NCBI RefSeq assembly: GCF_008086545.1
Contig: NZ_CP043026.1
Span: 434,001 to 498,000 of the forward strand
Reading direction: 5' to 3'
DNA: 64,000 nucleotides
Source of the DNA: Spiroplasma chinense
GTDB taxonomy: Bacteria; Bacillota_I; Bacilli_A; Mycoplasmatales; Mycoplasmataceae
Part shown: one piece after another, positions 1-64,000 of the stretch
Numbering within the stretch: position 1 is the first letter of the stretch
Layout of the letters: each line of letters starts with the position of its first letter
Program-made: the position numbers and the translations under genes
Notes under the pieces: generated by a model
Told to the model about the DNA's origin: nothing
The model's input: the letters and a program-made list of their open reading frames with translations, nothing else
Databases searched by the model: none

Positions 1-587
1 ATATAATAAATTTTAATGATAATTTTTCTCAAAGTATTGGTTACGAACATATAAGTTATTGATGATTGCATAGTTGAATAGTTAACTTGTTAGATTATCA
101 AGAAGAATTAAGCATAAGAGATGGGAATCAAATGTTTATGATGTTTTTAACTTATTTTATTGGAAAAGCTGCTAAATTGAATCCTGACCGTGAAAATGTT
201 GACTACTCAAATAGTGTTTATCAAATTATTCAAAATGATCCTTTCTCGCTAAGAAAGGTTTATCTTGTTAACCCATTTATGAGTCTGGTTTTTATGAGTT
301 TGTATACAGTTCGCTCTAATGATGTAGGTTTAAATAATGTATTGATGAAAAATCTAAATTCTTGACTTATTCTACAAGATATTAAATTGATACAAAATCC
401 GAAATGGATTAATCAACAAAGAGAATTAATTGAACCATATTCTCCTTTAGAAGATGTGCCAACCATTGATTATGAAGAATCTAATGTAGTTTTAAGAAGT
501 GGTGTGTATTATATTTCGTATTTATTTTTTGGGCTAACATTTCTGCTTATAGGACACTTTATTTATATTAGAAAAGTAAAACCATAG
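1..587 (+). CDS. ABC-2 type transporter permease, C-terminal part (starts before window)
   Basis: The reading frame is open from base 3 to the TAG at 585-587 if TGA (63-68, 78-80 and 363-365) is read as tryptophan, and it has no start, so the gene begins left of the window. The visible 194 residues include a hydrophobic end (GVYYISYLFFGLTFLLIGHFIYI) followed by the basic tail RKVKP, typical of a last transmembrane helix with a cytoplasmic end. The ATPase gene follows 12 bases later, so the pair is probably one exporter in the plasma membrane. The assignment rests on this context and on hydrophobicity; no substrate can be named. Confidence 0.6.
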
Positions 588-599
588 AAAGAGGTAAAA

Positions 600-1334
600 A
601 TGATAAGAGTTGAAAATTTAACCAAGTTATTTTCAGAAACAAATGGTGCAAGGGATATAAGTTTTGAACTAGTTCCAGGTGATATTGTAGGAATGGTTGG
701 AGATAATGGTGCTGGTAAGTCAACCATTATAAAAACCTTCTTTAATGAATATAGAAGAAATGATGGAAAAGTTTATTATAATAACGAAGTTATAAACAAA
801 AGAAAATATAAAGATTTTGCTTTTTTTCCAGATCAAAGTATATATCCAAGAAATATATCAATTGAAAGATTTTGTATATACTCTGGTTGTTTATCAAACA
901 TGAGTAAAAAAGAAAGTAAATCTACTACTTTAAAATTATTAAGACATTTAGAACTATTTGAACATAGAACAAAGACTTTCAAAGAATTATCTGCAGGAAT
1001 GCAAAAAAAAGCGCTTTTAGCAATTACAATGGTATCAGATCCAGAAGTTATTATTTTAGACGAACCAACTTCTAACTTAGATGTAAAATCTAGAATAGAA
1101 TTTCTAGATATTCTAAAAAGACTATCAGAAAAAAACAAAATAATAGTTATAACTAGTCACATAATAAATGAATTACAAGGCTTGGTAAATAGGGTATTAA
1201 TTATTAAAGATAGTAGACTAGTGTTAGATAAGTACTTAGAAAATAACGAAAAAATAATAGACTTATACCAACAAAGTGCTTCAAAACATTTTCAACTTGA
1301 TAAACAAGGTTCTTTTGAAGATATATTCTCCTAA
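600..1334 (+). CDS. ABC transporter ATP-binding protein
   Basis: This 244-residue ATPase would energise the membrane protein encoded just upstream. Visible motifs in order are Walker A GDNGAGKST (about residues 34-42), signature LSAGMQKKA (about 130), Walker B VIILDEPTSNLD (about 150-160) and the switch histidine in ITSH. The signature has LSAGM rather than LSGGQ, common in ABC-2 type exporters of the drug and lantibiotic-immunity group. The ATG lies 8 bases after an AAAGAGG ribosome binding site. It ends the operon, since a strong hairpin terminator follows within 6 bases. The transported substrate is unknown. Confidence 0.85.
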   Translation: MIRVENLTKLFSETNGARDISFELVPGDIVGMVGDNGAGKSTIIKTFFNEYRRNDGKVYYNNEVINKRKYKDFAFFPDQSIYPRNISIERFCIYSGCLSNMSKKESKSTTLKLLRHLELFEHRTKTFKELSAGMQKKALLAITMVSDPEVIILDEPTSNLDVKSRIEFLDILKRLSEKNKIIVITSHIINELQGLVNRVLIIKDSRLVLDKYLENNEKIIDLYQQSASKHFQLDKQGSFEDIFS

Positions 1335-1339
1335 TAGCA

Positions 1340-1373
1340 ATTAAAAAACAATAGATTTCTATTGTTTTTTAAT
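1340..1373 (+). terminator. Intrinsic terminator after the ABC operon
   Basis: A 15-bp perfect inverted repeat (ATTAAAAAACAATAG with its complement) around a 4-base loop, ending in a T run, directly after the ATPase stop codon. Confidence 0.85.
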
Positions 1374-1513
1374 TTTCTAAAAAATGCATAAAAACATATA
1401 AATTAACAGCAAATTAAATTATAATAATATTGATTTTATTCTGTGGTCATGACCTTTTTAAAGAATGACCAAACATTTTTAGAAAATTAATAGAACTAAA
1501 TAAGGAGAGAAAT

Positions 1514-3217
1514 ATGGCAGAAATTAAATTTATGGCCTTAGGTGGTCAAGATGAAAGAGGAAAAAACACTTTCATAGTAAGTGTTGACGAAGATTTATTT
1601 GTATTTGATGTAGGAATTAAGTTTCCTGAAAGAAGTATCTTAGGAATTGATGTAGTAATTCCAAGTTTTGACTTTTTAAAAGCAAATTCAAAAAAAATAA
1701 AAGGAATCTTTTTATCAAATCCAAGCAGTAATAATGCTGGAGCAATAAGCTACATTTTAAGAGAAATTGATGCACCAGTTTACTGTAACGAACTTACAAC
1801 AACAATCTTAAAATACAGAAACTTAAAATACAGAATTAAAAATAGAGAAAACAACTTCAAGATAGTTAGAGATAAAGAAATCATTGAATTTGGTAAAAAT
1901 AAAGTAGAATTCTTTAGAACAACTTCAAGTTTCCCAGAAACTTTTGGTTTTGCGTTACATACTGAAGATGGTGTAATTGTTTATGCAGGTGATTACATAA
2001 TGGATGGTAGTGAACAATCTTGATTCTCAACAGACATGAACCACTTGTCTAAAATAGCTGAAAAAGGTGTTTTAGCTTTAATAAGTGATTCAGAGTATGC
2101 TTCAAGAGTTGGATATACTGTTCCAAATCATAGAATTGAAAAATTTATTACAGCACCAATGAAAGATATGAAACACAGACTTGTTTTAGGGATGTTTGAA
2201 GAAGATGTTTTCAAGTTATTTGAAATCATTAAACAAGCAAAAGAACAAGGGAGAAAAATGGCAATTTATGGTAAAACACTTGTAAAAGTTGTTGAATCAA
2301 AAATTATTCAAGAATCTCTTGGGATAAACAAAAATGACATTATTTCATTAAATGACTATATGAAATCTGATGATGGAATATTGATTTTAACTGGAGCTGG
2401 GGATTTACTTTATTCAAGACTTGCAAAAATTGCAACAGGAAATGATGATGTAATAGAATTCTCAGAAAAAGACACAATTATTTTAGCAACTCCACCAGCT
2501 GCTGGGGTTGAAAAAAGACATGCAGAAGTTTTAGATGAACTTGCAAGAACTAATGCAAATATCATTGCTTTAAGTGATAGAAACATTTGATCTATGAGAG
2601 CAAGTTATGAAGACATCAAAATGATGACAAGAATCATGAAGCCAAAAAGTTTCATTCCAATAAAAGGATTATATAAAGACTTTTTAAGTGCAGAAAAAGC
2701 TGCACTTGAAGCTGGAGTTAAACAAGAAAACATTCAATTAATCAATAATGGACAAGTTTTAAAAATCTCAAAAGAAGGAAAACTTGTAATTGCATCAGAA
2801 ATGGTAAAAACAAGCGATGTTTATGTTGATGGAATTGGAGTTGGAGATATTGGAGCTGTTGTTTTAAATGAAAGAAAACAATTAGCAACTGATGGAGCTG
2901 TTATAATTGGTGCAAATATTGATGAAAAAACAAAAGAACTTGTTTCATTAATAGACATTCAAATGAGAGGTGTTATCTATATTCAAGAAGATAACCCAAT
3001 CTTTAAATTAATGCAAAAACAAATTATTGATATTTTAGATCGTCACAGAACAGACACTAAAAATAACCCAACGGCATATGATTTAAATGTAATTAAAAAA
3101 GAGATTATTTCTAGAATTAGAAGCACAATTAAACAAGACACTGGAAAACAACCAATAGTTCTTGTAATTGTAAATGAAATTAACATTAGTAGCTTTTATG
3201 AACCAAGAAAAAGATAG
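1514..3217 (+). CDS. RNase J family protein with a degenerate catalytic site (RNase J2-like)
   Basis: A 567-residue protein with two in-frame TGA tryptophan codons (2021-2023, 2588-2590). The fold is that of RNase J: N-terminal MALGGQDERGKNTF, central beta-CASP region with LISDSEYASRVGYT, later KPKSFIPIKGLYKDF, and a C-terminal domain. The metallo-beta-lactamase metal motif, normally THGHxDH, reads SNPSSNN at residues 68-74, so no ligand remains. The normal HVSGH motif is replaced by IWSMRAS, and HSIPDS by TSSFPET. It is therefore expected to be catalytically dead, perhaps a structural partner of an active RNase J1 elsewhere in the genome, as J2 is in some Firmicutes. The start has GGAGAG 8 bases upstream. 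A short inverted repeat (GGTCAT...ATGACC, 1444-1471) lies in the leader. Confidence 0.85.
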
Positions 3218-3221
3218 CAAT

Positions 3222-3247
3222 AAACACCCTAATATAAGGGTGTTTTT
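3222..3247 (+). terminator. Intrinsic terminator after the RNase J-like gene
   Basis: AAACACCCT and its complement around a short AATATA loop, followed by TTTTT. Confidence 0.85.
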
Positions 3248-3291
3248 GCTTTATTGTTTTAAATCTATATAATAAAGGGTGAGGTGATAAT

Positions 3292-3672
3292 GTGTTAGGA
3301 ATAAAAAAAGCAGGACAAATAACATCAATAGTAATTAATGGTGTAAGTTTGTTTTTGTTATTGATTACTTTGCTGTTTTTGACAACAACAGATATGGTGT
3401 TAGAAGTTGCAAAAGAAAGTATGATTGATGAAGATATAGCTTTAATAGAAGAAGTTGCTAAAATAGCAGTAACTATTTTAGTAGTATTATTCGTTATTTC
3501 AATGATAATTCAAACAATAAGTGTCGTTTTGAACTCATTGGCATTAGCTAAGAATAATGATAAAATAGGTCTTGTAGGTGCTATATTTGCATTACTTAGT
3601 TTAAGTTCTATAATTGGTGGAATTCTAAGTATTGTAGGTATTAGTAACTCTAAAAAAACAGGAACGGAGTAA
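3292..3672 (+). CDS. Small membrane protein, first of a tandem pair
   Basis: A 126-residue protein of unknown function. It has three or four hydrophobic segments (about residues 10-32, 58-82, 92-118), with an acidic stretch DEDIALIEE after the first. It starts at GTG, chosen because GAGGTG lies 6-11 bases upstream and the overlapping ATG frame stops at once. The next gene is a paralogue with the same plan: both begin KKxGxITSIV(I/L)N and both end with a glycine-rich helix GGIL(S/T)I(V/I)G. The shared architecture and 5-base spacing imply a local duplication and co-transcription. It resembles the small DUF4064-type membrane proteins only in general plan. Confidence 0.7.
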   Translation: MLGIKKAGQITSIVINGVSLFLLLITLLFLTTTDMVLEVAKESMIDEDIALIEEVAKIAVTILVVLFVISMIIQTISVVLNSLALAKNNDKIGLVGAIFALLSLSSIIGGILSIVGISNSKKTGTE

Positions 3673-3677
3673 TATTA

Positions 3678-4037
3678 ATGAATGGATTAAAAAAAGGTGG
3701 GCTTATAACATCTATAGTCTTAAACGCGATCGGAGGTTGTGCCTTTGGGGTTTGTGGCTTTATATTTTTATTATTTTTTGCCCTTTCCTCAGATGTCGGG
3801 AAAGCTACAGATGAAGAAACCGGCTCATCATTTTTCCTAGTAGAAGCTCTTATTTTCATTATAATGACAATAATGCAAATAGTTTCTATTGTATTTAGTT
3901 CAATTGCCCTAAAAAAAGGTGATGATACAAAATTTGGATTAACAGCAGGAGTGCTAGGAATCGTAAGTTTTTGTGGTTTAATTGGTGGAATTTTAACAAT
4001 AATTGGTAATTCAACATCAAATAGTAATGAATACTAA
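3678..4037 (+). CDS. Small membrane protein, second of a tandem pair
   Basis: A 119-residue paralogue of the preceding gene, with the same N-terminal motif (GLKKGGLITSIVLNAIGG), a short acidic loop (DVGKATDEETGS) and the C-terminal GLIGGILTIIGNS helix. Three to four membrane segments are visible. Its ribosome binding site (CGGAG) overlaps the stop codon of the first copy, so the two are probably translationally coupled. No catalytic motif is present and the function is unknown. Divergence between the copies is high, so the duplication is old. Confidence 0.7.
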   Translation: MNGLKKGGLITSIVLNAIGGCAFGVCGFIFLLFFALSSDVGKATDEETGSSFFLVEALIFIIMTIMQIVSIVFSSIALKKGDDTKFGLTAGVLGIVSFCGLIGGILTIIGNSTSNSNEY

Positions 4038-4045
4038 ATTATAAA

Positions 4046-4073
4046 CAAAAAAAGGAGATTTATCTCCTTTTTT
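4046..4073. terminator. Bidirectional intrinsic terminator
   Basis: AAAAAAGGAGAT / ATCTCCTTTTTT hairpin with A and T runs on both sides. It closes the paralogue pair on the plus strand and the candidate small RNA on the minus strand. Confidence 0.8.
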
Positions 4074-4148
4074 CTGTAGCTTAGCGCCACTTTCTGTCGT
4101 ATGTCATATCCTATAAGATAGACAACCCAGTCAATTAATAACCGATTA
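4046..4148 (-). ncRNA. Candidate structured small RNA
   Basis: Read on the minus strand, this stretch of about 100 bases has its own promoter, no open reading frame of note, two local stem-loops and a terminator. The first stem is GUCUAUC, loop UUAUAG, GAUA-U-GAC (7 bp with one bulge). The second is GUGGC, loop GCUAA, GCUAC (5 bp with one G-U pair). The terminator hairpin follows 8 bases later. It does not match what I know of 4.5S RNA, tmRNA, RNase P RNA or 6S RNA. No gene follows on this strand that it could lead into, so it is a free-standing transcript rather than a riboswitch. Function unknown. Confidence 0.5.
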
Positions 4149-4153
4149 CTTTT

Positions 4154-4181
4154 ATAATACCATGTTTATATTAGAATGCAA
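4154..4181 (-). promoter_or_regulatory. Promoter of the candidate small RNA
   Basis: On the minus strand: -35 TTGCAT (4181-4176), 16-base spacer, -10 TATTAT (4159-4154). Transcription would start near 4147. Confidence 0.5.
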
Positions 4182-4313
4182 TTATTTTGAACAAAAAAAG
4201 AGATTAAACCATTGTTATTTTTTTTATTACCAAATAACACAATTTTAAAATGTGTAAAAATAAAGACTAAAATGTATTAAAATTATATGGTAAGGGCAAA
4301 TAGGGTGATTTTT

Positions 4314-7259
4314 GTGAACAATTATGAAGACTTTGTAGGTTTTCCTGTAGACGATAATGATTCTGATAGAACTAGGGCGTTTGAATTACAAAAAAAACAA
4401 AGAAGACCAGATTCAATTTCTTGAATAGTTTCTGCTTTAATACTGTTTTTTTTGAGCGTAATTTCTTTGGGAAGAATAACAGTTGTAGGACAAGTTTTAG
4501 ATGATGTAATATTTACATTACCATTTGGGTGATTTAAATACTTTCTATATCTACTATTTTTTGTCATAGACTTTGCAATCTATTTTGGAATAAAAATTAA
4601 ACCTAAAAAAAGATTTATATTTATGATTTTTGTAACATGAATTGTCTTTTGTTGAATAATTTCATCAATTTTATTTATTGTAGCCCATCATATGAAAAGT
4701 CAATCATTTGTTGTTGACAAAGTATTTTCTAAAACTATTTTTGTAGACACTGTTGAATCTTATTTAACTCATTGAAAAAGACATTCTTTCTTTGGAGATG
4801 AAAATAGAAATCTTTTAATATCAAGTAGAGAAAGTTACTTTACAATGTGAGCTGGTGGAGGTTTATTTGGGACTGTATTGGCTGGTATAAGTTCATATAC
4901 CACAATTTATGGAGGTCTTGTTATAGCTTTATTTGGTTTTTATTTAAACATGATTTGAATATTTACTGGAGATCCATTTTACTTATTAAAACCAAAAGGT
5001 AAAAGAAAAGGTAAAAGACTTAGAATTTTATCTCTTAAATCTAAAAATCAATTTAATATTGGTGAAAATAAAAAAAGATCTAGAAAAGGTAAGTTCTTTA
5101 AATTAATTCAATTTGATGAAAATACAACATTGGATAATTTTGATGTTATTTCATCAATTAGAGAATCTGATATGACAATTGAATTACCAAGTTTTATGAA
5201 GGTGCAAGAACATAATGTCTATGCACCAGTGGATGCTGGTTTTTATGATGATAACTTTGATATACCATTTGAAAACAGAAAACCAGATCCTTTTAAAGAC
5301 GTAAAGTTGGAAGAAGAGAAGTTCTTTGGAATTGGAAATAAAGGTTATGAAAATATAGGTTATCAAAGTTCTGAACCAGTATTTTATCAAAACGAAGAAA
5401 CTGAAATAGCCCCAAATGAGCAATTTGAAGCTATGTATTTACCGAGAAGAGAACAAAAACCTGAAAATGAAGTACCTGCAAATTCCTTATATGGTAAAGA
5501 AGTAAGTCAAGATGAGGTTCGTAAAAAACTTGAAAGAGAAGCTCGTATCACTCCACATGGTGGAAATGGTAGAACAAGAGAAATACTTGGGGAAATGAAA
5601 TCATCTAATTTTGACAATACAAGTCAATTATCTTTAGAAGAATTTATAAGTTCTTCTAATTCTGAAATTAATCAAAGAAATGAAAATGTTCAAAAAGCAA
5701 GTGATTATGTTTCACCAATGGAAGATATCTTTACAAAAACTGTTGTAAATGGTTATGGAAGATTTACTCCAAGAAACCAAAATACTCAAACTATTGAATT
5801 GAATCATAATAATGCAACAGAAAAAGAATTGTATGTAAATAATAATTATGTTTTACCTGACATTGAAATATTGAATAAAGATTTAAATAATCAAAAAGAG
5901 TTTGAAAAACTTAAAGAAATGGCTCAGTTGAAAGCAAATTCAATTGATGCAACATTTGAACAATTTGGAGTTAAAGCCAAAGTTGTAAATATGAATATTG
6001 GACCTAGTGTTACAAAATTTGAAATTCAACCAAGTCCAGGTACTAAAGTAAATTCAATTACAAGTTTAGAAAACGACTTGAAACTTGCATTAGCAAATCA
6101 ACACGTTAGAATTGAAGCGCCAATTCAAGGAAAAGCTGCAGTTGGTATAGAAGTACCAAATGATAATCCTGTAATAGTGCCAATTAGAAGTGTTATTCAA
6201 AATGTACCAATTCAAAAATTAAACTCAAAACTTTTATTTGCAATTGGTAAAACTGTAACAGGAGAAATGTTATTTGGTGAATTAGATAAAGCACCCCACT
6301 TGTTAGTTGCAGGTTCAACTGGTAGTGGAAAATCAGTTATGATTAATGGTATTATTTCATCAATCTTGATGAGAGCAAAACCTCATGAAGTTAAATTCTT
6401 AATGATCGACCCTAAAAAAGTTGAATTATCTACTTATGCAAATATTCCTCACCTTTTAACACCAGTTATTAGTGATATGAATCTTGCAAATAATGCATTA
6501 AAAAAAGTAATTAATGAAATGGATAGAAGATATGTTTTATTCACAAAAAATGGTGTAAAAAACATTGAAACTTATAATGCAAAAATAAGAGATGATAAGA
6601 AGAAACTTCCTTTCTATGTAATTATTATTGATGAGTTAGCAGACCTTATGATGACAGCAAACAAAAAAGATGTTGAAGAATCAATTACAAGACTTACTCA
6701 AATGGCAAGAGCTGCTGGTATTCATTTAATTGTAGCTACCCAAAGACCTTCAACTGATGTCTTAACAGGAGTTATTAAATCAAATATACCTACTAGAATA
6801 AGTTTTGCAGTAGCTTCTGCAATTGACTCAAGAACTATTCTAGATTCTTCTGGAGCTGAAAAATTAATCGGAAGAGGAGACTTACTTTACTTACCACCTG
6901 GTAGTTCTAGTTTAATGAGAGCACAAGGGGTATTTATAAGTGATGATGAAATCGAAAGATTAGTGGATCACTGTTCAAAACAACAAAGACAAATGTTTGA
7001 TGAAGAATTCATGCAAATGGAAAATGATAATGATAATGGATATGGTGACTTTGATGAAAAAGATGAATTGTTTGAAGAAGTTAAAGATTACATAATCAGA
7101 GAACAAAAAGCATCAACAAGTTTAATTCAAAGAAAATTCAAAATCGGTTATAATAGAGCCGCAAGGATTATTGATGAATTAGAAGCTATGGGGGTTATTG
7201 GACCACAAAATAGCACTAAATCAAGAGATATCTATGTCAAAAAAGAAGAAATTTATTAA
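4314..7259 (+). CDS. ftsK: DNA translocase FtsK
   Basis: A 981-residue ATP-driven DNA pump that clears chromosome ends from the division site. The first 270 residues hold about four membrane helices and contain several TGA tryptophan codons, so the gene is much longer than a standard-code reading suggests. A long acidic, asparagine-rich linker follows, then the motor with Walker A GSTGSGKS (near residue 670), Walker B VIIIDELADLM and the ATQRPSTDVLTG segment. The C-terminal gamma domain is a winged helix (DYIIREQKASTSLIQRKF...RAARIIDELEAMGVIGP) that would read KOPS-like sequences. The start is GTG at 4314, preceded 5 bases upstream by AGGGTGA. Upstream spacing and a following terminator make it a single-gene unit. 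Confidence 0.95.
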
Positions 7260-7288
7260 AACGTGATTAAATTAATCACGTTTTTTTA
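7258..7288 (+). terminator. Intrinsic terminator after ftsK
   Basis: ACGTGATTA / TAATCACGT hairpin with a 3-base loop, then seven or more T, touching the stop codon. Confidence 0.85.
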
Positions 7289-7338
7289 TTTATAATAAAA
7301 TTAATTGTTTAGCAACAATTGGGGGAGGGTGTTTTTTT

Positions 7339-9126
7339 ATGATAATTGAAAATCAAATAAAGCTAATACCTGAAAAACCAGGTTGTTATGTTTACTATAA
7401 TAAAAATAAACAAGTTATTTATGTTGGAAAAGCTAAAAATTTAAAACGAAGAGTTTCTTCGTATTTCAATAAAGCACATAACATAAAAACTACAAAACTT
7501 GTTAGAGATATAGTTTCTTTTGAAACTTTTATAACTCAAAATGAAAAAGAATCTCTACTTTTAGAACAAAATTTAATTAAAAAATATAAACCCAGATATA
7601 ATGTTGTATTAAATGATGATAAGAAATATCCATACATTGCAATTACAAATGAAAAAGACCCTAAATATATTTATATTAGAAATTTTGATAAGAAAAATAA
7701 AGCTTCATTTGGACCATTACCAGATGGTTCAAGTGCAAGAAATATTTTGTATGCTCTTGAAAGAATTTATCCTTTAAGAAGATGTAATGGTAATTTAGGA
7801 GAACCTTGTATTTATTATCATATCAATCAATGTAGTGGTGCTTGTTTTAAAGAAGTTGAGCCTAAATATTATCAAGACCAAATTGAAAAAGTTACAAACT
7901 TTTTCAATGGAAAATCAAATGATGTTGAAAAAAGATTAAATGAAAAAATGGTAAGAGCTGCAGAAAATTTACAATTTGAAGAAGCACAAAGAATTAAAGA
8001 GTTAATCGGTCATTTATCATTTACACTTACAAAACAAGATGTTGATTTAAATGATAATTTAAACAGAGATGTCTTTAATTATTTTGAATACGAAGAATAT
8101 ATTTGTTTAAATGTTTTATTTTACAGAAATGGAAAATTGACATTAAAGAACAATGAAATAATTAAAAATGACGGACAAGATATTGCAGAACTTTTTAAAA
8201 GTTTTATTATGCAAATATACACTAAAAACTTAGTTCCAGATTACGTGTTAGTACCAAAAGAAATTGAAGTTGGAGATTTAAAAAGTATTTTTGGAGATAG
8301 ATTAATTGATGATAGTTTAGAAAATTCAAAAAGATTAATAGAACTTTCAAAAGATAATGCGAAGGAATTCTTACTTCAAAAAATTCATTACAGTGATCAA
8401 GTTCAAGTTACAAAACAAGATATTTTAAATGAATTAAAAGATGCATTTAATTTACCAACATATCCATTTCATATTGAAATGTATGATGTTGCAAATATTC
8501 TTGATGAATTTGTAACTGGTGCTATGGTTGTATTTAAAGAAGGTTTGCCAAGTAAAAATGATTTTAGAAAATACAATATAGATATTGACCAAGAGGGTGA
8601 TTATCACAGAATGTATGACATGATTTATAGAAGATATAAACGTGATATCAATAACCCAGAAAAATTTGCAGATCTAATAATAATGGATGGGGGAATAATT
8701 CAAGTTCATGCTGCTAAAAAAGCTTTAGATGAACTTGAAATTAAAGTTCCTGTAATTGGATTGGTTAAAAATGATAAACATAAAACAGAATATGTTTTAG
8801 ATTTAAACGAACAAAAAGTTTATTTAGATAAACAAAGTGAATTATTTAAGTTACTTGAATCATTCCAGTTGAGAGTTCATAACTTTGCAATTTCAGGATT
8901 TAGAAAAAGACAAGTAAAAGGAACTATAAAAAATAATGAACTTGAAAATGTAAAAGGTATTGGTTCACTAACCATTAAGAAACTTTATGAAAAATTTATT
9001 AACTTAGAAAATATGAGTCAAGCTAGTTCAGAAGAGTTGAATGAAATAATAAAAAATAAAAATGTTAGCGAAAGATTGGTAGAATATTTAAAAGGAAGAA
9101 AAGAAAATGAGCAAAGTAAAAATTAA
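7339..9126 (+). CDS. uvrC: Excinuclease ABC subunit C
   Basis: UvrC makes both incisions around a DNA lesion after UvrA-UvrB loading. The 595 residues match the family length. The GIY-YIG nuclease is at the N-terminus (PGCYVYYNKNKQVIYVGKAKNLKRRV, residues 14-39), the cysteine pairs RRCNGNLGEPCIYYHINQCSGAC follow at about 150-175, a UvrB-binding UVR motif (AAENLQFEEAQRIKELI) lies near 215, and the RNase H-like half contains EMYDVANI, IMDGGIIQ and the C-terminal helix-hairpin-helix region LENVKGIGSLTIKKLYE. A strong GGGGGAGGG ribosome binding site precedes it. Its last 20 bases overlap the MATE gene, so the two are probably co-transcribed. Confidence 0.96.
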   Translation: MIIENQIKLIPEKPGCYVYYNKNKQVIYVGKAKNLKRRVSSYFNKAHNIKTTKLVRDIVSFETFITQNEKESLLLEQNLIKKYKPRYNVVLNDDKKYPYIAITNEKDPKYIYIRNFDKKNKASFGPLPDGSSARNILYALERIYPLRRCNGNLGEPCIYYHINQCSGACFKEVEPKYYQDQIEKVTNFFNGKSNDVEKRLNEKMVRAAENLQFEEAQRIKELIGHLSFTLTKQDVDLNDNLNRDVFNYFEYEEYICLNVLFYRNGKLTLKNNEIIKNDGQDIAELFKSFIMQIYTKNLVPDYVLVPKEIEVGDLKSIFGDRLIDDSLENSKRLIELSKDNAKEFLLQKIHYSDQVQVTKQDILNELKDAFNLPTYPFHIEMYDVANILDEFVTGAMVVFKEGLPSKNDFRKYNIDIDQEGDYHRMYDMIYRRYKRDINNPEKFADLIIMDGGIIQVHAAKKALDELEIKVPVIGLVKNDKHKTEYVLDLNEQKVYLDKQSELFKLLESFQLRVHNFAISGFRKRQVKGTIKNNELENVKGIGSLTIKKLYEKFINLENMSQASSEELNEIIKNKNVSERLVEYLKGRKENEQSKN

Positions 9127-10570
9127 AAAAGAAAAAGTCGAAATCCTGCCATTTGAAAAAATTAAAACACCTTTTTGGAAGGTAGATGATTTAAAAGAAA
9201 TCACAACAATGGCGATTCCAATTTTTATTCAATTATTATTTAATATTTTAATTTCACAAATAAATTTAATTGCAATAAATCATTATAGACATGGTGTCTA
9301 TTCTGAAGCGGTTGCAAAAGCTGTGTTGTCTTACAATACTTTACAATTCATTCCCAGCCTAATTGCAACTGGAACTATTGTTGTTGCAGGTAACTTAATT
9401 GGACAGGGAAGAAAAGAAGAAGTTTCTAAGGTTGTAGTAACTGGACTGTTAATAAATTTTGTTATTAGTGCATTTATCTTTGCAACAATAGAAACATTAA
9501 GTGATCAAATTGTTCACTTAATGAATGCAGATAATTTAAGAGTTATTAAAGAAGGTGATGTGGTTCTTGAAAACAGTGAACTTAGATTCGTTTCTAGTTA
9601 CTATAGAATCTTAAATGTTAATATCTTAACTTTATCTTTATCTCAAGTTTTTGTAGCTGGGCTACAATCAATGAAAAAAAGTACTTATGTAACAATTGGT
9701 ACAGTTATAGCTAACGTTATAGATTTAATATTAGTTTCTGTTTTATTATATGGAACAAAATTAAATCCAATTTGAAGTGCATTGACCATTCCAATTACAG
9801 GAGTATTTCAAATAATTTATATGATGTTTATGTGTTTCAAGTTTATTGATTTTAAAGTAAATAGAGGAAAACAATTAAACTGAATTTATGCAAAAGAAAC
9901 TTTAAAAACAGGACTTCCAATAACAATTGAAATGGGAGTTTGAAATTTATGTAACTTTGGAACTGGGGTTGCTATTGCAAAACTTGGAGGAACAGGGGCA
10001 GAAGATGATAACCCTTGAATAGTGTTGCATAGAAATGCAAACAGCATTGGACAATATTCAACAGCCTTTATTCAAGCAATGGGTACAGTTACATCTGTAT
10101 TTGTAGCTAGAAAAATTGGAGAAGACGATAGACAAGGAGCTTATGAAACAGCTATAAACTGTTGAAAAGCTGCGATTTACGCAACTTTATTGGCAAACAT
10201 TCTTATGTTAGCTCTAAGTTATCCACTTCTTGAATTGCTAGGTTCTCAAGGTAAATCATGACCTTGAGGAGTTGGGATGCTTTCAATTTATGCTGTAAAA
10301 ATTCTATTCGATACAGTTAATATGACTTTACTAAGAGCACTTTGAAGTGCAGGAGATCTTTGATATCCAATTTTAGTATCATTTGTAACTATGGGAATAG
10401 GAATGGTAGCTTTACCATTTGTTGTAATATATGGTTTTGATTTACTTGGTGGATGAGGGTTAATGGCAATTTATGCAGTTCTTTCAGTTGACCCAATTAG
10501 TAGATCTATAATTTATGTAATACGATGAATTGGTGGAAAATGACAAAAATATATGCATATTATCAAATAA
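9107..10570 (+). CDS. MATE family efflux transporter
   Basis: A 487-residue polytopic membrane protein with about twelve helices. The N-terminal DLKEITTMAIPIFIQLLFNILISQINLI and the first-repeat segment ATGTIVVAGNLIGQGRKEEVSKVVVTG are typical of MATE-type cation-coupled exporters, and the second half repeats the pattern (AFIQAMGTVTSVFVARKIGEDDRQGAYETAINCW). Many tryptophans are TGA, so standard-code translation would break it after residue 222. The start ATG lies inside the end of uvrC, 20 bases before its stop, with AAGAAAAGAAA as a weak binding site, suggesting translational coupling. The substrate cannot be told from sequence. Confidence 0.88.
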
Positions 10571-10611
10571 AAAGTGTATAATATCATAGTTAAATAAAGG
10601 GGACTAACATT

Positions 10612-11082
10612 ATGGAAAAAGAAATTATTTTAACTAATGAGGGACTTAATGAATTAAAAGAAGAACTTTCTAATTTAATAAATGTAATTAGACCACAAGT
10701 TATTGAAGAACTTGTTGAAGCTCGTGCTCAAGGGGACTTATCTGAAAATGCTGATTATGACGCAGCAAGAAACAGACAAGCTGAAGTTGAAGCAAGAATT
10801 AAAGAAGTAGAAGGAATGCTTTCTAAAGTTAAAATCATTGATGATGGTGGTAAAAAAAGTAGTGAAGTGAAGGTTGGTAACTCAGTAACTTTTTCAAATG
10901 CTAAAACCAAAAAAGACATGACAATCAAAATTGTTGGTGCTATTGAAGCTGACCCATTTGAAAACAAAATTTCAAATGAATCACCTTTAGCTAAAGCAAT
11001 GCTTGGACGTTCTGTTGGTGATACAATGGAAGTTAGAGAATTAAAAGAACCTTACAAAATTACTATTAAAGAGATAAAATAA
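10612..11082 (+). CDS. greA: Transcription elongation factor GreA
   Basis: GreA enters the RNA polymerase secondary channel and triggers cleavage of backtracked transcripts. The 156 residues match the family. The N-terminal coiled coil carries the acidic tip VEARAQGDLSENADYDAARNRQAEVEARIKEVEGML, where the aspartate and glutamate of DLSENADY position the catalytic metal, and the C-terminal FKBP-like domain ends LGRSVGDTMEVRELKEPYKITIKEI. GGGGA precedes the ATG by 9 bases. It has its own terminator, so it is transcribed alone or with upstream read-through. No oddities. Confidence 0.96.
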   Translation: MEKEIILTNEGLNELKEELSNLINVIRPQVIEELVEARAQGDLSENADYDAARNRQAEVEARIKEVEGMLSKVKIIDDGGKKSSEVKVGNSVTFSNAKTKKDMTIKIVGAIEADPFENKISNESPLAKAMLGRSVGDTMEVRELKEPYKITIKEIK

Positions 11083-11102
11083 GCCTATAAAGGCTTTTTT
11101 TA
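11081..11102 (+). terminator. Intrinsic terminator after greA
   Basis: AAGCCT, loop ATAA, AGGCTT, then a run of T, overlapping the stop codon. Confidence 0.8.
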
Positions 11103-11119
11103 TTGAAAGGATAAATAAT

Positions 11120-11992
11120 ATGTTTAAAATTCAAAAAACTTTTAAAGATAACTTACCAATAATTTATGTTGTAGGTACTCCAATCGGAAATATGGCAGAT
11201 TTTTCTAATAGAGCTGTTGAATGTTTAAATGACGCTGAAATAATTTATTGTGAAGACACTAGAACTAGTAATGTTTTATTAAAAAAATACAACATCTCAA
11301 AACCATTGAGATCTTTACATAAGTTTAATGAAAATGAAAAAATTGATGAACTTGAAAGTGTTTTAAAACAAAATAGAAACATTGCTTTAATTTCTGATGC
11401 AGGAGTACCGTTGATTTCAGATCCAGGAGCTAGAATATTAAATGAATTATCAAATAAAGAAGTACAATTTTCAATTTGTCCTGTTAACTGTGGACCTGCA
11501 TATATTCACGCAATGGTAATGTCTGGTTTTGAAGCAAAAGAAAATATATTTTTAGGTTTTTTAGATAAAAAACCAAATCAGTTAAAAGAAAAATTGAGTT
11601 TATATAAAAAAAGTGATGATTTAATCGTAACATTCTATGAATCAGTTCATAGAATTGTAAATACTCTTAATGTTTTAGGTTCTTTTATAGATAAAAAACA
11701 TAATATTGCAATAGTCCGTGAAATAACAAAGTTAAACGAAGAAGTGATTAAGGGAACAATTCAAGAAGTGAAAGAGTTTGTAAATTCACCTGATTTTGTT
11801 GAAAAAGGTGAGTTTGTTGTAGTTTTAGATAAAAACTACAATTTAGAAGAAAAAGAAGCAGAATTTGATGCAATTGAGGAAATTGAAGAATTAATAAGTC
11901 AAGGAACCTCAAAAAAAGAAGCAATTAAGGTAGTTGCAAAAAATAGAGGTCTTAATAAAGCTGAACTTTATAAAAAGTTTCATAAATTTTAA
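11120..11992 (+). CDS. rsmI: 16S rRNA (cytidine-1402-2'-O)-methyltransferase
   Basis: RsmI methylates the ribose of C1402 in 16S rRNA in the decoding centre, using S-adenosylmethionine. The 290 residues show the tetrapyrrole-methylase fold: YVVGTPIGNMADFSNRAVECL (residues 13-33), EIIYCEDTRTSNVLLKKY, ALISDAGVPLISDPGARIL and the family segment VREITKLNEEVIKGTIQEV. The C-terminal region has the short lysine-rich helix common in Firmicutes. AAAGGAT precedes the ATG. Its stop codon is only 7 bases before the special promoter element of the next gene. Confidence 0.95.
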   Translation: MFKIQKTFKDNLPIIYVVGTPIGNMADFSNRAVECLNDAEIIYCEDTRTSNVLLKKYNISKPLRSLHKFNENEKIDELESVLKQNRNIALISDAGVPLISDPGARILNELSNKEVQFSICPVNCGPAYIHAMVMSGFEAKENIFLGFLDKKPNQLKEKLSLYKKSDDLIVTFYESVHRIVNTLNVLGSFIDKKHNIAIVREITKLNEEVIKGTIQEVKEFVNSPDFVEKGEFVVVLDKNYNLEEKEAEFDAIEEIEELISQGTSKKEAIKVVAKNRGLNKAELYKKFHKF

Positions 11993-11999
11993 AAAAAGT

Positions 12000-12028
12000 G
12001 TACATTTTTTTCAATTTCATGACGATAG
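12000..12028 (+). promoter_or_regulatory. Shared non-housekeeping promoter element (copy 1)
   Basis: GTACAT (12000-12005), exactly 17 bases, CGATAG (12023-12028), with the wider context CATGACGATAGTTATA. The same element with the same spacing precedes recU and recA. The ribosome binding site GGAGG begins at 12036, only 7 bases after CGATAG, so a transcript starting at the usual distance would begin at the binding site itself. Confidence 0.6.
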
Positions 12029-12050
12029 TTATAATGGAGGTGAAAAAAAT

Positions 12051-12335
12051 ATGACAGAACTAACTTTAGAACAGAAACGTAAAGTTGTTGGTGGTGCTGG
12101 AATTCCAGCTGCTTTTCTAAATGCAATAGGCGGAATAGTTAAAAGTGGACTTGGTTTCATAGAAAACATGTATACAGACATTGCAACAACAGTATTTTTA
12201 TTTAAACATGCTAACGATTATGACAAGTTAGAAGTTAAAATGGGTAATAGCACGATTAAATATGACAATACCCAATCAAATAAGCTTGAGCTTGAAAATC
12301 AAGCTAAGTTACCAGAACCAGTATTTTTGGTTTAG
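12051..12335 (+). CDS. Bacteriocin-like peptide with double-glycine leader
   Basis: A 94-residue predicted precursor. The first 15 residues, MTELTLEQKRKVVGG, fit the double-glycine leader pattern: leucine at -12, threonine at -11, valine at -4 and GG at -2/-1. Cleavage after G15 would release 79 residues starting AGIPAAFLNAIGGIVKSGLGF, glycine-rich and amphipathic, followed by a polar tail. Such leaders are cut by C39-peptidase ABC exporters; none is in this window. The ATG is fixed by GGAGGTGA 8 bases upstream; the frame is open further upstream but without a binding site. It is expressed from the element it shares with recA and recU. Its role could be a bacteriocin, a signal peptide or a toxin; assignment beyond the leader is inference. 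Confidence 0.6.
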   Translation: MTELTLEQKRKVVGGAGIPAAFLNAIGGIVKSGLGFIENMYTDIATTVFLFKHANDYDKLEVKMGNSTIKYDNTQSNKLELENQAKLPEPVFLV

Positions 12336-12869
12336 ATCAAGACATTATATTCAAATAATTTAAGTTTTTATTCAAGTTTAATCTTTTATCTCAAACCCTT
12401 TCTTGTCAATGGAGATTAAATTATCTTATTAAAAAATCGCTTCAAAACAATATAACTTTTATTTTTAAAGATTTAACCCTCTTATCTCTTCTTGCTCATA
12501 CTTGGGGTTAAATCGGTTATGAACTTTACTTAAACATCAAAAAATCATTTTACACAAAAATCACTCTAAATGTATTTTAATATTTTTCCAATCTCTAATG
12601 TACACATCCTTTCTATCATAGAGATTACTTATCCTTTGCTATTAAATTAATCTATTATTTACTTAATAATTTTCCAGGTTTCCTTTCTTTTTACCTAATA
12701 AATTAAATAAGTAACTTCCAATTCTATTTCATCCAATAGATTAATGTTAATCACTTATATCAAAACTTTTCAGACGAGTTTTATTCTTATCAAATAACAA
12801 TTAGCTCTTATTTGTCAAAAATAATTAACACTTTTTTATAATATTTTAAAATTTTCATAATATTTAATG
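12336..12869. other. Long gene-poor stretch with eroded minus-strand coding remnants
   Basis: No intact gene is present. The plus strand is pyrimidine-rich, that is, the minus strand has the purine bias of coding DNA here. On the minus strand three short stretches read as protein with TGA as tryptophan: about 12812-12757 (WQIRANCYLIRIKLVWKVLI), about 12738-12664 (containing GSYLFNLLGKKKGNLENY) and 12605-12465 (46 codons from GTG, containing NRFNPKYEQEEIRGLNL). They lie in different frames or are separated by stops. I read this as a decayed gene, possibly once tied to the neighbouring peptide. Confidence 0.3.
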
Positions 12870-12880
12870 TAAAATAATTT

Positions 12881-12965
12881 AGGTTGCTAGTTTCAACCGC
12901 TCTTTTGTATGTATACAAGCAATCATTTATGATTCACATACAAGGCGAGTCCAGACTGGAGGAAA
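12881..12965 (+). promoter_or_regulatory. Ribosomal protein L21 leader RNA
   Basis: A structured leader just before rplU: GGTTG/CAACC hairpin (12882-12898), a CTTTTGTATGTATACAAG-type stem, a TTGTATGTG/CACATACAA long-range pairing and the conserved end CGAGTCCAGACTGG. This matches the L21 leader found upstream of rplU in Firmicutes, which is thought to bind L21 and give feedback control. Likely TATAAT boxes lie at 12837-12842. Confidence 0.7.
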
Positions 12966-12969
12966 AAAT

Positions 12970-13332
12970 ATGTTCGCAATTATTAAAACAGGGGGAAAAC
13001 AAATCAAAGTTCAACCTGGGGACGAAATTTACATTGAAAAAGTATCAGTAGAAGAAGGTAAAACAATCACTTTTAGTGAAGTTTTAGCAACAGATAAAGA
13101 AATAGGTGCACCATTAGTAAAAGGTGCAACTGTTACTGGAACTGTAGTAAAACAAGGAAAAGAAAAAAAACTAAGAGTTGTTAGATACCATCCAAAGAAA
13201 AACGTAAACAAAGTTTACGGTCACAGACAACCTTTTACAAAAGTAAAAATCGATGCAATTTCAGCTAAAGCTGCAGCTCCTAAAGCTGCTGCTCCAAAAA
13301 CAGAAGCTGAAACTCCAAAAACAGAAGGTTAG
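12970..13332 (+). CDS. rplU: 50S ribosomal protein L21
   Basis: L21 (120 residues) binds 23S rRNA near the base of the large subunit. The family segments MFAIIKTGGKQIKVQPGDEIYIEK, GTVVKQGKEKKLRVVRYHPKKNVNK and YGHRQPFTKVKIDAI are complete. The last 20 or so residues are a low-complexity alanine, lysine, proline tail (KAAAPKAAAPK...) beyond the normal end of L21; a similar tail is on S2 in this window. It heads the usual rplU-prp-rpmA operon, 3 bases before prp, under the leader RNA. GGAGG precedes the ATG. Confidence 0.96.
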   Translation: MFAIIKTGGKQIKVQPGDEIYIEKVSVEEGKTITFSEVLATDKEIGAPLVKGATVTGTVVKQGKEKKLRVVRYHPKKNVNKVYGHRQPFTKVKIDAISAKAAAPKAAAPKTEAETPKTEG

Positions 13333-13335
13333 TTT

Positions 13336-13647
13336 ATGGTAAAAGCTAAAATCAAATATAATGATGATAGCATTATGAAAATTGAAGTATCAGGTCATGC
13401 TAACGCAGGAGATTATGGAAATGATCTTGTTTGCGCAGGAATAACAGCCATTGTTAGTGGAGCTTTGAATGGTCTAGACCAGATGCACAATAAAGATGTT
13501 GATTTAAATGTTGATGATAATGTAATAACAATTATTGTTAAAAATGACTCAATTGAGTTGCAAAAAATATTACAATTCTTGTTATTTCAATTAGAAACAA
13601 TTGAATTTCAATATCAAAAGAATTTTAAAATAGAGGAGGTGTTCTAA
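13336..13647 (+). CDS. prp: Ribosomal-processing cysteine protease Prp
   Basis: Prp removes an N-terminal extension from ribosomal protein L27 before assembly. The 103 residues show the catalytic pair in [11 protein letters not shown] (His21) and [18 protein letters not shown] (Cys33). It sits between rplU and rpmA, as in Firmicutes, and the adjacent L27 has the matching cleavage site. The ATG is 3 bases after the rplU stop with no good binding site of its own, so it is probably coupled to rplU translation. Confidence 0.93.
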
Positions 13648-13648
13648 A

Positions 13649-13939
13649 ATGCGTTTCTTATTAGGACTACAATATTTCGCTTCTAAAAAAGGAGTAGGAT
13701 CAACAAAAAACGGTAGAGATTCAGAATCAAAACGTTTAGGTGCTAAAAAAGCTGATGGGCAATTTGCAAATGCAGGTTCAATTATCTTTAGACAAAGGGG
13801 TACTAAAATTCACCCAGGTGTTAATGTAGGACGTGGTGGAGATGATACTCTATTCGCGTTAGTCTCAGGAATTGTTAAATACCAAAGATTTGGTAAAAAC
13901 AGAACTAGAGCAGTTGTTATACCACAAGAAGCAAAATAA
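13649..13939 (+). CDS. rpmA: 50S ribosomal protein L27 (with Prp-cleaved extension)
   Basis: L27 (96 residues) reaches the peptidyl-transferase centre with its N-terminus. The first ten residues, [10 protein letters not shown], are the extension removed by Prp; the mature protein then begins [28 protein letters not shown], the standard L27 start. The rest ([29 protein letters not shown]) is canonical. The GAGGAGG binding site lies at the end of prp and the start is one base after its stop. A terminator follows, ending the rplU-prp-rpmA operon. Confidence 0.96.
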
Positions 13940-13945
13940 TTATAT

Positions 13946-13970
13946 GAGCTCCCGTATGGGAGCTTTTTTA
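13946..13970 (+). terminator. Intrinsic terminator after rpmA
   Basis: GAGCTCCC, loop GTAT, GGGAGCT, then TTTTTT. Confidence 0.88.
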
Positions 13971-13989
13971 TTTAGATCGGGAGAAAAAT

Positions 13990-14859
13990 ATGGATTTATT
14001 AACAATCGTTATAATTGCAGGAACAATAGCTATTATTTTGCTTATCTTTTTAATGACTTTTGCCACAATTATGGTTCAAAGGAACCAAAATTATGCAAGA
14101 GTAAGAGCAAAGATTAGAGCATTTAGAAAGATTTTTGTTTCTAAATTAGATAAAATAATTAAAATTAATGGGCAAAATTACGCAGAAACATTTAATATTT
14201 TTCCTTTCATGAGTAACTTTTCAGAGACATATAAACACTTTAAATCAAAAGGACTAGTTTCTTTTTTGAAGAGAGTTGAATATAGTTTTTTAAAGGAATA
14301 TAAAATTGTAGAAGAACAATTTTTTGACTTCAATTACGAAGTTTCAAAAGAACTTGGTCTTTTTAATACAAATATCGTTAAGAATTATAATAAATTTGTA
14401 AGTAGAGTTTTTGAATCTTATAGAAGAACTTTTATAAGTGAAGTTATTCCGCTTATAATTGCAAAATATGAAAAAAAATCATATGGAATTGTTCAATATG
14501 AAATGGCAGATTCTTTTATTGATAAAGAATACAATATATTTATTGAAAATTTAGATATTATTTTAAATGCAACTCTTCATGCAGTTGCAACTCAAACTGA
14601 TGATTGAGAAACAGACTTTGACTTTAGAAATTACAAAAAAGTTGATTTCAAAGAGAGTTTGAAACCATTGAGAAATGATCTTCTTGAAGCATACAAAATC
14701 TTGGGGGTTACTCCAAGTGACAGTGATGCTTCAATTAAAAGAAATTACAGAAGACTTTCAAAACAATATCACCCAGACAGAGAAGGTACTGGAAGTGAAA
14801 TTGCATTTATGAAAGTTGTTGAAGCATTTAATATGGTTAGAAAATATCGAGATATGTAG
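13990..14859 (+). CDS. Membrane-anchored J-domain protein
   Basis: A 289-residue protein with one N-terminal membrane helix (about residues 3-28), a 200-residue unknown middle part, and a C-terminal J domain (about 225-289) with the HPD motif at 261-263 (LSKQYHPDREGTGSE). J domains stimulate Hsp70 ATPase, so this protein probably recruits DnaK to the membrane. It lacks the glycine-rich and zinc-finger parts of DnaJ, so it is not the housekeeping DnaJ. One TGA tryptophan codon (about residue 206) precedes the J domain. GGGAG lies 7 bases before the ATG. A short perfect hairpin covers its stop codon. Confidence 0.82.
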
Positions 14860-14873
14860 AAACTTTGTTTCTA
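14857..14873 (+). other. Intercistronic hairpin over a stop codon
   Basis: TAGAAAC, TTT, GTTTCTA: the J-domain gene's stop codon forms the base of a 7-bp hairpin that ends one base before the AGAGGAG binding site of the dipeptidase gene. With no T run it is not a terminator; an RNA processing or translation-coupling role is possible. Confidence 0.35.
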
Positions 14874-14888
14874 GAGGAGAATTAAACT

Positions 14889-16238
14889 ATGAAAGTAGAA
14901 AAAAAAGACTTATTGGAAAACTACTTCCCTCAAGCATTAGAACACACAAAAAAAGTTATAGCTATGCCTTCTTATAGAAGAGATATAACTAAAGGAAGTC
15001 CTTTACCCCAAGAAACTGTTGAAGTTTTAAATTATTGTGTAAAACTTTGCAAGGAATGAGGATTTACAACTTATATAGATTCAAAAAACAGATATGCATA
15101 TGCAGATTATGGAAATGGTGACAAATTATTTGGAATCATTTGTCACTTAGATGTAGTTCCGCCAGGAAACTTAAGTGAATGAAATAATCCACCTTTTGAA
15201 CCAATAGTAAAAGAAGGTAAATTATTTGGAAGAGGAGCATTTGATGACAAAGGTCCTACAATGATGAACTTATTTGCTTTTAAATATTTAATTGATAATG
15301 GATTTTCACCAGATTACACAGTTAGATTTATTTTTGGTACTAGTGAAGAAACTACATGAGAATGTATGGAAGCTTATGTTGAAAATGAAAGACTTTGTGA
15401 TTTAGGTTACGTTCCTGATGGTCATTTTCCTGTAGTTTATGCTGAAAAATGAATTAGTGATGTAGATTTAATAGGACAATTTGATTGTGACTTTGAAATT
15501 GAAGGTGGATTTGTTTACAATGCAGTAAACGATCTTGTTTCATATAAAGGAAACAAGATCGAAGAAATCTCAAAGATTTTATCAGAAAACAATATTTCAA
15601 CTTATCTTGAAGAAGACAAATTAATGGTAAAAGGAATTGCAGCTCATGGTAGTTTACCTCAAAAAGGTGTTTGTGCTGCAAGTTGATTGCTGTTTGCAAT
15701 GGATAAAGTGGGAATAAAACACCCAATAGTTCAATTTGTTGCAAACTATGCACACAATAACTTTGATATGAAAGAAGTTTTTGGGGATTTAACTGATGAA
15801 ACAGGTTCTTTAACTGCAAATAATGGGATAGTTAAAATCACAAATGGTGATTTTAGATATACATTTAACTTTAGAATTCCTTGTACAAGAAATCCTCACG
15901 TTGATGTAAACGAAACACTTGAAAAATTTGTAAAAGAATTTGGTATTCAAGTTGTTGTTAAATCAATTGAAGACAAAGTTTATTTCCCAAAAGATGGAGA
16001 AACAGTTACAAAAATTATGGACGTTTATAAAGAAGTTACTGGGGATTTAAAAGCAGAACCAATTGCTATTGGTGGGGGAACATTTGCTAAATCAATGCCA
16101 AATATGATTGCTTTTGGAGCTGAATTTGACATGAACGATTCTACAATGCACGCATACAATGAATATGTAAAAATTGAAGATTTAGAAAAAATGATTGAAA
16201 TCTATGCAAAATCAATTGTAAAACTAACAAAAATTTAA
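14889..16238 (+). CDS. pepV: M20 family dipeptidase (PepV-like)
   Basis: A cytoplasmic zinc metallopeptidase of 449 residues that would cut dipeptides taken up from the host. Metal and catalytic motifs are visible: CHLDVVPPG (His86, Asp88), GRGAFDDKGP (bridging Asp near 119), GTSEETTWECM (Glu153, Glu154) and the C-terminal NDSTMHAYNEY with its histidine ligand. The lid domain between about 185 and 330 includes GIAAHGSLPQKG. Length and order fit PepV/Sapep. Several tryptophans, for example in EWGF and SEWNNPP, are TGA. A strong AGAGGAG precedes the ATG at 8 bases. It is followed by its own terminator. Confidence 0.92.
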
Positions 16239-16239
16239 T

Positions 16240-16274
16240 AATTAAAAATCCAATTTAATTGGATTTTTAATTTA
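16240..16274 (+). terminator. Intrinsic terminator after pepV
   Basis: AATTAAAAATCCAATT and its complement, ending in a T-rich arm. It separates pepV from the rpsB leader. Confidence 0.8.
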
Positions 16275-16278
16275 CCTA

Positions 16279-16410
16279 TCAGTATGTATTGTAATACTGG
16301 GTAAAAATCTTTATACTAATTATGTTGTATATAACTTTTAAAGGGTATGCAATCACATTTAGGAATTCAATTACCCAGTGCCAAGTCACTTTAATCACTT
16401 GGTGGTAATT
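16279..16410 (+). promoter_or_regulatory. Structured leader of rpsB with alternative pairings
   Basis: About 190 untranslated bases precede rpsB. A hairpin CAGTAT/ATACTG (16280-16285 with 16294-16299) overlaps the segment ACTGGGTAA (16296-16304). That segment is perfectly complementary over nine bases to TTACCCAGT (16371-16379). The latter also forms the foot of a second hairpin with GGTAA (16404-16408), enclosing CCAAGT/ACTTGG (16381-16386 with 16397-16402). The pairings cannot all form at once, as expected of a switching leader, perhaps feedback by S2. Confidence 0.5.
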
Positions 16411-16463
16411 GTTCGAACTATTTGGAAGACTAACAAATTAATTTAAGAAAGAGGACATTAAAA

Positions 16464-17300
16464 ATGGCAAAAGATCTAACAAGAGAACAGCTATGAGATG
16501 CTGGAGCTCAATTTGGACACCAAACTAAACGTTGAAATCCAAAAATGAAACCATATATTTATGGAGCAAAAAACAAAAATCACATCATTGATTTACAACA
16601 AACAATTTGAAGATTAGAAGATGTAAAAAAATTTGTTACATTTATCGGACAAAAAAAAGAAAAAATAATTTTTGTTGGAACTAAAAAATCAGCAAAATAC
16701 GCAGTTAAAGAAGCAGCACAAAGAAGTGGAAACTTCTTTGTAAACTCAAGATGATTGGGTGGAACTTTAACAAACATGAAAACTATTTCATTAAGAATTA
16801 AAACTTTATGAGATATTGAAAATGAAGAAAAAACAGGAAAAATTAACCTAAGACCTAAAAAAGAACAAATCTTAATTAAAAAAGAAAAAGCTAAATTAGA
16901 AAAAACTTTAGGTGGAATTAAACAAATGCATAAACTACCAGCAGCAATGTTCGTAGTAGATCCAAAAACTGACGAAATCGCAGTTAAAGAAGCTAGAAAA
17001 TTAAGAATTCCAGTTATTGCAATTTGTGATACAAACGTAGACCCAGATATGGTAGATTACGTAATTCCTGCAAACGATGATATTCAAGAATCAGTAAACA
17101 TAATTACTAACTACATTGCAGAAGTTTATGCTGATGCAGCAGGAATCAAAATGCAACCAACAAACTTAAGATTTGTTGCACAAAAAAAAGAAGACAGACC
17201 AAACAATAACTACAACAACAGAAACAGAGATAACGCTTCAAACAACTCAGAACATGCAGCTCCAAAAAAAGCAGCAGAACCTGTAGCAGAAGCTAAATAA
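16464..17300 (+). CDS. rpsB: 30S ribosomal protein S2
   Basis: S2 (278 residues) sits on the back of the small subunit and helps hold S1-like factors. Complete family motifs: [66 protein letters not shown] and [21 protein letters not shown]. Several tryptophans are TGA. The last 35 residues or so are an unusual low-complexity tail, asparagine-rich ([15 protein letters not shown]) then alanine, lysine, proline ([15 protein letters not shown]), echoing the L21 tail. GAGGACATTAAAA precedes the ATG. tsf follows after 13 bases, the normal pairing. Confidence 0.96.
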
Positions 17301-17313
17301 TAGGAGAAGAAAA

Positions 17314-18186
17314 ATGGCAGTTACAGCACAATTAATTAAAGAATTAAGAGAAATGACATCAGCTGGTATGATGGATTGTAAAAAAGCTCTTGAAGCAACT
17401 GATGGAAACATTGAAGAAGCAGTTGTTTGATTAAGAGAAAATGGTCTATCAAAAGCAGCTAAAAAAGCCGATAGAGTTGCAGCAGAAGGTGTTTCTTTTG
17501 CAAAATCTAACGGAAAAAGAGGGATTGTATTTGAAGTTAACTCTGAAACAGACTTTGTTTCAAAAAACGAAAAATTCATGAACTTAATCCAACAAATTGG
17601 AGATGCATTATTAAACTCAACAGTTTCAACTTTAGAAGAAGCATTAGAAGTTAAATTAGCATCAGGAGAAACTGTTAAAGAAGCTTGTATTACAGCAACA
17701 GCAACAATTGGAGAAAAAATTGAATTAAGAAGAATTGCTGCAGTTGAGGGTGATACAATTGCAGTATACAACCATGCAAATAGCAGAATCTCAGTTTTAC
17801 TTCAATTTGAAGGTGAAATTGCACAAGAAGATGCTTACAATGTTTGTATGCATGTTGCTGCAATGGCACCAAAATACCTTTCAAAAGATGATGTACCACA
17901 AGAATTTAAAGATGCTGAAATGCACATCATTAAAGAAACAACAGATCTTACAGGGAAACCTGAAAACATTGCTGAAGGAATTTTAAAAGGTAAATTAAGC
18001 AAAAAACTTGCTGAAGTTACTTTATTAGAACAAGGATTTGTTATGGATGAAAAACAATCAGTTGGTAAATTCGTTGAATCTAAAAAATCAGTATTAAAAC
18101 AAATGTTTAGATTTGAAGTTGGAGAAGGTATTGAAAAAGTTGAAACAGACTTTGCTGCTGAAGTTGCAGCGCAATTGAAAGGATAA
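17314..18186 (+). CDS. tsf: Elongation factor Ts
   Basis: EF-Ts (290 residues) is the guanine-nucleotide exchange factor of EF-Tu. The N-terminal UBA-like domain reads [33 protein letters not shown], followed by the EF-Tu-contacting [10 protein letters not shown] segment and the core domain with [16 protein letters not shown]. One TGA tryptophan (in VVWLRENG) lies near residue 39. TAGGAGA lies 8 bases before the ATG. The stop codon shares a base with the start of the next gene (TAATG), implying translational coupling to an unknown membrane protein. Confidence 0.96.
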
Positions 18187-18899
18187 TGAGTAAAATGTTT
18201 TTAGCCGGAAAACACGATGTAAATTGAAACGGGAATGCACTTAGTGCAAGTAACTTTTTAATTTTGTTAATAGTATCATTACTTGCAGTTGTTTTACCTC
18301 TTGCAGTATTTGTTAAATACTGTATTAATATTAAAAGAAGTGAAAACAAAAAAGTAATTAATAAACTATTTGTAGTATTTTTAATATCAACATCTGTAGC
18401 AAGTTTAGCTACTTGTATAGTTGGATGAATTTTCTTCTATGGAAAATCATTTAGCGCAGAAATGGATCCAGATTTAGCTTGAGAAATGACTTTATCAATG
18501 ATAGTTGTAACATATGCTTTATGTTGCGTATGATACATGATATTGTTATTCATTCCTCAAAAAATTTGAATTGAATTAAAAGAAGAGGGAATTGGATTCC
18601 CTGGTATGGATATCAAAGCAGAAAAAATCATTAATATTATTAATGATGAAGAAAGTAAGAAATTATATATTAATTACTTAGAGGGAAAGAGAAAACTTAA
18701 AAAAATCTCTATCCCAAGATCAACTGTATTAGGACAATTTCTTTTAGAAAACAGTTCAATTGTTGGAGTAACTATTGAAGTAAAAGATCAATTAGAATTC
18801 TTCAAAGATAAAACAAAAGAATTGAAATTAGAATACTTAACAGAAAATGAAGCTAAAAGAGTTGCTAAATCTAGTGACGACGAATCAAAAGAGGCTTAA
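18186..18899 (+). CDS. Membrane protein of unknown function, coupled to tsf
   Basis: A 237-residue protein with three hydrophobic segments (about residues 22-45, 60-85 and 100-122), with tryptophans as TGA, followed by a charged cytoplasmic half of about 110 residues (KIWIELKEEGIGFPG...). That half includes a basic segment GKRKLKKISIPRSTVLG and ends in an acidic, serine-rich tail. The start ATG overlaps the tsf stop (TAATG). A second ATG four codons in is possible, but the first fits coupling. I do not recognise a family; it looks like a lineage-specific inner-membrane protein. A terminator follows. Confidence 0.65.
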
Positions 18900-18904
18900 T
18901 ATTA

Positions 18905-18930
18905 AAATGCACATTGGTGCATTTTTTTAT
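18905..18930 (+). terminator. Intrinsic terminator
   Basis: AAATGCAC, loop ATTG, GTGCATTT, then T run, shortly after the stop codon; closes the rpsB-tsf operon. Confidence 0.85.
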
Positions 18931-18954
18931 TTAAACTGTTATACAATAAGAGTG

Positions 18955-19062
18955 AAAAAAGGCAGAGGTAGCAATATATGCTTGAGAAATACTCTTAGAA
19001 CCTGATCTAGTTAATACTAGCGTAGGAAGCCCTTAACAATTAAAATAGGTCTGCTTTTTTTC
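18955..19062 (+). promoter_or_regulatory. TPP (THI-box) riboswitch
   Basis: The hallmark elements of a thiamine-pyrophosphate aptamer are present: a GAGA following the P3 arm (TGCTTGAGA near 18978-18986), then AACCTGATCTAG, TTAATA, CTAGCGTAGGAAG (19000-19029). The CTAG/CTAG stem is P4/P5. A TACAAT -10 box lies at 18942-18947. A T run after GTCTGC (19049-19061) may be a terminator, since GCAGA at 18962-18966 or nearby sequence can pair with TCTGC. The gene downstream is a thiamine transporter component, which confirms the call. Confidence 0.88.
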
Positions 19063-19075
19063 GTGGAGGAAATTC

Positions 19076-20041
19076 ATGAAAAATGAACAAAAAAAGATTT
19101 TTAATATCTCAATAATTTCTTACATTGCTGTTCAAACTATATTGATTCTTGTTGGATTAATATTTTTGGTGATACATCTTGCGTCTAGAAAGACCTGAGA
19201 TGAAAATGGTGCTCTAGTTAGTATGAGTGCTGGAAACATAGCGATGATTTATATTCTATTTATTTTAGGATTTTTAATCATTGCTGTATTGCAAGCAGGT
19301 TATGTAATTATGATGATGCTTGAAAAAGAAGGACAATTAAAAAAACTTATCTTTTCAATCTTGCTACTAAATGTAGTAGGAATAGTGTACAGTTCTTTTG
19401 AAATAAAAGAATGAAATAGCAATATTGGTTATTTAAAACCAAAAAAATGAACTATCTATGAAATGTGTTATGTTGGATTACTATTGAGTTTATACTTACT
19501 AGTAAACTTCATTTCGGGATATATTCCCCCAATGCCATTTTGAATAACAATTTCATTTAAATATATATTCTTGTATGTTGGTGCATACTTGTTAAACTTT
19601 TGAGCTTGTCTGACACTTTGTGTTTTAGCAGCTAGTTTAACAGCTGTTATGCCAGGAACTGCTGTTCTATCACCGGTTCAATACTTATTCGACTATTGAT
19701 TTGTTACAGTAAGTTTTGCTCTTGCAAGTTTGTTTAAACCTGCAGATAATATAAAAAATAAATACGTGGAAGCTGCAAACTATATTACCTTTATAACAAT
19801 TCCTATGATTTGTGTATATGTATCAAGAGTTTTGTCAGGAGTATTATTTTGATTAAATCCTAAAGTTTATACATCTGTATATTATGATTTTGAATGAAAT
19901 GGAGCTTGAACTTATTCAATGATATTCAACGCTTTCAATACAATTTTTGACTATGCAACATTGCTAATATTGGTACCACCAACATGCAAGGTTATGAAAA
20001 TAGTAAAAGATAGACAAACTAGTTGAAATAAGGTTCGTTAA
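19076..20041 (+). CDS. thiT: Thiamine ECF transporter S component (ThiT-like)
   Basis: ThiT captures thiamine in the membrane for an energy-coupling factor ATPase module. The C-terminal 190 residues fit ThiT: NFISGYIPPMPFWITISFKYI, CVLAASLTAVMPGTAVLSPVQYLFDYWFVTVSFALASLF and VYVSRVLSGVLFW, with the tryptophan- and tyrosine-rich WNGAWTYSMIFN segment. The 321-residue protein carries about 120 extra N-terminal residues with three membrane helices not found in ordinary ThiT. Many tryptophans are TGA. The TPP riboswitch directly upstream strongly supports the substrate. GTGGAGGA precedes the ATG. The ECF ATPases and T component are not in this window. Confidence 0.85.
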
Positions 20042-20044
20042 ATA

Positions 20045-20084
20045 AAAAACCTGTTTTGTAAAAATCAAAACAGGTTTTTTATTT
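20045..20084 (+). terminator. Intrinsic terminator after thiT
   Basis: AAAAAACCTGTTTTG and its complement around TAAAAAT, with a T run. One of the strongest hairpins in the window. Confidence 0.88.
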
Positions 20085-20160
20085 TCATAAAATAAATGTT
20101 AAATTTGTTTTTTGTTTAAATAATATGTAATTTTGCTATAATCTTTTTAGTGAGGTATTT

Positions 20161-20874
20161 ATGGCACTACAATTTAAAAGAGTATTATTAAAAATTTCAG
20201 GTGAAGCACTAAAAGGTAACGAAGATATTTATGATAAAGATAAATTAGGAGATGTTGCTAGACAAGTTATAAAACTTGCAGAAGAAGGTCTACAAGTTGG
20301 TATTGTAATTGGTGGAGGAAACATTTGAAGAGGAAAATTGGCAGGAACATTAGAACTGCACAGAATTGAAGCAGACTACATGGGAATGTTGGCAACCATT
20401 ATGAACGCTTTAGCTTTTGAAGCAACATTGAAAAAAATGGGGTTTAGTAAAGTTAAAGTTTACTCATCATTAGAAATCAAAACAGTAACAACAGCATATA
20501 ACTATAGAGATGCACGTGAAAAATTAGACGAAGGTTATGTTGTAATTTTTGCTGGAGGAACAGGATACAGCTACTTTACAACAGATACTGGAGCATGCAT
20601 TAGAGGAATTGAAATTCAAGCTGATGCATTATTAATGGCAAAAAATGGAACAAAAGGTGTTTATGATTCAGATCCAAACGCTAATCCAAATGCAAAATTC
20701 TTAGATTCGTTAACTCATAGTGATTTGGTTGTACAGAATCTACAAGTAATGGATTCAACAGCAGCTACACTATCAAGAGATGGTAATTTAGAAATAGTTG
20801 TCTTTGATATGAATGGAAAAGACAATATTATTAAAATTGCCCACGGTGATTTAGAAGCAACATACATTAAATAA
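20161..20874 (+). CDS. pyrH: UMP kinase
   Basis: PyrH phosphorylates UMP to UDP in pyrimidine nucleotide synthesis. The 237 residues show the amino-acid-kinase fold: RVLLKISGEAL (residues 7-17), GIVIGGGNIWRG, MGMLATIMNALAFEATL, VVIFAGGTGYSYFTTDTGACIRGIEI and ALLMAKNGTKGVYDSDP. One TGA tryptophan is in NIWRG. A TATAAT box lies at 20137-20142 and GAGGT precedes the ATG. frr follows after 13 bases, a conserved pair in Firmicutes and Mollicutes. Confidence 0.96.
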
Positions 20875-20887
20875 GGAGTAAGAAAAC

Positions 20888-21433
20888 ATGATTAAAGATA
20901 TTTTAGAAAATGTTGAGTTAGAAATGGCTTCAACTATCGAATCATTTAATGATTATCTATTAAAAGTAAGAACTGGAAGAGCGAATGCTAATATGTTAAA
21001 AGGAGTAATGGTAGATTTCTACGGAACATTAACTCCAATTGAGCAAACTTCTCAAATCTCTTCTCCAGAACCACAACAATTAGTGGTTAAACCATACGAC
21101 AGAAGTCAAATTGGTTCAATTATTTCTGGAATTAATAAAGCTGATTTAGGTTTAAACCCAATGAGTGAAGCTGATTTAGTTAGAATCAACATTCCTTCAT
21201 TAACAGAAGAAACTAGAAAAGATTTAGTTAAAAAAGTTTTTAAAGAATTAGAACAATTTAAAGTTAGAATTAGAAACTTAAGAAGAGATGCAAATGATCA
21301 AATTAAAAAAGCAGATGTTACTGAAGATGATAAAAAATTTGGTGAATCTGAAGTTCAAAAATTAACAGATAAATTTGTCGCTCAATTAGATTCAGTTGCA
21401 AAAGCAAAAGAAAAAGATTTAATGTCTATTTAA
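20888..21433 (+). CDS. frr: Ribosome recycling factor
   Basis: RRF splits post-termination ribosomes with EF-G. The 181 residues match the family: N-terminal helix, KVRTGRANANMLKGVMVDFYGTLTPIEQTSQISSPEPQQLVVKPYD, and the C-terminal helices EETRKDLVKKVFKELEQFKVRIRNLRRDANDQIKK. It is co-transcribed with pyrH; AAGGAG precedes the ATG by 9 bases. A terminator ends the pair. No oddities. Confidence 0.97.
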   Translation: MIKDILENVELEMASTIESFNDYLLKVRTGRANANMLKGVMVDFYGTLTPIEQTSQISSPEPQQLVVKPYDRSQIGSIISGINKADLGLNPMSEADLVRINIPSLTEETRKDLVKKVFKELEQFKVRIRNLRRDANDQIKKADVTEDDKKFGESEVQKLTDKFVAQLDSVAKAKEKDLMSI

Positions 21434-21441
21434 TATAATTC

Positions 21442-21470
21442 ACACTTCAAAATATTTGAAGTGTTTTTTA
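21442..21470 (+). terminator. Intrinsic terminator after frr
   Basis: ACACTTCAAA/TTTGAAGTGT hairpin followed by TTTTTT. Confidence 0.85.
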
Positions 21471-21558
21471 TTGTTTTTTTAAACAAAAACCATTATTTAT
21501 TAAAAAAAATTTGCTTGAATTCTTGCATTAAACATATATACTAATAATGAGGTGCATT

Positions 21559-23283
21559 ATGGGCTATCAAAAAGGGGCATTAGTTAGTTATAATAACGAG
21601 AACTGAGTTATACTAGATATTCAAAAAAAACAAATATCTAGTGGGACTCTGAGTTTTTTGCATATAAAAAACATATTAACTCAGGAAACTGCTATTGTCG
21701 ATTCTAAAATGGTTTCTGAAATATCTGCAAAAAAACCTGCAGCTGTTCAAGAAAAAAGTATAGACGATACTGCATATATACAAGGCTTATTTAATGAAGT
21801 AGATATTAATACAGACGATTTTTTCTCATTAAATACAAACACTCTTTTTGACATAAATGATTTACAAGATGAAAGTGAAATGGATGAAAATGAAGATATT
21901 GATTTTGGGAAAATCAATATAAAACCAGAAGTTACAAAGTTAGTTGAAAACTTCCAAATTCCTGAAACTAAGGTTCATTTAACTTCAAGAAGACCATCTT
22001 ATCAAAGTTCAATTGAAAACTCTCCTTATGTTGATGAAACTTTAAGTAACATGAGTCCAATTGCAGAATTACCAACTCAAGAAATTATTCCTAAAAGAGT
22101 TATCAGAGAAAGAGAATATGCAAAAGAAGCTAAAAATATTTTAGAAGAGATTCAACAACCAATTGCAAATGAAGCAAATAACTTTGATCCGTTTGCAGAG
22201 TTGAATAGATTAGCTCCAGCTAAGGAATTGAATGCTCAAAAACAAAACACAAATGCAATTAATAATGATAGAAAATATGAAGACAATTTCAATAAACCAA
22301 CAGGTGTGTTTGGTCAAAATCCATTCTCTAGTGGACAAGATTTTAACAGAAACCAACATTTCCAAAGTAATCAAAACTTTAATAACCAAAATGTAACACC
22401 AGTACAAAATGTAACACCAGTACAAAATGCTGTAGTTGAAGAGAAAAAAATGGCAGATCCAAGAGTTTTTGATTATCAAAAATTTGAACAACAACCAGAA
22501 CCTGTTTTTAAAGAAAATTTAGAAGATGATTTCTCAACAAGAACTGACAAAATGGTAATTGAAGGATTAACTAAAAAAGCGGATAAATTTAAAGAAAAAC
22601 ACTTTGACGCTTTAACAACTGGACCTATAAATACCAAAAAATTACTTGATAGTTTTAACAAGAATAGAAAAATTCAAGAGAATTTAGATGATAATTTTGG
22701 TGAAAAAGATAAAGAAACAAACACTTTATTTGGAGTTAGTGGGAACTTTGATAGAGATGCTCTAAGAAATTCTAAAATTTATAGACAATTTAAAGTAATG
22801 TCTGCATGATTAATTGCTTTTGCATTCATGTTAATATTGATACCTTTAACTGGAATTTTTATAAAAATTGCAAATAGTTGAGTAGCAAACGGTGGAGAAA
22901 AAGTTGTATTTAGTGAAGTGTTCAAATTTTACTTACTAGAACCACACTTAACAAACAGTGAAAACATTTACTTTGCAGCAGATGTTTTATTAGTGATTGT
23001 AACTCCGGTTTGATTTATGCTATTCCTAGTTTATGGTATTGTTTACTTGGTAAATGTAAATGATAGACAGTACAAAAAAATAGCATTTTATAACTTCCAA
23101 CTTGAAAATAAAGTTGAAGTTATTGATTCTATTCAAGAATACAATAATGAATCAAGTGTATTTTTAATTAAGGTTCATAATGATATGAAAAAAATTAAAA
23201 AGGAACTTTCAGATATTAAACAAAAAACAAATATCAAACCAAAAGATGCAAAATCAGCAGAAAGACCAAACATCCCACATTAA
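21559..23283 (+). CDS. Large membrane protein with KOW-like N-terminus and disordered linker
   Basis: A 574-residue protein of unknown function. Residues 1-50 (GALVSYNNENWVILDIQKKQI...LHIKNILTQETAIVDS) look like a small beta-barrel of the KOW/SH3 type. Residues 55-410 are acidic, asparagine- and glutamine-rich and probably disordered, with an 18-bp direct repeat coding VTPVQN twice (22393-22428). Two membrane helices follow (about 414-435 and 475-500), then a charged end with a coiled-coil-like segment (KVHNDMKKIKKELSDIKQK). Only a few tryptophans, most as TGA. TGAGGTG lies 6 bases before the ATG. The plan suggests a membrane-tethered scaffold facing the cytoplasm; no homologue is recognised. 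Confidence 0.65.
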
Positions 23284-23297
23284 TGTGGGTTTTTTAT
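23272..23297 (+). terminator. Intrinsic terminator overlapping the stop codon
   Basis: CCCACATT/AATGTGGG with a T run; the last codons of the upstream gene form the 5' arm. Confidence 0.85.
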
Positions 23298-23338
23298 TGA
23301 TTTTATATTAAAATAATTAAAGTGAAAAAGGAGAGAAT

Positions 23339-24823
23339 ATGAATAATTGAGATCTAACAATATTAATGCCTATAATTTTAGTATTGGGTTTAGCAGTCTT
23401 TTGTTTCTTGATTTTTAATGAGAAATTAAAAAAAGATGTAATATTTTTTATATTAGAAGTGGCTATTTTTTGAATAGCTGCAGGATTTATAACATTTCAG
23501 TTTAGTTCTTCTAAATTGTTAGCTATTTCAAGTATTTCAAAAGCTGGTTATATCATTTTGTTATTATTTTCTTCTTCATTATTTACAATCTTTTTAAAAC
23601 CAATAGCTACTTTCTTTACTGGTGTAATTAGAATGAGAAAGGTTTGACTTTGAATTTCATATGGTTGTTTAATTATAATATCTTTAATTCTATTTATTGT
23701 TCCCGCTATTAATGCAACAACATTTATAGTTGGTTCTATTTTCTTATCTGTATTGTTGGCAACATCAACAATACATTATCTATTTTTAAATGAACAATAT
23801 TTTTACAGAATTAATACTTTACCAGTTACATGAATTTTATTTACTGTAATTGGATTTTCAACTTTACTTTCATTTTACTTTTCAAATTTACAAGAAGTTG
23901 TAATAAAATCTAACTTCAAATACATTGATTTAAGTTGCTTATTTATGGGAATCATAGTTTTGGCTATGAGTTTTATAAAAAAAGAAAACAAATCAACTGC
24001 GGGAGTATTTGACCCAACTGTAATAAGTCAATTACCTAAGAAAAACAATTATTATCTATTATTAATATACTGTTTAACATTTTTTATTGCTTTAACTTAC
24101 TATTTGAGTAGTTCTCTTACAACTAAATACTTTATTCAAATACGATTAATTGAAAAACAATATGCTCAAGAAACTATAAGATTAATGTCAAGATTATTTG
24201 ACCTATCATTTTTAGCGCCTTCAATTCTAGTTTCTTACTTTATTTTTAAATATTTATTAAAATATTTTGGTCAAAAATATTTCTTTGTTATAAATAATTT
24301 CCTATTATTTGGATGTTACACAGCTTTGGCTTTTATTACAAATCCATTTGCTTTCTTATGTGTAAATATCTTAATTGGAGTGTTTTATAACCAATTGATC
24401 TATACTTTATTTTCTGTATGTATGTTTTGAAACTATAGAGCTCCAAAGAACCCAGTTACTGGTTTCTTTGGGAGTGCATTATTTGGAGCAAAATATTTAG
24501 TTGAATCATTAGAAGGTATTATGCTAAAAAATAAAGTTGGTAGTTTTAAAGAAATTGAAGTGGTAGATAATTTAGTTTTACCAAATACAAATCTATCAAC
24601 TATTTCATCTGATTTTGCAGACGTAATTACGATATTATTTTCAATTTGTGCTGTCATTTTACTGCTTTGTGCTTTAATATTTTATTATACAAGTAATAAA
24701 ATATTTGTTGACTTTGTCAATTATAGATTGGCAACACAAAATCTAAAAAATATATTAAAAAGAAGAGTTATAGAAAAAACAAAAACTCAGATTGATGTTG
24801 AAAATCTAGAGTTAAGTGAATAG
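23339..24823 (+). CDS. Polytopic membrane protein, MFS-like
   Basis: A 494-residue protein with about twelve hydrophobic helices in two groups separated near residue 210-235 by a charged loop (IKKENKSTAGVFDPTVISQLPKKNN). This is the layout of major facilitator superfamily transporters, although the usual GxxxDRxGRR loop motif is not evident; IRMRKVWLWISYG occupies a similar place. Tryptophans are mainly TGA. The C-terminus ends in a charged helix (KRRVIEKTKTQIDVENLELSE). GGAGAGA precedes the ATG. It is followed after 9 bases by the epimerase-like gene, so a sugar-related substrate is possible but unproven. Confidence 0.6.
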
Positions 24824-24832
24824 GTGATAAGA

Positions 24833-25681
24833 ATGTACGAATTAAAAAATGATATTTTAGAGGCAAAATTTGAAATTGAAGAAAAAGGATTAGAAATTAG
24901 AAGTTTAAAACATAAAGGTAAAGAACTTCTTTATCAACAAGATGAAGATTGAGCTAAAAACTTTCCTGTTTTATTCCCAGTTTGTGGATATGTAAAAGGT
25001 AAATTTACATACAAAGGAAGTGAATATGAAGTTCCAAGACATGGTTTTTTTAAAGATATAAAAAACTGAAAAGTAAATAAAGTAAGTGATACTTTGTTTG
25101 AATTAACTTCAAAACCAGATGAAACTATTAAAAAAATGTATCCATTTGATTATGAATTAAAAGCAATTATAGAAATTGATGGAAACAGATTTAAATATAA
25201 TTTTGAAATTAAAAATGATGGTGAAAATGAAATGTATTTTTCATTTGGACATCACCCAGCATTTTTAATGAGCAGTGACAGTGAACTTGTTTTTGATAAA
25301 CCTCAAAAATACGTAACTGAAAATGGAGTTGAAAACTCTTATGTTCCAAATCAAGAAAACAAAATAGAGATAGCTAAATTTAGAATAAATGATTACGATT
25401 TTAGCGATTCTAAGTTCTTCTTGTTTGATGAATTTAATGGTGAAAAAGTTATTTATAACTTTGAAAACAAACAACTAGAATTTGATTTCAAAGGTTATCC
25501 ATACTTAGTTTTATGAAAAATGAGTGAAAAAAGTAACTTCTTTTGTATAGAACCTTGATATGGAGTACCAGATAATTTTGAACTTGAAAGTAGAGAGTTC
25601 AAAGATAAAATTGGTATTCAAAAATTAGAAAAAGGTCAAAGTAAGTTAATTACATTTGAATTCAGTATTAACGATAAATAG
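24833..25681 (+). CDS. Aldose 1-epimerase family protein
   Basis: A 282-residue beta-sandwich enzyme of the aldose 1-epimerase (mutarotase) superfamily, closest in pattern to the LacX-type branch of Firmicutes. Visible motifs: PVLFPVCGYVKGKF, YEVPRHGFFKDIKNW with the conserved histidine, YFSFGHHPAF with the second histidine, and CIEPWYGVPDN carrying the catalytic glutamate. These enzymes convert alpha and beta anomers of hexoses, possibly as phosphates. TAGGTGATAAGA precedes the ATG. It ends at a hairpin that also terminates ispG on the other strand. Confidence 0.82.
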
Positions 25682-25687
25682 ATATAT

Positions 25688-25720
25688 AAAAAATCAGCAT
25701 TTATTCTGCTGATTTTTTAT
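25688..25720. terminator. Bidirectional terminator between the epimerase gene and ispG
   Basis: AAAAATCAGCA/TGCTGATTTTT hairpin with A and T flanks. On the minus strand it overlaps the end of the ispG reading frame. Confidence 0.82.
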
Positions 25721-26792
25721 TTTTTCAGTTTTCATAATATTCCATAACTAGTTTTTTAAGTTCAGGAACCAATTCTTCTTGAGGTAAACTTTTGAAAATC
25801 TTACCTTTTTTAAATATAATTCCACCTTTATTTCCACCAGCAATACCAATATCTGCTTGAGCAGCTTCTCCAGGCCCGTTTACAACACAACCCAATACTG
25901 CAAGTTTTAGAGGAAAATGGAGATTTTCAACAAATTCTTCAATTTCAGTAACTACTTCTTTTAAAGAAAATTCTAATCTTCCACATGTAGGACAAGCTAT
26001 AACTTCTACCATGTTTTCAAATAAACCCATAGAATTAAGCAATCTTTTTGCTACCTTTATTTCAACTACTGGATCTTCACTTAAACTAATTCTTATAGTA
26101 CTTCCTATCCCTTGGTATAGTAAATAACCTATACCAAAACTAGACTTGATTGTACCATTTAACAAGCTTCCCGCCTCTGTAATTCCAATATGTGCAGGAT
26201 AATCTCATATTTCACTTGCCATTGTATATGCCTCTATTGCCATAATAGGGTCTGTTGCTTTTAAAGAATAGATAATATCTTTAAAGTTGTATTTTTCAAG
26301 AATTTCAATATGTTCTCTTAAAGCTTCAACCATACATTTTGCAGTTCATCCATATTTTGCAACTAATTTTTTAGGTAAACTACCAGAATTAACCCCAATT
26401 CTAATAGGAATGTTTTTTTCTCTACATTTTTCAACAACAGCAATTGTGTTTTCTTCAATTCCAATATTACCCGGATTGATTCTTATTTTTGCACAACCTG
26501 CATCAGCTGCTTTTAGAGCAAATTTAAAGTTGTAATGTATATCTGCAATTACTGGAAGTGAACTTTTTGAAACAAGTTCACTTAAAGCATTAGCATCTTT
26601 TTCATCTAAAACAGCTACTCTTACCAATTGGCAACCTTCAGCTGCTAAATTATCTATTTGTTTTAAAGTTTCTTGTATATTATGAGTTTTGGAGTTAGTC
26701 ATTGATTGAATAACAACTTGATTATTTCCACCAATTTGAATATTTCCAACCATTACTGGTCTTGTATCTTTTCTGTTTATCAAACAAAACAT
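25701..26792 (-). CDS. ispG: 4-hydroxy-3-methylbut-2-en-1-yl diphosphate synthase
   Basis: IspG (GcpE) is the [4Fe-4S] enzyme that makes HMBPP in the MEP isoprenoid pathway. The protein has about 363 residues: NRKDTRPVMVGNIQIGGNNQVVIQSMTNSKTHN near the start, CQLVRVAVLDEKDANAL, VIADIHYNFKFALKAADAGCAKIRINPGNIG, and the cluster ligands in ACPTCGRLEF and LGCVVNGPGEAAQADIGIAGG. The TGA at 25727-25725 is tryptophan, so the frame runs on to TAA at 25703-25701, ending NWKNKKSAE. The start is uncertain: ATG at 26792 abuts the GGAG; TTG at 26783 has better spacing to it; TTG at 26798 is also in frame. It is the only gene of the pathway here. Confidence 0.93.
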
Positions 26793-26871
26793 CTCCAATC
26801 TATTCTTTTAGTTTTGACTATAAAAATAATACAATAAAATAAGGACAATTGGGTAATAAAACAAAACATTG

Positions 26872-26893
26872 TTTTCCAAAAAAAATTGGAAAA
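26872..26893 (+). promoter_or_regulatory. Inverted repeat next to a TATAAT box, possible operator
   Basis: TTTTCCAA, six A, TTGGAAAA: a perfect 8-bp inverted repeat ending 4 bases before the TATAAT at 26898-26903 that probably drives the HEPN-like gene. It occupies the -35 region, where a recognisable -35 box is missing, as expected for a regulated promoter. Confidence 0.4.
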
Positions 26894-26925
26894 TTGGTAT
26901 AATATCAAATGTAGGAGAAATGAAT

Positions 26926-27768
26926 ATGGCTGACAAAATTACGATAAGAGATATTATTGAAATAAATAAGATTTTATCTACAAAATCATACTCATCAATT
27001 AAGGAGCTTAATGCATATTTTGATGTAATTGGTGAATATATTGATGAAACGTTTTTTGATAACGATATTATTATTGAAAGATTATTGCACTATTGTGAAG
27101 TGAGTGAAAGAAGAATCAATATTAGTGTGAGAAGAGTACCAGATATTGATTTAAAAGTAAGTCATGTACACGATTACCTTTCAAACTGTAAAAGAGCTTT
27201 AGAAAAAGCACTTTACAGCGATCCTGAAATTTTTAATTTTTCTATTTTTGTAGAAATCAAAAGTATAGTAAGATATTACTTGGAAAAAACTTATGAATAT
27301 CCAAGTTTAAAAGATTATGAAACACTTTACGGTGTAAACACAGTAGAATTTCATCAACAAAATGAAACATTTAAATATTTATATACTATTTTTGATAAAT
27401 TTACATATATTGCACGTCATTTAAATGATAAATATTTAAAAAAGGAAACCAATGATTTATCAGAAGTTAGTTTGAAGTTTTTTGCAGATTTTGCAAAAGA
27501 TATTTCATTTCTAACTAAAAATGCAAATGCTTTTCAAGAATTAAATGATACAATTGAGAGAATAACCTTCTCTAAAGCGTGACATTATATTAGAAAACTT
27601 AGAAATATACTAGAACATGATTTTGCAGACCCAGCTTGTAAATATAATATAACTTTTTCAATAGAGTTATTATTTATAATTGTTGGTAGAATTATGTTAG
27701 CTTTAAACAAGACTTTAAAAACAGAATTACAAATAAGAGAAACACTAGAAGAACTTAGAAATAAATAG
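26926..27768 (+). CDS. HEPN-domain-like protein (Cthe_2314-type)
   Basis: A 280-residue all-helical protein. The C-terminal segment AWHYIRKLRNILEHDFADPA contains R-x4-H (Arg226-Asn227 to His231), the catalytic signature of HEPN ribonucleases. A second histidine-bearing helix (YIARHLNDKYLKKE) lies upstream. Family resemblance is to the Cthe_2314 HEPN group; this is from the motif and helical pattern, not a search. HEPN proteins are often RNA-cutting toxins or stress effectors, but no antitoxin partner is seen nearby. The start at 26926 is preferred to the ATG at 26920 because AGGAG is 8 rather than 2 bases away. One TGA tryptophan lies just before the motif. Confidence 0.55.
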
Positions 27769-27782
27769 AAAGTAGGTATAAT

Positions 27783-28532
27783 ATGGAGAGATGAAATCAA
27801 GTTGAATTGAGTAATTTTTCAGGACCAATGGATTTATTGCTCCATATGATTAAAGATAAAGAAATTAACATCATGGATGTTAATTTACTGGACTTATCAA
27901 ACCAATACCTAGAATATATTAAAAAAGTTCTTGAATTAGATATTGAAATAGCAAGTGAATACTTGGTAATGGCAGCTTATTTAGTTGAAATCAAAACAAA
28001 ATTACTTATTCCAAAAGAAGTTGTTGAAGTCGACTCAAATTATGAAGAAGAACAAAGAGAAGAGTTGTTAGCAAAACTTCTAGAATATCACAAAATTAAA
28101 GAAGTTACAGACTTCTTTAAAGATAAACAAACAGAAGGATTAAAAGCTTTTAGTAAACCAAAAACTTTAATCAAAATTACAAAAATCGATGATGACAAAC
28201 TTCCTTTAGCTCCAAATAACGTGGATATGGATAAGTTCGCACAGATATTTTTAAGAGCAATTGAAAAAAGTAAGTCAAAAGTTATGGAAACAAATACTTT
28301 GACTACAACAGAGGTTTCACCAGAAGAAATTGCACAAGAAATTAAAGATTACTTGATTAAAAACAATATTTCTTCAATTAAGTTGGAAGACTTAATTGAA
28401 GAAAAAGAATTCTCACTAAGAATGTTGGTGGCAACATTCTTGGCGGTTTTAGATCTAGCGTCAAAAAATATAATTTCAATTTATCAAAACGCTGATGATG
28501 TTATTATTAATTTAATTAGAGAGGAAAAATAA
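27783..28532 (+). CDS. scpA: Segregation and condensation protein A
   Basis: ScpA is the kleisin that bridges SMC heads in the bacterial condensin. The 249 residues start MERWNQVELSNFSGPMDLLLHMIKDKEINIMD, the typical ScpA opening, and continue with SEYLVMAAYLVEIKTKLLIP; the C-terminal winged helix (SIKLEDLIEEKEFSLRMLVATFLAVLDLA) binds the SMC head. The start at 27783 rather than the inner ATG at 27828 restores the family N-terminus and reads one TGA tryptophan. AGTAGGT lies upstream. scpB follows after 1 base. Confidence 0.94.
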
Positions 28533-28533
28533 T

Positions 28534-29091
28534 ATGGATTTTAATAAGAAAATGGCTATAGTTGAAGGACTTTTGTTTGTTAATGGTGATGAAGGTACTT
28601 CAATGGATGATTTAAAATTCATCTTAGAAACAGATGATGAAACTTTAATTGAGCAAATCATCAACTCTTTAATTGAAAAATTTCAAAATGATGAGCAATC
28701 AGGTTTGGATATTCAACGATTTGCAAAAACAAAGTTTAGAATGATAACAAAAGTTGAAAATGCTGAACATTATAAAAAACTTACAAATGTTAAAACTGAA
28801 GCAAAACTTTCAACAGCAAGTATTGAAACACTTTCAATTGTTGCTTATAGAGGACCTATAACAAGACAAGGTGTTGAGCAAATTAGAGGAGTAAACTGTG
28901 AATCTATTTTTTATAAATTAAAATTAAGAAATTTAATTACAGAAGCTGGTAAATCTGAAGAGTTGGGAAAACCAACATTATACAAGGTAACTGAAGACTT
29001 TTTAAAATACTTTAATTTAAATAGTTTAGATGATTTACCAAAATTAAAAGAAAGCATATCTGAAGAATCAGATATATTTAAAAGGGACTAA
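28534..29091 (+). CDS. scpB: Segregation and condensation protein B
   Basis: ScpB dimers bind the middle of ScpA in the SMC complex. The 185 residues contain two winged-helix domains: KKMAIVEGLLFVNGDEGTSMDDLKFILE and the family signature STASIETLSIVAYRGPITRQGVEQIRGVNCESIFYKLKLRNLITEAG. It lies between scpA and rluB with 1 and 3 bases spacing, the standard Firmicutes order. GAGAGGA at the end of scpA is the binding site. Confidence 0.95.
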   Translation: MDFNKKMAIVEGLLFVNGDEGTSMDDLKFILETDDETLIEQIINSLIEKFQNDEQSGLDIQRFAKTKFRMITKVENAEHYKKLTNVKTEAKLSTASIETLSIVAYRGPITRQGVEQIRGVNCESIFYKLKLRNLITEAGKSEELGKPTLYKVTEDFLKYFNLNSLDDLPKLKESISEESDIFKRD

Positions 29092-29094
29092 AAA

Positions 29095-29829
29095 ATGGAA
29101 CGTTTACAAAAAATTATTGCAAATAGAGGTTATTGTTCAAGAAGACAAGCAGAGGTTTTGATTGCAAAAGGTGTAGTTAAAGTTAATGGTCAAGTTGTAA
29201 GAGAATTAGGACAAAGTTTTGATAGTGATGTTGAAATCACAATTCATAATAAACCATTAAATAAAGTTAACGATAAAGTTTACTTTATTTTTAACAAACC
29301 AAGATTGGTTTTGACAACAATGTCAGATCCAAAAGATAGACCAACAGTTGCAGATTACTTTAAAGGCGAAAAGCAAAGAGTTTATCCTGTTGGAAGACTT
29401 GATTATGATGTAAGTGGAGCATTATTAATGACAAATGATGGTGACTTTGCAAACTTTATTATGCACCCAAGATATGAGTTTAGAAAAACATATCAAGCTT
29501 TGTGTAAAGGAAAAGTTACAAAACAACAAATTAAAAATTTAATGAGTGGTGTTGTAATTGATGACGATTACAAAACAAAAGCTATTTATGCAAATGCAAT
29601 TAAATATGACCCAGTTTATGATGAGTCAATTATGGAACTTACAATTGCTGAAGGTAGAAAACATCACGTTAAAAAAATGTTAATTGCAGCAGATATTTAT
29701 TTAAAAAAATTAAAAAGAACTCAAATTGAGTTCTTAGAAATTAAAGACTTAGAGGTTGGAAAATACAGAGAATTAAAACCTCATGAAGTTAAACAATTCT
29801 ATGGAATTTACAATTCTATAAAAAAATAA
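29095..29829 (+). CDS. rluB: Pseudouridine synthase RluB family
   Basis: This enzyme isomerises a uridine in 23S rRNA near the peptidyl-transferase centre. The 244 residues begin with an S4 RNA-binding domain (ERLQKIIANRGYCSRRQAEVLIAKGVVKVNGQVV), then the catalytic motif VYPVGRLDYDVSGALLMTNDGDFAN, whose aspartate in GRLDYD attacks the base, and the signature EGRKHHVKKML. It closes the scpA-scpB-rluB run with an ATG 3 bases after scpB. Exact target position is by family analogy. Confidence 0.92.
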   Translation: MERLQKIIANRGYCSRRQAEVLIAKGVVKVNGQVVRELGQSFDSDVEITIHNKPLNKVNDKVYFIFNKPRLVLTTMSDPKDRPTVADYFKGEKQRVYPVGRLDYDVSGALLMTNDGDFANFIMHPRYEFRKTYQALCKGKVTKQQIKNLMSGVVIDDDYKTKAIYANAIKYDPVYDESIMELTIAEGRKHHVKKMLIAADIYLKKLKRTQIEFLEIKDLEVGKYRELKPHEVKQFYGIYNSIKK

Positions 29830-29848
29830 AAGGAAAGGGAAAGATATT

Positions 29849-30466
29849 ATGAGAATTGCTTTATTTGGGACAGTGGGAGCAGGAAAATCAACAGTATCAA
29901 ACGAGATTTCAAAAAGATTGGGACATGAAATATTCCCAGAACCAATTGATAATAATCCTTATTTTGATGATTATTATAAAGATATGAAAGCAAATGTTTT
30001 CAAAATGCAAATTTATATGCTTACAGCTAGAAGTCAACAGTTAATTGAAGCTAAAAAATTAGATGACGTAATTTTTGACAGAACTATTTTAGAAGATCCA
30101 ATTTTTGTTCAAGTAAACCACGATCTTGGTACTATGAATGATGTTGACTTTAAAACTTACAACGATTTCTATGAAAGTGTAATTATACACAACCTTGGAA
30201 ATAGAGCTGAATTTGACTTAGTAATTTACTTAAAAGTTTCAACAGATAAAGCCATTGAAAGAATTAAAGATAGAGGAAGAAGTCAAGAATTAGATACTCC
30301 AAGAGAGTATTGAGAAATATTAAACAAAAGATATGATGATTTCTTCGAAAAAAGAAAATCTATGTTTAATTTTTTAGTTGTAGATGCAGAAACAGATAAC
30401 TTAGAAGAAAAAATGGATTTAATCATGAATAAACTTTATGAAATGGATCCAAGCTTGAAAAAATAA
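29849..30466 (+). CDS. Deoxynucleoside kinase
   Basis: A 205-residue kinase that salvages deoxynucleosides, needed because Mollicutes lack much of de novo nucleotide synthesis. P-loop GTVGAGKSTVS (residues 7-17), FPEPIDNNPYFDDYYKD, the DRS-like motif VIFDRTILEDPIF and the lid RIKDRGRSQELDTPREYW are all visible. The pattern fits the dGK/dAK group of Bacillus and Mycoplasma. One TGA tryptophan follows REY near the end. AGGAAAGGGAAAG precedes the ATG. Its stop codon lies inside the first copy of a duplicated terminator. Confidence 0.92.
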
Positions 30467-30508
30467 ATAACAAACAGCAATATTTTGCTAGTTGTTATTT
30501 TTTTTATT
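30465..30508 (+). terminator. Terminator, first copy of a 44-bp direct repeat
   Basis: AATAACAA...AGCA, loop, TGCT...TTGTTATT hairpin with eight T. An identical 44-bp block occurs at 31059-31102, so the small gene between them is bracketed by two copies. Confidence 0.88.
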
Positions 30509-30589
30509 TTTAAGCAAATATAAATAATATATAATTAATCAAGATACAAACTTGCCTAAAAGGTTTGTTATAAAAAGAGGCGATACTAA

Positions 30590-31057
30590 TTGTGACTTTA
30601 TGAGTGAAATGAACAGCATTTGAATAGAAAAATACTATTAGGGTGTAATTATACAAGATTTTTATTTAAAGGCAGTGGCTTTTATTTGTTTATTTTTTCA
30701 ATAGTTTTTGGTATTTTTTTAATGCTTATAATTTCAGGTGGATATGATTTAGCTATTTTAATAAGTGCTATAGGAACAAGTTTAGTAATTTATATTATTT
30801 ACGTAATGAATGGTTATATATTTGTTAAAAGTTTAGTTAATTTAATGGGTGAACTTAGCAATAAAGATTATTGAGAAAAGAGAAGAAAGAGTCTATTATG
30901 AACTACTTATATCCCATACATTGGTTTGTTTAGAATAATTAGATTTTATAGAGCAATGAAAAAACAATTTGGAAATGAAGGTTTTGAATTTAAAGGGGAT
31001 GGTTTTGTGCAACAAAATGGATTTGTTGATCCAGAAACAGGAGAGTTCTTCTTTTAA
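30590..31057 (+). CDS. Small membrane protein between duplicated terminators
   Basis: A 155-residue protein with two adjacent membrane helices (about residues 30-55 and 60-85) and a soluble C-terminal part rich in basic and aromatic residues (YWEKRRKSLLW, RIIRFYRAMKKQFGNEGFEF) ending in VDPETGEFFF. The start is TTG at 30590, fixed by AGAGG 9 bases upstream; GTG at 30592 is out of frame and stops early. Four TGA codons are tryptophan. An ACAAAC/GTTTGT inverted repeat lies in the leader (30546-30568). Function unknown; bracketing by 44-bp repeats hints at duplication or insertion. Confidence 0.6.
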
Positions 31058-31058
31058 A

Positions 31059-31102
31059 AAATAACAAACAGCAATATTTTGCTAGTTGTTATTTTTTTTA
31101 TT
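31059..31102 (+). terminator. Terminator, second copy of the 44-bp direct repeat
   Basis: Base-for-base identical to 30465-30508, including the T run, though the genes in front of the two copies are unrelated. Confidence 0.88.
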
Positions 31103-31142
31103 AAATATAAAATTAGGATAATTTAAAAAGTACTAATTAACA

Positions 31143-31169
31143 CTTATTATTAAATCTTTCAATAATAAG
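31143..31169 (+). promoter_or_regulatory. Inverted repeat abutting the ABC exporter ribosome binding site
   Basis: CTTATTATT, 9-base loop, AATAATAAG: a perfect 9-bp inverted repeat. Its 3' arm runs into the AAGGGGG binding site at 31167-31173, so a hairpin in mRNA could limit access, or the site could bind a repressor dimer. No T run, so not a terminator. Confidence 0.45.
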
Positions 31170-31180
31170 GGGGATTAAGA

Positions 31181-32770
31181 TTGAAACTTTTCACAAAAAA
31201 AATATGAATACAATATATTCTATATACCTTTTTAACTTTAATTGGAAACATAAGTTTTCTGGCTATGTCTTATTCGTTTGCCTACATAATTGATAAGGCT
31301 ATAGTGGGTGATATAATTTCATTTATGTATTGATCAATAGCTTCATGCCTTTTTATAACCCTGCATTTATTTTTGGACTATGTTTCAGAAATTATTTTAA
31401 ATTCTGCCATCAGAAAAATTAATGTTAATTTAAGAAAATTAACGTCAAATAATACATTTGGAGACATTTATAAACTAACATTAGATTCGGGAGAGTTTCT
31501 TAATTTAAATTCTAATAAAATAACTCAGTTTGAAACTCTTTATTTTACAAATGTCTTTTATTTCACTAAAAACTTTTTTGCTCTTATATTAGCTTTTTCT
31601 TTGCTTGCCTATATTAATTGGATGGCAATGTTGGTTATTTTGTTATTATCAATTTTTGTTGTATTATCACCATTTTTAATGTCAAAAAAAACACAAAATA
31701 TAATAGAAAAAGCCAATAAAAAAAATGACACATTTCTACAAACTGTTAAAGATTCTTTTAATTCCTATTGAACTTATTGGTGTTTGGATATTGTTGAAAA
31801 ATTAGGTAATAATATTAATAAAGATTCAGAAGAACTAGAAAAAGAAAATCAAAGGATGAGAAATATTATTACTACAAATTCCTTTATAAATGAATTTATC
31901 CTATTTTTAGGGCAAGTACTTTTAATTATTTTATTTAGTTTATTTTATTTAAAAGGAATAATTACTAGTATTGGTTTGATTACAACTTTATATACAATCG
32001 GGAGTACATATGTTTTCTTTGGAAATAATAGTTTGAAGTCTCTTTTAAAAGTTGTCTCTTTTACAAAAATCTTTAAAAAAGAATTCATTGTAAAAGACAG
32101 TGATTTAAATAATAAAAAAATCAATAAAGTAGTGGAATTTGAAACTATTTGCTATGAAGATCTAACTTTTAATCACCCAAATAATAGTGAAAAAGTAATT
32201 GAAAATTTTAGTTTGAAAATAAATAAAGGTGAAAAAATTTTAATATCAGGTAAATCAGGAGTAGGAAAAACAACATTACTAAAACTACTTTTTAATCCAT
32301 ATTCAAGGAAAAGTGGAAAGTTAAAAGTGAATGAAACTTATGTTGAAGATTTTGATTTAAGAAGTGTTGCAACCTATGTTGACCAACAGATTGTTTTAAA
32401 CAAAACTTCTATAATGGAAAATATAAATGTAAATAAAAAAAGAGTTGATTTAGATAAAATTAATTATTATTTAGAAGCTTTAGATTTAAAAAAGAAAGTT
32501 GATTCTTTACCTAATGGTTTAGATTCTTTATTAGAAGATAATATATCAAACATTTCTGGGGGTGAAAAACAAAGATTATCAATTGCCAGAGCTTTACTTT
32601 CTGAAAAAACTTTCTTTTTTTTAGATGAAATTACTTCTGCATTAGATAAAAAAACAGCGAAAAAGTGTTTAGATCTCTTTCTAAAGGATAAAAATAAAAC
32701 TGTTTTGATGATAGTTCATGACTTAGATGACAGTTATATAAGAATGTTTGATAAAGTTATAAATTTATAA
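31181..32770 (+). CDS. ABC exporter half-transporter (membrane and ATPase domains fused)
   Basis: A 529-residue protein with an N-terminal membrane domain of about six helices and a C-terminal ATPase: Walker A GKSGVGKTT (about 360-368), signature ISGGEKQRLSIARALL, Walker B TFFFLDEITSALD and switch histidine IVHDLDD. The Walker B end has E-I-T-S in place of the usual E-P-T-S. It lacks an N-terminal C39 peptidase domain, so it should not itself cleave double-glycine leaders. It would work as a dimer. TTG start at 31181 with AAGGGGG 8 bases upstream. Tryptophans are mixed TGA and TGG. Substrate unknown; it stands alone behind its own inverted repeat. Confidence 0.85.
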
Positions 32771-32832
32771 TCCTATTAAGTAATGTGTTAATTTAATAAA
32801 TTCCTTTATTAAAACTTGTTTGCTATTTTTAC

Positions 32833-32861
32833 TTGGTATTTTAGGTAATATTGTGTAAAAT
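32833..32861 (+). promoter_or_regulatory. Housekeeping promoter of yebC
   Basis: -35 TTGGTA (32833-32838), 17-base spacer, -10 TAAAAT (32856-32861), 33 bases before the yebC ATG. Confidence 0.6.
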
Positions 32862-32893
32862 CTTATAGTAAAAATAGTAAAGAGGAATTTTAT

Positions 32894-33610
32894 ATGGGAA
32901 GAGCACACGAAGTTAGAAAACAAAGTATGGAAAAAACTGCTGCTGCAAAGTCTGCACTTTATGGAAGAGCTGCTAAAGAAATTTATATGGCTGCTAAAAA
33001 TGGAAGTACAGACCCAGAAGCAAACCTAGCATTAAGAAGTGCTATGGATAAAGCAAAATCTAAACAAGTTCCAGCAGATGTTATTCAAAGAGCTATTAAA
33101 AGAGCTGAAGGTGGAGATGCTGAAAGTTATACATCAAACAGATACGAAGGTTATGGACCTGGAAATTCTATGATTATTGTAGATTCTCTTACAACAAATG
33201 TTAATAGAGCAATAGCTGAAATAAGAGATGCATTTAACAAGAATGGTGGGAAACTTGCAAACGCAGGAGCAGTTTCACACTCATTCCAATCAACAAGTGT
33301 ATTTGCATTTGAAAATTTAGGTGTTGAAGAGGTTCTAGAATTATTAATGGAAACAGATGCAGACGTTCAAGATGTAGTTGAAGAAGATGGATTAACTGTA
33401 GTTTATGCAGCATTCCAATCATTTAACTCAGTAAAAACAGCTTTAGATAAAGCTGGTGTTACTGATTACAAAATGGCAGAAACAACAATGTTGGCAGATG
33501 AAAACATGAAAATTGATGATGAAGAAACTAAACAAAAATTTGAAAAACTAATTGACAGATTAAATGAACTTGAAGATGTTCAAGATGTTTATCATAACGT
33601 TGAAGATTAA
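32894..33610 (+). CDS. yebC: YebC/PmpR family protein
   Basis: A 238-residue protein of the YebC/TACO1 family, described as DNA-binding regulators and, more recently, as factors that help ribosomes through proline runs. Motifs: MGRAHEVRKQSMEKTAAAKSALYGRAAKEI, ANLALRSAMDKAKSKQVPADVIQRAIKRAEGG, YEGYGPGNSMIIVDSLTTNVNRAIAEIR and the FNKNGGKLANAGAVSHSF segment. The family start is normally MAGHSKW; here it is MGRAHEV. GAGGAA precedes the ATG. Single-gene unit with a good promoter and terminator. Confidence 0.92.
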   Translation: MGRAHEVRKQSMEKTAAAKSALYGRAAKEIYMAAKNGSTDPEANLALRSAMDKAKSKQVPADVIQRAIKRAEGGDAESYTSNRYEGYGPGNSMIIVDSLTTNVNRAIAEIRDAFNKNGGKLANAGAVSHSFQSTSVFAFENLGVEEVLELLMETDADVQDVVEEDGLTVVYAAFQSFNSVKTALDKAGVTDYKMAETTMLADENMKIDDEETKQKFEKLIDRLNELEDVQDVYHNVED

Positions 33611-33612
33611 TT

Positions 33613-33645
33613 TAACACAACACTTTATAGGTGTTGTGTTTTTTA
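33613..33645 (+). terminator. Intrinsic terminator after yebC
   Basis: AACACAACAC/GTGTTGTGTT hairpin with a T run. Confidence 0.88.
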
Positions 33646-33710
33646 TTGCTGGGTCATTATAAAACACAGTAAAAAATGTTATAATCATATTAATTTAGGG
33701 GTAAATTTAT

Positions 33711-35885
33711 ATGAAAAAATTATTAACTTTATTAGCAGTGTCTATTCCAGTTTCAAGTGTAACCACTATTGTGGCGTGTGATCCAATACCATTTGAAATA
33801 AAAATTAATTTAGAAACTGATGTTAAAAACACTGAACTAGGAGATATTACATTAACAAATGAAACTACAACTCAACAAAAAGGTGAAAAAGTACTTAGTG
33901 TAGCTATTTCAAAAAACTCAAAGTTAAAAAATAAAAACGATTGATTTATCATGACTTTAAGAAATGATGAGAAAAGTGCAGAACTTGTATGTAAACCTGA
34001 AAGAGAAGAAAAAGGAAGCTGTAGTGGCTCTGTAGAATTTACATTTGCATTTAAAACAACCCCAGTCATAAGTAAAATTTCAGATATAACAGTAGATTAT
34101 GGAACGCCTTCAACATCAGTTGATATTGAAATTGCAAACCCTTCAAGTGATGGAAAATTAACTGTATCTTCATCTAATGCAAATGTTGAAGCAACAGTAA
34201 GTGATCTAAAATTACAATTAAAACTTAAAGATGGTGTTACAGCTACAACAGAATCTTCAATTACATTGAAATATCCTGATGCAGCAGATGTTACTTTCAA
34301 AGTTAAATTTATTGGAAAACCAGTTATTAGTGCTGTTTCTGATAAAAAATTAGAAGAAGGAAAAGAAACTAGCTTTACTGTTGGAATTGAAAACCAACTT
34401 GAGGGTTCAACATTATCAGCAACTTCTAAAGATGATAAAGTAGCTGAAGTAAGTGTAAAAGGACTTGATGTAACAATTAAAGCAATAGCTAAAGGAACAA
34501 CTGAAATTACTTTAAGTTACAAAGAAGCAATTGACGTTAAATTTAGTGTGGAAGTAGTTGAAGAAGGTACAGGACCAATTCAATTAAAACTTGAAGATGT
34601 TCAAAATAATGCAACAATCAAAGGTATTAAAGACCTTGCTGATTTAGATGCAGTTAATGCTGAACTTGCAAAAGCTGAAATTGAAGGAATCAAATCACTT
34701 GATGCTACATTAAAAACAGATTCTAAAACTGATGTAACAGTAAAAATTACAACTGAAGAAGGTTATACAATTGATAAAGATACATTTGATATTACTGGAG
34801 CCATTAAAGCAACTGAACCTGAAGAACCAGAAGAACCTGGAGATGTTGAATTAAAACTTGAAGATGTTCAAAATAACGCAACAATCAAAGGTATTAAAGA
34901 TCTTGCTGATTTAGATGCAGTTAATGCTGAACTTGCAAAAGCTAAAATTGTGGGAATCAAATCACTTGATGCTACATTAAAAACAGATTCTAAAACTGAT
35001 GTAACAGTAAAAATTACAACTGAAGAAGGTTATACAATTGATAAAGATACATTTGATATTACTGGAGCTATTAAAGCAACTGAACCTGAAGAACCAGAAG
35101 AACCTGGAGATGTTGAATTAAAACTTGAAGATGTTCAAAATAATGCAACAATCAAAGGTATTAAAGATCTTGCTGATTTAGATGCGGTTAATGCTGAACT
35201 TGCAAAAGCTGAAATTGAGGGAATCAAATCACTTGATGCTACGTTAAAAACAGATTCTGAAACTGATGTAACAGTAAAAATCACAACTGAAGAAGGTTAT
35301 ACAATTGATAAAGATACATTTGATATTACTGGAGCTATTAAAGCAACTGAACCTGAAGAACCAGAAGAACCTGGAGATATTCAATTAAAACTTGAAGATG
35401 TACAAAATAATGCAACAATCAAAGGTATTAAAGACCTTGCTGATTTAGATGCAGTTAATGCTGAACTTGCAAAAGCTGAAATTGAAGGAATCAAATCACT
35501 TGATGCTACATTAAAAACAGATTCTAAAACTGATGTAACAGTAAAAATTACAACTGAAGAAGGTTATACAATTGATAAAGATACATTTGATATTACTGGA
35601 GCCATTAAAGCAACTGAACCTGAAGAACCAGAAGAACCTGGAGATGTTGAATTAAAACTTGAAGATGTTCAAAATAATGCAACAATCAAAGGTATTAAAG
35701 ATCTTGCTGATTTAGATGCAGTTAATGCTGAACTTGCAAAAGTTGAAATCAAAGGAATTGAATCACTTGATGCTGAGATGTCAGGAGATTCAACAACTGA
35801 TGTTGTTGTAACAATAAAAACCTCACAAGGTTATACAATTGACACTGATACTTTTATAATTGAAGGTGCAATTGCAGTTGAATAA
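33711..35885 (+). CDS. Repeat-containing surface lipoprotein
   Basis: A 724-residue lipoprotein: MKKLLTLLAVSIPVSSVTTIVAC gives lipidation at Cys23. Residues 110-285 look like bacterial immunoglobulin-like folds (VISKISDITVDYGTPSTSVDIEI; VISAVSDKKLEEGKETSFTV, each ending in a short sheet). Then come five repeats of 89 residues, nearly identical, built of KLEDVQNNATIKGIKDLADL, NAELAKAEIEGIKSLDA, a beta-rich VTVKITTEEGYTIDKDTFDITGAI and an acidic linker of E, P and T. The fifth is shorter and diverged (MSGDSTTDVVVTIKTSQGYT). Only one tryptophan (TGA). The ATG has a TTAGGGG site and TATAAT at 33680-33685. Probably a cell-surface adhesin-like stalk; repeat number may vary. Confidence 0.85.
34584..35882 (+). 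repeat. Five tandem 267-bp coding repeats
   Basis: Units start at 34584, 34851, 35118, 35385 and 35652, an exact 267-bp period (89 codons). The first four are nearly identical with scattered single-base changes, such as GCT/GTG at the lysine-valine position in unit 2 and GAA for AAA in unit 3. Unit 5 covers 231 bp and is diverged in its second half. Near-identity at third positions points to recent expansion or ongoing gene conversion. Confidence 0.95.
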
Positions 35886-35898
35886 ATCATAATAAATA

Positions 35899-35923
35899 AA
35901 AAAATCCTTTAATGGATTTTTTT
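35899..35923 (+). terminator. Intrinsic terminator after the repeat lipoprotein
   Basis: AAAAATCC/GGATTTTT hairpin with a loop of six bases and T run. Confidence 0.8.
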
Positions 35924-35949
35924 ACATATAATTAATAGTAGGTGAGAAC

Positions 35950-36741
35950 ATGGACAATATGTCAAGAATTGTATATTTAGCAACTATTTTGACCTTTATT
36001 ACTTTGTTGACTTTAAAGGTCTACAACACTATTGCTTATTCAAAAATAAAAGTTATAAATATTAATTCTGCAGATATTAATATTTCAACTTCAAAGATCA
36101 ATGAATTAATTGAGAAATTTTTAATATACTTAAATGCGACAGAATTGTCTGTTGTTTATGGAGAAAGTGATACTTATAGTAGGATTTCAAATATGTTAAA
36201 CAAAAATAAGAAGGTAATTGAAATTCCTAAATGATTTATGCCAAGTGTTGGTTATGAATTAGACTATATTATCGCAAGTATTTGATACAATGTAACAATA
36301 TATAAAAAAGATAAAGATTTAAAAAAATTTAATTTAATTTCAAACATATTACCTAAGGTGTTTTTGTTTATATATTCTATTGCAATATTCTTTGTTTTCT
36401 TGTTATTTATTTTAAATAATGTAATTATTTCAAAAATTGATAACTTTCATTCATTTCTTTGATATATAGAAAGATATCATGTATTGGATGCTATTGCTAT
36501 AACAAGTTTTTTAGGGTATATAATAACAATTTATAATTCTACTAAATTAAAATACTTTTTAGAAGCTAAATATGAAAGAGATATAGTTAAATTTGTTGAT
36601 AAAGAGTGTTCAGGTTATAAATCAGACATTTCAGCTGCAAGAGTGTATGCTCTTGATATTGAAAAACTACATTATAATATATTTAGATTTAATTCTAAAA
36701 CTTCACATTTGAAGTTTTTAGGACCATTTACAAATTTATAA
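35950..36741 (+). CDS. Membrane protein of unknown function, YugP-like layout
   Basis: A 263-residue protein with an N-terminal helix (about residues 6-24), a soluble part of 110 residues, two helices (about 138-162 and 178-195) and a charged C-terminus (LEAKYERDIVKFVDKE). The order resembles the YugP-type membrane zinc metallopeptidases. The place where those carry HExGH reads VIEIPKWFMPSVGYELDYIIASIW, with no histidine pair, so it cannot be an active enzyme of that kind. This comparison is by eye and weak. AGGTGAGA precedes the ATG. It ends at a terminator shared with ppa on the other strand. Confidence 0.55.
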
Positions 36742-36744
36742 TTA

Positions 36745-36772
36745 AAAAAACTCTCTTAATTGAGAGTTTTTG
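36745..36772. terminator. Bidirectional terminator before ppa
   Basis: AAAACTCTC/GAGAGTTTT hairpin with TTAATT loop, A run on one side and T run on the other, between convergent genes. Confidence 0.82.
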
Positions 36773-36782
36773 CTTTATTAAA

Positions 36783-37346
36783 TTAAGCTTGACCTAAACC
36801 TTTTTCTTTTCATTCAGCAAGAATTTCTTCTTTACCTCCTGGAGTTAAGTATCTGTCTTTGTATTCTTCAAATCTTTCTTTACATTCTTGAATTTCGTGA
36901 ATTGCTTCGTCTAAGTTACCTCAACCATCAATTCTAACTTCTTTTTTTTGTAAAGCTTTGTATTGTAAGAAGAAATTTTCAATTTCATCTTTTAAATGTT
37001 GAGGAACATCTTCTAAAGTTTGGTAAGTATTGAATCTTGGATCATCGTTAAATACACCAAATAGTTTAGTATCTATTTCTCCAGCATCAATCATTCTAAT
37101 AGTTCCTAAAATTCTAATGTTTACTCTTACTCCAGGCATTGTTGGATAAGTTACTAAACTTATAACATCTAGTGGATCTCCATCTCAATCTAAAGTATTA
37201 TCAATAAATCCATATTCTCCAGGATAAAAGTTTGCTCCATATAACACTCTATCTAAGCTAATGTTTTTTGTAATAGCGTCATATTCATATTTATTTGAAC
37301 TTCCTTTTGGAATTTCAACTATCATTTCTATGATATTTTTTTTCAT
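36783..37346 (-). CDS. ppa: Inorganic pyrophosphatase
   Basis: Family I soluble pyrophosphatase (187 residues), which pulls biosynthetic reactions by hydrolysing pyrophosphate. From the N-terminus: [46 protein letters not shown] with the metal-binding aspartates, PGVRVNIRILGTIRMIDAGEIDTKLFGV and KALQKKEVRIDGWGNLDEAI. The tryptophans in LDWDGD and DGWGN are TGA. AAGGAG lies 9 bases before the ATG. It is divergent from the ECF S-component gene and convergent with the gene to its left. Confidence 0.95.
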
Positions 37347-37419
37347 ATTTATTTATCTCCTTATACAAATTTATTTTATAGTAAAATAACAATGTATAAA
37401 CAATAGAAAGGAAAAAAAT

Positions 37420-38106
37420 ATGAAAACATTAGATAATGACCTAGTTGAAGGAAAAGAGGTTCTTGTTAATAGTGACTTTGCATTAACTGAAAATGCAAAA
37501 ATATTAAGAAACGAAGCTCTGAAACAATATTTTTCTTTTTCAACAAAAAGAATAACAATGATGGCCATGATTTTGGTTTTAAATATTTTTCTATCCTGAA
37601 TAAGTGTACTTATATTTCAACCATTCTTGATTGGTGGTTTTTTAAGATTAGAGATTAGCTTTTTAAGTTATTTGATATGTTGAAGAATGATTAATGGATT
37701 TTACGCAATTATTTTAGTATTTCCAGCAACTTGAATGAGATTTATAGGTATTGACCCAACAGCTGAACCTATTGGGATAATGGCTATGAATCTAAGTGAT
37801 TTATTTTGTATGTCAATTACTGTTTTATTTGGATGAATATTTAGAACAAAAGTTAATATGGAATTTAAAGGTTCTATGTATATTAAAATGATCATAGTAG
37901 CTTTAATAGCAATTTTCTTAACTTCTTGTTGAAATACTTTGTTAAATTATGTATTTATATTAGAATTATATGGGGCAGGTGCTTTGAAAAACACCTGATT
38001 CATGGCAACTTTATTTGGATTTAATGTACTTAAGTTCACAATGAACTTTGGATTCTATTTAATAATCCATAATACTATAGAGTTAATAGCCAAACATCAT
38101 CGTTAG
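37420..38106 (+). CDS. ECF transporter S component-like membrane protein (MPN527-type)
   Basis: A 228-residue membrane protein with a 45-residue soluble N-terminus followed by about six helices. Segments such as RLEISFLSYLICWRMINGFYAIILVFPATWMRFIGIDPTAEPIGIMAMNLSDLFCMSITVLFGWIFR resemble the substrate-binding S components of energy-coupling factor transporters. The plan recalls the MPN527-type putative S components of Mollicutes. Nearly all tryptophans are TGA, so the gene is invisible to a standard-code reading. AAAGGAA precedes the ATG. The vitamin or metal it takes is unknown. The PQ-loop genes follow after 10 bases. Confidence 0.65.
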
Positions 38107-38116
38107 GAGTTAAAAA

Positions 38117-38485
38117 ATGGCAACTCAAGTAATTAGTTGATTTGCTTCGATTGCTCTAGCATTAACTTTAGTACCACAAGTTATAAGAATTATTAAAAGA
38201 AGAAGTTCAAAAGATGTAAGTTTATTTACTATTTTGTGTTTTGTTGTAGGAAATGGAATTTGAGTTATCTATGCAGCTTTAAAAATTGCTAGTGGAAATA
38301 ATAATTTTATTCAATTGCTATCAACAAATGTTGTATTAAGTTCATTTGGTTGAATAATGTTAGTTTTCAAAATCAGAGGAATGATTGTTTACAAAAACTA
38401 TTTAAATTATGTAGAACAAAATCCTGAAGTTATGAATCTAACAAATGAACAATTAAGAGAGTTGGTTGAAACTAAATGCAAGTAA
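38117..38485 (+). CDS. PQ-loop (SemiSWEET-like) membrane protein, first of a pair
   Basis: A 122-residue three-helix protein. Its first helix carries the PQ motif (SIALALTLVPQVIRIIKRRSSKDVSLFTILCFVVGNGIWVIYAAL), the layout of SemiSWEET sugar carriers, which work as dimers. The second and third helices follow (about 33-50, 68-85), then a soluble tail. Tryptophans are TGA. GGAGT overlaps the stop of the gene before. Its last 10 bases overlap the start of a second PQ-loop gene, so the two are translated together and may pair as a heterodimer. Confidence 0.75.
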
Positions 38486-38832
38486 CACCAATTGAAATTG
38501 TAGGATACATTGCAACTGCATTTAGTTGTATAAGATTAATTCCTCAATGTATAAAAATCATTAAAACCAGATCAGTTAATGATATTTCTCTAATAATGTA
38601 TATTCTTTGAGTGATATCTGCAATTTTATGAATTGTGGCTTCATCAAAACCATTTAATTACAATATACAACTTTTAATAACAAATTGTGTCGCTGGTACA
38701 ACAGCACTTGTGATACTTATATTTAAAATAATAGCAATAGTAAGAAGTAAAAAAGACAAAAATATTAAGATTTTTGATGATACAGAGCTTTTAAGAAGAA
38801 GATATGTACGTCAATTGCAAAAAAATAAGTAA
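38476..38832 (+). CDS. PQ-loop (SemiSWEET-like) membrane protein, second of a pair
   Basis: A 118-residue paralogue of the preceding protein, with the PQ motif in FSCIRLIPQCIKIIKTRSVNDISLIMYILWVISAILWIVASS and a third helix LLITNCVAGTTALVILIFKIIAIV, then a basic tail (RRRYVRQLQKNK). Its ATG lies 10 bases before the stop of the first copy, in another frame, so translation should be coupled. The cysteine in PQC differs from the first copy's PQV. Substrate unknown, sugars being the family's usual one. The stop lies in a terminator hairpin. Confidence 0.75.
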
Positions 38833-38848
38833 AAAACTTATTTTTTTA
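38821..38848 (+). terminator. Intrinsic terminator over the PQ-loop stop codon
   Basis: AAAAATAAGT/AACTTATTTTT hairpin with T run; the gene's last codons form the 5' arm. Confidence 0.75.
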
Positions 38849-38915
38849 TTTATAATTTTTATAAATTAGGCTATAATTAAATTATAAAAATTATAAATAA
38901 GAAAAAGGAGAAAAT

Positions 38916-39740
38916 ATGGAAAATAAACATAATGTACCAGAACATAATGACGAATCAAATAAAGACCATTATCATGATGAGCATCACTTTGATGCTTCAG
39001 GACAACATGATGATGTAAAAGAAAACGATTTTGATTTCAAAAATATGGTCTATTTAAGTAAAAGAAACTTAATTTATAGAATATCTGCTTCGGGAATGTT
39101 TTTAGCTTTAGCGTGTCTTGGTAGTCTTTTTGATTGATTACTTGAAAGAGTATTTACATTACCGATTGATGACTTAATTCTTTCAATAAGATACTTTGAT
39201 ATTTTAGTAGTTTCACTATCAATTTCAGTGATAGGACCTATCTTTGCAAGTGTGATTGCTTTTACAGTACCTTGAATACATTTATTGTATGATGCAGAAC
39301 ATGGACTTTGAGGAACTTTAATAGACTCATTTGGTTATGTAGCTGTAGTTTGAGTTTTAACAATAGTTTACTATATGATTTTTAAGAATTCATACATTCA
39401 TAAAGATCCAAATAGAAAAAAAGACTTAATTAAAAGATGAGTTCCAATGCCTATATTTGTAATAGTTGTAGTTGCGTTTTATGTACCTTTAACACTATGA
39501 ATAATATATGTTAGTGGGGGTCATGATCATGACCACGATCATGCAGAAATTAAATTGTTAAATAACATAATTAGTTATCACGAAGGTCACGAAGAAACAA
39601 ATTGAGAAGCTTTTAAAGAGAAATATTTAGTATATACTTTTATAATAATTGGGTTTGAAACCTTAAGATTTAGTGTTTGTTACTCATTATTTGCGGTATT
39701 TGAACCACAAATGAAAAAAATAAACCATAGATATCGTTAA
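38916..39740 (+). CDS. Histidine-rich ECF S component-like membrane protein
   Basis: A 274-residue membrane protein with five or six helices. The soluble N-terminus is rich in His and Asp (KDHYHDEHHFDASGQHDD, residues about 17-34) and a loop after the fourth or fifth helix reads GGHDHDHDHAE, then YHEGHEE. Such runs bind transition metals. The core ISVIGPIFASVIAFTVPWIHLLYDAEHGLWGTLIDSFGYVAVVW has the look of an ECF S component. Together this suggests uptake of a metal ion (zinc, nickel or cobalt), though S components for metals usually keep a histidine at their extreme N-terminus. Tryptophans are mostly TGA. AAAGGAG precedes the ATG. The call is inference from composition. Confidence 0.6.
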
Positions 39741-39767
39741 AAGGGGTAATACCTCTTTTTTTTTAAA
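39739..39767 (+). terminator. Weak intrinsic terminator
   Basis: AAAAGG...CCTCTTTT imperfect hairpin followed by eight or more T after the His-rich gene. Confidence 0.5.
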
Positions 39768-39880
39768 CACAATATAGGCAACTTTCAAATTTCAAATTCA
39801 CTATGTTTTGAACTCATTTTTTGTTAAAATCTTATTGTAGTTAAATGTTTTATTAATTACGTTGAAATGGAGGAATACAT

Positions 39881-40906
39881 ATGGCAAAAAAACCAGTATT
39901 TGTTTCAATGGATTTAGGAACTGCGTATACATTAGTTTATGTTTCAGGACAAGGTATTGTGTATAATGAACCTTCAATCGTTGCTTACAAAGTTAAGGAA
40001 AACAGAATTATAGCTGTTGGAGAAGAAGCATATAAAATGATTGGAAAAGGTAACAAAACTTTAAGAATTGTTAGACCTATGGTTGATGGTGTTATTACTG
40101 ACATTAAAGCAACTCAAGCCCAATTAAATTACATCTTTGCAAGACTAAGACTTGACAAAACTTTAAAGGGTAGTGTTATGTTACTTGCATGTCCATCAGT
40201 TATTACTGAACTAGAAAAAACTGCGCTTAAAAAAATCGCATTAAACCTAGGAGCAGCACATGTATTTGTTGAAGAAGAAGTAAAAATGGCAGCGCTTGGT
40301 GGAGGAGTAAATATTCAAGCTCCAACAGGTCAATTAGTCGTTGATATGGGTGGGGGAACAACTGACGTTGCAGTTATTGCATCAGGTGATATTGTTCACT
40401 CAAAATCAATTAAAATTGCCGGAAACACTTTAAATGAAGAAATCTTAAAATTTGTTAGAGCTCAATACGGAATGGAAATTGGGATTAAAACAGCTGAAAT
40501 GATTAAAATGCAAATGGGTTCATTAGCTAAATTTGCAGATGAAAAATCAATGAAAGTTTACGGACGTGACGTAGTTTCAGGATTACCAAGAGAGATCGAA
40601 GTAACTCCAGTTGAAATTAGAGAAGTTCTAAAAATTCCATTGTCAAAAATTATTGACTTAACAGTTAGAGTTCTTGAAGAAACACCACCAGAATTGGCTG
40701 GAGACATCTTTAGAAATGGTATCACTTTATGTGGTGGTACAGCATTAATTAAGGGTATTGATAAATACTTTGGTGATACATTACAATTACCAACAAAAGT
40801 AGGTCAACAACCACTATTGGCAGTAATTAATGGTACTAAAAAATATGAAGATGCAATCTTTGATGAATTAAGATCAATGATGGAAAAAAAAGAAATTAAT
40901 TTATAA
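39881..40906 (+). CDS. mreB: Rod shape-determining protein MreB
   Basis: An actin homologue of 341 residues that polymerises under the membrane; in wall-less Spiroplasma, MreB paralogues build the helical cytoskeleton and drive swimming. Nucleotide-binding motifs: SMDLGTAYTLVYV (phosphate 1, residues 8-20), VDMGGGTTDVAVIASG (phosphate 2, about 158-173) and CGGTALIKGIDKYF (adenosine). RPMVDGVITD fits the connect region. The phosphate-1 loop has GTAYT where rod-shaped bacteria have GTANT or GTSNT. AATGGAGG precedes the ATG. Spiroplasmas usually carry several mreB genes; only this one is in the window. Its presence is the main genus marker. Confidence 0.96.
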   Translation: MAKKPVFVSMDLGTAYTLVYVSGQGIVYNEPSIVAYKVKENRIIAVGEEAYKMIGKGNKTLRIVRPMVDGVITDIKATQAQLNYIFARLRLDKTLKGSVMLLACPSVITELEKTALKKIALNLGAAHVFVEEEVKMAALGGGVNIQAPTGQLVVDMGGGTTDVAVIASGDIVHSKSIKIAGNTLNEEILKFVRAQYGMEIGIKTAEMIKMQMGSLAKFADEKSMKVYGRDVVSGLPREIEVTPVEIREVLKIPLSKIIDLTVRVLEETPPELAGDIFRNGITLCGGTALIKGIDKYFGDTLQLPTKVGQQPLLAVINGTKKYEDAIFDELRSMMEKKEINL

Positions 40907-40910
40907 TTTT

Positions 40911-40938
40911 TAAGAACCTTTCGAGGTTCTTTTTTTAT
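40911..40938 (+). terminator. Intrinsic terminator after mreB
   Basis: AAGAACCT, TTCG tetraloop, AGGTTCTT, seven T. Confidence 0.9.
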
Positions 40939-41031
40939 TTTTTTAGTCATTCTTATTGCAATTTATCAAAACATTGTTTCCAATTTCTATATAAATAATT
41001 TATAATATATGAGTTGATTAGAGGTGGAAAA

Positions 41032-41718
41032 ATGTCACAATTATCTAGAATGGAAAGAAATAAAGCTTTACATAACAGAGTACAAAAAGAAATTGCATAT
41101 AAAAAACAAAACCAAGATGAAAAATCAATAATTAACGCAACTTTTGAAAGACTTAAAAAAATAGATAGAGCATTTTTTCAACAAAAACTTGAAATATTTG
41201 ATAAAAAACATGAAATAGAAAAACCTTATTTAGATAAGGATAGATCAAATTTGTTAATTTCTGAAGAAATAAAATATGATCTTAGAAGAGAAATTGAAGA
41301 ATTAAAAAAAATAAAATCTAAATCAGTTATCCTTGATAAGGAAAAAACTGACGAGGATAAAGAAGAAAAAGTATTAATTAGAGACCAAAAATATATTGAT
41401 TATATGAATTCTGTAGATAAAAACGAAGGAATATTTTTAAATAACTTGAATAAAGTTAGATCAAAACAAACAAGAAAAGGCTATATAACAGTTGAAGATA
41501 TTTCAATGACTTCAGTTCAAAAAAAGAGAAGCGAAGATAATAGAAGTATAATTGTTATGCTTGATGAAGTTTCTAGAAAAACTGATGCTGGTAGAAATAC
41601 TATGGGTAAAGCTTGAAGTGATTACTCAAAAAAACAAAAATTTAAATGAACAATTTGATTTTTAACTGTTCTTTTATTAATAATGACTATGTGTATAGTT
41701 ATTCCATTTTTCTTTTAA
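41032..41718 (+). CDS. Tail-anchored coiled-coil protein of unknown function
   Basis: A 228-residue, strongly charged helical protein (lysine, glutamate, arginine) with a single C-terminal membrane helix (about 203-226, WTIWFLTVLLLIMTMCIVIPFFF), so the bulk is cytoplasmic and tethered at the C-terminus. The middle is probably coiled coil (EEIKYDLRREIEELKKIKSK). Two TGA tryptophans are in the membrane segment. The start at 41032 is chosen over an in-frame codon at 41014 because GAGGTGG lies 5 bases upstream. It sits right after mreB and before cmk-der; a link to the cytoskeleton is possible but only positional. Confidence 0.6.
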
Positions 41719-41733
41719 AGGAGATTAGCATTT

Positions 41734-42399
41734 ATGGATATTAAGAAAATAAATATTGCAGTTGATGGAACTGCAAGTAGTGGAAAGAGTTCTGTAATGG
41801 AGGTTGTTGCAAAGAAACTTGATCTTCACATGATAGATACAGGTCTTATGTACAGAGCTTACACTAAACTTTGTTTAGATAATAATGTTAATTTTTTAAA
41901 TGAAAATGAAATTATTGAACAGCTAAAAAACTTTAAATGTCATTATGGAGAAAACAATTCAATTTTTGTAAATGATAAAGACTTTACAAGTTATGTAGCT
42001 CAATATGATGTTGCTGAAAATATCAAATATGTAGCTTCTGTTTCAAAAGTAAGAGAAAAAATGGTAGAATTGCAAAGAGAGATGGCAAGTGATGGTGGTA
42101 AAATTATGGTCGGTAGAGATATTACAACCGTAGTTTTACCTGATGCTGATTTAAAAATCTACTTTGATTGCTCTGCACAAGCGAGAGCAAAGAGAAGGTT
42201 TTTACAAAATGAAAAAAATAATATATTACCAAATGATTATGAAGACATCTTGCGTCAAATAGTACAAAGAGATGAATGGGATAAAAAAAGAGAAGTTGGA
42301 GCATTAAAGATAGCAAAAGATGCTTGATTTTTTGATACAAGTGATTTAAATTTCGAACAAGCAGTTGATGCTGTTGTAAATAAAATAGAAAATCTATAA
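41734..42399 (+). CDS. cmk: Cytidylate kinase
   Basis: CMP/dCMP kinase (221 residues), which supplies CDP for RNA, DNA and lipid synthesis. P-loop [20 protein letters not shown] (residues 10-29), [46 protein letters not shown] and the C-terminal lid-near segment [15 protein letters not shown]. The late tryptophan is TGA, so standard-code reading truncates it. AAAGGAG at the end of the upstream gene is the binding site. It is followed by der after 13 bases, as in many Firmicutes. Confidence 0.94.
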
Positions 42400-42412
42400 A
42401 AGAGGTGTAATT

Positions 42413-43726
42413 ATGTCAAGAAAAGGAGTTGTAGCAATAGTTGGTAGGCCAAATGTGGGTAAATCAACATTGTTTAACAGGATCATTCGTGAAAAAAAAG
42501 CGATTGTAGAAGATAAACCTGGAGTTACTAGGGATAGAATGTATGGAAACGCAGAATGATTGACAAGACCTTTTATTGTTGTTGACACTGGAGGAATTAC
42601 ACTACAAGATACAGCTTTTGCTAAAGAAATTAAAATGCAAGCAGAAATTGCTATGAAAGAAGCTGATGTAATAGTTTTTGCAATTAACTTTAGAGAAGGA
42701 ATTACTCTTGAAGATGAAGCTGTTGCAAAAATTTTATACAAAACCAAAAAACCTGTTATTTTAGCAGTAAATAAATATGATAAAAAAGAAAATTTTGATG
42801 AATCTTATTCATACATGGCTTTTGGTTTTGGAGAACCTTATTTAATTTCTTCAACCCACGGTATTGGAATAGGGGACTTGTTAGACAAAATAGTTGAACA
42901 ATTACCTAAATTCAATAATGAAAGTCTTGAAGGAGAAACAAAACTTGCTATTGTAGGTAAACCTAATGTTGGAAAATCAAGTCTTGTAAATTCACTAGTT
43001 GGTGAAGAAAGAATGATAGTATCTGATATAGCAGGAACTACAAGAGATGCAGTTGACTCAAAAATAAAAGTTAATGGAATAGAATATACAATCATAGATA
43101 CAGCTGGTATGAGAAAAAAAGGTCGTATTTATGAAAACCTTGAAAAATATAGTTACTTAAGATCAATGACAAGTATAAATAAAGCAGATATTGTTTTGTT
43201 AATGTTAGATTCTAGTTTACCAATAAGTGACCACGATACAAATATCGGGGGGTTTGCATTTGAAGAAAATAAACCTATAATAATAATTGGTAACAAATGA
43301 GATTTGGTTAAAGATAAAGAAACCAACACAATGAAGAAAAAGGAACAAGAAATAAAAGCTTATTTCAAGTACCTTAATTATGCAAGTGTGTTGTTTATTT
43401 CTGCAAAAGAAAACCAGAGAGTACACAAAATATTTGATGCAGTAGAACTTGTAAAAAACAACATTAAAAAAAGAATTAGAACAAGTTTACTGAATGAAAT
43501 TTTTAACAAAGCGCAATTAATAAATCCAGCACCAAATCATAATGGTGGAAGATTAAAGATTTATTATGCATCTCAGGTAGAAGCATATCTACCTACATTT
43601 ATTTTATTTGTGAATAAACCTGAATATGTTCACTTTTCTTATAAAAGATTTTTAGAAAATCAAATAAGATCTCAATTTGATTTTAGTGGAGTTCCAATCA
43701 CTATAATTTTCAGGGAAAGGAAATAA
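42413..43726 (+). CDS. der: Ribosome-assembly GTPase Der
   Basis: Der (EngA) is a tandem GTPase needed for 50S subunit maturation. In 437 residues it has two G domains: first [13 protein letters not shown] and [10 protein letters not shown], with NKYD; second [13 protein letters not shown] (about 185), [21 protein letters not shown] and GNKWDLV, then the KH-like C-terminal domain ending IIFRERK. Tryptophans NAEW and NKW are TGA. AGAGGTG precedes the ATG. gpsA follows after 2 bases. Confidence 0.96.
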
Positions 43727-43728
43727 TT

Positions 43729-44733
43729 ATGAAAAAAGCAAAAGTAGCGATAATAGGTACGGGAGCCTATGGTACAGTATTAGCGAATGTACTGGCAGAT
43801 AATGGTCATGATGTAATAATGTTTGGTATTGAAGAAATGCAAGTTAATGATATTAATAATAACCACCTAAATTCAAGATTTTTCCAAGACCTTTTGATTA
43901 ATCAAAATATAACTGCAACTATGGATTTTGCAGTAGCTATGGAAAAAGCTGAAGTTGTTATTTTATCAACACCAACTTTTGCGTTGGATGCAAGTATCGA
44001 TAACATAATAAAATATGGTAAACGTGAAATGCATGTTGTAAATGTTGCAAAAGGGCTTGATGGTGATAACCTTGATGTTTTAAGTAAAAAAATCAAAGAA
44101 AAACTTAAAGGAACAGGTGTTATGAAGTCTTATGGGGCAATTTATGGACCATCCGTGGCTATTGAAGTTATTATGAGAAAACCTACTTGTGTAATGAGTT
44201 GTAATGAGGATATAAGCATTGCAAATTACATTGCAGAATTATTCTCAAATGAATATTTCATAGTTCAAAGTACTGATGATATCATTGGTTGTGAAATAGC
44301 TGCAGCTCTTAAAAATACAGTTGCTATTGCAAGTGGTATTTTACACGGTTTTGCAGGAGCAGATAATGCAAAAGCTTCATTAATTACTATTGGAAATGCA
44401 GAAATTTATCAAATTGCAAAAATGTTTGGAGCAAGACTTGAAACATTTATGAACTTTGCAACACTTGGAGATCTTATTTTAACTGCTTCATCTACTAAAT
44501 CTCGTAACTTTTCGTTAGGAGTTCAAATTGCTGAAAGAGATAATGCAGAATTGGTTCTAAAATCACATAAAAACACTGTTGAAGGGGTAGCTTCTTGTGA
44601 ATTAGCCTATAAAATAGTGAAAAAACTTAAAATTTCCTCACCATTATTTGAAATAATGTACAAAATACTATACAATAAGGGTAAGCCTAGTGTATTAATA
44701 CAAGATTTGTTTAGGTACGCTAAGGTAGTATAG
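43729..44733 (+). CDS. gpsA: Glycerol-3-phosphate dehydrogenase [NAD(P)+]
   Basis: GpsA makes sn-glycerol 3-phosphate from DHAP for membrane lipids. The 334 residues start with the dinucleotide fold KVAIIGTGAYGTVLANVLADNGHDV (residues 5-29), followed by IYGPSVAIEVIMRKPT and GCEIAAALKNTVAIASGILHGF with the catalytic lysine, and the C-terminal domain TLGDLILTASSTKSRNFSLG. It is closely packed behind der and before hup, a common Firmicutes order. AGGGAAAGG is the binding site at the end of der. Confidence 0.95.
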   Translation: MKKAKVAIIGTGAYGTVLANVLADNGHDVIMFGIEEMQVNDINNNHLNSRFFQDLLINQNITATMDFAVAMEKAEVVILSTPTFALDASIDNIIKYGKREMHVVNVAKGLDGDNLDVLSKKIKEKLKGTGVMKSYGAIYGPSVAIEVIMRKPTCVMSCNEDISIANYIAELFSNEYFIVQSTDDIIGCEIAAALKNTVAIASGILHGFAGADNAKASLITIGNAEIYQIAKMFGARLETFMNFATLGDLILTASSTKSRNFSLGVQIAERDNAELVLKSHKNTVEGVASCELAYKIVKKLKISSPLFEIMYKILYNKGKPSVLIQDLFRYAKVV

Positions 44734-44752
44734 ATATAAGGGGTAGATAACC

Positions 44753-45028
44753 ATGACTAAAAAAGAATTATCTGAAAAATTATCAGCTGAATTTGAAACT
44801 TCAAAAGTTGAAGCTGAAAAAATGGTAAACTTCATTTTTGATACAATTTCATCAACTTTAGTAAGTAGAGAAGAAGTTGCTATCGCAGGATTTGGAAAAT
44901 TCGTGACAAGCGAAAGAGCTGCACGTGAAGGGGTAAACCCATCAACTGGAGCAAAAATCCAAATTGCTGCAACTACTGTTGCAAAATTTAAAGTTGCAAA
45001 ACAACTTAAAGAAGCTGTGGCTAAATAA
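44753..45028 (+). CDS. hup: DNA-binding protein HU
   Basis: A 91-residue nucleoid protein that bends DNA as a dimer. MTKKELSEKLSAEFETSKVEAEKMVNFIFDTI forms the dimer body, EVAIAGFGKFVTSERAAREGVNPSTGAKIQIAA forms the DNA-gripping arm with the family proline in NPSTG, and VAKFKVAKQLKEAV the last helix. AAGGGG precedes the ATG. It ends the mreB-to-hup gene run with a hairpin terminator. No oddities. Confidence 0.96.
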   Translation: MTKKELSEKLSAEFETSKVEAEKMVNFIFDTISSTLVSREEVAIAGFGKFVTSERAAREGVNPSTGAKIQIAATTVAKFKVAKQLKEAVAK

Positions 45029-45049
45029 TTCAATTTAATCACTTATATT

Positions 45050-45077
45050 AAAAGGTTGCCTGGCAACCTTTATTTTT
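45050..45077 (+). terminator. Intrinsic terminator after hup
   Basis: AAAGGTTGC, CTG, GCAACCTTT followed by a T-rich stretch. Confidence 0.88.
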
Positions 45078-45098
45078 ATGTAGATTGGGGTCTTGTTA

Positions 45099-45650
45099 AT
45101 GTTTGAACTTTTAAAAAAGGGTTTACTAAAGAAAAGAACATTACTAATTTTGAATTACGCAAAATTAGACATTAGTGAAAACCAATTGGCAATTCTTTTA
45201 TTAATTATGGAATTGTCAGATGAAGATCAAAAAAACTTCACTCCATCTCAATTGGCAAAGTACATGTCAATTGACAAAGAAGTAATTGATAAAGAGATAA
45301 GTAAACTTCTTGTTAATAACTTAATTAAACTTGAAAGCAAAGGTAAAAAAACAGTTTTAAACTTTACACCACTTTTTAGTAAGTTAATAGTTATCTTAGA
45401 AGAAGAAAACTCAAAATTGAATACAGATAACTCTTATGTATTTATTGAAGATATGATTGGAATTAAATTATCTTCAGAAAATATTGAAGAAATCGATTCT
45501 TTCATAGAAAAAGGTCTATCTAAACCAAAAATAATGTCAATAATAAATGAAAATAATATAAAAACTTATGCAGAACTTAAAAAAGTTTTAGATAAGTTCT
45601 TAAAAACTAATGCAATACAAATAACTAGATTTAACTGATTAAATGATTAA
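45099..45650 (+). CDS. DnaD-like replication protein
   Basis: A 183-residue protein with the two-part layout of DnaD, which helps load the helicase at oriC in Firmicutes. The N-terminal winged helix reads LDISENQLAILLLIMELSDEDQKNFTPSQLAKYMSIDKEVIDKEISKLLVNNLIKLE. The C-terminal part (about 120-178) is helical like DnaB2 domains, though the YxxxIxxxW motif is not clear (SKPKIMSIINENNIKTYAELKKVLDKFLK). The ATG at 45099 is preferred to TTG at 45093 because GGGG lies 8 bases before. The frame reads one TGA tryptophan and ends at 45650, overlapping the recU end by 20 bases. dnaD and recU are also near each other in Bacillus. Confidence 0.7.
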
Positions 45651-46110
45651 TGAAAGTTATAATGTTTAGTTTTAAATTATCAAACTCTAATAAATACCCA
45701 TTTTCAATGAATCATTGATAGGGTATTTTTTTCTTTAAATTTTTTGTCAACATTTGAATAGGCAAGCCAAAAAAACTGTTTTCTTTATGAAAGTAAACTA
45801 TAAGAAAAGATGCACCCCCAAGTTGAAAAATAGTATTTAATTTACTTCTTTGATTTTCTTTCAAATTATTTAGATTAAAGTAATCTAACTCTGTTTCTTT
45901 TGCTTCAAACTCAATGTAAATTCCTTTATATAAACCAATATAATCACAAAGATCATTTTTCTTAGCTTTTGAAGTAATAATGTTTTTGTTTACCTCTATT
46001 ATTGAAGAATTAACAGGCATTTTCCTAATTAATAAGCCTTCTTTCTCATAATCTTCTATATTTGTATTTAAAACTGTTTCTAAAAACATTCCTTTATTTT
46101 TTATTATCAT
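45631..46110 (-). CDS. recU: Holliday junction resolvase RecU
   Basis: RecU cuts four-way junctions at the end of recombination. The 159 residues match the family: NKGMFLETVLNTNIEDYEKEGLLIRKMP, the PD-(D/E)xK core DLCDYIGLYKGIYIEFEAKETE (catalytic Asp, and E-A-K), and the C-terminal IPYQWFIENGYLLEF. The TGA at 45714-45712 is tryptophan, so the end is at TAA 45633-45631, inside the convergent DnaD-like gene. The family's N-terminal arm is short here. GAGGTG precedes the ATG by 6 bases, and the shared GTACAT-17-CGATAG element lies directly before it. Confidence 0.9.
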
Positions 46111-46130
46111 TTTATTTCACCTCACTATTA

Positions 46131-46159
46131 CTATCGTCATGTTTTTTGTATTTATGTAC
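46131..46159 (-). promoter_or_regulatory. Shared non-housekeeping promoter element (copy 2)
   Basis: On the minus strand GTACAT (46159-46154), 17 bases, CGATAG (46136-46131), again in the context CATGACGATAGT. The GAGGTG binding site of recU begins 8 bases after CGATAG. Confidence 0.6.
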
Positions 46160-46219
46160 AAAAAATAAAAAAATGTTTAAATTTATATATTAAAATCAAT
46201 TGTAAAGGGGAGAAAAACA

Positions 46220-46552
46220 ATGGCTAATTATATTAAATTAACAAAACAAGAAATTTTAGAAAAAGATTTCGAAGTAGAATACAAGGGTTATAAAGTTGAA
46301 GATGTTGATGCTTTTTTAGATATGATATCTGAAGACTATAAATTATTTGCAGAAAATGAAGCAAAAAAAGATAGAAAGATCCAAGAACTTGAAATTGCTT
46401 ATAATCAACTTCAAGAAGAACATACTAACGTTTTAGCGGCTTTAAAACTTACAAAACAACAACAAGAAGAGCTTGCAAAACAAGGACTTTCAAGTAGTGC
46501 GTTAGTAAAAAGAATTTCTATGCTAGAAAAAGCAAATAGTGAAAAAGATTAG
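46220..46552 (+). CDS. gpsB: Cell-division protein GpsB (DivIVA-like)
   Basis: A 110-residue DivIVA-domain protein. KLTKQEILEKDFEVEYKGYKVEDVDAFLDMISEDYKLF is the membrane- and partner-binding N-terminal domain; the rest is coiled coil (ENEAKKDRKIQELEIAYNQLQEEH). In walled Firmicutes GpsB links division to penicillin-binding proteins; in a wall-less cell its role must be different, perhaps at curved membrane or division sites. Its place directly before rnpB is conserved with Bacillus. AAAGGGGAG precedes the ATG. Confidence 0.9.
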   Translation: MANYIKLTKQEILEKDFEVEYKGYKVEDVDAFLDMISEDYKLFAENEAKKDRKIQELEIAYNQLQEEHTNVLAALKLTKQQQEELAKQGLSSSALVKRISMLEKANSEKD

Positions 46553-46564
46553 TATAAAATAATA

Positions 46565-46940
46565 AGTGAGATTAGTTTTGAATCAATCGCTATATTTGAA
46601 AAATAATATAGAGGAAACTCCACGCTTGCACATTCTGCGATGAATGTAGTGTTTGTGCTAAGGGAAAAAATAACCTTAGGCATTGCTTTGCAATGACGAC
46701 CGAGATTAGCCTAAGTGATTTATCATATGGCAAAGCTCTTAAAGTGCCACAGAGACGATTAGCTAGAAATAGTGAAATGGAACGGGTAAACTCCACAAGC
46801 AAGAAACTCAAATTTTGGTAGAGGAGCTAAGAGACAGGGAATTGAACCTGTTTCTTGGATTGTGCTTATGCACGATAGATAGATGATTGATGCGCGCAAG
46901 CGATACAGAACGTGGGTTACGACAAACTATCTCACCATCT
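46565..46940 (+). ncRNA. rnpB: RNase P RNA, type B
   Basis: The catalytic RNA that matures tRNA 5' ends. The terminal stem P1 forms from GTGAGATTAGTTTTG (46566-46580) and CAAACTATCTCAC (46923-46935). Conserved core segments are GAGGAAACTCCACGC (46612-46626), GACCGAGATTAGC, a GAAACTCAAATTTTGGTAGAGGAGCTAAG type B core (46804-46832) and GTGGGTTACGACAAACTATC near the end. Length about 375 bases and the lack of the A-type P13/P14 arms agree with the Bacillus-type structure. A TTTTTT run follows. Confidence 0.95.
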
Positions 46941-46959
46941 TTTTTAAGGACTTACTTAT

Positions 46960-47418
46960 ATGAAATATTTATTTGATTATTTGAAAAAACACAATTTAAA
47001 ATTATCAACTTGTGAATCATTTACAGGGGGAATGTTTGCAAACCAATTTACAAACATTCCTGGAGCAAGTAACTTTTTTACGGGTTCTTTTGTTTGTTAT
47101 TCAAATGATTTTAAAATAGAACAAGTAAATATTGACCAAGAAGTAATTAAAAAATATAGTGAGGTCTCACAAGAAACATTACAGTTAATGTTAAAAAATA
47201 CTCAAGAAGCACTAAAAACAGATATTTGTTTTGCTTTTACTGGGTGAGCAACTCCAATTGACAAAACTAACAAAAATAGTGGTTTAAGCTATGTTGGTTT
47301 TTTGTTAAAGGATAAAATATTTATGTTTGAATTTATAATCAAACATAATTTTTCAAGAAAAAAATATAAAAAAAGAGCAATAAAATTTGTTTTAAAAGAA
47401 TTTAAAAAAGTTTCATAA
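46960..47418 (+). CDS. cinA: CinA C-terminal domain protein (competence/damage-inducible)
   Basis: A 152-residue protein that covers only the C-terminal nicotinamide-nucleotide amidase (PncC-like) domain of CinA. Motifs: [38 protein letters not shown] and [11 protein letters not shown]. The usual N-terminal MoCF domain of CinA is absent. The family's GIAGP motif reads FTGWATP here, so activity may differ. One TGA tryptophan. AAGGA lies 9 bases before the ATG, just after rnpB. cinA-recA adjacency is a known competence-linked order in streptococci and bacilli. It ends 5 bases before the shared promoter element of recA. Confidence 0.85.
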
Positions 47419-47422
47419 TTTT

Positions 47423-47451
47423 GTACATTTTTTTCAAAACCATGACGATAG
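47423..47451 (+). promoter_or_regulatory. Shared non-housekeeping promoter element (copy 3)
   Basis: GTACAT (47423-47428), 17 bases, CGATAG (47446-47451), context CATGACGATAGTTATAG. Copies 1 and 3 agree at all but a few of the bases across the whole element and spacer. GGAGG starts at 47459, 7 bases after CGATAG, as in copy 1. Confidence 0.6.
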
Positions 47452-47471
47452 TTATAGTGGAGGAAAAAATA

Positions 47472-48506
47472 ATGAGAAAAGAAATTATAGAAAACAACGA
47501 AGGGTTGGTGTTAGGAATGGCAAACGATATATATGATGATCCAAATTTTAAAGCTGTTTTAAAAGACATCGAAAAAACCTTCGGAAAAGGATCAATTATG
47601 AGACTTGGAGATAAAGCAAATCAATACATTGAAGCTTTACCAAGTGGAAGTTTCTTAATTGATAGAGCAATTGGAATTGGAGGTTATCCAAAGGGTAGAA
47701 TTGTAGAAATATATGGACCAGAATCAAGTGGTAAAACTACACTATCTTTACACGCAATTGCAGAATCGCAAAAACTTGGAGGAAGAGCAGCATTCATTGA
47801 TGCAGAACATGCTTTAGATCCAAGATATGCTAAAAATTTAGGAGTAGACATTGAAAACTTAATTGTAGCTCAACCAGATTCAGGAGAACAGGCATTAGAC
47901 ATTTTAGAGATGCTTGTAAAATCAAGTACTTTAGATATTGTTGTAATTGATTCAGTTGCAGCTTTAGTACCTAAAGCTGAATTGGATGGAGAAATGTCTG
48001 ACCAACAAATTGGTTTACAAGCTAGATTAATGTCAAAAGCTTTAAGAAAACTAAATGGTATTATTTCAAAGACAAATACAACTGTTATCTTTATAAATCA
48101 ATTAAGAGAAAAAGTTGGTATTATCTTTGGTAACCCCGAAACTACACCTGGAGGAAGAGCTTTAAGATTCTACTCTTCAGTTAGATTAGAGGTAAGAAAA
48201 GGTGAAAGTATTACAACTAATGGTGAAGTAACTGCAAATAGGGTAAAAATCAAAGTTGTAAAAAATAAAGTAGCGCCACCATTTAAAAATTGTGTTATTA
48301 CTATTGCTTATAATAAAGGAATAGAAAAAGACAATGAAATAGTTGAAATGGCAACATTGTACAATGTTCTTACAAAAGCTGGTGCTTGATACTCTTATAA
48401 TGATGAAAAAATTGGACAAGGAAAAGAATCTGTAAAAGAATGATTTGTTCAAAATCCAGATAAATACCAAGAAATTCAAGACAAAATTATAGAATTGATA
48501 AAGTAG
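47472..48506 (+). CDS. recA: Recombinase RecA
   Basis: RecA (344 residues) forms filaments on single-stranded DNA and drives strand exchange. [12 protein letters not shown], Walker [11 protein letters not shown] (about 80-89), [17 protein letters not shown], Walker [15 protein letters not shown], loop L1/L2 with [20 protein letters not shown] and [17 protein letters not shown] are intact. The protein ends soon after the C-terminal domain and lacks the acidic tail. A 25-residue N-terminal stretch precedes the usual start; the ATG at 47472 fits GGAGG 9 bases upstream. Tryptophans near the end are TGA. Expression from the special element suggests it is not simply constitutive; no LexA-type box was seen. 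Confidence 0.95.
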
Positions 48507-48510
48507 CAAT

Positions 48511-48540
48511 ATAACGCCCATTTTAAGGCGTTTTTTTAAT
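48511..48540 (+). terminator. Intrinsic terminator after recA
   Basis: AACGCC, 9-base loop, GGCGTT, T run. Confidence 0.85.
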
Positions 48541-48639
48541 GCTGTTTTAAAAAACTTTTTTTATTTTTTTTGAAACTTTTTTTAAGGTAGTGTTCATAGG
48601 GTTTAAGAGCAGTATTTAAAGAACTTATAAGTGTAGTGC

Positions 48640-48669
48640 TTGGACTTTATTATTTATAAAAGGTAAAAT
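48640..48669 (+). promoter_or_regulatory. Promoter of the chitinase-like gene
   Basis: -35 TTGGAC (48640-48645), 18-base spacer, -10 TAAAAT (48664-48669), 27 bases before the ATG, with AGGGAGGG as binding site. The region between the recA terminator and this promoter is T-rich and otherwise featureless. Confidence 0.5.
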
Positions 48670-48696
48670 TATAACCATATAGGGAGGGCTAAATAT

Positions 48697-51600
48697 ATGA
48701 AGAAATTACTAAATTTATTAGCAATTACTACCATAGTTTCTTCGGCATCAAGCGCAGTTGTTGCTTGTGGCGCAGGAATTAAGGACCCATATAATCTGTT
48801 AGGTGATGATGAAAATACTTACAAAACAGGTGATGAATGAACTGGTGACTCATCAGCAAATTCTGAATTAGGGGCAATAAAATCAAACTCTATAAAAAAC
48901 CAAGATTGACAAGAAGTTTTAAGTACAAATTATTCTAACACTTCTAGAAGTGTTAGAAGTGAATCTGATATTTGAAATACTTCAACATTAGCAGATAAAG
49001 ATCTGTTAACAAATAAATTAAGCAATGAATTAGAATTTACACCATATGCAGATATGGGAATAGTAGAAGATACAGCAGAATACTTAATGAAAGAAAGAGG
49101 AAAATCTTCTGGAGTTAGAGCTGAAGCTGAAGCATCAATTATTAAACATGGTGCAGAAAATATTGTTTATAACGATCTGGGTGAAATCTCAGGAAATAAA
49201 GAAGTTATCACTGATGCTTCTGAAATAACTTTAGGATTTATGCAAAATGCATCAGATACTGGAGAACTTGTACCAATGTGAAATGCAGCACCAGCTGTTG
49301 ACAAAGTAACTGGAGTTATGGGAAAAGGTATCTTAGATGAAGAAGGTAAAGAAACTGAATATGCAAAATGATTCAATGATAGATATAGAAATTGAACAGG
49401 AAAAGATAAAACAAATACTAGATGAGTTGGAAACGACAAAACTGGTAATCTAGATTCTAAAAAATTACGTATATCATTTGGACCTTTTGCAAATTCTTTA
49501 TGACATACAGCTTGAAAAAATAACAAAACTCCATTGGAGTTAGCAGAAACTATTAAAGCTATTGGTGAAAGATATGAAACTAAGAAATTTGATTTCTATT
49601 TTGCAGCACCATATTTATCAAAAAACGGAGATTATGCTGATTCTCAAAGATTATTGGCAAGTGCTCTTAAAATATTATTAGAACAAGATAACGAATTTGA
49701 TATTCAATTATCACTTGTAATGTCTACAGCTGATGGAATTTCAATTTCTGATGGATTTTTAGGTAATTATTCACCTCATACTAAAGGTGATTTATACCTA
49801 CTTGGAGATGAAGCATTTCCTTTATATAACTTTACAAAATATTTAGGAATGAACTTTAGACTTAACTTAGTTGCAGGATATACTGATGTTTGAAGTCAAG
49901 ATCAAAGTGACAGTGAATGAGAACTTAAGTTAATTCAAAGTGGGGTTGAAAAATCTCATGAAAATTGACGTAAAATGTATGATGTTATTTTTGGAAAACA
50001 AACTAGTTTAAATGCAAATCAAACTAAAAAAAGAGTAAAAATAACTTCATGAATTGGAAGAAGAGCAGAAGTTGCTGCTTGAAACTTCTCACCTAAAGAA
50101 GCTGTGAAACTACGTAGTTGAGCTGCTGAACAAGGACTGGGCGGAGTTGGAATGTTCTATATTTCTAGAGATGTTCCAAGTTTATTTATCGATAATGGTG
50201 GAACAAGTAGTGGACAGGCAGATTTAAATGCCTTGAACCAAAATGTTAGATCTGGTTCAGGATTTGAACAATTTACATATGCAAAAGCATTAAATGGAAC
50301 TATCACTAGTGAAACACCAATACCAGACGAAGCAATTACAAAAGAAGATGTTAAAAAAATCGGGGGAATTGATTACTTTGACGTAATTGATTCAAACGAA
50401 GATTTAGATGACTTAGAAGTTGATGAAAATTGAGATGGACCTGGATTTGAAGGTCCTGGGGGAGCTGGACAAACTGAAGGGGGAAAACCTCAAGAAGGAA
50501 AAGGTACAAGTTTATATACAACTTGAGCTGAAGCTAACCCAAATAGAAAAACAAATATTGATAAAAAATCAAAAGCAAATGGAAGTACATATTACTCTCC
50601 ATATGTTGATGCTGGATTATATTCAGGAAATGATATTGCTGGTGTAAAACAAAATGTTAATAATTTTGATAGCATTACATTAGCGTTCGTACAACAAGTA
50701 AACTCACACGGTGATTACTTAGATTTATCAATCGCAGGACAACCTTCAAGTGGTGAGGGTTATTCTTGATGAGAGAAATCTCAATTATGAGATAAAATGT
50801 TAAAACCTTTAGCAACTGCAAACAAATTACAAAATGTTAAAGTTGCATATGGAGGAGCTACAACAGGGGGAAATACATTTAAAAACCCTTGAACTTTAGA
50901 AAATTCTTATAGTAAAACTGAAGCACAAAAAATTCAGGATTTAAGAAAAGCATTTGAAGACTACCAAAACTCATTAGTAAAACTTGCAAATGATAATGGT
51001 GTATCAAATGTAAAAATGCCAAAATCAATAGACTTTGATATTGAGGGACATGCTCAAAATCTAAATGAAGACAATAGATTATTGGCAAAAACTTTAGCAA
51101 CAATGAAAAAAGCAGATAAAACTTGAGATTTCTCAATTACATTACCAGTTTTACCAACAGGTTTAACAAGTGTTGGTTATAACGTAATGAATATATTTGT
51201 TGAAGAATTTAAAAAAGCAGGATTAGGTCAAAAAGACTTACCAGTAATTAACTTAATGTTAATGGATTATGGTGATCCAATCTATATTCAAGCTAGAGAT
51301 CAAGAAAAAATCACTAACTTTGAATTAGCAAGAAGAGCTATGAATGCTACAAAAAATAACTTAGCAACTTCAATTGAAAAAAACTATGGAAGTGTTTCAG
51401 TTGGAAATAGTGGTTTATATAAATTGTTAGGTGCAACTCCTATGATTGGGGTAAATGATACTGTTCACGGTGTATTTACTCTTGAAGATGCAAAAGACTT
51501 ATATAACTGAAGTCAATTAGTTGGTCTTTCTTACATTGGAATTTGATCAATGAATGATGATAGAGGAAAAGAAGGAAATAAACTTGTAAGTAAATCACTT

Positions 51601-51699
51601 ACAAGTCACGGTCTTGCTTACCTTGATGAATATGACTTTAGTAGAGCATTTAGTGGAGATTGAACTAAATCAGTTATTAAACCAAAAGAAAAAGCTTAA
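48697..51699 (+). CDS. Chitinase-like GH18 lipoprotein with two barrel domains
   Basis: A 1,000-residue lipoprotein with signal MKKLLNLLAITTIVSSASSAVVAC (lipid on Cys24). The C-terminal half (about 620-985) is a glycoside hydrolase 18 barrel: STYYSPYVDAGLY, DSITLAFVQQVNSHGD, VKVAYGGATTG, catalytic IDFDIEG with Asp779, Asp781 and Glu783 (DxDxE), NLMLMDYGDP and LSYIGIWSMNDD. The N-terminal half repeats the plan (KLRISFGPFANSLWH, FDFYFAAP, GGVGMFYISRD), but at the catalytic site it has Asp299, Tyr301, Ala303, so that barrel is inactive. Linker GPGGAGQTEGGKPQEGKG lies between. Very many TGA tryptophans. It would act on chitin or related glycans of an arthropod host at the cell surface. Confidence 0.85.
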
Positions 51700-51711
51700 A
51701 AATATCAATAT

Positions 51712-51746
51712 AAGCAATTACTTTAACTAGTAATTGCTTTTTTATT
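51712..51746 (+). terminator. Intrinsic terminator after the chitinase-like gene
   Basis: AAGCAATTACT/AGTAATTGCTT hairpin with T run. Confidence 0.88.
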
Positions 51747-51834
51747 GCTATAAGCATTTTGTTTGGGCCTCTATTAAGTTATAATAAAAGAGTTGCTAAA
51801 GCAACGTTAAAACTACTATGAAAGTAGGTCAAAA

Positions 51835-53358
51835 ATGAAAACAAGTACTAGCATTTTTGTCATTATAACCATTTTATTATCTATCGTTACAACAATTTTA
51901 ATAGGAGTAGTTTTATATTTATTATTGGGTAGAAAAAGAAAAGTTATATTAGAAAAGACAAAAAATGAAATAAAGAAATTGAAAATGCAATCAATTGCAG
52001 AACTTAAGTTTGAAATGGAAAAACTTAAAGATGCAACTGACAAAGAAATTGAAGTTAAAAGAGAACAACTTTCAAAAGATGAGTTAATTTTGGATGAAAA
52101 AAAAGCCAAGTATTATAAAAGTTTAGAAGAATTACATGCAAGAGAAGATAAAATAAATGATCAAGAAGCAAACAATAAACTTTTAAAGAAACAATTAATG
52201 AAAGAAATCGATGAAGTTAATGATACTTTAAGTGAAGTTGCAAAACTTTCTCAACAAGAAGCAAAAGAGAAAATGTTTGAAATAGTTGAAAAAAGATATG
52301 TAAATGAACTTGGAAAACTCTTAAAAGATAGAGAAGATAAAATGAGAGTTGTTGCAGATAATGTAGCAGCAGACATTTTAATCAATGCTATGGAAAGAAG
52401 TCATGTTCAAATTACAAATGAAAGAAATACAACACTTTTCAAATTAGATGATGACAAACTAAAAGGGAAAATAATTGGTAGAGAGGGACGTAATTTAAGA
52501 ACCTTTCAACAATTTGGGGGAATTGACATTGTAATTGACGAAACACCAAATAGTGTTTTAATCTCCTCTTTTAATCCAATCAGAAGATTGATAGCTTTTA
52601 GAACATTAGAATCTTTAATTAGAACTGGTAAATTAAACCAGGTTTCAATCGAAGAAACTTTGTTGTATGAAGAAGAAAAATTAGAACAAACATTTAAAAC
52701 TGAAGGATATGAAATTATAAAAGATTTAGATATTTATGATTTCCCTGAAGAGGTTATTTTAAACATTGCTAAATTAAAATATCGTTACAGTTACGGTCAA
52801 AATGTTTTGCAACATAGTATTGAAGTTGCAAAACTTTCAAAAAACATTGCAGAAGAATTTAACTTAGATACAGATTTAGCTCTAAGAGCTGGATTACTTC
52901 ACGATATTGGTAAAGCATTAGACTTTGAACAAGAAGGAACTCACGTTACTCTTGGTGTAGAGTTGTTAAGAAAATATCGTTTCAACGATATTATTGTTAA
53001 CAGTGTTGAATCTCATCATGAAGATGTTGAAAAAAAATCTATTTATGCACATATAGTTTCAATTGCAGATGCAGTAAGTGCTGCAAGAAGAGGTGCTCGA
53101 AGCAATGGAGCAGATATTTATTTTGCAAGAATGAAAGAAATAGAAGATGAATGTAATAAGTTTGAGGGAGTTATTAAAACTTATGCAATTCAATCTGGAA
53201 GACAAATAAGAATCTTAATAAACCCTGAAGTTATTGATGATTATCAAATGAAAAATTTATTAAAAGAAATAACTGAAAGAGTTAAACAAATTAATAAGAC
53301 TCCAGGAGAGGTAAATATTACTTTGATACGTGAGTCAAGAGAAACAGCTAAAATTTAA
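51835..53358 (+). CDS. rny: Ribonuclease Y
   Basis: RNase Y is the membrane-bound endonuclease that starts mRNA decay in Firmicutes and Mollicutes. The 507 residues have one N-terminal helix (about 6-28), a long coiled coil (KMQSIAELKFEMEKLKDATDKEIEVK...), a KH domain with GKIIGREGRNLRTFQQFGGIDIVIDETP, and the HD domain LLHDIGKALDFEQEG...SVESHHEDVEKKSIYAHIVSIADAVSAARRGARS with the metal-binding His-Asp pair. AGTAGGT precedes the ATG. The leader has a TATAAT box and two small hairpins (GTTGC/GCAAC, CTAC/GTAG). The hydrolase gene follows after 13 bases. Confidence 0.96.
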   Translation: MKTSTSIFVIITILLSIVTTILIGVVLYLLLGRKRKVILEKTKNEIKKLKMQSIAELKFEMEKLKDATDKEIEVKREQLSKDELILDEKKAKYYKSLEELHAREDKINDQEANNKLLKKQLMKEIDEVNDTLSEVAKLSQQEAKEKMFEIVEKRYVNELGKLLKDREDKMRVVADNVAADILINAMERSHVQITNERNTTLFKLDDDKLKGKIIGREGRNLRTFQQFGGIDIVIDETPNSVLISSFNPIRRLIAFRTLESLIRTGKLNQVSIEETLLYEEEKLEQTFKTEGYEIIKDLDIYDFPEEVILNIAKLKYRYSYGQNVLQHSIEVAKLSKNIAEEFNLDTDLALRAGLLHDIGKALDFEQEGTHVTLGVELLRKYRFNDIIVNSVESHHEDVEKKSIYAHIVSIADAVSAARRGARSNGADIYFARMKEIEDECNKFEGVIKTYAIQSGRQIRILINPEVIDDYQMKNLLKEITERVKQINKTPGEVNITLIRESRETAKI

Positions 53359-53371
53359 GAGGAATGTTATT

Positions 53372-54379
53372 ATGAATTATAAAAAAAGTTTGAGAGTGGT
53401 AAAAAGATATCACTATAATTGATGAAAAATTATTATGATGGTTTTATTATTTCCCATAGTTCTGTTTTTAAGTTTTTTATGTTCTAAAATATTTATTGGA
53501 TATTTATTTAAATATAAAAGAGTAGGTAAAAACAGAAAAGGAATTGAACTTAATAGTTATGAAGAACTATTAAATGAAATTAAAATTAAAAAAATTGAAA
53601 ACTTTAACATTGACAAATCGATGATAAAGGAAGTAAATATTGGACCAAGTTCAAAACAAATAAGTGCATTAATTATTGAACATAAAGATTTTAAATCTAA
53701 TAAATGAATTGTAGGATTACATGGGTTTAAAAGAAATAAATACGTGGCTTTAAGAAACGTATTTTATTTCTATGAGAAGGGTTACAACATAATCACTTTT
53801 GATTCTTATGCTCACGGTAACACTTATGGAACAAAGTCTGACTTTGGTAAAAGTAATGCTGAAGTTTTAAATTCTCTAGTTGAATGACTTAAAAGTGTAA
53901 AACAAGTTGATGAAATTGGTGTCTTTGGTGTAAGTATGGGTGCTACAACTTCACTATACTTTGCAAAAGAACATTATTTAGAAAATGAAGTTAACTGATT
54001 AATAGCTGATTGTGGTTTCAGTGGAGCTGTACCACAAATCAGATACTTCTTAAAAAAATATGTAAAACTTCCTTGATGATTAATGTCTTTAGGAATTAAT
54101 ACAAACTTTAGAAACTATACTAAAGTAAATATAAGAGATGTAGATCTTTTAAAACCATATGATAGTGTAAAAGATTTAAAAATTTTATTTATCCATGGTA
54201 AAAAAGATGACTTTATACCATATCAAAATAGTATAGTTATGCATAAACTAAAAACTGACAAAGAAGTTGATAATGTTTCTAAACTAGTTTTATTTGATAA
54301 TGCAAAACATTCTAGCTCTTTTCATTTCAATCAAGAGCAATATAAAAATGAAATATATGATTTCCTAAGATTAAATTAA
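53372..54379 (+). CDS. Membrane-anchored alpha/beta hydrolase
   Basis: A 335-residue serine hydrolase with one N-terminal helix (about residues 19-45, with TGA tryptophans just before it). Nucleophile elbow GVFGVSMGATTSLYF (Ser near 194), acid in FIHGKKDDFIPY, and histidine in NAKHSSSFHF make a full catalytic triad. The oxyanion region reads WIVGLHGFKRNK. The layout matches the membrane-linked esterase/peptidase-like hydrolases frequent in Mollicutes; substrate unknown. AAGAGGAA precedes the ATG, 13 bases after rny. Confidence 0.85.
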
Positions 54380-54450
54380 AACGACTTTTAAATTTAAAAA
54401 AAATTTTAGTTAAAAAAACTTATAAAATTATTTTATCTTAGGGGGTAGCA

Positions 54451-55281
54451 ATGAAGACTGCAATAATTATTGACTCTTCTTGTACTTTTAGAAATTGAAA
54501 AGATGAAAAAGATGTTCATCTTGTTCCATTAACTATAGTTACAGAAGACCAAAAAAATATCGATGACAATTTAGAATTTACACCAGATGACTTTTACTCA
54601 TTGAATGAGGAACAAGTTTTAAAAACTTCTCAATCAATCGTGGGAAGCATGTTAGGAAAATGAGATGAACTTTTAAAAGAATACGACAATGTAATTTGTA
54701 TTTTAATCTCAAAAGGTTTATCAGGACAATACAATACTTACAAAATGTTTAGTAATGAAGATGAATACAAAGAGAGAGTATTTGTTGTAGATACAAATGG
54801 AGTAAGTATTGTAAATGACAGACAAGTAGCTTTTGCTTTAGAATTAATTAAACAAGGAAAAACACCAAAAGAAATTGTTGGATTTTTAGAAGAAAAATAC
54901 AGTGACTTTAAAGGATACATTATTCCAAAAAGTTTAAAACAATTAGTTCGTGGAGGAAGAATTACAAAAGCTGCAGCGGGTCTTGCAAAGATTTTAAAAA
55001 TTAATCCAATCTTAAACTATAACGGAGTTATAGATAAAGAAGGAAAAGCAAGAACTTTTAAAAAAGCTGTTGAAGAAGCTTTAGATAAAATTGCCAAAGA
55101 AAATAGTGGAGAGTTTGTAGTTGATGTTGCTCACTCAAGAACAGATCAAGAAAACTTAGATCTTGTAAATCAATTAATGGCTGAAAAAGGATTAAAATTA
55201 GGAAAAATAGATGAATTACCTAATGTAATTGTTTGTCATACAGGAACTGATACTTTTGCATTTATCCCATATGTTGGATAA
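54451..55281 (+). CDS. DegV family fatty-acid-binding protein
   Basis: DegV/FakB proteins hold a fatty acid and present it to the kinase FakA for entry into phospholipid synthesis. The 276 residues show TAIIIDSSCTFRNW, FYSLNEEQVLKTSQ (the T-S-Q motif), VICILISKGLSGQYNTYKM, VFVVDTNGVSIVNDRQV and KSLKQLVRGGRITKAAAGLAKILKINPIL with the conserved GGRI. Tryptophans NW and KW are TGA. GGGGGTAG precedes the ATG. A terminator ends the unit. Which fatty acid it carries is unknown. Confidence 0.92.
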
Positions 55282-55297
55282 AACAAACTAAATATAT

Positions 55298-55331
55298 AAA
55301 ACACTGACATTTATTGTCAGTGTTTTTTTAT
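55298..55331 (+). terminator. Intrinsic terminator after the DegV gene
   Basis: AAACACTGACA/TGTCAGTGTTT hairpin and seven T. Confidence 0.88.
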
Positions 55332-55472
55332 CTAATATTTTTAATTGAAATGCAAAATTTGTGTTTTATATTGATTATATAGAAAAAAATACTAAATTAC
55401 ACAAAAAATTTAAAAAAAATTATCTTTTTTCTAAAAAAGGTATTATTATATATACATATAGATAAGGAATGG

Positions 55473-56909
55473 ATGAAGAAAAAATTAATTTTTAATATTT
55501 TTATGTTATCAAACATTGCGATAACACCTACTTTGGCAATGTATTCAATATTACCGACAGATAAGGTATTTCTTGATAAAGAAGTTGAAAAGACATTGAA
55601 AAACTATATATTAACAAACTCAATCATAAAAGACAATTATGATTTACTAATATATGAAGGTAAAAAATATAAAAATATCAATGAAATTATTAATTCCATA
55701 CTAATTAAGAATCCTATACTAACCGAAAAAACATTTAGCAATCCAGATAAAATAATAAGTAATTTTTAAACTAATGAAATAGATGGTTCCAAGCTATTGA
55801 GTTATGATGCAAGTAAATTAAGAAAAGTATTTGTAAATTCAAGAGGGAAAATAGTTCTACCAAGTTGTTTTGAAACTAACATACAAAACTGCATAAATAG
55901 TTAATTAAGTTCTGAAAAAAGAGTTGTAAATTCATATTTAAACTCTGGTTTATTTAAACCCAAGTATACCTATGATTTTTTAGAAGATTTAGGAAGAAAA
56001 CAAAACATTATAAACATGTCAATGTTTAACAAAACAATGATCTTTGAATATATTTGAAGTATACTTGCAAATAAATTAACTGATATGAGAATAAAAGACA
56101 ACATAATAAAAGATGATTGATTATATGGAGAAAGAACTGGCAGTTTAAATATGGATTATGCATATTCTTATGTAAATCAAAATAGTAAATTTCAAGAATC
56201 ATTACAAAATGCTTCAGGAAACATTTCTTTAAAGGATGATTTTAATTTTTCATATAATGGAGTTAATTTTACAACTCAATTAGAAAATTGAGTTAACAAT
56301 TTTTATGCTATGGCTTTTGAAAATAATAATGGAATACCATTGCAAAGAATGTACTATGTCCATGACAAAAATGATATTACAAAGTTTTCAGATGTTTTTG
56401 GAAATAATATAGCTTCGTCAATTGGACAAGCTAAAAAAATTGCTTCAGAAAGAGATAATAAGATTCTTGTCAAAAGATATCATATGTATGACATCAATGG
56501 AGAAGAAACAATAATAAATGAATCTGATGAAAATAAAGTTGTAGAAACTTTAAAAAAACAAATAAATTTATCAAGCAAATTTGTCCATAAGGATGAACTA
56601 AAAAAATTAGCTGATCAAAAAACTGATGTAACAGATTTAGTTACAACAAAAGAAAATTATGTTTTTACATTTAAAGCTAGTAATGGAAGACAAATGTATT
56701 TCAAAGATTATAAAAGTGCAAGAGCAATTTTTGAAAATCAAATTTCATTAATTGCAGGAATTAGTGAAAAGAATATTAAAAATTTCACATATTCAATGTT
56801 TATTGGTGAAAAGAAAAATGTTTATTCTTTTACCAATGAGACTAATTTAAATGATTTAGTAAAACAAATTTATAGTGATTTGCAAAGAAGCAAGAAAAGA
56901 GGAGAATAA
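55473..56909 (+). pseudogene. Broken copy of the array's large exported protein
   Basis: The frame runs from ATG 55473 to TAA 56909 but holds two in-frame TAA codons (55767-55769, 55902-55904). It starts with a signal-like MKKKLIFNIFMLSNIAITPTLAM and matches the intact copy at 60573-62894 weakly at first (DGS, VLPSCFE, SGLFKPKYTYDF) and almost identically from DFLEDLGRKQNIINMSMF on. About 300 codons in the middle of the intact copy are missing; the break joins at ATGATT, which occurs at both ends of the missing 900 bp in the intact gene (61057 and 61957). The last 199 codons after an internal ATG (56310) remain open. Confidence 0.85.
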
Positions 56910-57965
56910 GTTATGAAAAAATTATTATCTATTTTAGCAATATCAAGTTTAATTGCAACAACAAGTGTTAATGTTGTTGCTTGTAATAATGAAAGTAATG
57001 ACAATAAAGTCACACCAGACCCAATACCTGAAGTTGTTAAAACTCGATTTAGTGACAAAGAATATGATGATGCGCTTGGAACTTTTAGTTTTGAACAAAG
57101 AGGTGAAGGTATAACATTAACATCAAATGAGCAAAAAACAGCTTTTCGTTGGGATACTCCAACCGAAAAAGCTTACTCAATAAACTTATCAAAAGAAGAA
57201 ATGGACGATGTATTCATTTTACCTTTCGATCTTGAATTAGAAACCAGTATTGAAAAACCTTTTGATAATGAAATTATTAGTTTAATTACTTTTAATTCGA
57301 ATCAAATAGATGGAGAATTTGGGTATTGAGCTGATTTTTGATATAAAGTTGGAAAAAAATCAAGAGAAGGTTTAACTGTTAATGATAGAAAAAATGCAGA
57401 AATTTTAAGAGCAACACAATGACAATACGATACTATTTCAAATAAAAAAAATGTAGTTAAAAGAGATTATGTTATTGAATCTAGCGATGGCACTACTCTT
57501 ACAATGACAGTCTTAATAGTTGTACAAGATTATTTAACATCAACTTTTTTATTTAATGGAAGACAGATGTTTGAAAACTTTATAAGAGATGAAAAATATA
57601 AAGATTTTTTTGGAAATGTCGAATACAGTTTAACTGAAGGAGCTATTTTTCTAGGAGTTATATTATCAGACCCTTTAGATTTTTATGAAAAAATTAACGG
57701 TATTAGTATGGCAGATAATTATAAAGAATATTTTGAAAAACTATTTAATGACTTAAGAGAAGAAGTTTTAAATTCTAATCCCGATTTAAAAGACTATTTA
57801 TTTGAAATAAATGAAACCGAACTTAGCGATGGTGAAGATACAATTTATACTGGTGTAAGCGTGGATATTAAAACTAAAAGAAAAAAAGGAGTTAATACTA
57901 ATAATAGTATGCGTATAGGTATGTCAGGTCCTGAAAAAACTTTATAATTTTATAAAAACTTATTC
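56026..57965 (+). repeat. Tandem array unit A (1,940 bp)
   Basis: Starts at TTAACAAAACAATGATC inside the large gene and runs through lipoprotein copy 1 and 18 bases beyond its stop. Same length as unit C. Confidence 0.88.
56913..57947 (+). CDS. Array lipoprotein, copy 1
   Basis: A 344-residue lipoprotein with signal MKKLLSILAISSLIATTSVNVVAC (lipid on Cys24). Conserved across copies are EVVKTRFSDKEYDDALGTFSFEQ, FILPFDLELETS, DGTTLTMTVLIVVQDYLTS and FFGNVEYSLTEGA, ending KKGVNTNNSMRIGMSGPEKTL. No known domain is recognised. Tryptophan is coded by both TGG and TGA. The GAGGAG binding site lies in the end of the upstream copy, whose stop is 3 bases before the ATG, so it is translated as the second gene of a pair. 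A variable surface antigen is the likeliest role, by analogy. Confidence 0.8.
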
Positions 57966-57976
57966 TTAACAAAACA

Positions 57977-58849
57977 ATGATCTTTGAATATATTTGATGT
58001 ATACTTGCAAATAAATTAACTGATATGAGAATAAAAGACAACATAATAAAAGATGATTGATTATATGGGGAAAGAACTGGAAGTTTAAATATGGATTACG
58101 CATATTCTTATGTAAATCAAAATAGTAAATTTCAAGAATCATTACAAAATGCTTCAGGAAACATTTCTTTAAAAGATGATTTTAACTTTTCTTATAATGG
58201 AGTTAATTTTACAACTCAATTAGAAAATTGAGTTAACAATTTTTATGCTATGGCTTTTGAAAACAATAATGGAATACCATTGCAAAGAATGTACTATGTC
58301 CATGACAAAAATGATATTACAAAGTTTTCAGATATTTTTGGAAACAATATAGCTTCGTCAATTGGACAAGCTAAAAAAATAGCTTCAGAAAGAGATAATA
58401 AGATTCTTGTCAAAAGATATCATATGTATGATATCAATGGAGAAGAAACTATTATAAATGAGTCTGATGAAAATAAAGTTGTAGAAATTTTAAAAAAACA
58501 AATAAATTTATCAAGCAAATTCGTCCATAAGGATGAACTAAAAAAATTAGTGGATCAAAAAACTGATATAACAGATTTAGTTACAACAAAAGAAAATTAT
58601 GTTTTTACATTTAAAGCTAGTAATGGAAGACAAATGTATTTTAAAGATTATAAAAGTGCAAGAGCAATATTTGAAAATCAAATATCTTTAATTGCGGGAA
58701 TAAGTGAAAAGAATATTAAAAATTTTACTTATTCTATGTTTATTGGCGAAAAGAAATATGTGTATTCTTTTACCAATGAAACTAATTTGAACGATTTAGT
58801 AAAACAAATTTATAACGATTTGCAAAAAATCAAGAAAAGAGGAGAATAA
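57977..58849 (+). pseudogene. 5'-truncated copy of the large exported protein
   Basis: This copy keeps only the C-terminal 290 residues (from MIFEYIWCILANKLTDMRIKD) and has no signal peptide. The frame is closed by TAA just upstream (57967-57969). The ATG at 57977 is internal in the intact gene and has no binding site, so it is probably not translated from there. Sequence is close to the copies at 56310 and 62295. The array unit was joined here by a break in the middle of the gene, just before TTAACAAAACAATG. Confidence 0.8.
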
Positions 58850-58852
58850 GTT

Positions 58853-59881
58853 ATGAAAAAATTATTATCTATTTTAGCAATATCAAGTTTAGTTGCAACA
58901 ACAAGTGTAAATGTTGTCGCTTGTAATGAAAAAAACGACAAAGACAAAACAATGCCAGACCCAATACCTGAAGTTGTTAAAACTCGATTTAGTGATAAAG
59001 AATATGATGATGCACTAGGAACTTTTAGTTTTGAACAAAAAGCTGATGGAATTAAATTAATTTCTAACGAACAAAAAACAGCTTTTGGTTGAAATTCTTC
59101 AACAGAAAAAGCCTATTCAATAGATTTATCACAAGAAGTTATGGATGATATATTCATTTTACCTTTCGACTTAGAACTAGAAACTAGTTTAGAAAAACCT
59201 TTTGATAATGAAATGATTAGTTTAATTACTTTTGACCCAGACAGAATCTATAATGACTATGCTTATTGGTCTCAATTCTGATATGAGGCAGGATTAAAGT
59301 CTAGAGAGGGTACAATTGTTAATAATAGAAGATATGCAGAAACTTTAAGGACAAATGAATGGCAGTCAAATCCTAGTCATTATAAAGAAAATGTAATTAG
59401 AAGAGATTATGATATTGAGTCTAGAGATGGCACAACCCTTACGATGACGGTCTTAATTGTTGTGCAAGATTATTTAACATCAAGTTATTTATTTAATGGT
59501 AAAAATATGTTAGAAAATTTTATAAGAAATGAAAAATACTCTGATTTTTTTGGAAATGTAGAATTTAGTTTAAGACTATCAGAATATTTATGATTTAATC
59601 ACCCAGATATTTTAGATTTTACAAAAGAAATTGAAGGAAAACAAATGATAGAGCATTTTAAAACTTATATTTTGAACGGGTTTAATGATTTGAGAAAACA
59701 AATTCTAGATTATAATTCAAAATTAGCTGATTACTTATTTAGTGTAGATGAATATACTTTAGATGATGGTCATGAAAGCTCTTATACATCTTTCAGACTT
59801 GATATAAGAACCTCAAGAAAAAAAGGTACTAATTTAAATAAGGAAATGCTTGTTCTGTTAAGTGGACCCAAAAAAGATTAA
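58853..59881 (+). CDS. Array lipoprotein, copy 2 (diverged)
   Basis: A 342-residue lipoprotein with the same signal (Cys24) and the common segments EVVKTRFSDKEYDDALGTFSFEQ and LTMTVLIVVQDYLTSSYLFNG. The second half has diverged from copies 1 and 3 (EFSLRLSEYLWFNHPDILDFTKEIEGKQ, ending LLSGPKKD) and the C-terminus differs. Tryptophans are a mix of TGG and TGA. The ATG is 3 bases after the truncated gene upstream, with the same GAGGAG site. Because its partner gene has lost its start, it may rely on its own ribosome entry or on transcription from further upstream. Confidence 0.8.
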
Positions 59882-60580
59882 AAAGTATTTTTATTAGATG
59901 GAAGATACTTTCCAGATTATGAATCTGCTTACCAACAACTTTTAAAAAACATTGTTGTAAAAGTTGTTGAAAAGGGACCAAGATATTACTTTATTAAAGG
60001 TCAAGTAAATGATAAACAAGAAGACAAAGAAAAACTAATAGAAGACTTTTATCAAAATGCAATAAAAAATAATAAAGTACAAGATAGATACACAGATTAT
60101 TTTGGAGAAACTTTTGATACAAAAGAAGCTGCCTTCTTATCTATGGAAAGAAAAATAAATGATGAAAAGAATTTAAGTAAGTTCTATTCTTATAGATTTG
60201 GAAGTTCTATAGACAATGTTGTTTACTACAAAACTGAACAAGAAATAAAAGAATTTGTAGATGATATTACAGATATTGAAAGTAAAACGGTAAGTATTAC
60301 TGAATTAATTTCAAATACAAACTTTGATTCTCTATATGATTTAGATAATTTTGATCAAACAATATACTCATTTAATTTATATGGAATGGAGTATTACTAT
60401 AAAGATAAAACAAATGCTTATTTTGCAATTTATAAATTATTAAATTACAAAAACAGTTTAGTACTAACAGAGTTTAGAACTTATACCTTAAACGATTTAA
60501 GTTTTGAAAATATATTAGAATACATATCTTATCTTGAAGAAAAAATTACCGAAACTAAGAGAGGTGATTTATATGTTTAA
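59882..60580 (+). pseudogene. Remnant of a diverged paralogue of the large exported protein
   Basis: Directly after the stop of lipoprotein copy 2, in the same frame, 232 codons are open without any start codon near the beginning (KVFLLDGRYFPDYESAYQQLL...). The C-terminal part (YSFNLYGMEYYYKDKTNAYFAIYKLL...TLNDLSFENILEYISYLEEK) has the same pattern as the end of the intact gene (FTFKASNGRQMYFKDYKSARAIF...TNLNDLVKQIYSDLQ), so it is a diverged member of that family cut at its 5' side. It could only be made by reading through the stop at 59879-59881. Its end overlaps the intact copy by 8 bases. Confidence 0.7.
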
Positions 60581-62894
60581 AAATAAATTAACCTTAATGT
60601 TAATGAGTTTAACAGTTGGATATGCAACTGTTGCAAACAGTATTACTTTTGTAAATAGTTCTGACTTAGTAAAAAGAATGATAAAAGAAGATATAGAAAG
60701 AAACTCTATACAAGTTAGTAATGAAAAAAAGTATCTTTACAATAATGAAGAATTTAGTAATAGAGATAGTATTGTACAAAAAGAACTTTTAAAAAATCCA
60801 ATTACTGCTCAAAAAACTTTAAGTGACCCTTTAAAAATAGTTGCAAACCATGCAACTAACGAGTTGGATGGTTCACAAGTTTATGGAACAAAAGCAGAAG
60901 ACATGGTAAAGGTATATGAAAATGCCTTAGGAAAAGCTGTTCTTCCAAGTTGTTATGAATACAACTTGGATGGTTGCGTTCAAACTGGTATAGAATCTAA
61001 AACTAGAGCTTTAAATAGTTTTACAAACAAAGGTTTATTAAAACCTAAATATTCTTATGATTATGTAAACTGATTTGACTCTGTTGAAGAAGCAGACATT
61101 GACTTTACAAGAGCAAATTATGATGTAAGTGAATCTTTGTTTTACCATTACAATGGACAATACTTTAATGCATTTAATGCAGAAGATAATAAAAGAATGA
61201 AATCACAACTGACTAAAGGATATTGATTCGGTGGGTTTGGAGATGAATATTTTGATAAAGATGATATAAAAGATGTCTTTAAAAAAGGTTTTTATTATCC
61301 TGATTATTACTTTATAGACTACTTTAAACAAAATTTTAAGGATTACTTCACAGATGCCAATTTTAACTCGGGTTTAGTACCTAAAATAGTTGATTTTAAA
61401 AGAAACTTTAAAATAAAATTGAAACCAGGAATATCACCAGATCATTTAGAACAGTGACTTGTAAGTGAACAAAATGATTTTGATTCTTTAACAATTAATG
61501 ATAAAAATAAAAAAGAATTAATTATTAATGTAGGTAATGGTAATGATCAATTTGATTTCAAAAACTTTGAAAAACAATTTAAAAATAAGGACAACTGAAT
61601 TCCTGAAATTGAGCATGCCACTTGTTGACCAATTACAACGGACACAAAAAGAGTAAATAGATTCAAATTTTCTATTGATAACGGCGAAGGAGGATCAGTG
61701 GAACTAAAGTTAATGTTAGATACTCACAAAGATGGCGAAAATGGATGTCCTATTGGTTTCAATGATACTGATTATAAAAATATAGAAATAGAGCCCATTT
61801 ACGAAGAGGATGACTTCAAATTTAGTTGAAATAATGATGCCCAAATGTTTAATGATATAAAAAAAATCTACGAACTTGGTGAATTGAATTCAAAAAAACT
61901 TATAGACTACATTTATGGAGAACAAATTAAACAAAGAACTGAAGATTACGGTCCTAATGATTTTTTAGAAGATTTAGGAAGAAAACAAAACATTATAAAC
62001 ATGTCAATGTTTAACAAAACAATGATCTTTGAATATATTTGAAGTATACTTGCAAATAAATTAACTGATATGAGAATAAAAGACAACATAATAAAAGATG
62101 ATTGATTATATGGGGAAAGAACTGGAAGTTTAAATATGGATTACGCATATTCTTATGTAAATCAAAATAGTAAATTTCAAGAATCATTGCAAAATGCTTC
62201 AGGAAATATTTCTTTAAAAGATGATTTTAACTTTTCTTATAATGGAGTTAATTTTACAACTCAATTAGATAATTGAGTTAACAATTTTTATGCTATGGCT
62301 TTTGAAAACAATAATGGAATACCATTGCAAAGAATGTACTATGTCCATGATAAAAATGATATTACAAAATTTTCAGATATTTTTGGAAATAATATAGCTT
62401 CGTCAATTGGACAAGCTAAAAAAATAGCTTCAGAAAGAGACAATAAGATTCTTGTCAAAAGATATCATATGTATGATATCAATGGGGAAGAAACAATAAT
62501 AAACGAATCTGATGAAAATAAAGTTGTTGAGACTTTAAAAAAACAAATTAATTTATCAAGCAAATTCGTCCATAAGGATGAACTAAAAAAATTAGCTGAC
62601 CAAAAAACTGATGTAACAAATTTAGTAACATCAAAAGAAAATTATGTCTTTACATTTAAAGCTAGTAATGGAAGACAAATGTATTTTAAAGATTATAAAA
62701 GTGCAAGAGCAATTTTTGAAAATCAAATCTCATTAATTGCAGGAATTAGTGAAAAGAATATTAAAAAATTCACTTATTCAATGTTTATTGGTGAAAAGAA
62801 AAATGTTTATTCTTTTACCAATGAAACTAATTTAAACGATTTAGTAAAACAAATTTATAGTGATTTGCAAAGAAGCAAGAAAAGAGGAGAATAA
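60573..62894 (+). CDS. Large exported protein of the array, intact copy
   Basis: The only full-length copy: 773 residues. A signal segment MFKNKLTLMLMSLTVGYATVANS has no lipobox cysteine, so it is probably cleaved or kept as an anchor. Cysteines occur in two short groups (LPSCYEYNLDGC and ATCW...NGC), unusual for this genome. The C-terminal 280 residues are shared with the truncated copies and include YYVHDKNDITKFSDIFGNNIASSIGQAKKIASERD. Tryptophans are nearly all TGA. GAGGTGA lies 6 bases before the ATG at 60573. No known domain is recognised. It is paired with lipoprotein copy 3, 3 bases on. A surface role is inferred. Confidence 0.75.
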
Positions 62895-63950
62895 GTTATG
62901 AAAAAATTATTATCTATTTTAGCAGTATCAAGTTTAATTGCAACAACAAGTGTTAATGTTGTTGCTTGTAATAATAAAAATATTGAGAAAAATATCACAC
63001 CAGACCCAATACCAGAAGTTGTTAAAACTCGATTTAGTGACAAAGAGTACGATGATGCGCTTGGAACTTTTAGTTTTGAACAAAATGGTGAAGGAATTAC
63101 ATTAACTTCAAAAAATCAAAAAACTGCTTTTGGTTGAAATTCCTCAACTGAAAAAGCATACTCAATTAACTTATCAAAAGAAGTAATGAATGATATATTC
63201 ATTCTACCTTTTGATATTGAATTAGAAACTAGTATTGAAAAACCTTTTGATAATGAAATTATTAGTTTAATTACATTTAATCCAAAACAAATTGAGGAAC
63301 AAGGAGGTTATTGATCTAAATTTTGAAGTGAAGCTGGAGATAAATCAAGAGAAGGTTTGACTGTTAATGATAGAAGACATGCAGAAATTTTAAGAGCGAC
63401 ACAATGGCAATCAAATGCAATACACAATAGAAAAAATGTAGTTAGAAGAGATTATGACATTGAGTCTAGTGAAGGCACTACTCTTACAATGACAGTCTTA
63501 ATAGTTGTACAAGATTATTTAACATCGACTTATTTATTTAATGGAAGACAGATGTTTGAAAACTTTATAAGAGATGAAAAATATAAAGATTTTTTTGGAA
63601 ATGTCGAATATAGTTTAACTGAAGGAGCTATATTTTTAGGAGTTAGATTATCAGACCCTTTAGACTTTTATGAAAAAATTAACGGTATTAGTATGGCAGA
63701 TAATTATAAAGATTATTTTGAAAAACTATTTAATAACTTAAGAGAAATAGTTTTAAATTCTAATCCTGATTTAAAAGACTATTTATTTGAAATAAATGAA
63801 ACCGAGCTTAGTGATGGTAAAGATACAACTTGAACTGGAGTGAGTGTGAATATTAAAACAAAAAGAAAAAAAGGAGTTAATACTAATAATAGTATGCGTA
63901 TAGGTATGTCAGGTCCTGAAAAAACTTTATAATTTTATAAAAACTTATTC
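62011..63950 (+). repeat. Tandem array unit C (1,940 bp)
   Basis: From TTAACAAAACAATG in the intact large gene to 18 bases after the stop of lipoprotein copy 3. Exactly as long as unit A. Confidence 0.88.
62898..63932 (+). CDS. Array lipoprotein, copy 3
   Basis: A 344-residue lipoprotein, same length as copy 1 and nearly identical in its last two thirds (for example GRQMFENFIRDEKYKDFFGNVEYSLTEGAIFLGV and NTNNSMRIGMSGPEKTL). Differences from copy 1 cluster after the lipid cysteine (NNKNIEKNITPDPIPE) and around residues 128-150 (NPKQIEEQGGYWSKFW). This clustering of changes between conserved blocks resembles that of variable surface proteins. Signal with Cys24; GAGGAG at the end of the intact large gene serves as binding site. 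The frame ends at 63930-63932 with several TGA tryptophans. Confidence 0.82.
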
Positions 63951-64000
63951 TTAACAAAACAATGATCTTTGAATATATTTGAAGTATACTTGCAAATAAA
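63951..64000 (+). repeat. Start of array unit D (runs off window)
   Basis: The last 50 bases repeat the opening of unit B (TTAACAAAACAATGATCTTT and on), after an identical 18-base link following the lipoprotein stop. A further truncated large-gene copy therefore continues to the right. Confidence 0.85.

What the first reader, a model, noticed from the sequence alone, without database searches (positions are those of the whole stretch)
4046..4181. Unassigned structured small RNA opposite an intergenic region
The minus strand carries a good -35/-10 pair, two stem-loops (GUCUAUC...GAUA-U-GAC and GUGGC...GCUAC) and a strong terminator in about 100 bases, with no downstream gene to control in cis. 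It does not match standard house-keeping RNAs that I know. Plausible roles are a trans-acting regulator or an unrecognised lineage RNA.
Basis: partly seen in the sequence, partly recalled or inferred. Interest (0 to 1): 0.72.

Follow-up and report, generated by a model that had tools for sequence, protein, structure and literature searches.

The report
Orphan RNA of a toxin-antitoxin-like family

Summary
It folds far better than shuffles (z -5.3). It is one of six homologous RNAs: three in this genome (window, 958 kb, 86 kb) and three in another species of the genus (G018). Structure is supported by covariation: 13 of 25 pairs change on both sides, 0/500 shuffles reach this. Stem-loop 2 has unrelated sequences in different members but always the same shape (lower stem, one bulged 3' base, upper stem). 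Rfam has no match. All three G018 RNAs are followed, just past the terminator, by a paralogous small ORF (one open for 91 aa, two decayed); the 86-kb copy here is followed by a likely remnant. Promoter-RNA-terminator-protein gene is the order of type III toxin-antitoxin and AbiF modules. The window and 958-kb copies have no such gene, yet their core stays 32-33/35 identical to the G018 homologue. Best reading: an orphan RNA antitoxin of a type III-like module (about 0.5). The protein's toxin nature is unproven: no Pfam, PDB or confident fold match. A tracrRNA reading was tested and is disfavoured.

The parts
4176..4181 (-). -35-like element TTGCAT (weak, 3/6)
   Evidence: sequence; aligned column for column with TTGACA of the G018 homologue
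4154..4162 (-). extended -10 element TGGTATTAT
   Evidence: sequence; TGGTATTAT is present before all three RNA copies of this genome
4047..4150 (-). the RNA, about 103 nt; start predicted near 4149-4147, end in the T run
   Evidence: covariance-model hit 4151-4048, E 1.2e-21; z -5.3; ends not mapped experimentally
4128..4144 (-). stem-loop 1, CGGUUA/UGACUG, followed by invariant GGU
   Evidence: covariation incl. one two-sided change (U-A to C-G) over six members
4103..4123 (-). stem-loop 2, the variable hairpin: GUC, UAUC, loop UUAUAG, GAUA, bulged U4106, GAC
   Evidence: 6 of 7 pairs with two-sided changes; the single 3' bulge is present in all six members
4096..4102 (-). conserved single-stranded AUACGAC linker
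   Evidence: identical in window copy, 958-kb copy and G018 copy 1
4076..4090 (-). stem-loop 3, GUGGC-GCUAA-GCUAC, GNNRA-type pentaloop
   Evidence: 3 of 4 modelled pairs with two-sided changes, 100% of cells paired
4047..4074 (-). intrinsic terminator, also the terminator of the convergent + strand gene
   Evidence: 3 of 8 pairs with two-sided changes

Best explanation
The window carries an orphan RNA antitoxin gene. SHOWN: a ~103-nt RNA gene (promoter, three stem-loops, terminator) belongs to a family of six RNAs with a constant frame (stem-loop 1 + GGU, GNNRA stem-loop 3, terminator) and a variable, bulged stem-loop 2; three sit in this genome and three in G018. SHOWN: in G018 each RNA is followed, just past its terminator, by a paralogous small ORF. 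LIKELY: the 86-kb copy of this genome has a decayed remnant of that ORF. INFERRED: the complete module works like a type III toxin-antitoxin or AbiF module. One promoter makes much RNA, occasional read-through of the terminator makes some mRNA for the small toxic protein (perhaps an RNase of the MazF/PemK kind), and the RNA binds and neutralises the protein, with stem-loop 2 setting which paralogue is recognised. INFERRED: the window copy lost, or never had, its toxin gene and is kept because it still neutralises related toxins that arrive on mobile DNA, or because the family has been reused for another trans role.
For: Family: model R1, built from three RNAs, found three more at 77.5, 50.2 and 41.5 bits, against at most 30.6 bits elsewhere in 119 genomes. 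Covariation: 13 of 25 pairs with two-sided changes, 24 cells, 0/500 shuffles; slid structures at most 3 pairs (hand-curated table). Module order: small ORFs after RNA copies 1, 2 and 3 of G018; protein-level scores 135 and 87 for the two decayed ones against shuffle maxima 50 and 43. 86-kb copy: downstream DNA matches G018 copies 2 and 3, 0/300 shuffles each. Constraint without a toxin gene: core 32-33/35 identical while the rest is 36-38/64, and 6-8 of 9 changed pairs stay paired. The arrangement matches type III TA (PMC5086642) and AbiF/RCd22, a 100-130-nt RNA with its own terminator before a toxin gene (PMC12373285). The genome also has a PemK-family ORF preceded by a hairpin-terminator stretch.
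Against: The small protein matches nothing convincing in Pfam, NCBIfam or PADLOC or PDB sequences; profile comparison with PemK-like proteins gives no support (probability under 1%); fold models have pLDDT 46-50, too low to search. The RNA has no tandem repeats and no recognised pseudoknot. The G018 cassettes share upstream sequence, so their RNA-ORF linkage may be one event copied three times. The 86-kb remnant is weak at the protein level (15/300 shuffles). No intact relative of the protein was found in this genome. Alignment A4 was fitted to the structure, which inflates pair counts.
Confidence: 0.5

Rival explanations
1. A stand-alone trans-acting small RNA family, acting on mRNA or on a protein other than a toxin; the small ORF hitch-hiked in the G018 cassette duplication.
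For: Two of three copies in this genome have no ORF, yet the core is strongly conserved; the G018 cassettes share upstream DNA, so linkage may be one event; stem-loop 2 core plus AUACGAC is more conserved than pairing alone requires.
Against: The 86-kb locus, at an unrelated site in another species, also has a likely ORF remnant; stem-loop 2 is unrelated in sequence between paralogues, odd for an mRNA-pairing seed; a BLAST of the RNA against the genome showed no long antisense target.
Confidence: 0.27
2. A cis-acting leader or attenuator of the small gene (terminator read-through control by a ligand or by translation), left behind as a relic in the window.
For: RNA and terminator directly precede the ORF in G018.
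Against: Orphan copies keep promoter, core and terminator under constraint; the central hairpin changes sequence completely between paralogues, unlike a ligand-binding aptamer; no alternative anti-terminator pairing was seen in the window fold.
Confidence: 0.12
3. A diverged tracrRNA or other CRISPR-derived RNA: repeat/anti-repeat-like bulged hairpin, nexus-like stem-loop 3, terminator.
For: Stem-loop 2 of three related copies resembles the reverse complement of the G018 CRISPR repeat (p about 0.0005-0.005); CRISPR-repeat-like sequence lies upstream of G018 copy 2; the layout resembles Mollicutes tracrRNAs (PMC6882279).
Against: No Cas9 in this genome; G018 has its own tracrRNA-like anti-repeat (score 56) beside cas9; the other three members show no anti-repeat match (p 0.19-0.39); the constant 5' stem-loop leaves no guide.
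Confidence: 0.04
4. No functional RNA: a bidirectional terminator of the convergent gene plus a decaying relic.
For: The terminator also serves the + strand gene 3678-4037; no transcript data; the -35 is weak.
Against: Promoter, three stem-loops and terminator recur together at six sites, with covariation.
Confidence: 0.07

Closest known systems
AbiF / RCd22 module of Clostridioides difficile (PMC12373285)
   Same: Own promoter, a 100-130-nt non-coding RNA with a Rho-independent terminator directly before a protein gene; the RNA neutralises the protein in cis and in trans.
   Different: The protein there is of the Abi_2/AbiD/F family, with two abiF RNA motifs; here Rfam finds no such motif and the protein has no family match. 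Function untested here.
Type III toxin-antitoxin systems ToxIN, CptIN, TenpIN, AbiQ (PMC5086642)
   Same: Order promoter-RNA-terminator-toxin gene; closely related toxins have related antitoxin RNAs.
   Different: Those antitoxins are tandem repeats of 34-50 nt forming pseudoknots; this RNA is one ~103-nt unit with three nested stem-loops and no repeats. No ToxN-family protein in 60 genomes of the family (that search rang in no control, so absence is not proven).
Type II tracrRNA / single-guide-like RNA (PMC6882279)
   Same: Bulged hairpin, nexus-like stem-loop, terminator.
   Different: No Cas9 in this genome, no guide, no anti-repeat in three of six members.

Membership tests
Type III toxin-antitoxin | Rho-independent terminator between RNA gene and protein gene | tested here: met
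   In G018 copies 1 and 3 and, decayed, copy 2; in the window itself the protein gene is missing
Type III toxin-antitoxin | Antitoxin RNA made of tandem repeats | tested here: not met
   The repeat finder: no direct repeats in the window RNA or the three G018 RNAs
Type III toxin-antitoxin | Toxin of the ToxN/CptN/TenpN (MazF-like) fold | tested here: inconclusive
   No Pfam/NCBIfam/PADLOC/PDB hit; fold models pLDDT 46-50; hhalign to PemK-like proteins under 1%
Type III toxin-antitoxin | RNA pseudoknot bound by the toxin | not testable with these tools
   Only nested folds were predicted; binding needs an experiment
Type III toxin-antitoxin | Protein toxic, RNA neutralises it | not testable with these tools
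   Needs an expression assay
abiF RNA | abiF RNA motifs | tested here: not met
   No Rfam match at gathering score, none listed below it
tracrRNA (type II CRISPR-Cas) | Cas9 in the genome | tested here: not met
   TIGR01865 and G018 Cas9 find nothing in G000, while 9 of 20 genomes of the genus have it
tracrRNA (type II CRISPR-Cas) | Anti-repeat complementary to a CRISPR repeat | tested here: inconclusive
   Weak match in three related copies, none in the other three
Known Rfam families | Score above gathering threshold | tested here: not met
   Only RNase P and TPP in the window; none in L035 or L036

The most novel reading that the evidence does not exclude
A new class of RNA antitoxins: a single non-repetitive ~103-nt RNA with a constant scaffold and an interchangeable bulged hairpin that sets toxin specificity, paired with a new small toxin family, with orphan RNA copies kept as immunity against incoming modules.
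Probability: 0.3. Interest if true: 0.8.

Novelty: new variant of a known kind. Interest (0 to 1): 0.55.

Why it matters
RNA antitoxins that act on proteins are known in few families, most of them built of tandem repeats. A small, non-repetitive RNA with a fixed scaffold and one exchangeable hairpin would be a second design, and the six natural variants would make RNA-protein specificity directly testable. Orphan antitoxin RNAs kept in a reduced genome would be evidence that such RNAs are useful without their toxin. Even without the antitoxin role, this is a covariation-supported RNA family absent from Rfam, in a group for which the literature searches here found no small-RNA study (not exhaustive).

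Tried and rejected
MCS4/U6-like RNA of mycoplasmas: recalled from memory, no usable paper found, not pursued. Syntenic conservation before ftsK: none. Rfam below threshold: only terminator-driven chance hits. tracrRNA: pursued because G018's CRISPR repeat aligns with stem-loop 2, dropped when other members proved to have unrelated hairpins and this genome has no Cas9. Plasmid, phage, viral and species-genome collections: no relatives of RNA or protein; near genomes may be left out there. Weak model hits in other genomes: the best checked (L088, 38.8 bits) overlaps the end of an apparent coding region plus a terminator; L116 likewise. The stretch at L035 8141-8262 scores only 19.5 bits with all filters off: not a member. 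Fold search of the small protein was not run because the models are too poor.

Full report
WHAT IS THERE. On the minus strand between ftsK (4287-7259 +) and a small membrane-protein gene (3678-4037 +) lies an RNA gene. It has an extended -10 (TGGTATTAT, 4162-4154) with a weak -35 (TTGCAT, 4181-4176, spacing 16), three stem-loops (4144-4128, 4123-4103, 4090-4076) and a terminator (4074-4047) whose palindrome also ends the convergent + strand gene. The 105-nt RNA folds at -33.5 kcal/mol, z -5.3, no shuffle as good. Rfam finds only RNase P and a TPP riboswitch in the window.

A FAMILY OF SIX. BLAST of this genome found a paralogue at 958 kb, 88% over 72 nt, and a homologue in one of 119 relatives, G018. 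The 32-base core has two copies here and one in G018, none in the other 58 genomes of the family, and none for the reversed pattern. A covariance model from these three found three further members: two more in G018 (77.5 and 50.2 bits) and one at 86 kb in this genome (41.5 bits); the best other score in 119 genomes was 30.6. A rebuilt model gave no convincing members in 395 genomes of the class: of the weak hits, those examined in context are terminators beside apparent coding sequence. So the family is confined, among genomes searched, to two species of one genus.

STRUCTURE. On the six sequences 97% of cells form standard pairs, 13 of 25 pairs have two-sided changes, and none of 500 shuffles or six slid structures comes near. 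With only the first three sequences the support was weak (23/500), so the claim rests on the three added members. The alignment was fitted to the model, which inflates counts; but the hand-curated table shows the point directly: stem-loop 2 has four different sequence types (GUC-UAUC, CGC-AAAAAC, GCU-ACAAGAA, ACU-UAACC and their partners), each with a lower stem, one bulged base on the 3' side and an upper stem. Stem-loop 1 with its GGU, the GNNRA pentaloop of stem-loop 3 and the terminator are the constant frame.

NEIGHBOURS OF THE RELATIVES. In G018 all three RNAs are followed, about 15-25 nt past the terminator, by a small ORF beginning like M-K-x-x-x-G-Q-I-W-x-G-Y. One is open for 91 aa; the second for 64 aa; the third is broken after about 15 residues. 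At 86 kb in this genome, the DNA just past the terminator matches that of G018 copies 2 and 3 (0/300 shuffles each), with the frame broken; at protein level the match alone is not significant (15/300), so I call this remnant likely, not shown. Neither the window copy nor the 958-kb copy has such a match. No other genome has a convincing relative of the protein.

MECHANISM. Promoter, structured RNA, terminator, small protein gene is the order of type III toxin-antitoxin systems (PMC5086642) and of the AbiF module, whose RNA is 100-130 nt and has its own terminator (PMC12373285). I infer that the RNA binds and neutralises the small protein, that the terminator keeps RNA in excess, and that stem-loop 2, the part that differs between paralogous cassettes, sets specificity. 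The window RNA would be an orphan antitoxin. In support, its core (stem-loop 2 and flanks) is 32-33/35 identical to the 958-kb and G018 copies although the rest is 36-38/64, and 6-8 of 9 changed pairs remain paired, so selection seems to act on it without a toxin gene. Recent transfer could also explain part of the identity.

LIMITS. That the small protein is a toxin is not shown. It matches no family, no solved structure by sequence, and its fold models are poor. Resemblance to MazF/PemK proteins (GQIW near the start, KKRPFLIL) is by eye; profile comparison does not support it. The RNA lacks the tandem repeats that define type III antitoxins, so I do not file it as a type III member; the claim is that it works like one. 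The G018 linkage may be a single event duplicated, since the cassettes share upstream DNA.

CRISPR LEAD. Stem-loop 2 of three copies resembles the anti-repeat of G018's CRISPR repeat. This genome has no Cas9, G018 has a proper anti-repeat beside its cas9, and the other members show no such match. I regard it as most likely chance, but the CRISPR-repeat-like sequence upstream of G018 copy 2 is not chance and is unexplained.

LOCATION. In most genomes of the genus whose upstream region was read, an RNase J-type gene directly precedes ftsK; here two small membrane-protein genes and the RNA lie between them, so the RNA is in an accessory insertion.

Noticed in passing
L036:13386-13416 (-), G018: A 28-base stretch, 26 of 28 identical to the genome's own CRISPR repeat, alone upstream of RNA copy 2; a weaker one at about L036 9621-9670 (-). 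Solitary repeat-like units near toxin-antitoxin-like cassettes; unexplained.
   Followed up: partly
L141:1390-1930 (-) (this genome, 852 kb): A PemK/MazF-family ORF (PF02452, over cut-off) preceded by a hairpin-terminator stretch of about 65 nt, with no protein antitoxin gene seen next to it and a transposase downstream; possibly another RNA-toxin module.
   Followed up: partly
L035:8138-8284 (-) (this genome, 958 kb): Another structured stretch (z -3.4) with a similar terminator, just downstream of the 958-kb RNA copy; not a family member by the model (19.5 bits), no Rfam match. Unassigned.
   Followed up: partly
L046:8237-8332 (+), G018: Probable tracrRNA of the G018 type II CRISPR system, upstream of cas9, anti-repeat score 56.
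   Followed up: partly
window 3292-4037 (+): Two small membrane-protein genes with weak DUF4064/claudin-like similarity lie between the RNase J-type gene and ftsK; absent at that site in most relatives read.
   Followed up: partly

Follow-up and report, generated by a model that had tools for sequence, protein, structure and literature searches.

An element shared by recA, recU and a double-glycine peptide gene of Spiroplasma chinense is probably a promoter of a SigH-type alternative sigma factor and suggests a competence programme

Three genes of Spiroplasma chinense that differ in function, coding for a double-glycine peptide, RecU and RecA, carry the same two-block sequence just ahead of their ribosome-binding sites, which raises the question of what reads this sequence and what else it controls. 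Mollicutes are generally credited with one conserved sigma factor and with alternative ones that are mostly species-specific and partial (PMC5138195); sigma-factor counts for Mesoplasma florum (PMC7745072) and for two spiroplasmas (PMC9666726) came to one. A first-pass annotation of the window, by which we mean the whole 64,000-nucleotide stretch analysed here (C1:434001-498000), had proposed a promoter recognised by a sigma factor of the SigH/ComX type.

The three copies of GTACAT-N17-CGATAG lie exactly where that annotation had placed them, at 12000-12028 (+), 46131-46159 (-) and 47423-47451 (+). They have the core CATGACGATAGT in common, as it had described, and the Shine-Dalgarno sequence stands 7 bases past CGATAG, in agreement with the spacing it gave. 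Its description of the genes as unlinked does not hold for recA and recU, which are about 1.4 kb apart and divergently oriented. Dinucleotide shuffles of the window produce only about 1.5 matches even when two mismatches are allowed; the window itself contains two extra matches at two mismatches (1185 and 10103), both within ORFs. The features concerned are these:

12000..12029, plus strand: candidate promoter element GTACAT-N17-CGATAG(T) before the double-glycine peptide gene (exact motif match)
12036..12041, plus strand: ribosome-binding site, 6 nt past the 30-nt element
12051..12335, plus strand: 94-aa peptide with a double-glycine leader (MTELTLEQKRKVVGG...)
45631..46110, minus strand: recU, Holliday-junction resolvase (PF03838, 2.7e-35)
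46130..46159, minus strand: candidate promoter element before recU (exact motif match)
47423..47452, plus strand: candidate promoter element before recA, beginning 5 nt past the cinA stop codon
47472..48506, plus strand: recA

The gene directly 5' of recA (46960-47418, +) was identified by eye as CinA-like, of the competence/damage-inducible type, and between it and a DivIVA/GpsB-like gene lies a class B RNase P RNA (46575-46925, +; Rfam RF00011, 260 bits).

The whole genome, one contig of 1,370,182 bases in which TGA is read as Trp, was scanned with the 30-base form GTACAT-N12-CATGACGATAGT. This gave 10 exact matches, 6 with one mismatch, 5 with two and 2 with three, and the reversed-pattern control gave 0 and 1. 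Both three-mismatch matches are intragenic and were discarded as noise. With a spacer allowed to be several bases shorter or longer, 19 sites were found, every one with an identical spacer, and none in the control. The 21 sites that deviate at no more than two positions are all intergenic and oriented into a start codon 15-60 nt away, so that the many random hits inside genes which had been named in advance as an argument against the element did not appear. In 17 of the 21 the ribosome-binding site starts exactly 6 nt past the 30-nt element.

Further copies had been predicted before comEC, dprA, ssb and additional small genes, and such sites are present among the 21. Besides recA, recU and the double-glycine peptide gene of the window, the targets include a gene for an SSB paralogue followed by dprA (PF02481, 7e-23), and a comEC operon in which a 176-aa membrane protein precedes ComEC (PF03772 plus a metallo-beta-lactamase domain, Lactamase_B), so that the late-competence set of comEC, dprA, the ssb paralogue and recA stands under one common promoter type. 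The 176-aa protein gave no ComEA match, and nothing in the operon could be recognised as a DNA receptor of the ComEA type. Another target is an ABC exporter with a C39 peptidase domain (its NF045998 match is below the cut-off); the 94-aa peptide, for which a Pfam search returned no match, is a candidate substrate of this exporter, as its leader suggests. A 103-aa protein whose gene lies ahead of mraZ and an rsmH-like gene, a large protein predicted to be secreted and several proteins without any family complete this part of the list, together with a gene that, as we read its sequence, codes for a C5 DNA methylase and has the weakest site, 60 nt from the start. No ruvA or ruvB start lies directly downstream of any of the 21 sites.

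Repeat-rich coiled-coil proteins make up at least two paralogous groups of targets (L001/L002/L012/L021 and L011/L013/L018), and L012 and L017 are a tandem duplicate with an element before each copy. The element-bearing coiled-coil genes (L001, L002, L010-L013, L017, L018 and L021) contain short internal repeats, such as TQQKTIE, EASNERL and EQDRKQA. At one other site (L015), the stretch from the element to the first long gene contains a six-codon ORF (MKNSNL) that has a ribosome-binding site of its own.

A genome search for Sigma70_r2 genes found only two, rpoD and a gene for a 201-aa protein at C1:35288-35890. The second agrees with the orphan sigma-like gene, limited to regions 2 and 4, that had been predicted, and it occupies the sigH locus: the order cysS-rlmB-sigma-rpmG-secE-nusG, seen in S. 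chinense and in its genus relatives, matches the sigH gene order of B. subtilis (cysS-rlmB-X-rpmG-secE-nusG). A single-sequence search detected the sigma gene in 19 of the 20 genomes of the genus. The G009 copy spans two frames; in G004 a relic in pieces with stops is left, and comEC was not detected in that genome. The comEC Pfam model gave no match in G010 and G011 either, despite an intact sigma gene in both, so that joint loss of the sigma gene and comEC is seen in one genome, G004. Elsewhere in the order, other genera and other families have a sigma-like ORF in the same slot (G030, G082, G095, G021, G118 and G039); a search with the sigma profile of the loci from the NusG scan, in Erysipelotrichaceae and Clostridia, gave noise only. 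The sigma gene has GTG as its start codon, shares 8 nt with the end of rlmB and lacks an evident ribosome-binding site, which makes low or conditional translation plausible; sigH of S. aureus is likewise limited at the level of translation (PMC3486894).

The sigma proteins of the genus share just 21-37% identity with the S. chinense protein, in which Pfam recognises Sigma70_r2. A profile of 16 family members found SigH 3mzy as its best PDB match (E 3.4e-5, positions 50-208 of 208, regions 2 and 4), followed by SigI6 and SigI1. The curated SigH cut-off was not reached (PRK08295, 18.4 bits vs 212), and among NCBIfam models SigI, FliA/WhiG and ECF outscore PRK08295, all of them below cut-off, with SigI as the closest region-2 model. 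SigI of Clostridium and Bacillus reads C-14 and G-13 of a CGWA -10 box via R97, R98, D101 and R104 (PMC10575876). Its R98 and D101 align with R86 and D89, which are invariant in the present family, and its R104 aligns with R/K92; argued from this alignment, R86 and D89 would tie a feature of the protein to the conserved CG of the box. SigI is thus alike in its -10 box and in the matching Arg and Asp residues, but serves heat shock or the sensing of iron, virulence or carbohydrate signals, from another locus and with another regulon. The description of the element as ComX/SigH-like stands in respect of the gene position and the CG of the -10 box, whereas the box itself is CGAT(A/T/G) and not CGAAT, and the -35 sequence GTACAT is unlike the AGGA-type -35 of SigH.

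Is the element conserved? The strict GTACAT motif gave only isolated two-mismatch matches in 60 relatives and was absent from the 19 other genus genomes. Since GTACAT is specific to the species, orthologous upstream regions were compared instead, and they show that the strict motif is missing in relatives because its -35 half has changed, whereas the CGAT box stays directly before the ribosome-binding site. The expected conservation before orthologous recA and recU is thus borne out by the CGAT box, in almost every one of 20 genomes, but not by GTACAT. Counting CGAT between -38 and -14 of the start codon in 20 genus genomes (S. chinense and 19 others), we found it before recA in 19, recU in 16, ssb-dprA in 18 and the C39 exporter in 19. 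The total is 72 of 80 target starts, against 4 of 160 background starts of other genes at the same loci (Fisher p ~1e-46, a value that overstates independence because the genomes that supplied targets and background genes are partly related). Among all 256 4-mers CGAT ranked highest. The weight is carried by the pattern across unrelated genes rather than by the Fisher value. One of the four background hits is the comEC operon of S. chinense itself. When the background had first been tested, with the box and the search interval chosen slightly differently, 9 of the 10 background matches fell on the leading gene of the comEC operon. A CGA box precedes this operon in all 16 genomes aligned there, G018 reading CGAA. 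The alignment table was selected, since a CGA-type box was sought while aligning; the 4-mer test is free of such selection. G004 retains CGAT boxes although its sigma gene is broken, which recent decay could explain.

The aligned upstream regions also contain an A at -19 (74%) and a run of T at -17 to -13 (68-84%), features that would fit a -35 region some 17 bp away from CGAT. The three g12 genomes also have an ACGAT box before recA. At the recA loci L201-L219, which belong to the family's other genera, CGAT is missing, and CCTTA(A)TA or CCTAAT(C/T) often stands at the same place; g11 reads ACGTT. These strings are possibly other promoter codes of the same sigma factor.

We propose, with a probability of about 0.86 in view of the sequence comparisons above, that the element is the promoter of an alternative sigma factor, the 201-aa SigH-type protein encoded at C1:35288-35890, and that it drives a competence and recombination programme combined with peptide secretion. 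This protein would be a second sigma factor overlooked so far and is probably the reader of the element, and the set of targets suggests natural competence. Region 2 of the sigma factor would read CGAT(A/G) as the -10 box and region 4 would read, about 17 bp upstream, GTACAT or, in relatives, a less strict GTA/T-tract, so that transcripts would start just ahead of the ribosome-binding site with leaders of some 10-25 nt. Normally quiet, the sigma factor once active would turn on all target genes as one set. The DNA channel ComEC, together with a membrane partner, would take in one strand, which the SSB paralogue and DprA would protect and load with RecA; RecA would recombine the incoming strand and RecU would process the junctions. 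The regulon would also take in the C5 DNA methylase, the repeat-rich coiled-coil proteins and, in S. chinense, the double-glycine peptide. The C39 exporter would release a peptide, possibly a signal or a bacteriocin; competence-linked peptides of streptococci act as one or the other. Independent support for co-regulation comes from S. poulsonii, whose transcripts of recU, ruvAB, recR and comEC increase jointly in culture, an observation from which its authors proposed natural competence (PMC5874924).

Comparison with competence sigma factors of other bacteria shows both the likeness and its limits. SigH of S. aureus is also a poorly conserved sigma factor at a conserved locus (a "similarity gulf") and turns on competence operons including comE (PMC3486894); the present element differs in standing before recA, recU, ssb-dprA and the C39 exporter, and in its CGAT -10 and GTACAT -35. 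In Listeria monocytogenes the sigma-H promoter lies 22 nt from comEA with GGCGAAT as its -10, and thus has a CGA box directly before the comE operon, but there the -35 is AAAGGAATT and the box GGCGAAT, where S. chinense has GTACAT and GACGATAG (PMC4754846). The Spiroplasma regulon further resembles the streptococcal one in a CGA-type -10, in its ssb, dprA, recA and com targets and in peptide export. Streptococcal ComX/SigX, which is induced by a pheromone circuit, uses a CGAA-type -10, its late competence targets include ssbB, dprA, recA and comE, and bacteriocin or peptide export is tied to competence.

An explanation that overlaps with ours, sharing the promoter and differing in its purpose, is that the alternative sigma factor serves recombination, antigenic or genomic variation, or repair, and not the uptake of external DNA. 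Its model is sigma20 (MG428) of Mycoplasma genitalium, a mollicute alternative sigma factor that activates recA and other recombination genes, controls ruvAB and drives adhesin variation (PMC9262362). Here too recA stands under an alternative-sigma promoter, and several of the coiled-coil targets have short internal repeats, one of them being tandemly duplicated. The sigma20 promoter, presumably TTGTCA-N18/19-ATTWAT, is another sequence, and we know of no comEC, dprA or C39-exporter targets of sigma20. What speaks against this purpose is that comEC and ssb-dprA belong to the core set genus-wide and that ruvAB, a target of sigma20, is absent from the 21 sites, and we hold it to be rather unlikely.

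The regulon might instead be one of peptide export or bacteriocin production, for instance for the killing of neighbours, with the recombination genes as passengers. The C39 exporter has kept a CGA(T/C) box in 20 of 20 genomes, and in S. chinense the element precedes a double-glycine peptide gene; such a peptide was, however, not seen at other loci of the genus in a partial search, and comEC, dprA-ssb, recA and recU are themselves conserved members. This makes a purely secretory regulon improbable. Slightly more improbable still is an operator role for the element, with an SOS-like or ComK-like activator or repressor acting on it at ordinary sigma-A promoters. The presence of recA, recU and ssb, classical damage-response genes, would fit such an operator, as would the TATA(A/G)T-like strings found 3' of CGATAG in several of the S. 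chinense copies, but comEC, dprA and a peptide exporter are atypical of SOS, and these strings would put the transcript start within or after the ribosome-binding site. The SOS-operator and sigma-A readings were rejected, as the element is non-palindromic, consists of two blocks with the 17-bp geometry of a promoter and always faces its gene, and relatives do not keep the TATAxT strings. Likewise rejected, and hardly credible given the fixed position relative to the starts, the unrelated flanks and the conservation of the box across 20 genomes, is a repeat that is mobile or arose by chance and has no regulatory role; in its favour only the low copy number in the window can be cited.

Returning to the alternative-sigma reading, competence sigma factors (S. 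aureus, Listeria) and a recombination sigma factor (M. genitalium) were already known; in our best reading, a SigH-type Spiroplasma regulon with a promoter of its own is unreported in the literature searched. No report of a sigma factor at the sigH locus or of a common competence promoter in Spiroplasma was found in that literature, which left most subscription journals outside its scope. If a second sigma factor, its promoter and a comEC/dprA/recA regulon do exist genus-wide, they would explain why competence genes are retained in reduced genomes, would offer a direct way into natural transformation for organisms not easily manipulated, the competence programme now being testable, and would be a case of a promoter code drifting alongside its sigma factor. 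The coiled-coil family and the peptide exporter would thereby be placed in a programme. More tentatively, and at somewhat less than even odds, a SigH-type competence programme with a diverged promoter code may have been kept throughout this wall-less genus and, judging from the sigma locus, across much of the Mycoplasmatales, with a peptide-processing exporter, coupled to it genus-wide, whose cargo could be a competence signal or a bacteriocin that releases DNA. The vlhA promoters of M. gallisepticum have a deviant -10, GCGAAAAT, for which an alternative sigma factor has been proposed (PMC5138195), and the gene in the sigH slot of mycoplasmas would be a candidate for that sigma factor.

Two features of the window lie apart from the element. 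A TPP riboswitch (18954-19045, +; RF00059, 69 bits) is found ahead of the ORF at 19076, and at 56016-63932 (+) large ORFs of about 290 and about 344 aa alternate with near-equal length and spacing, an arrangement that resembles tandem gene duplication.
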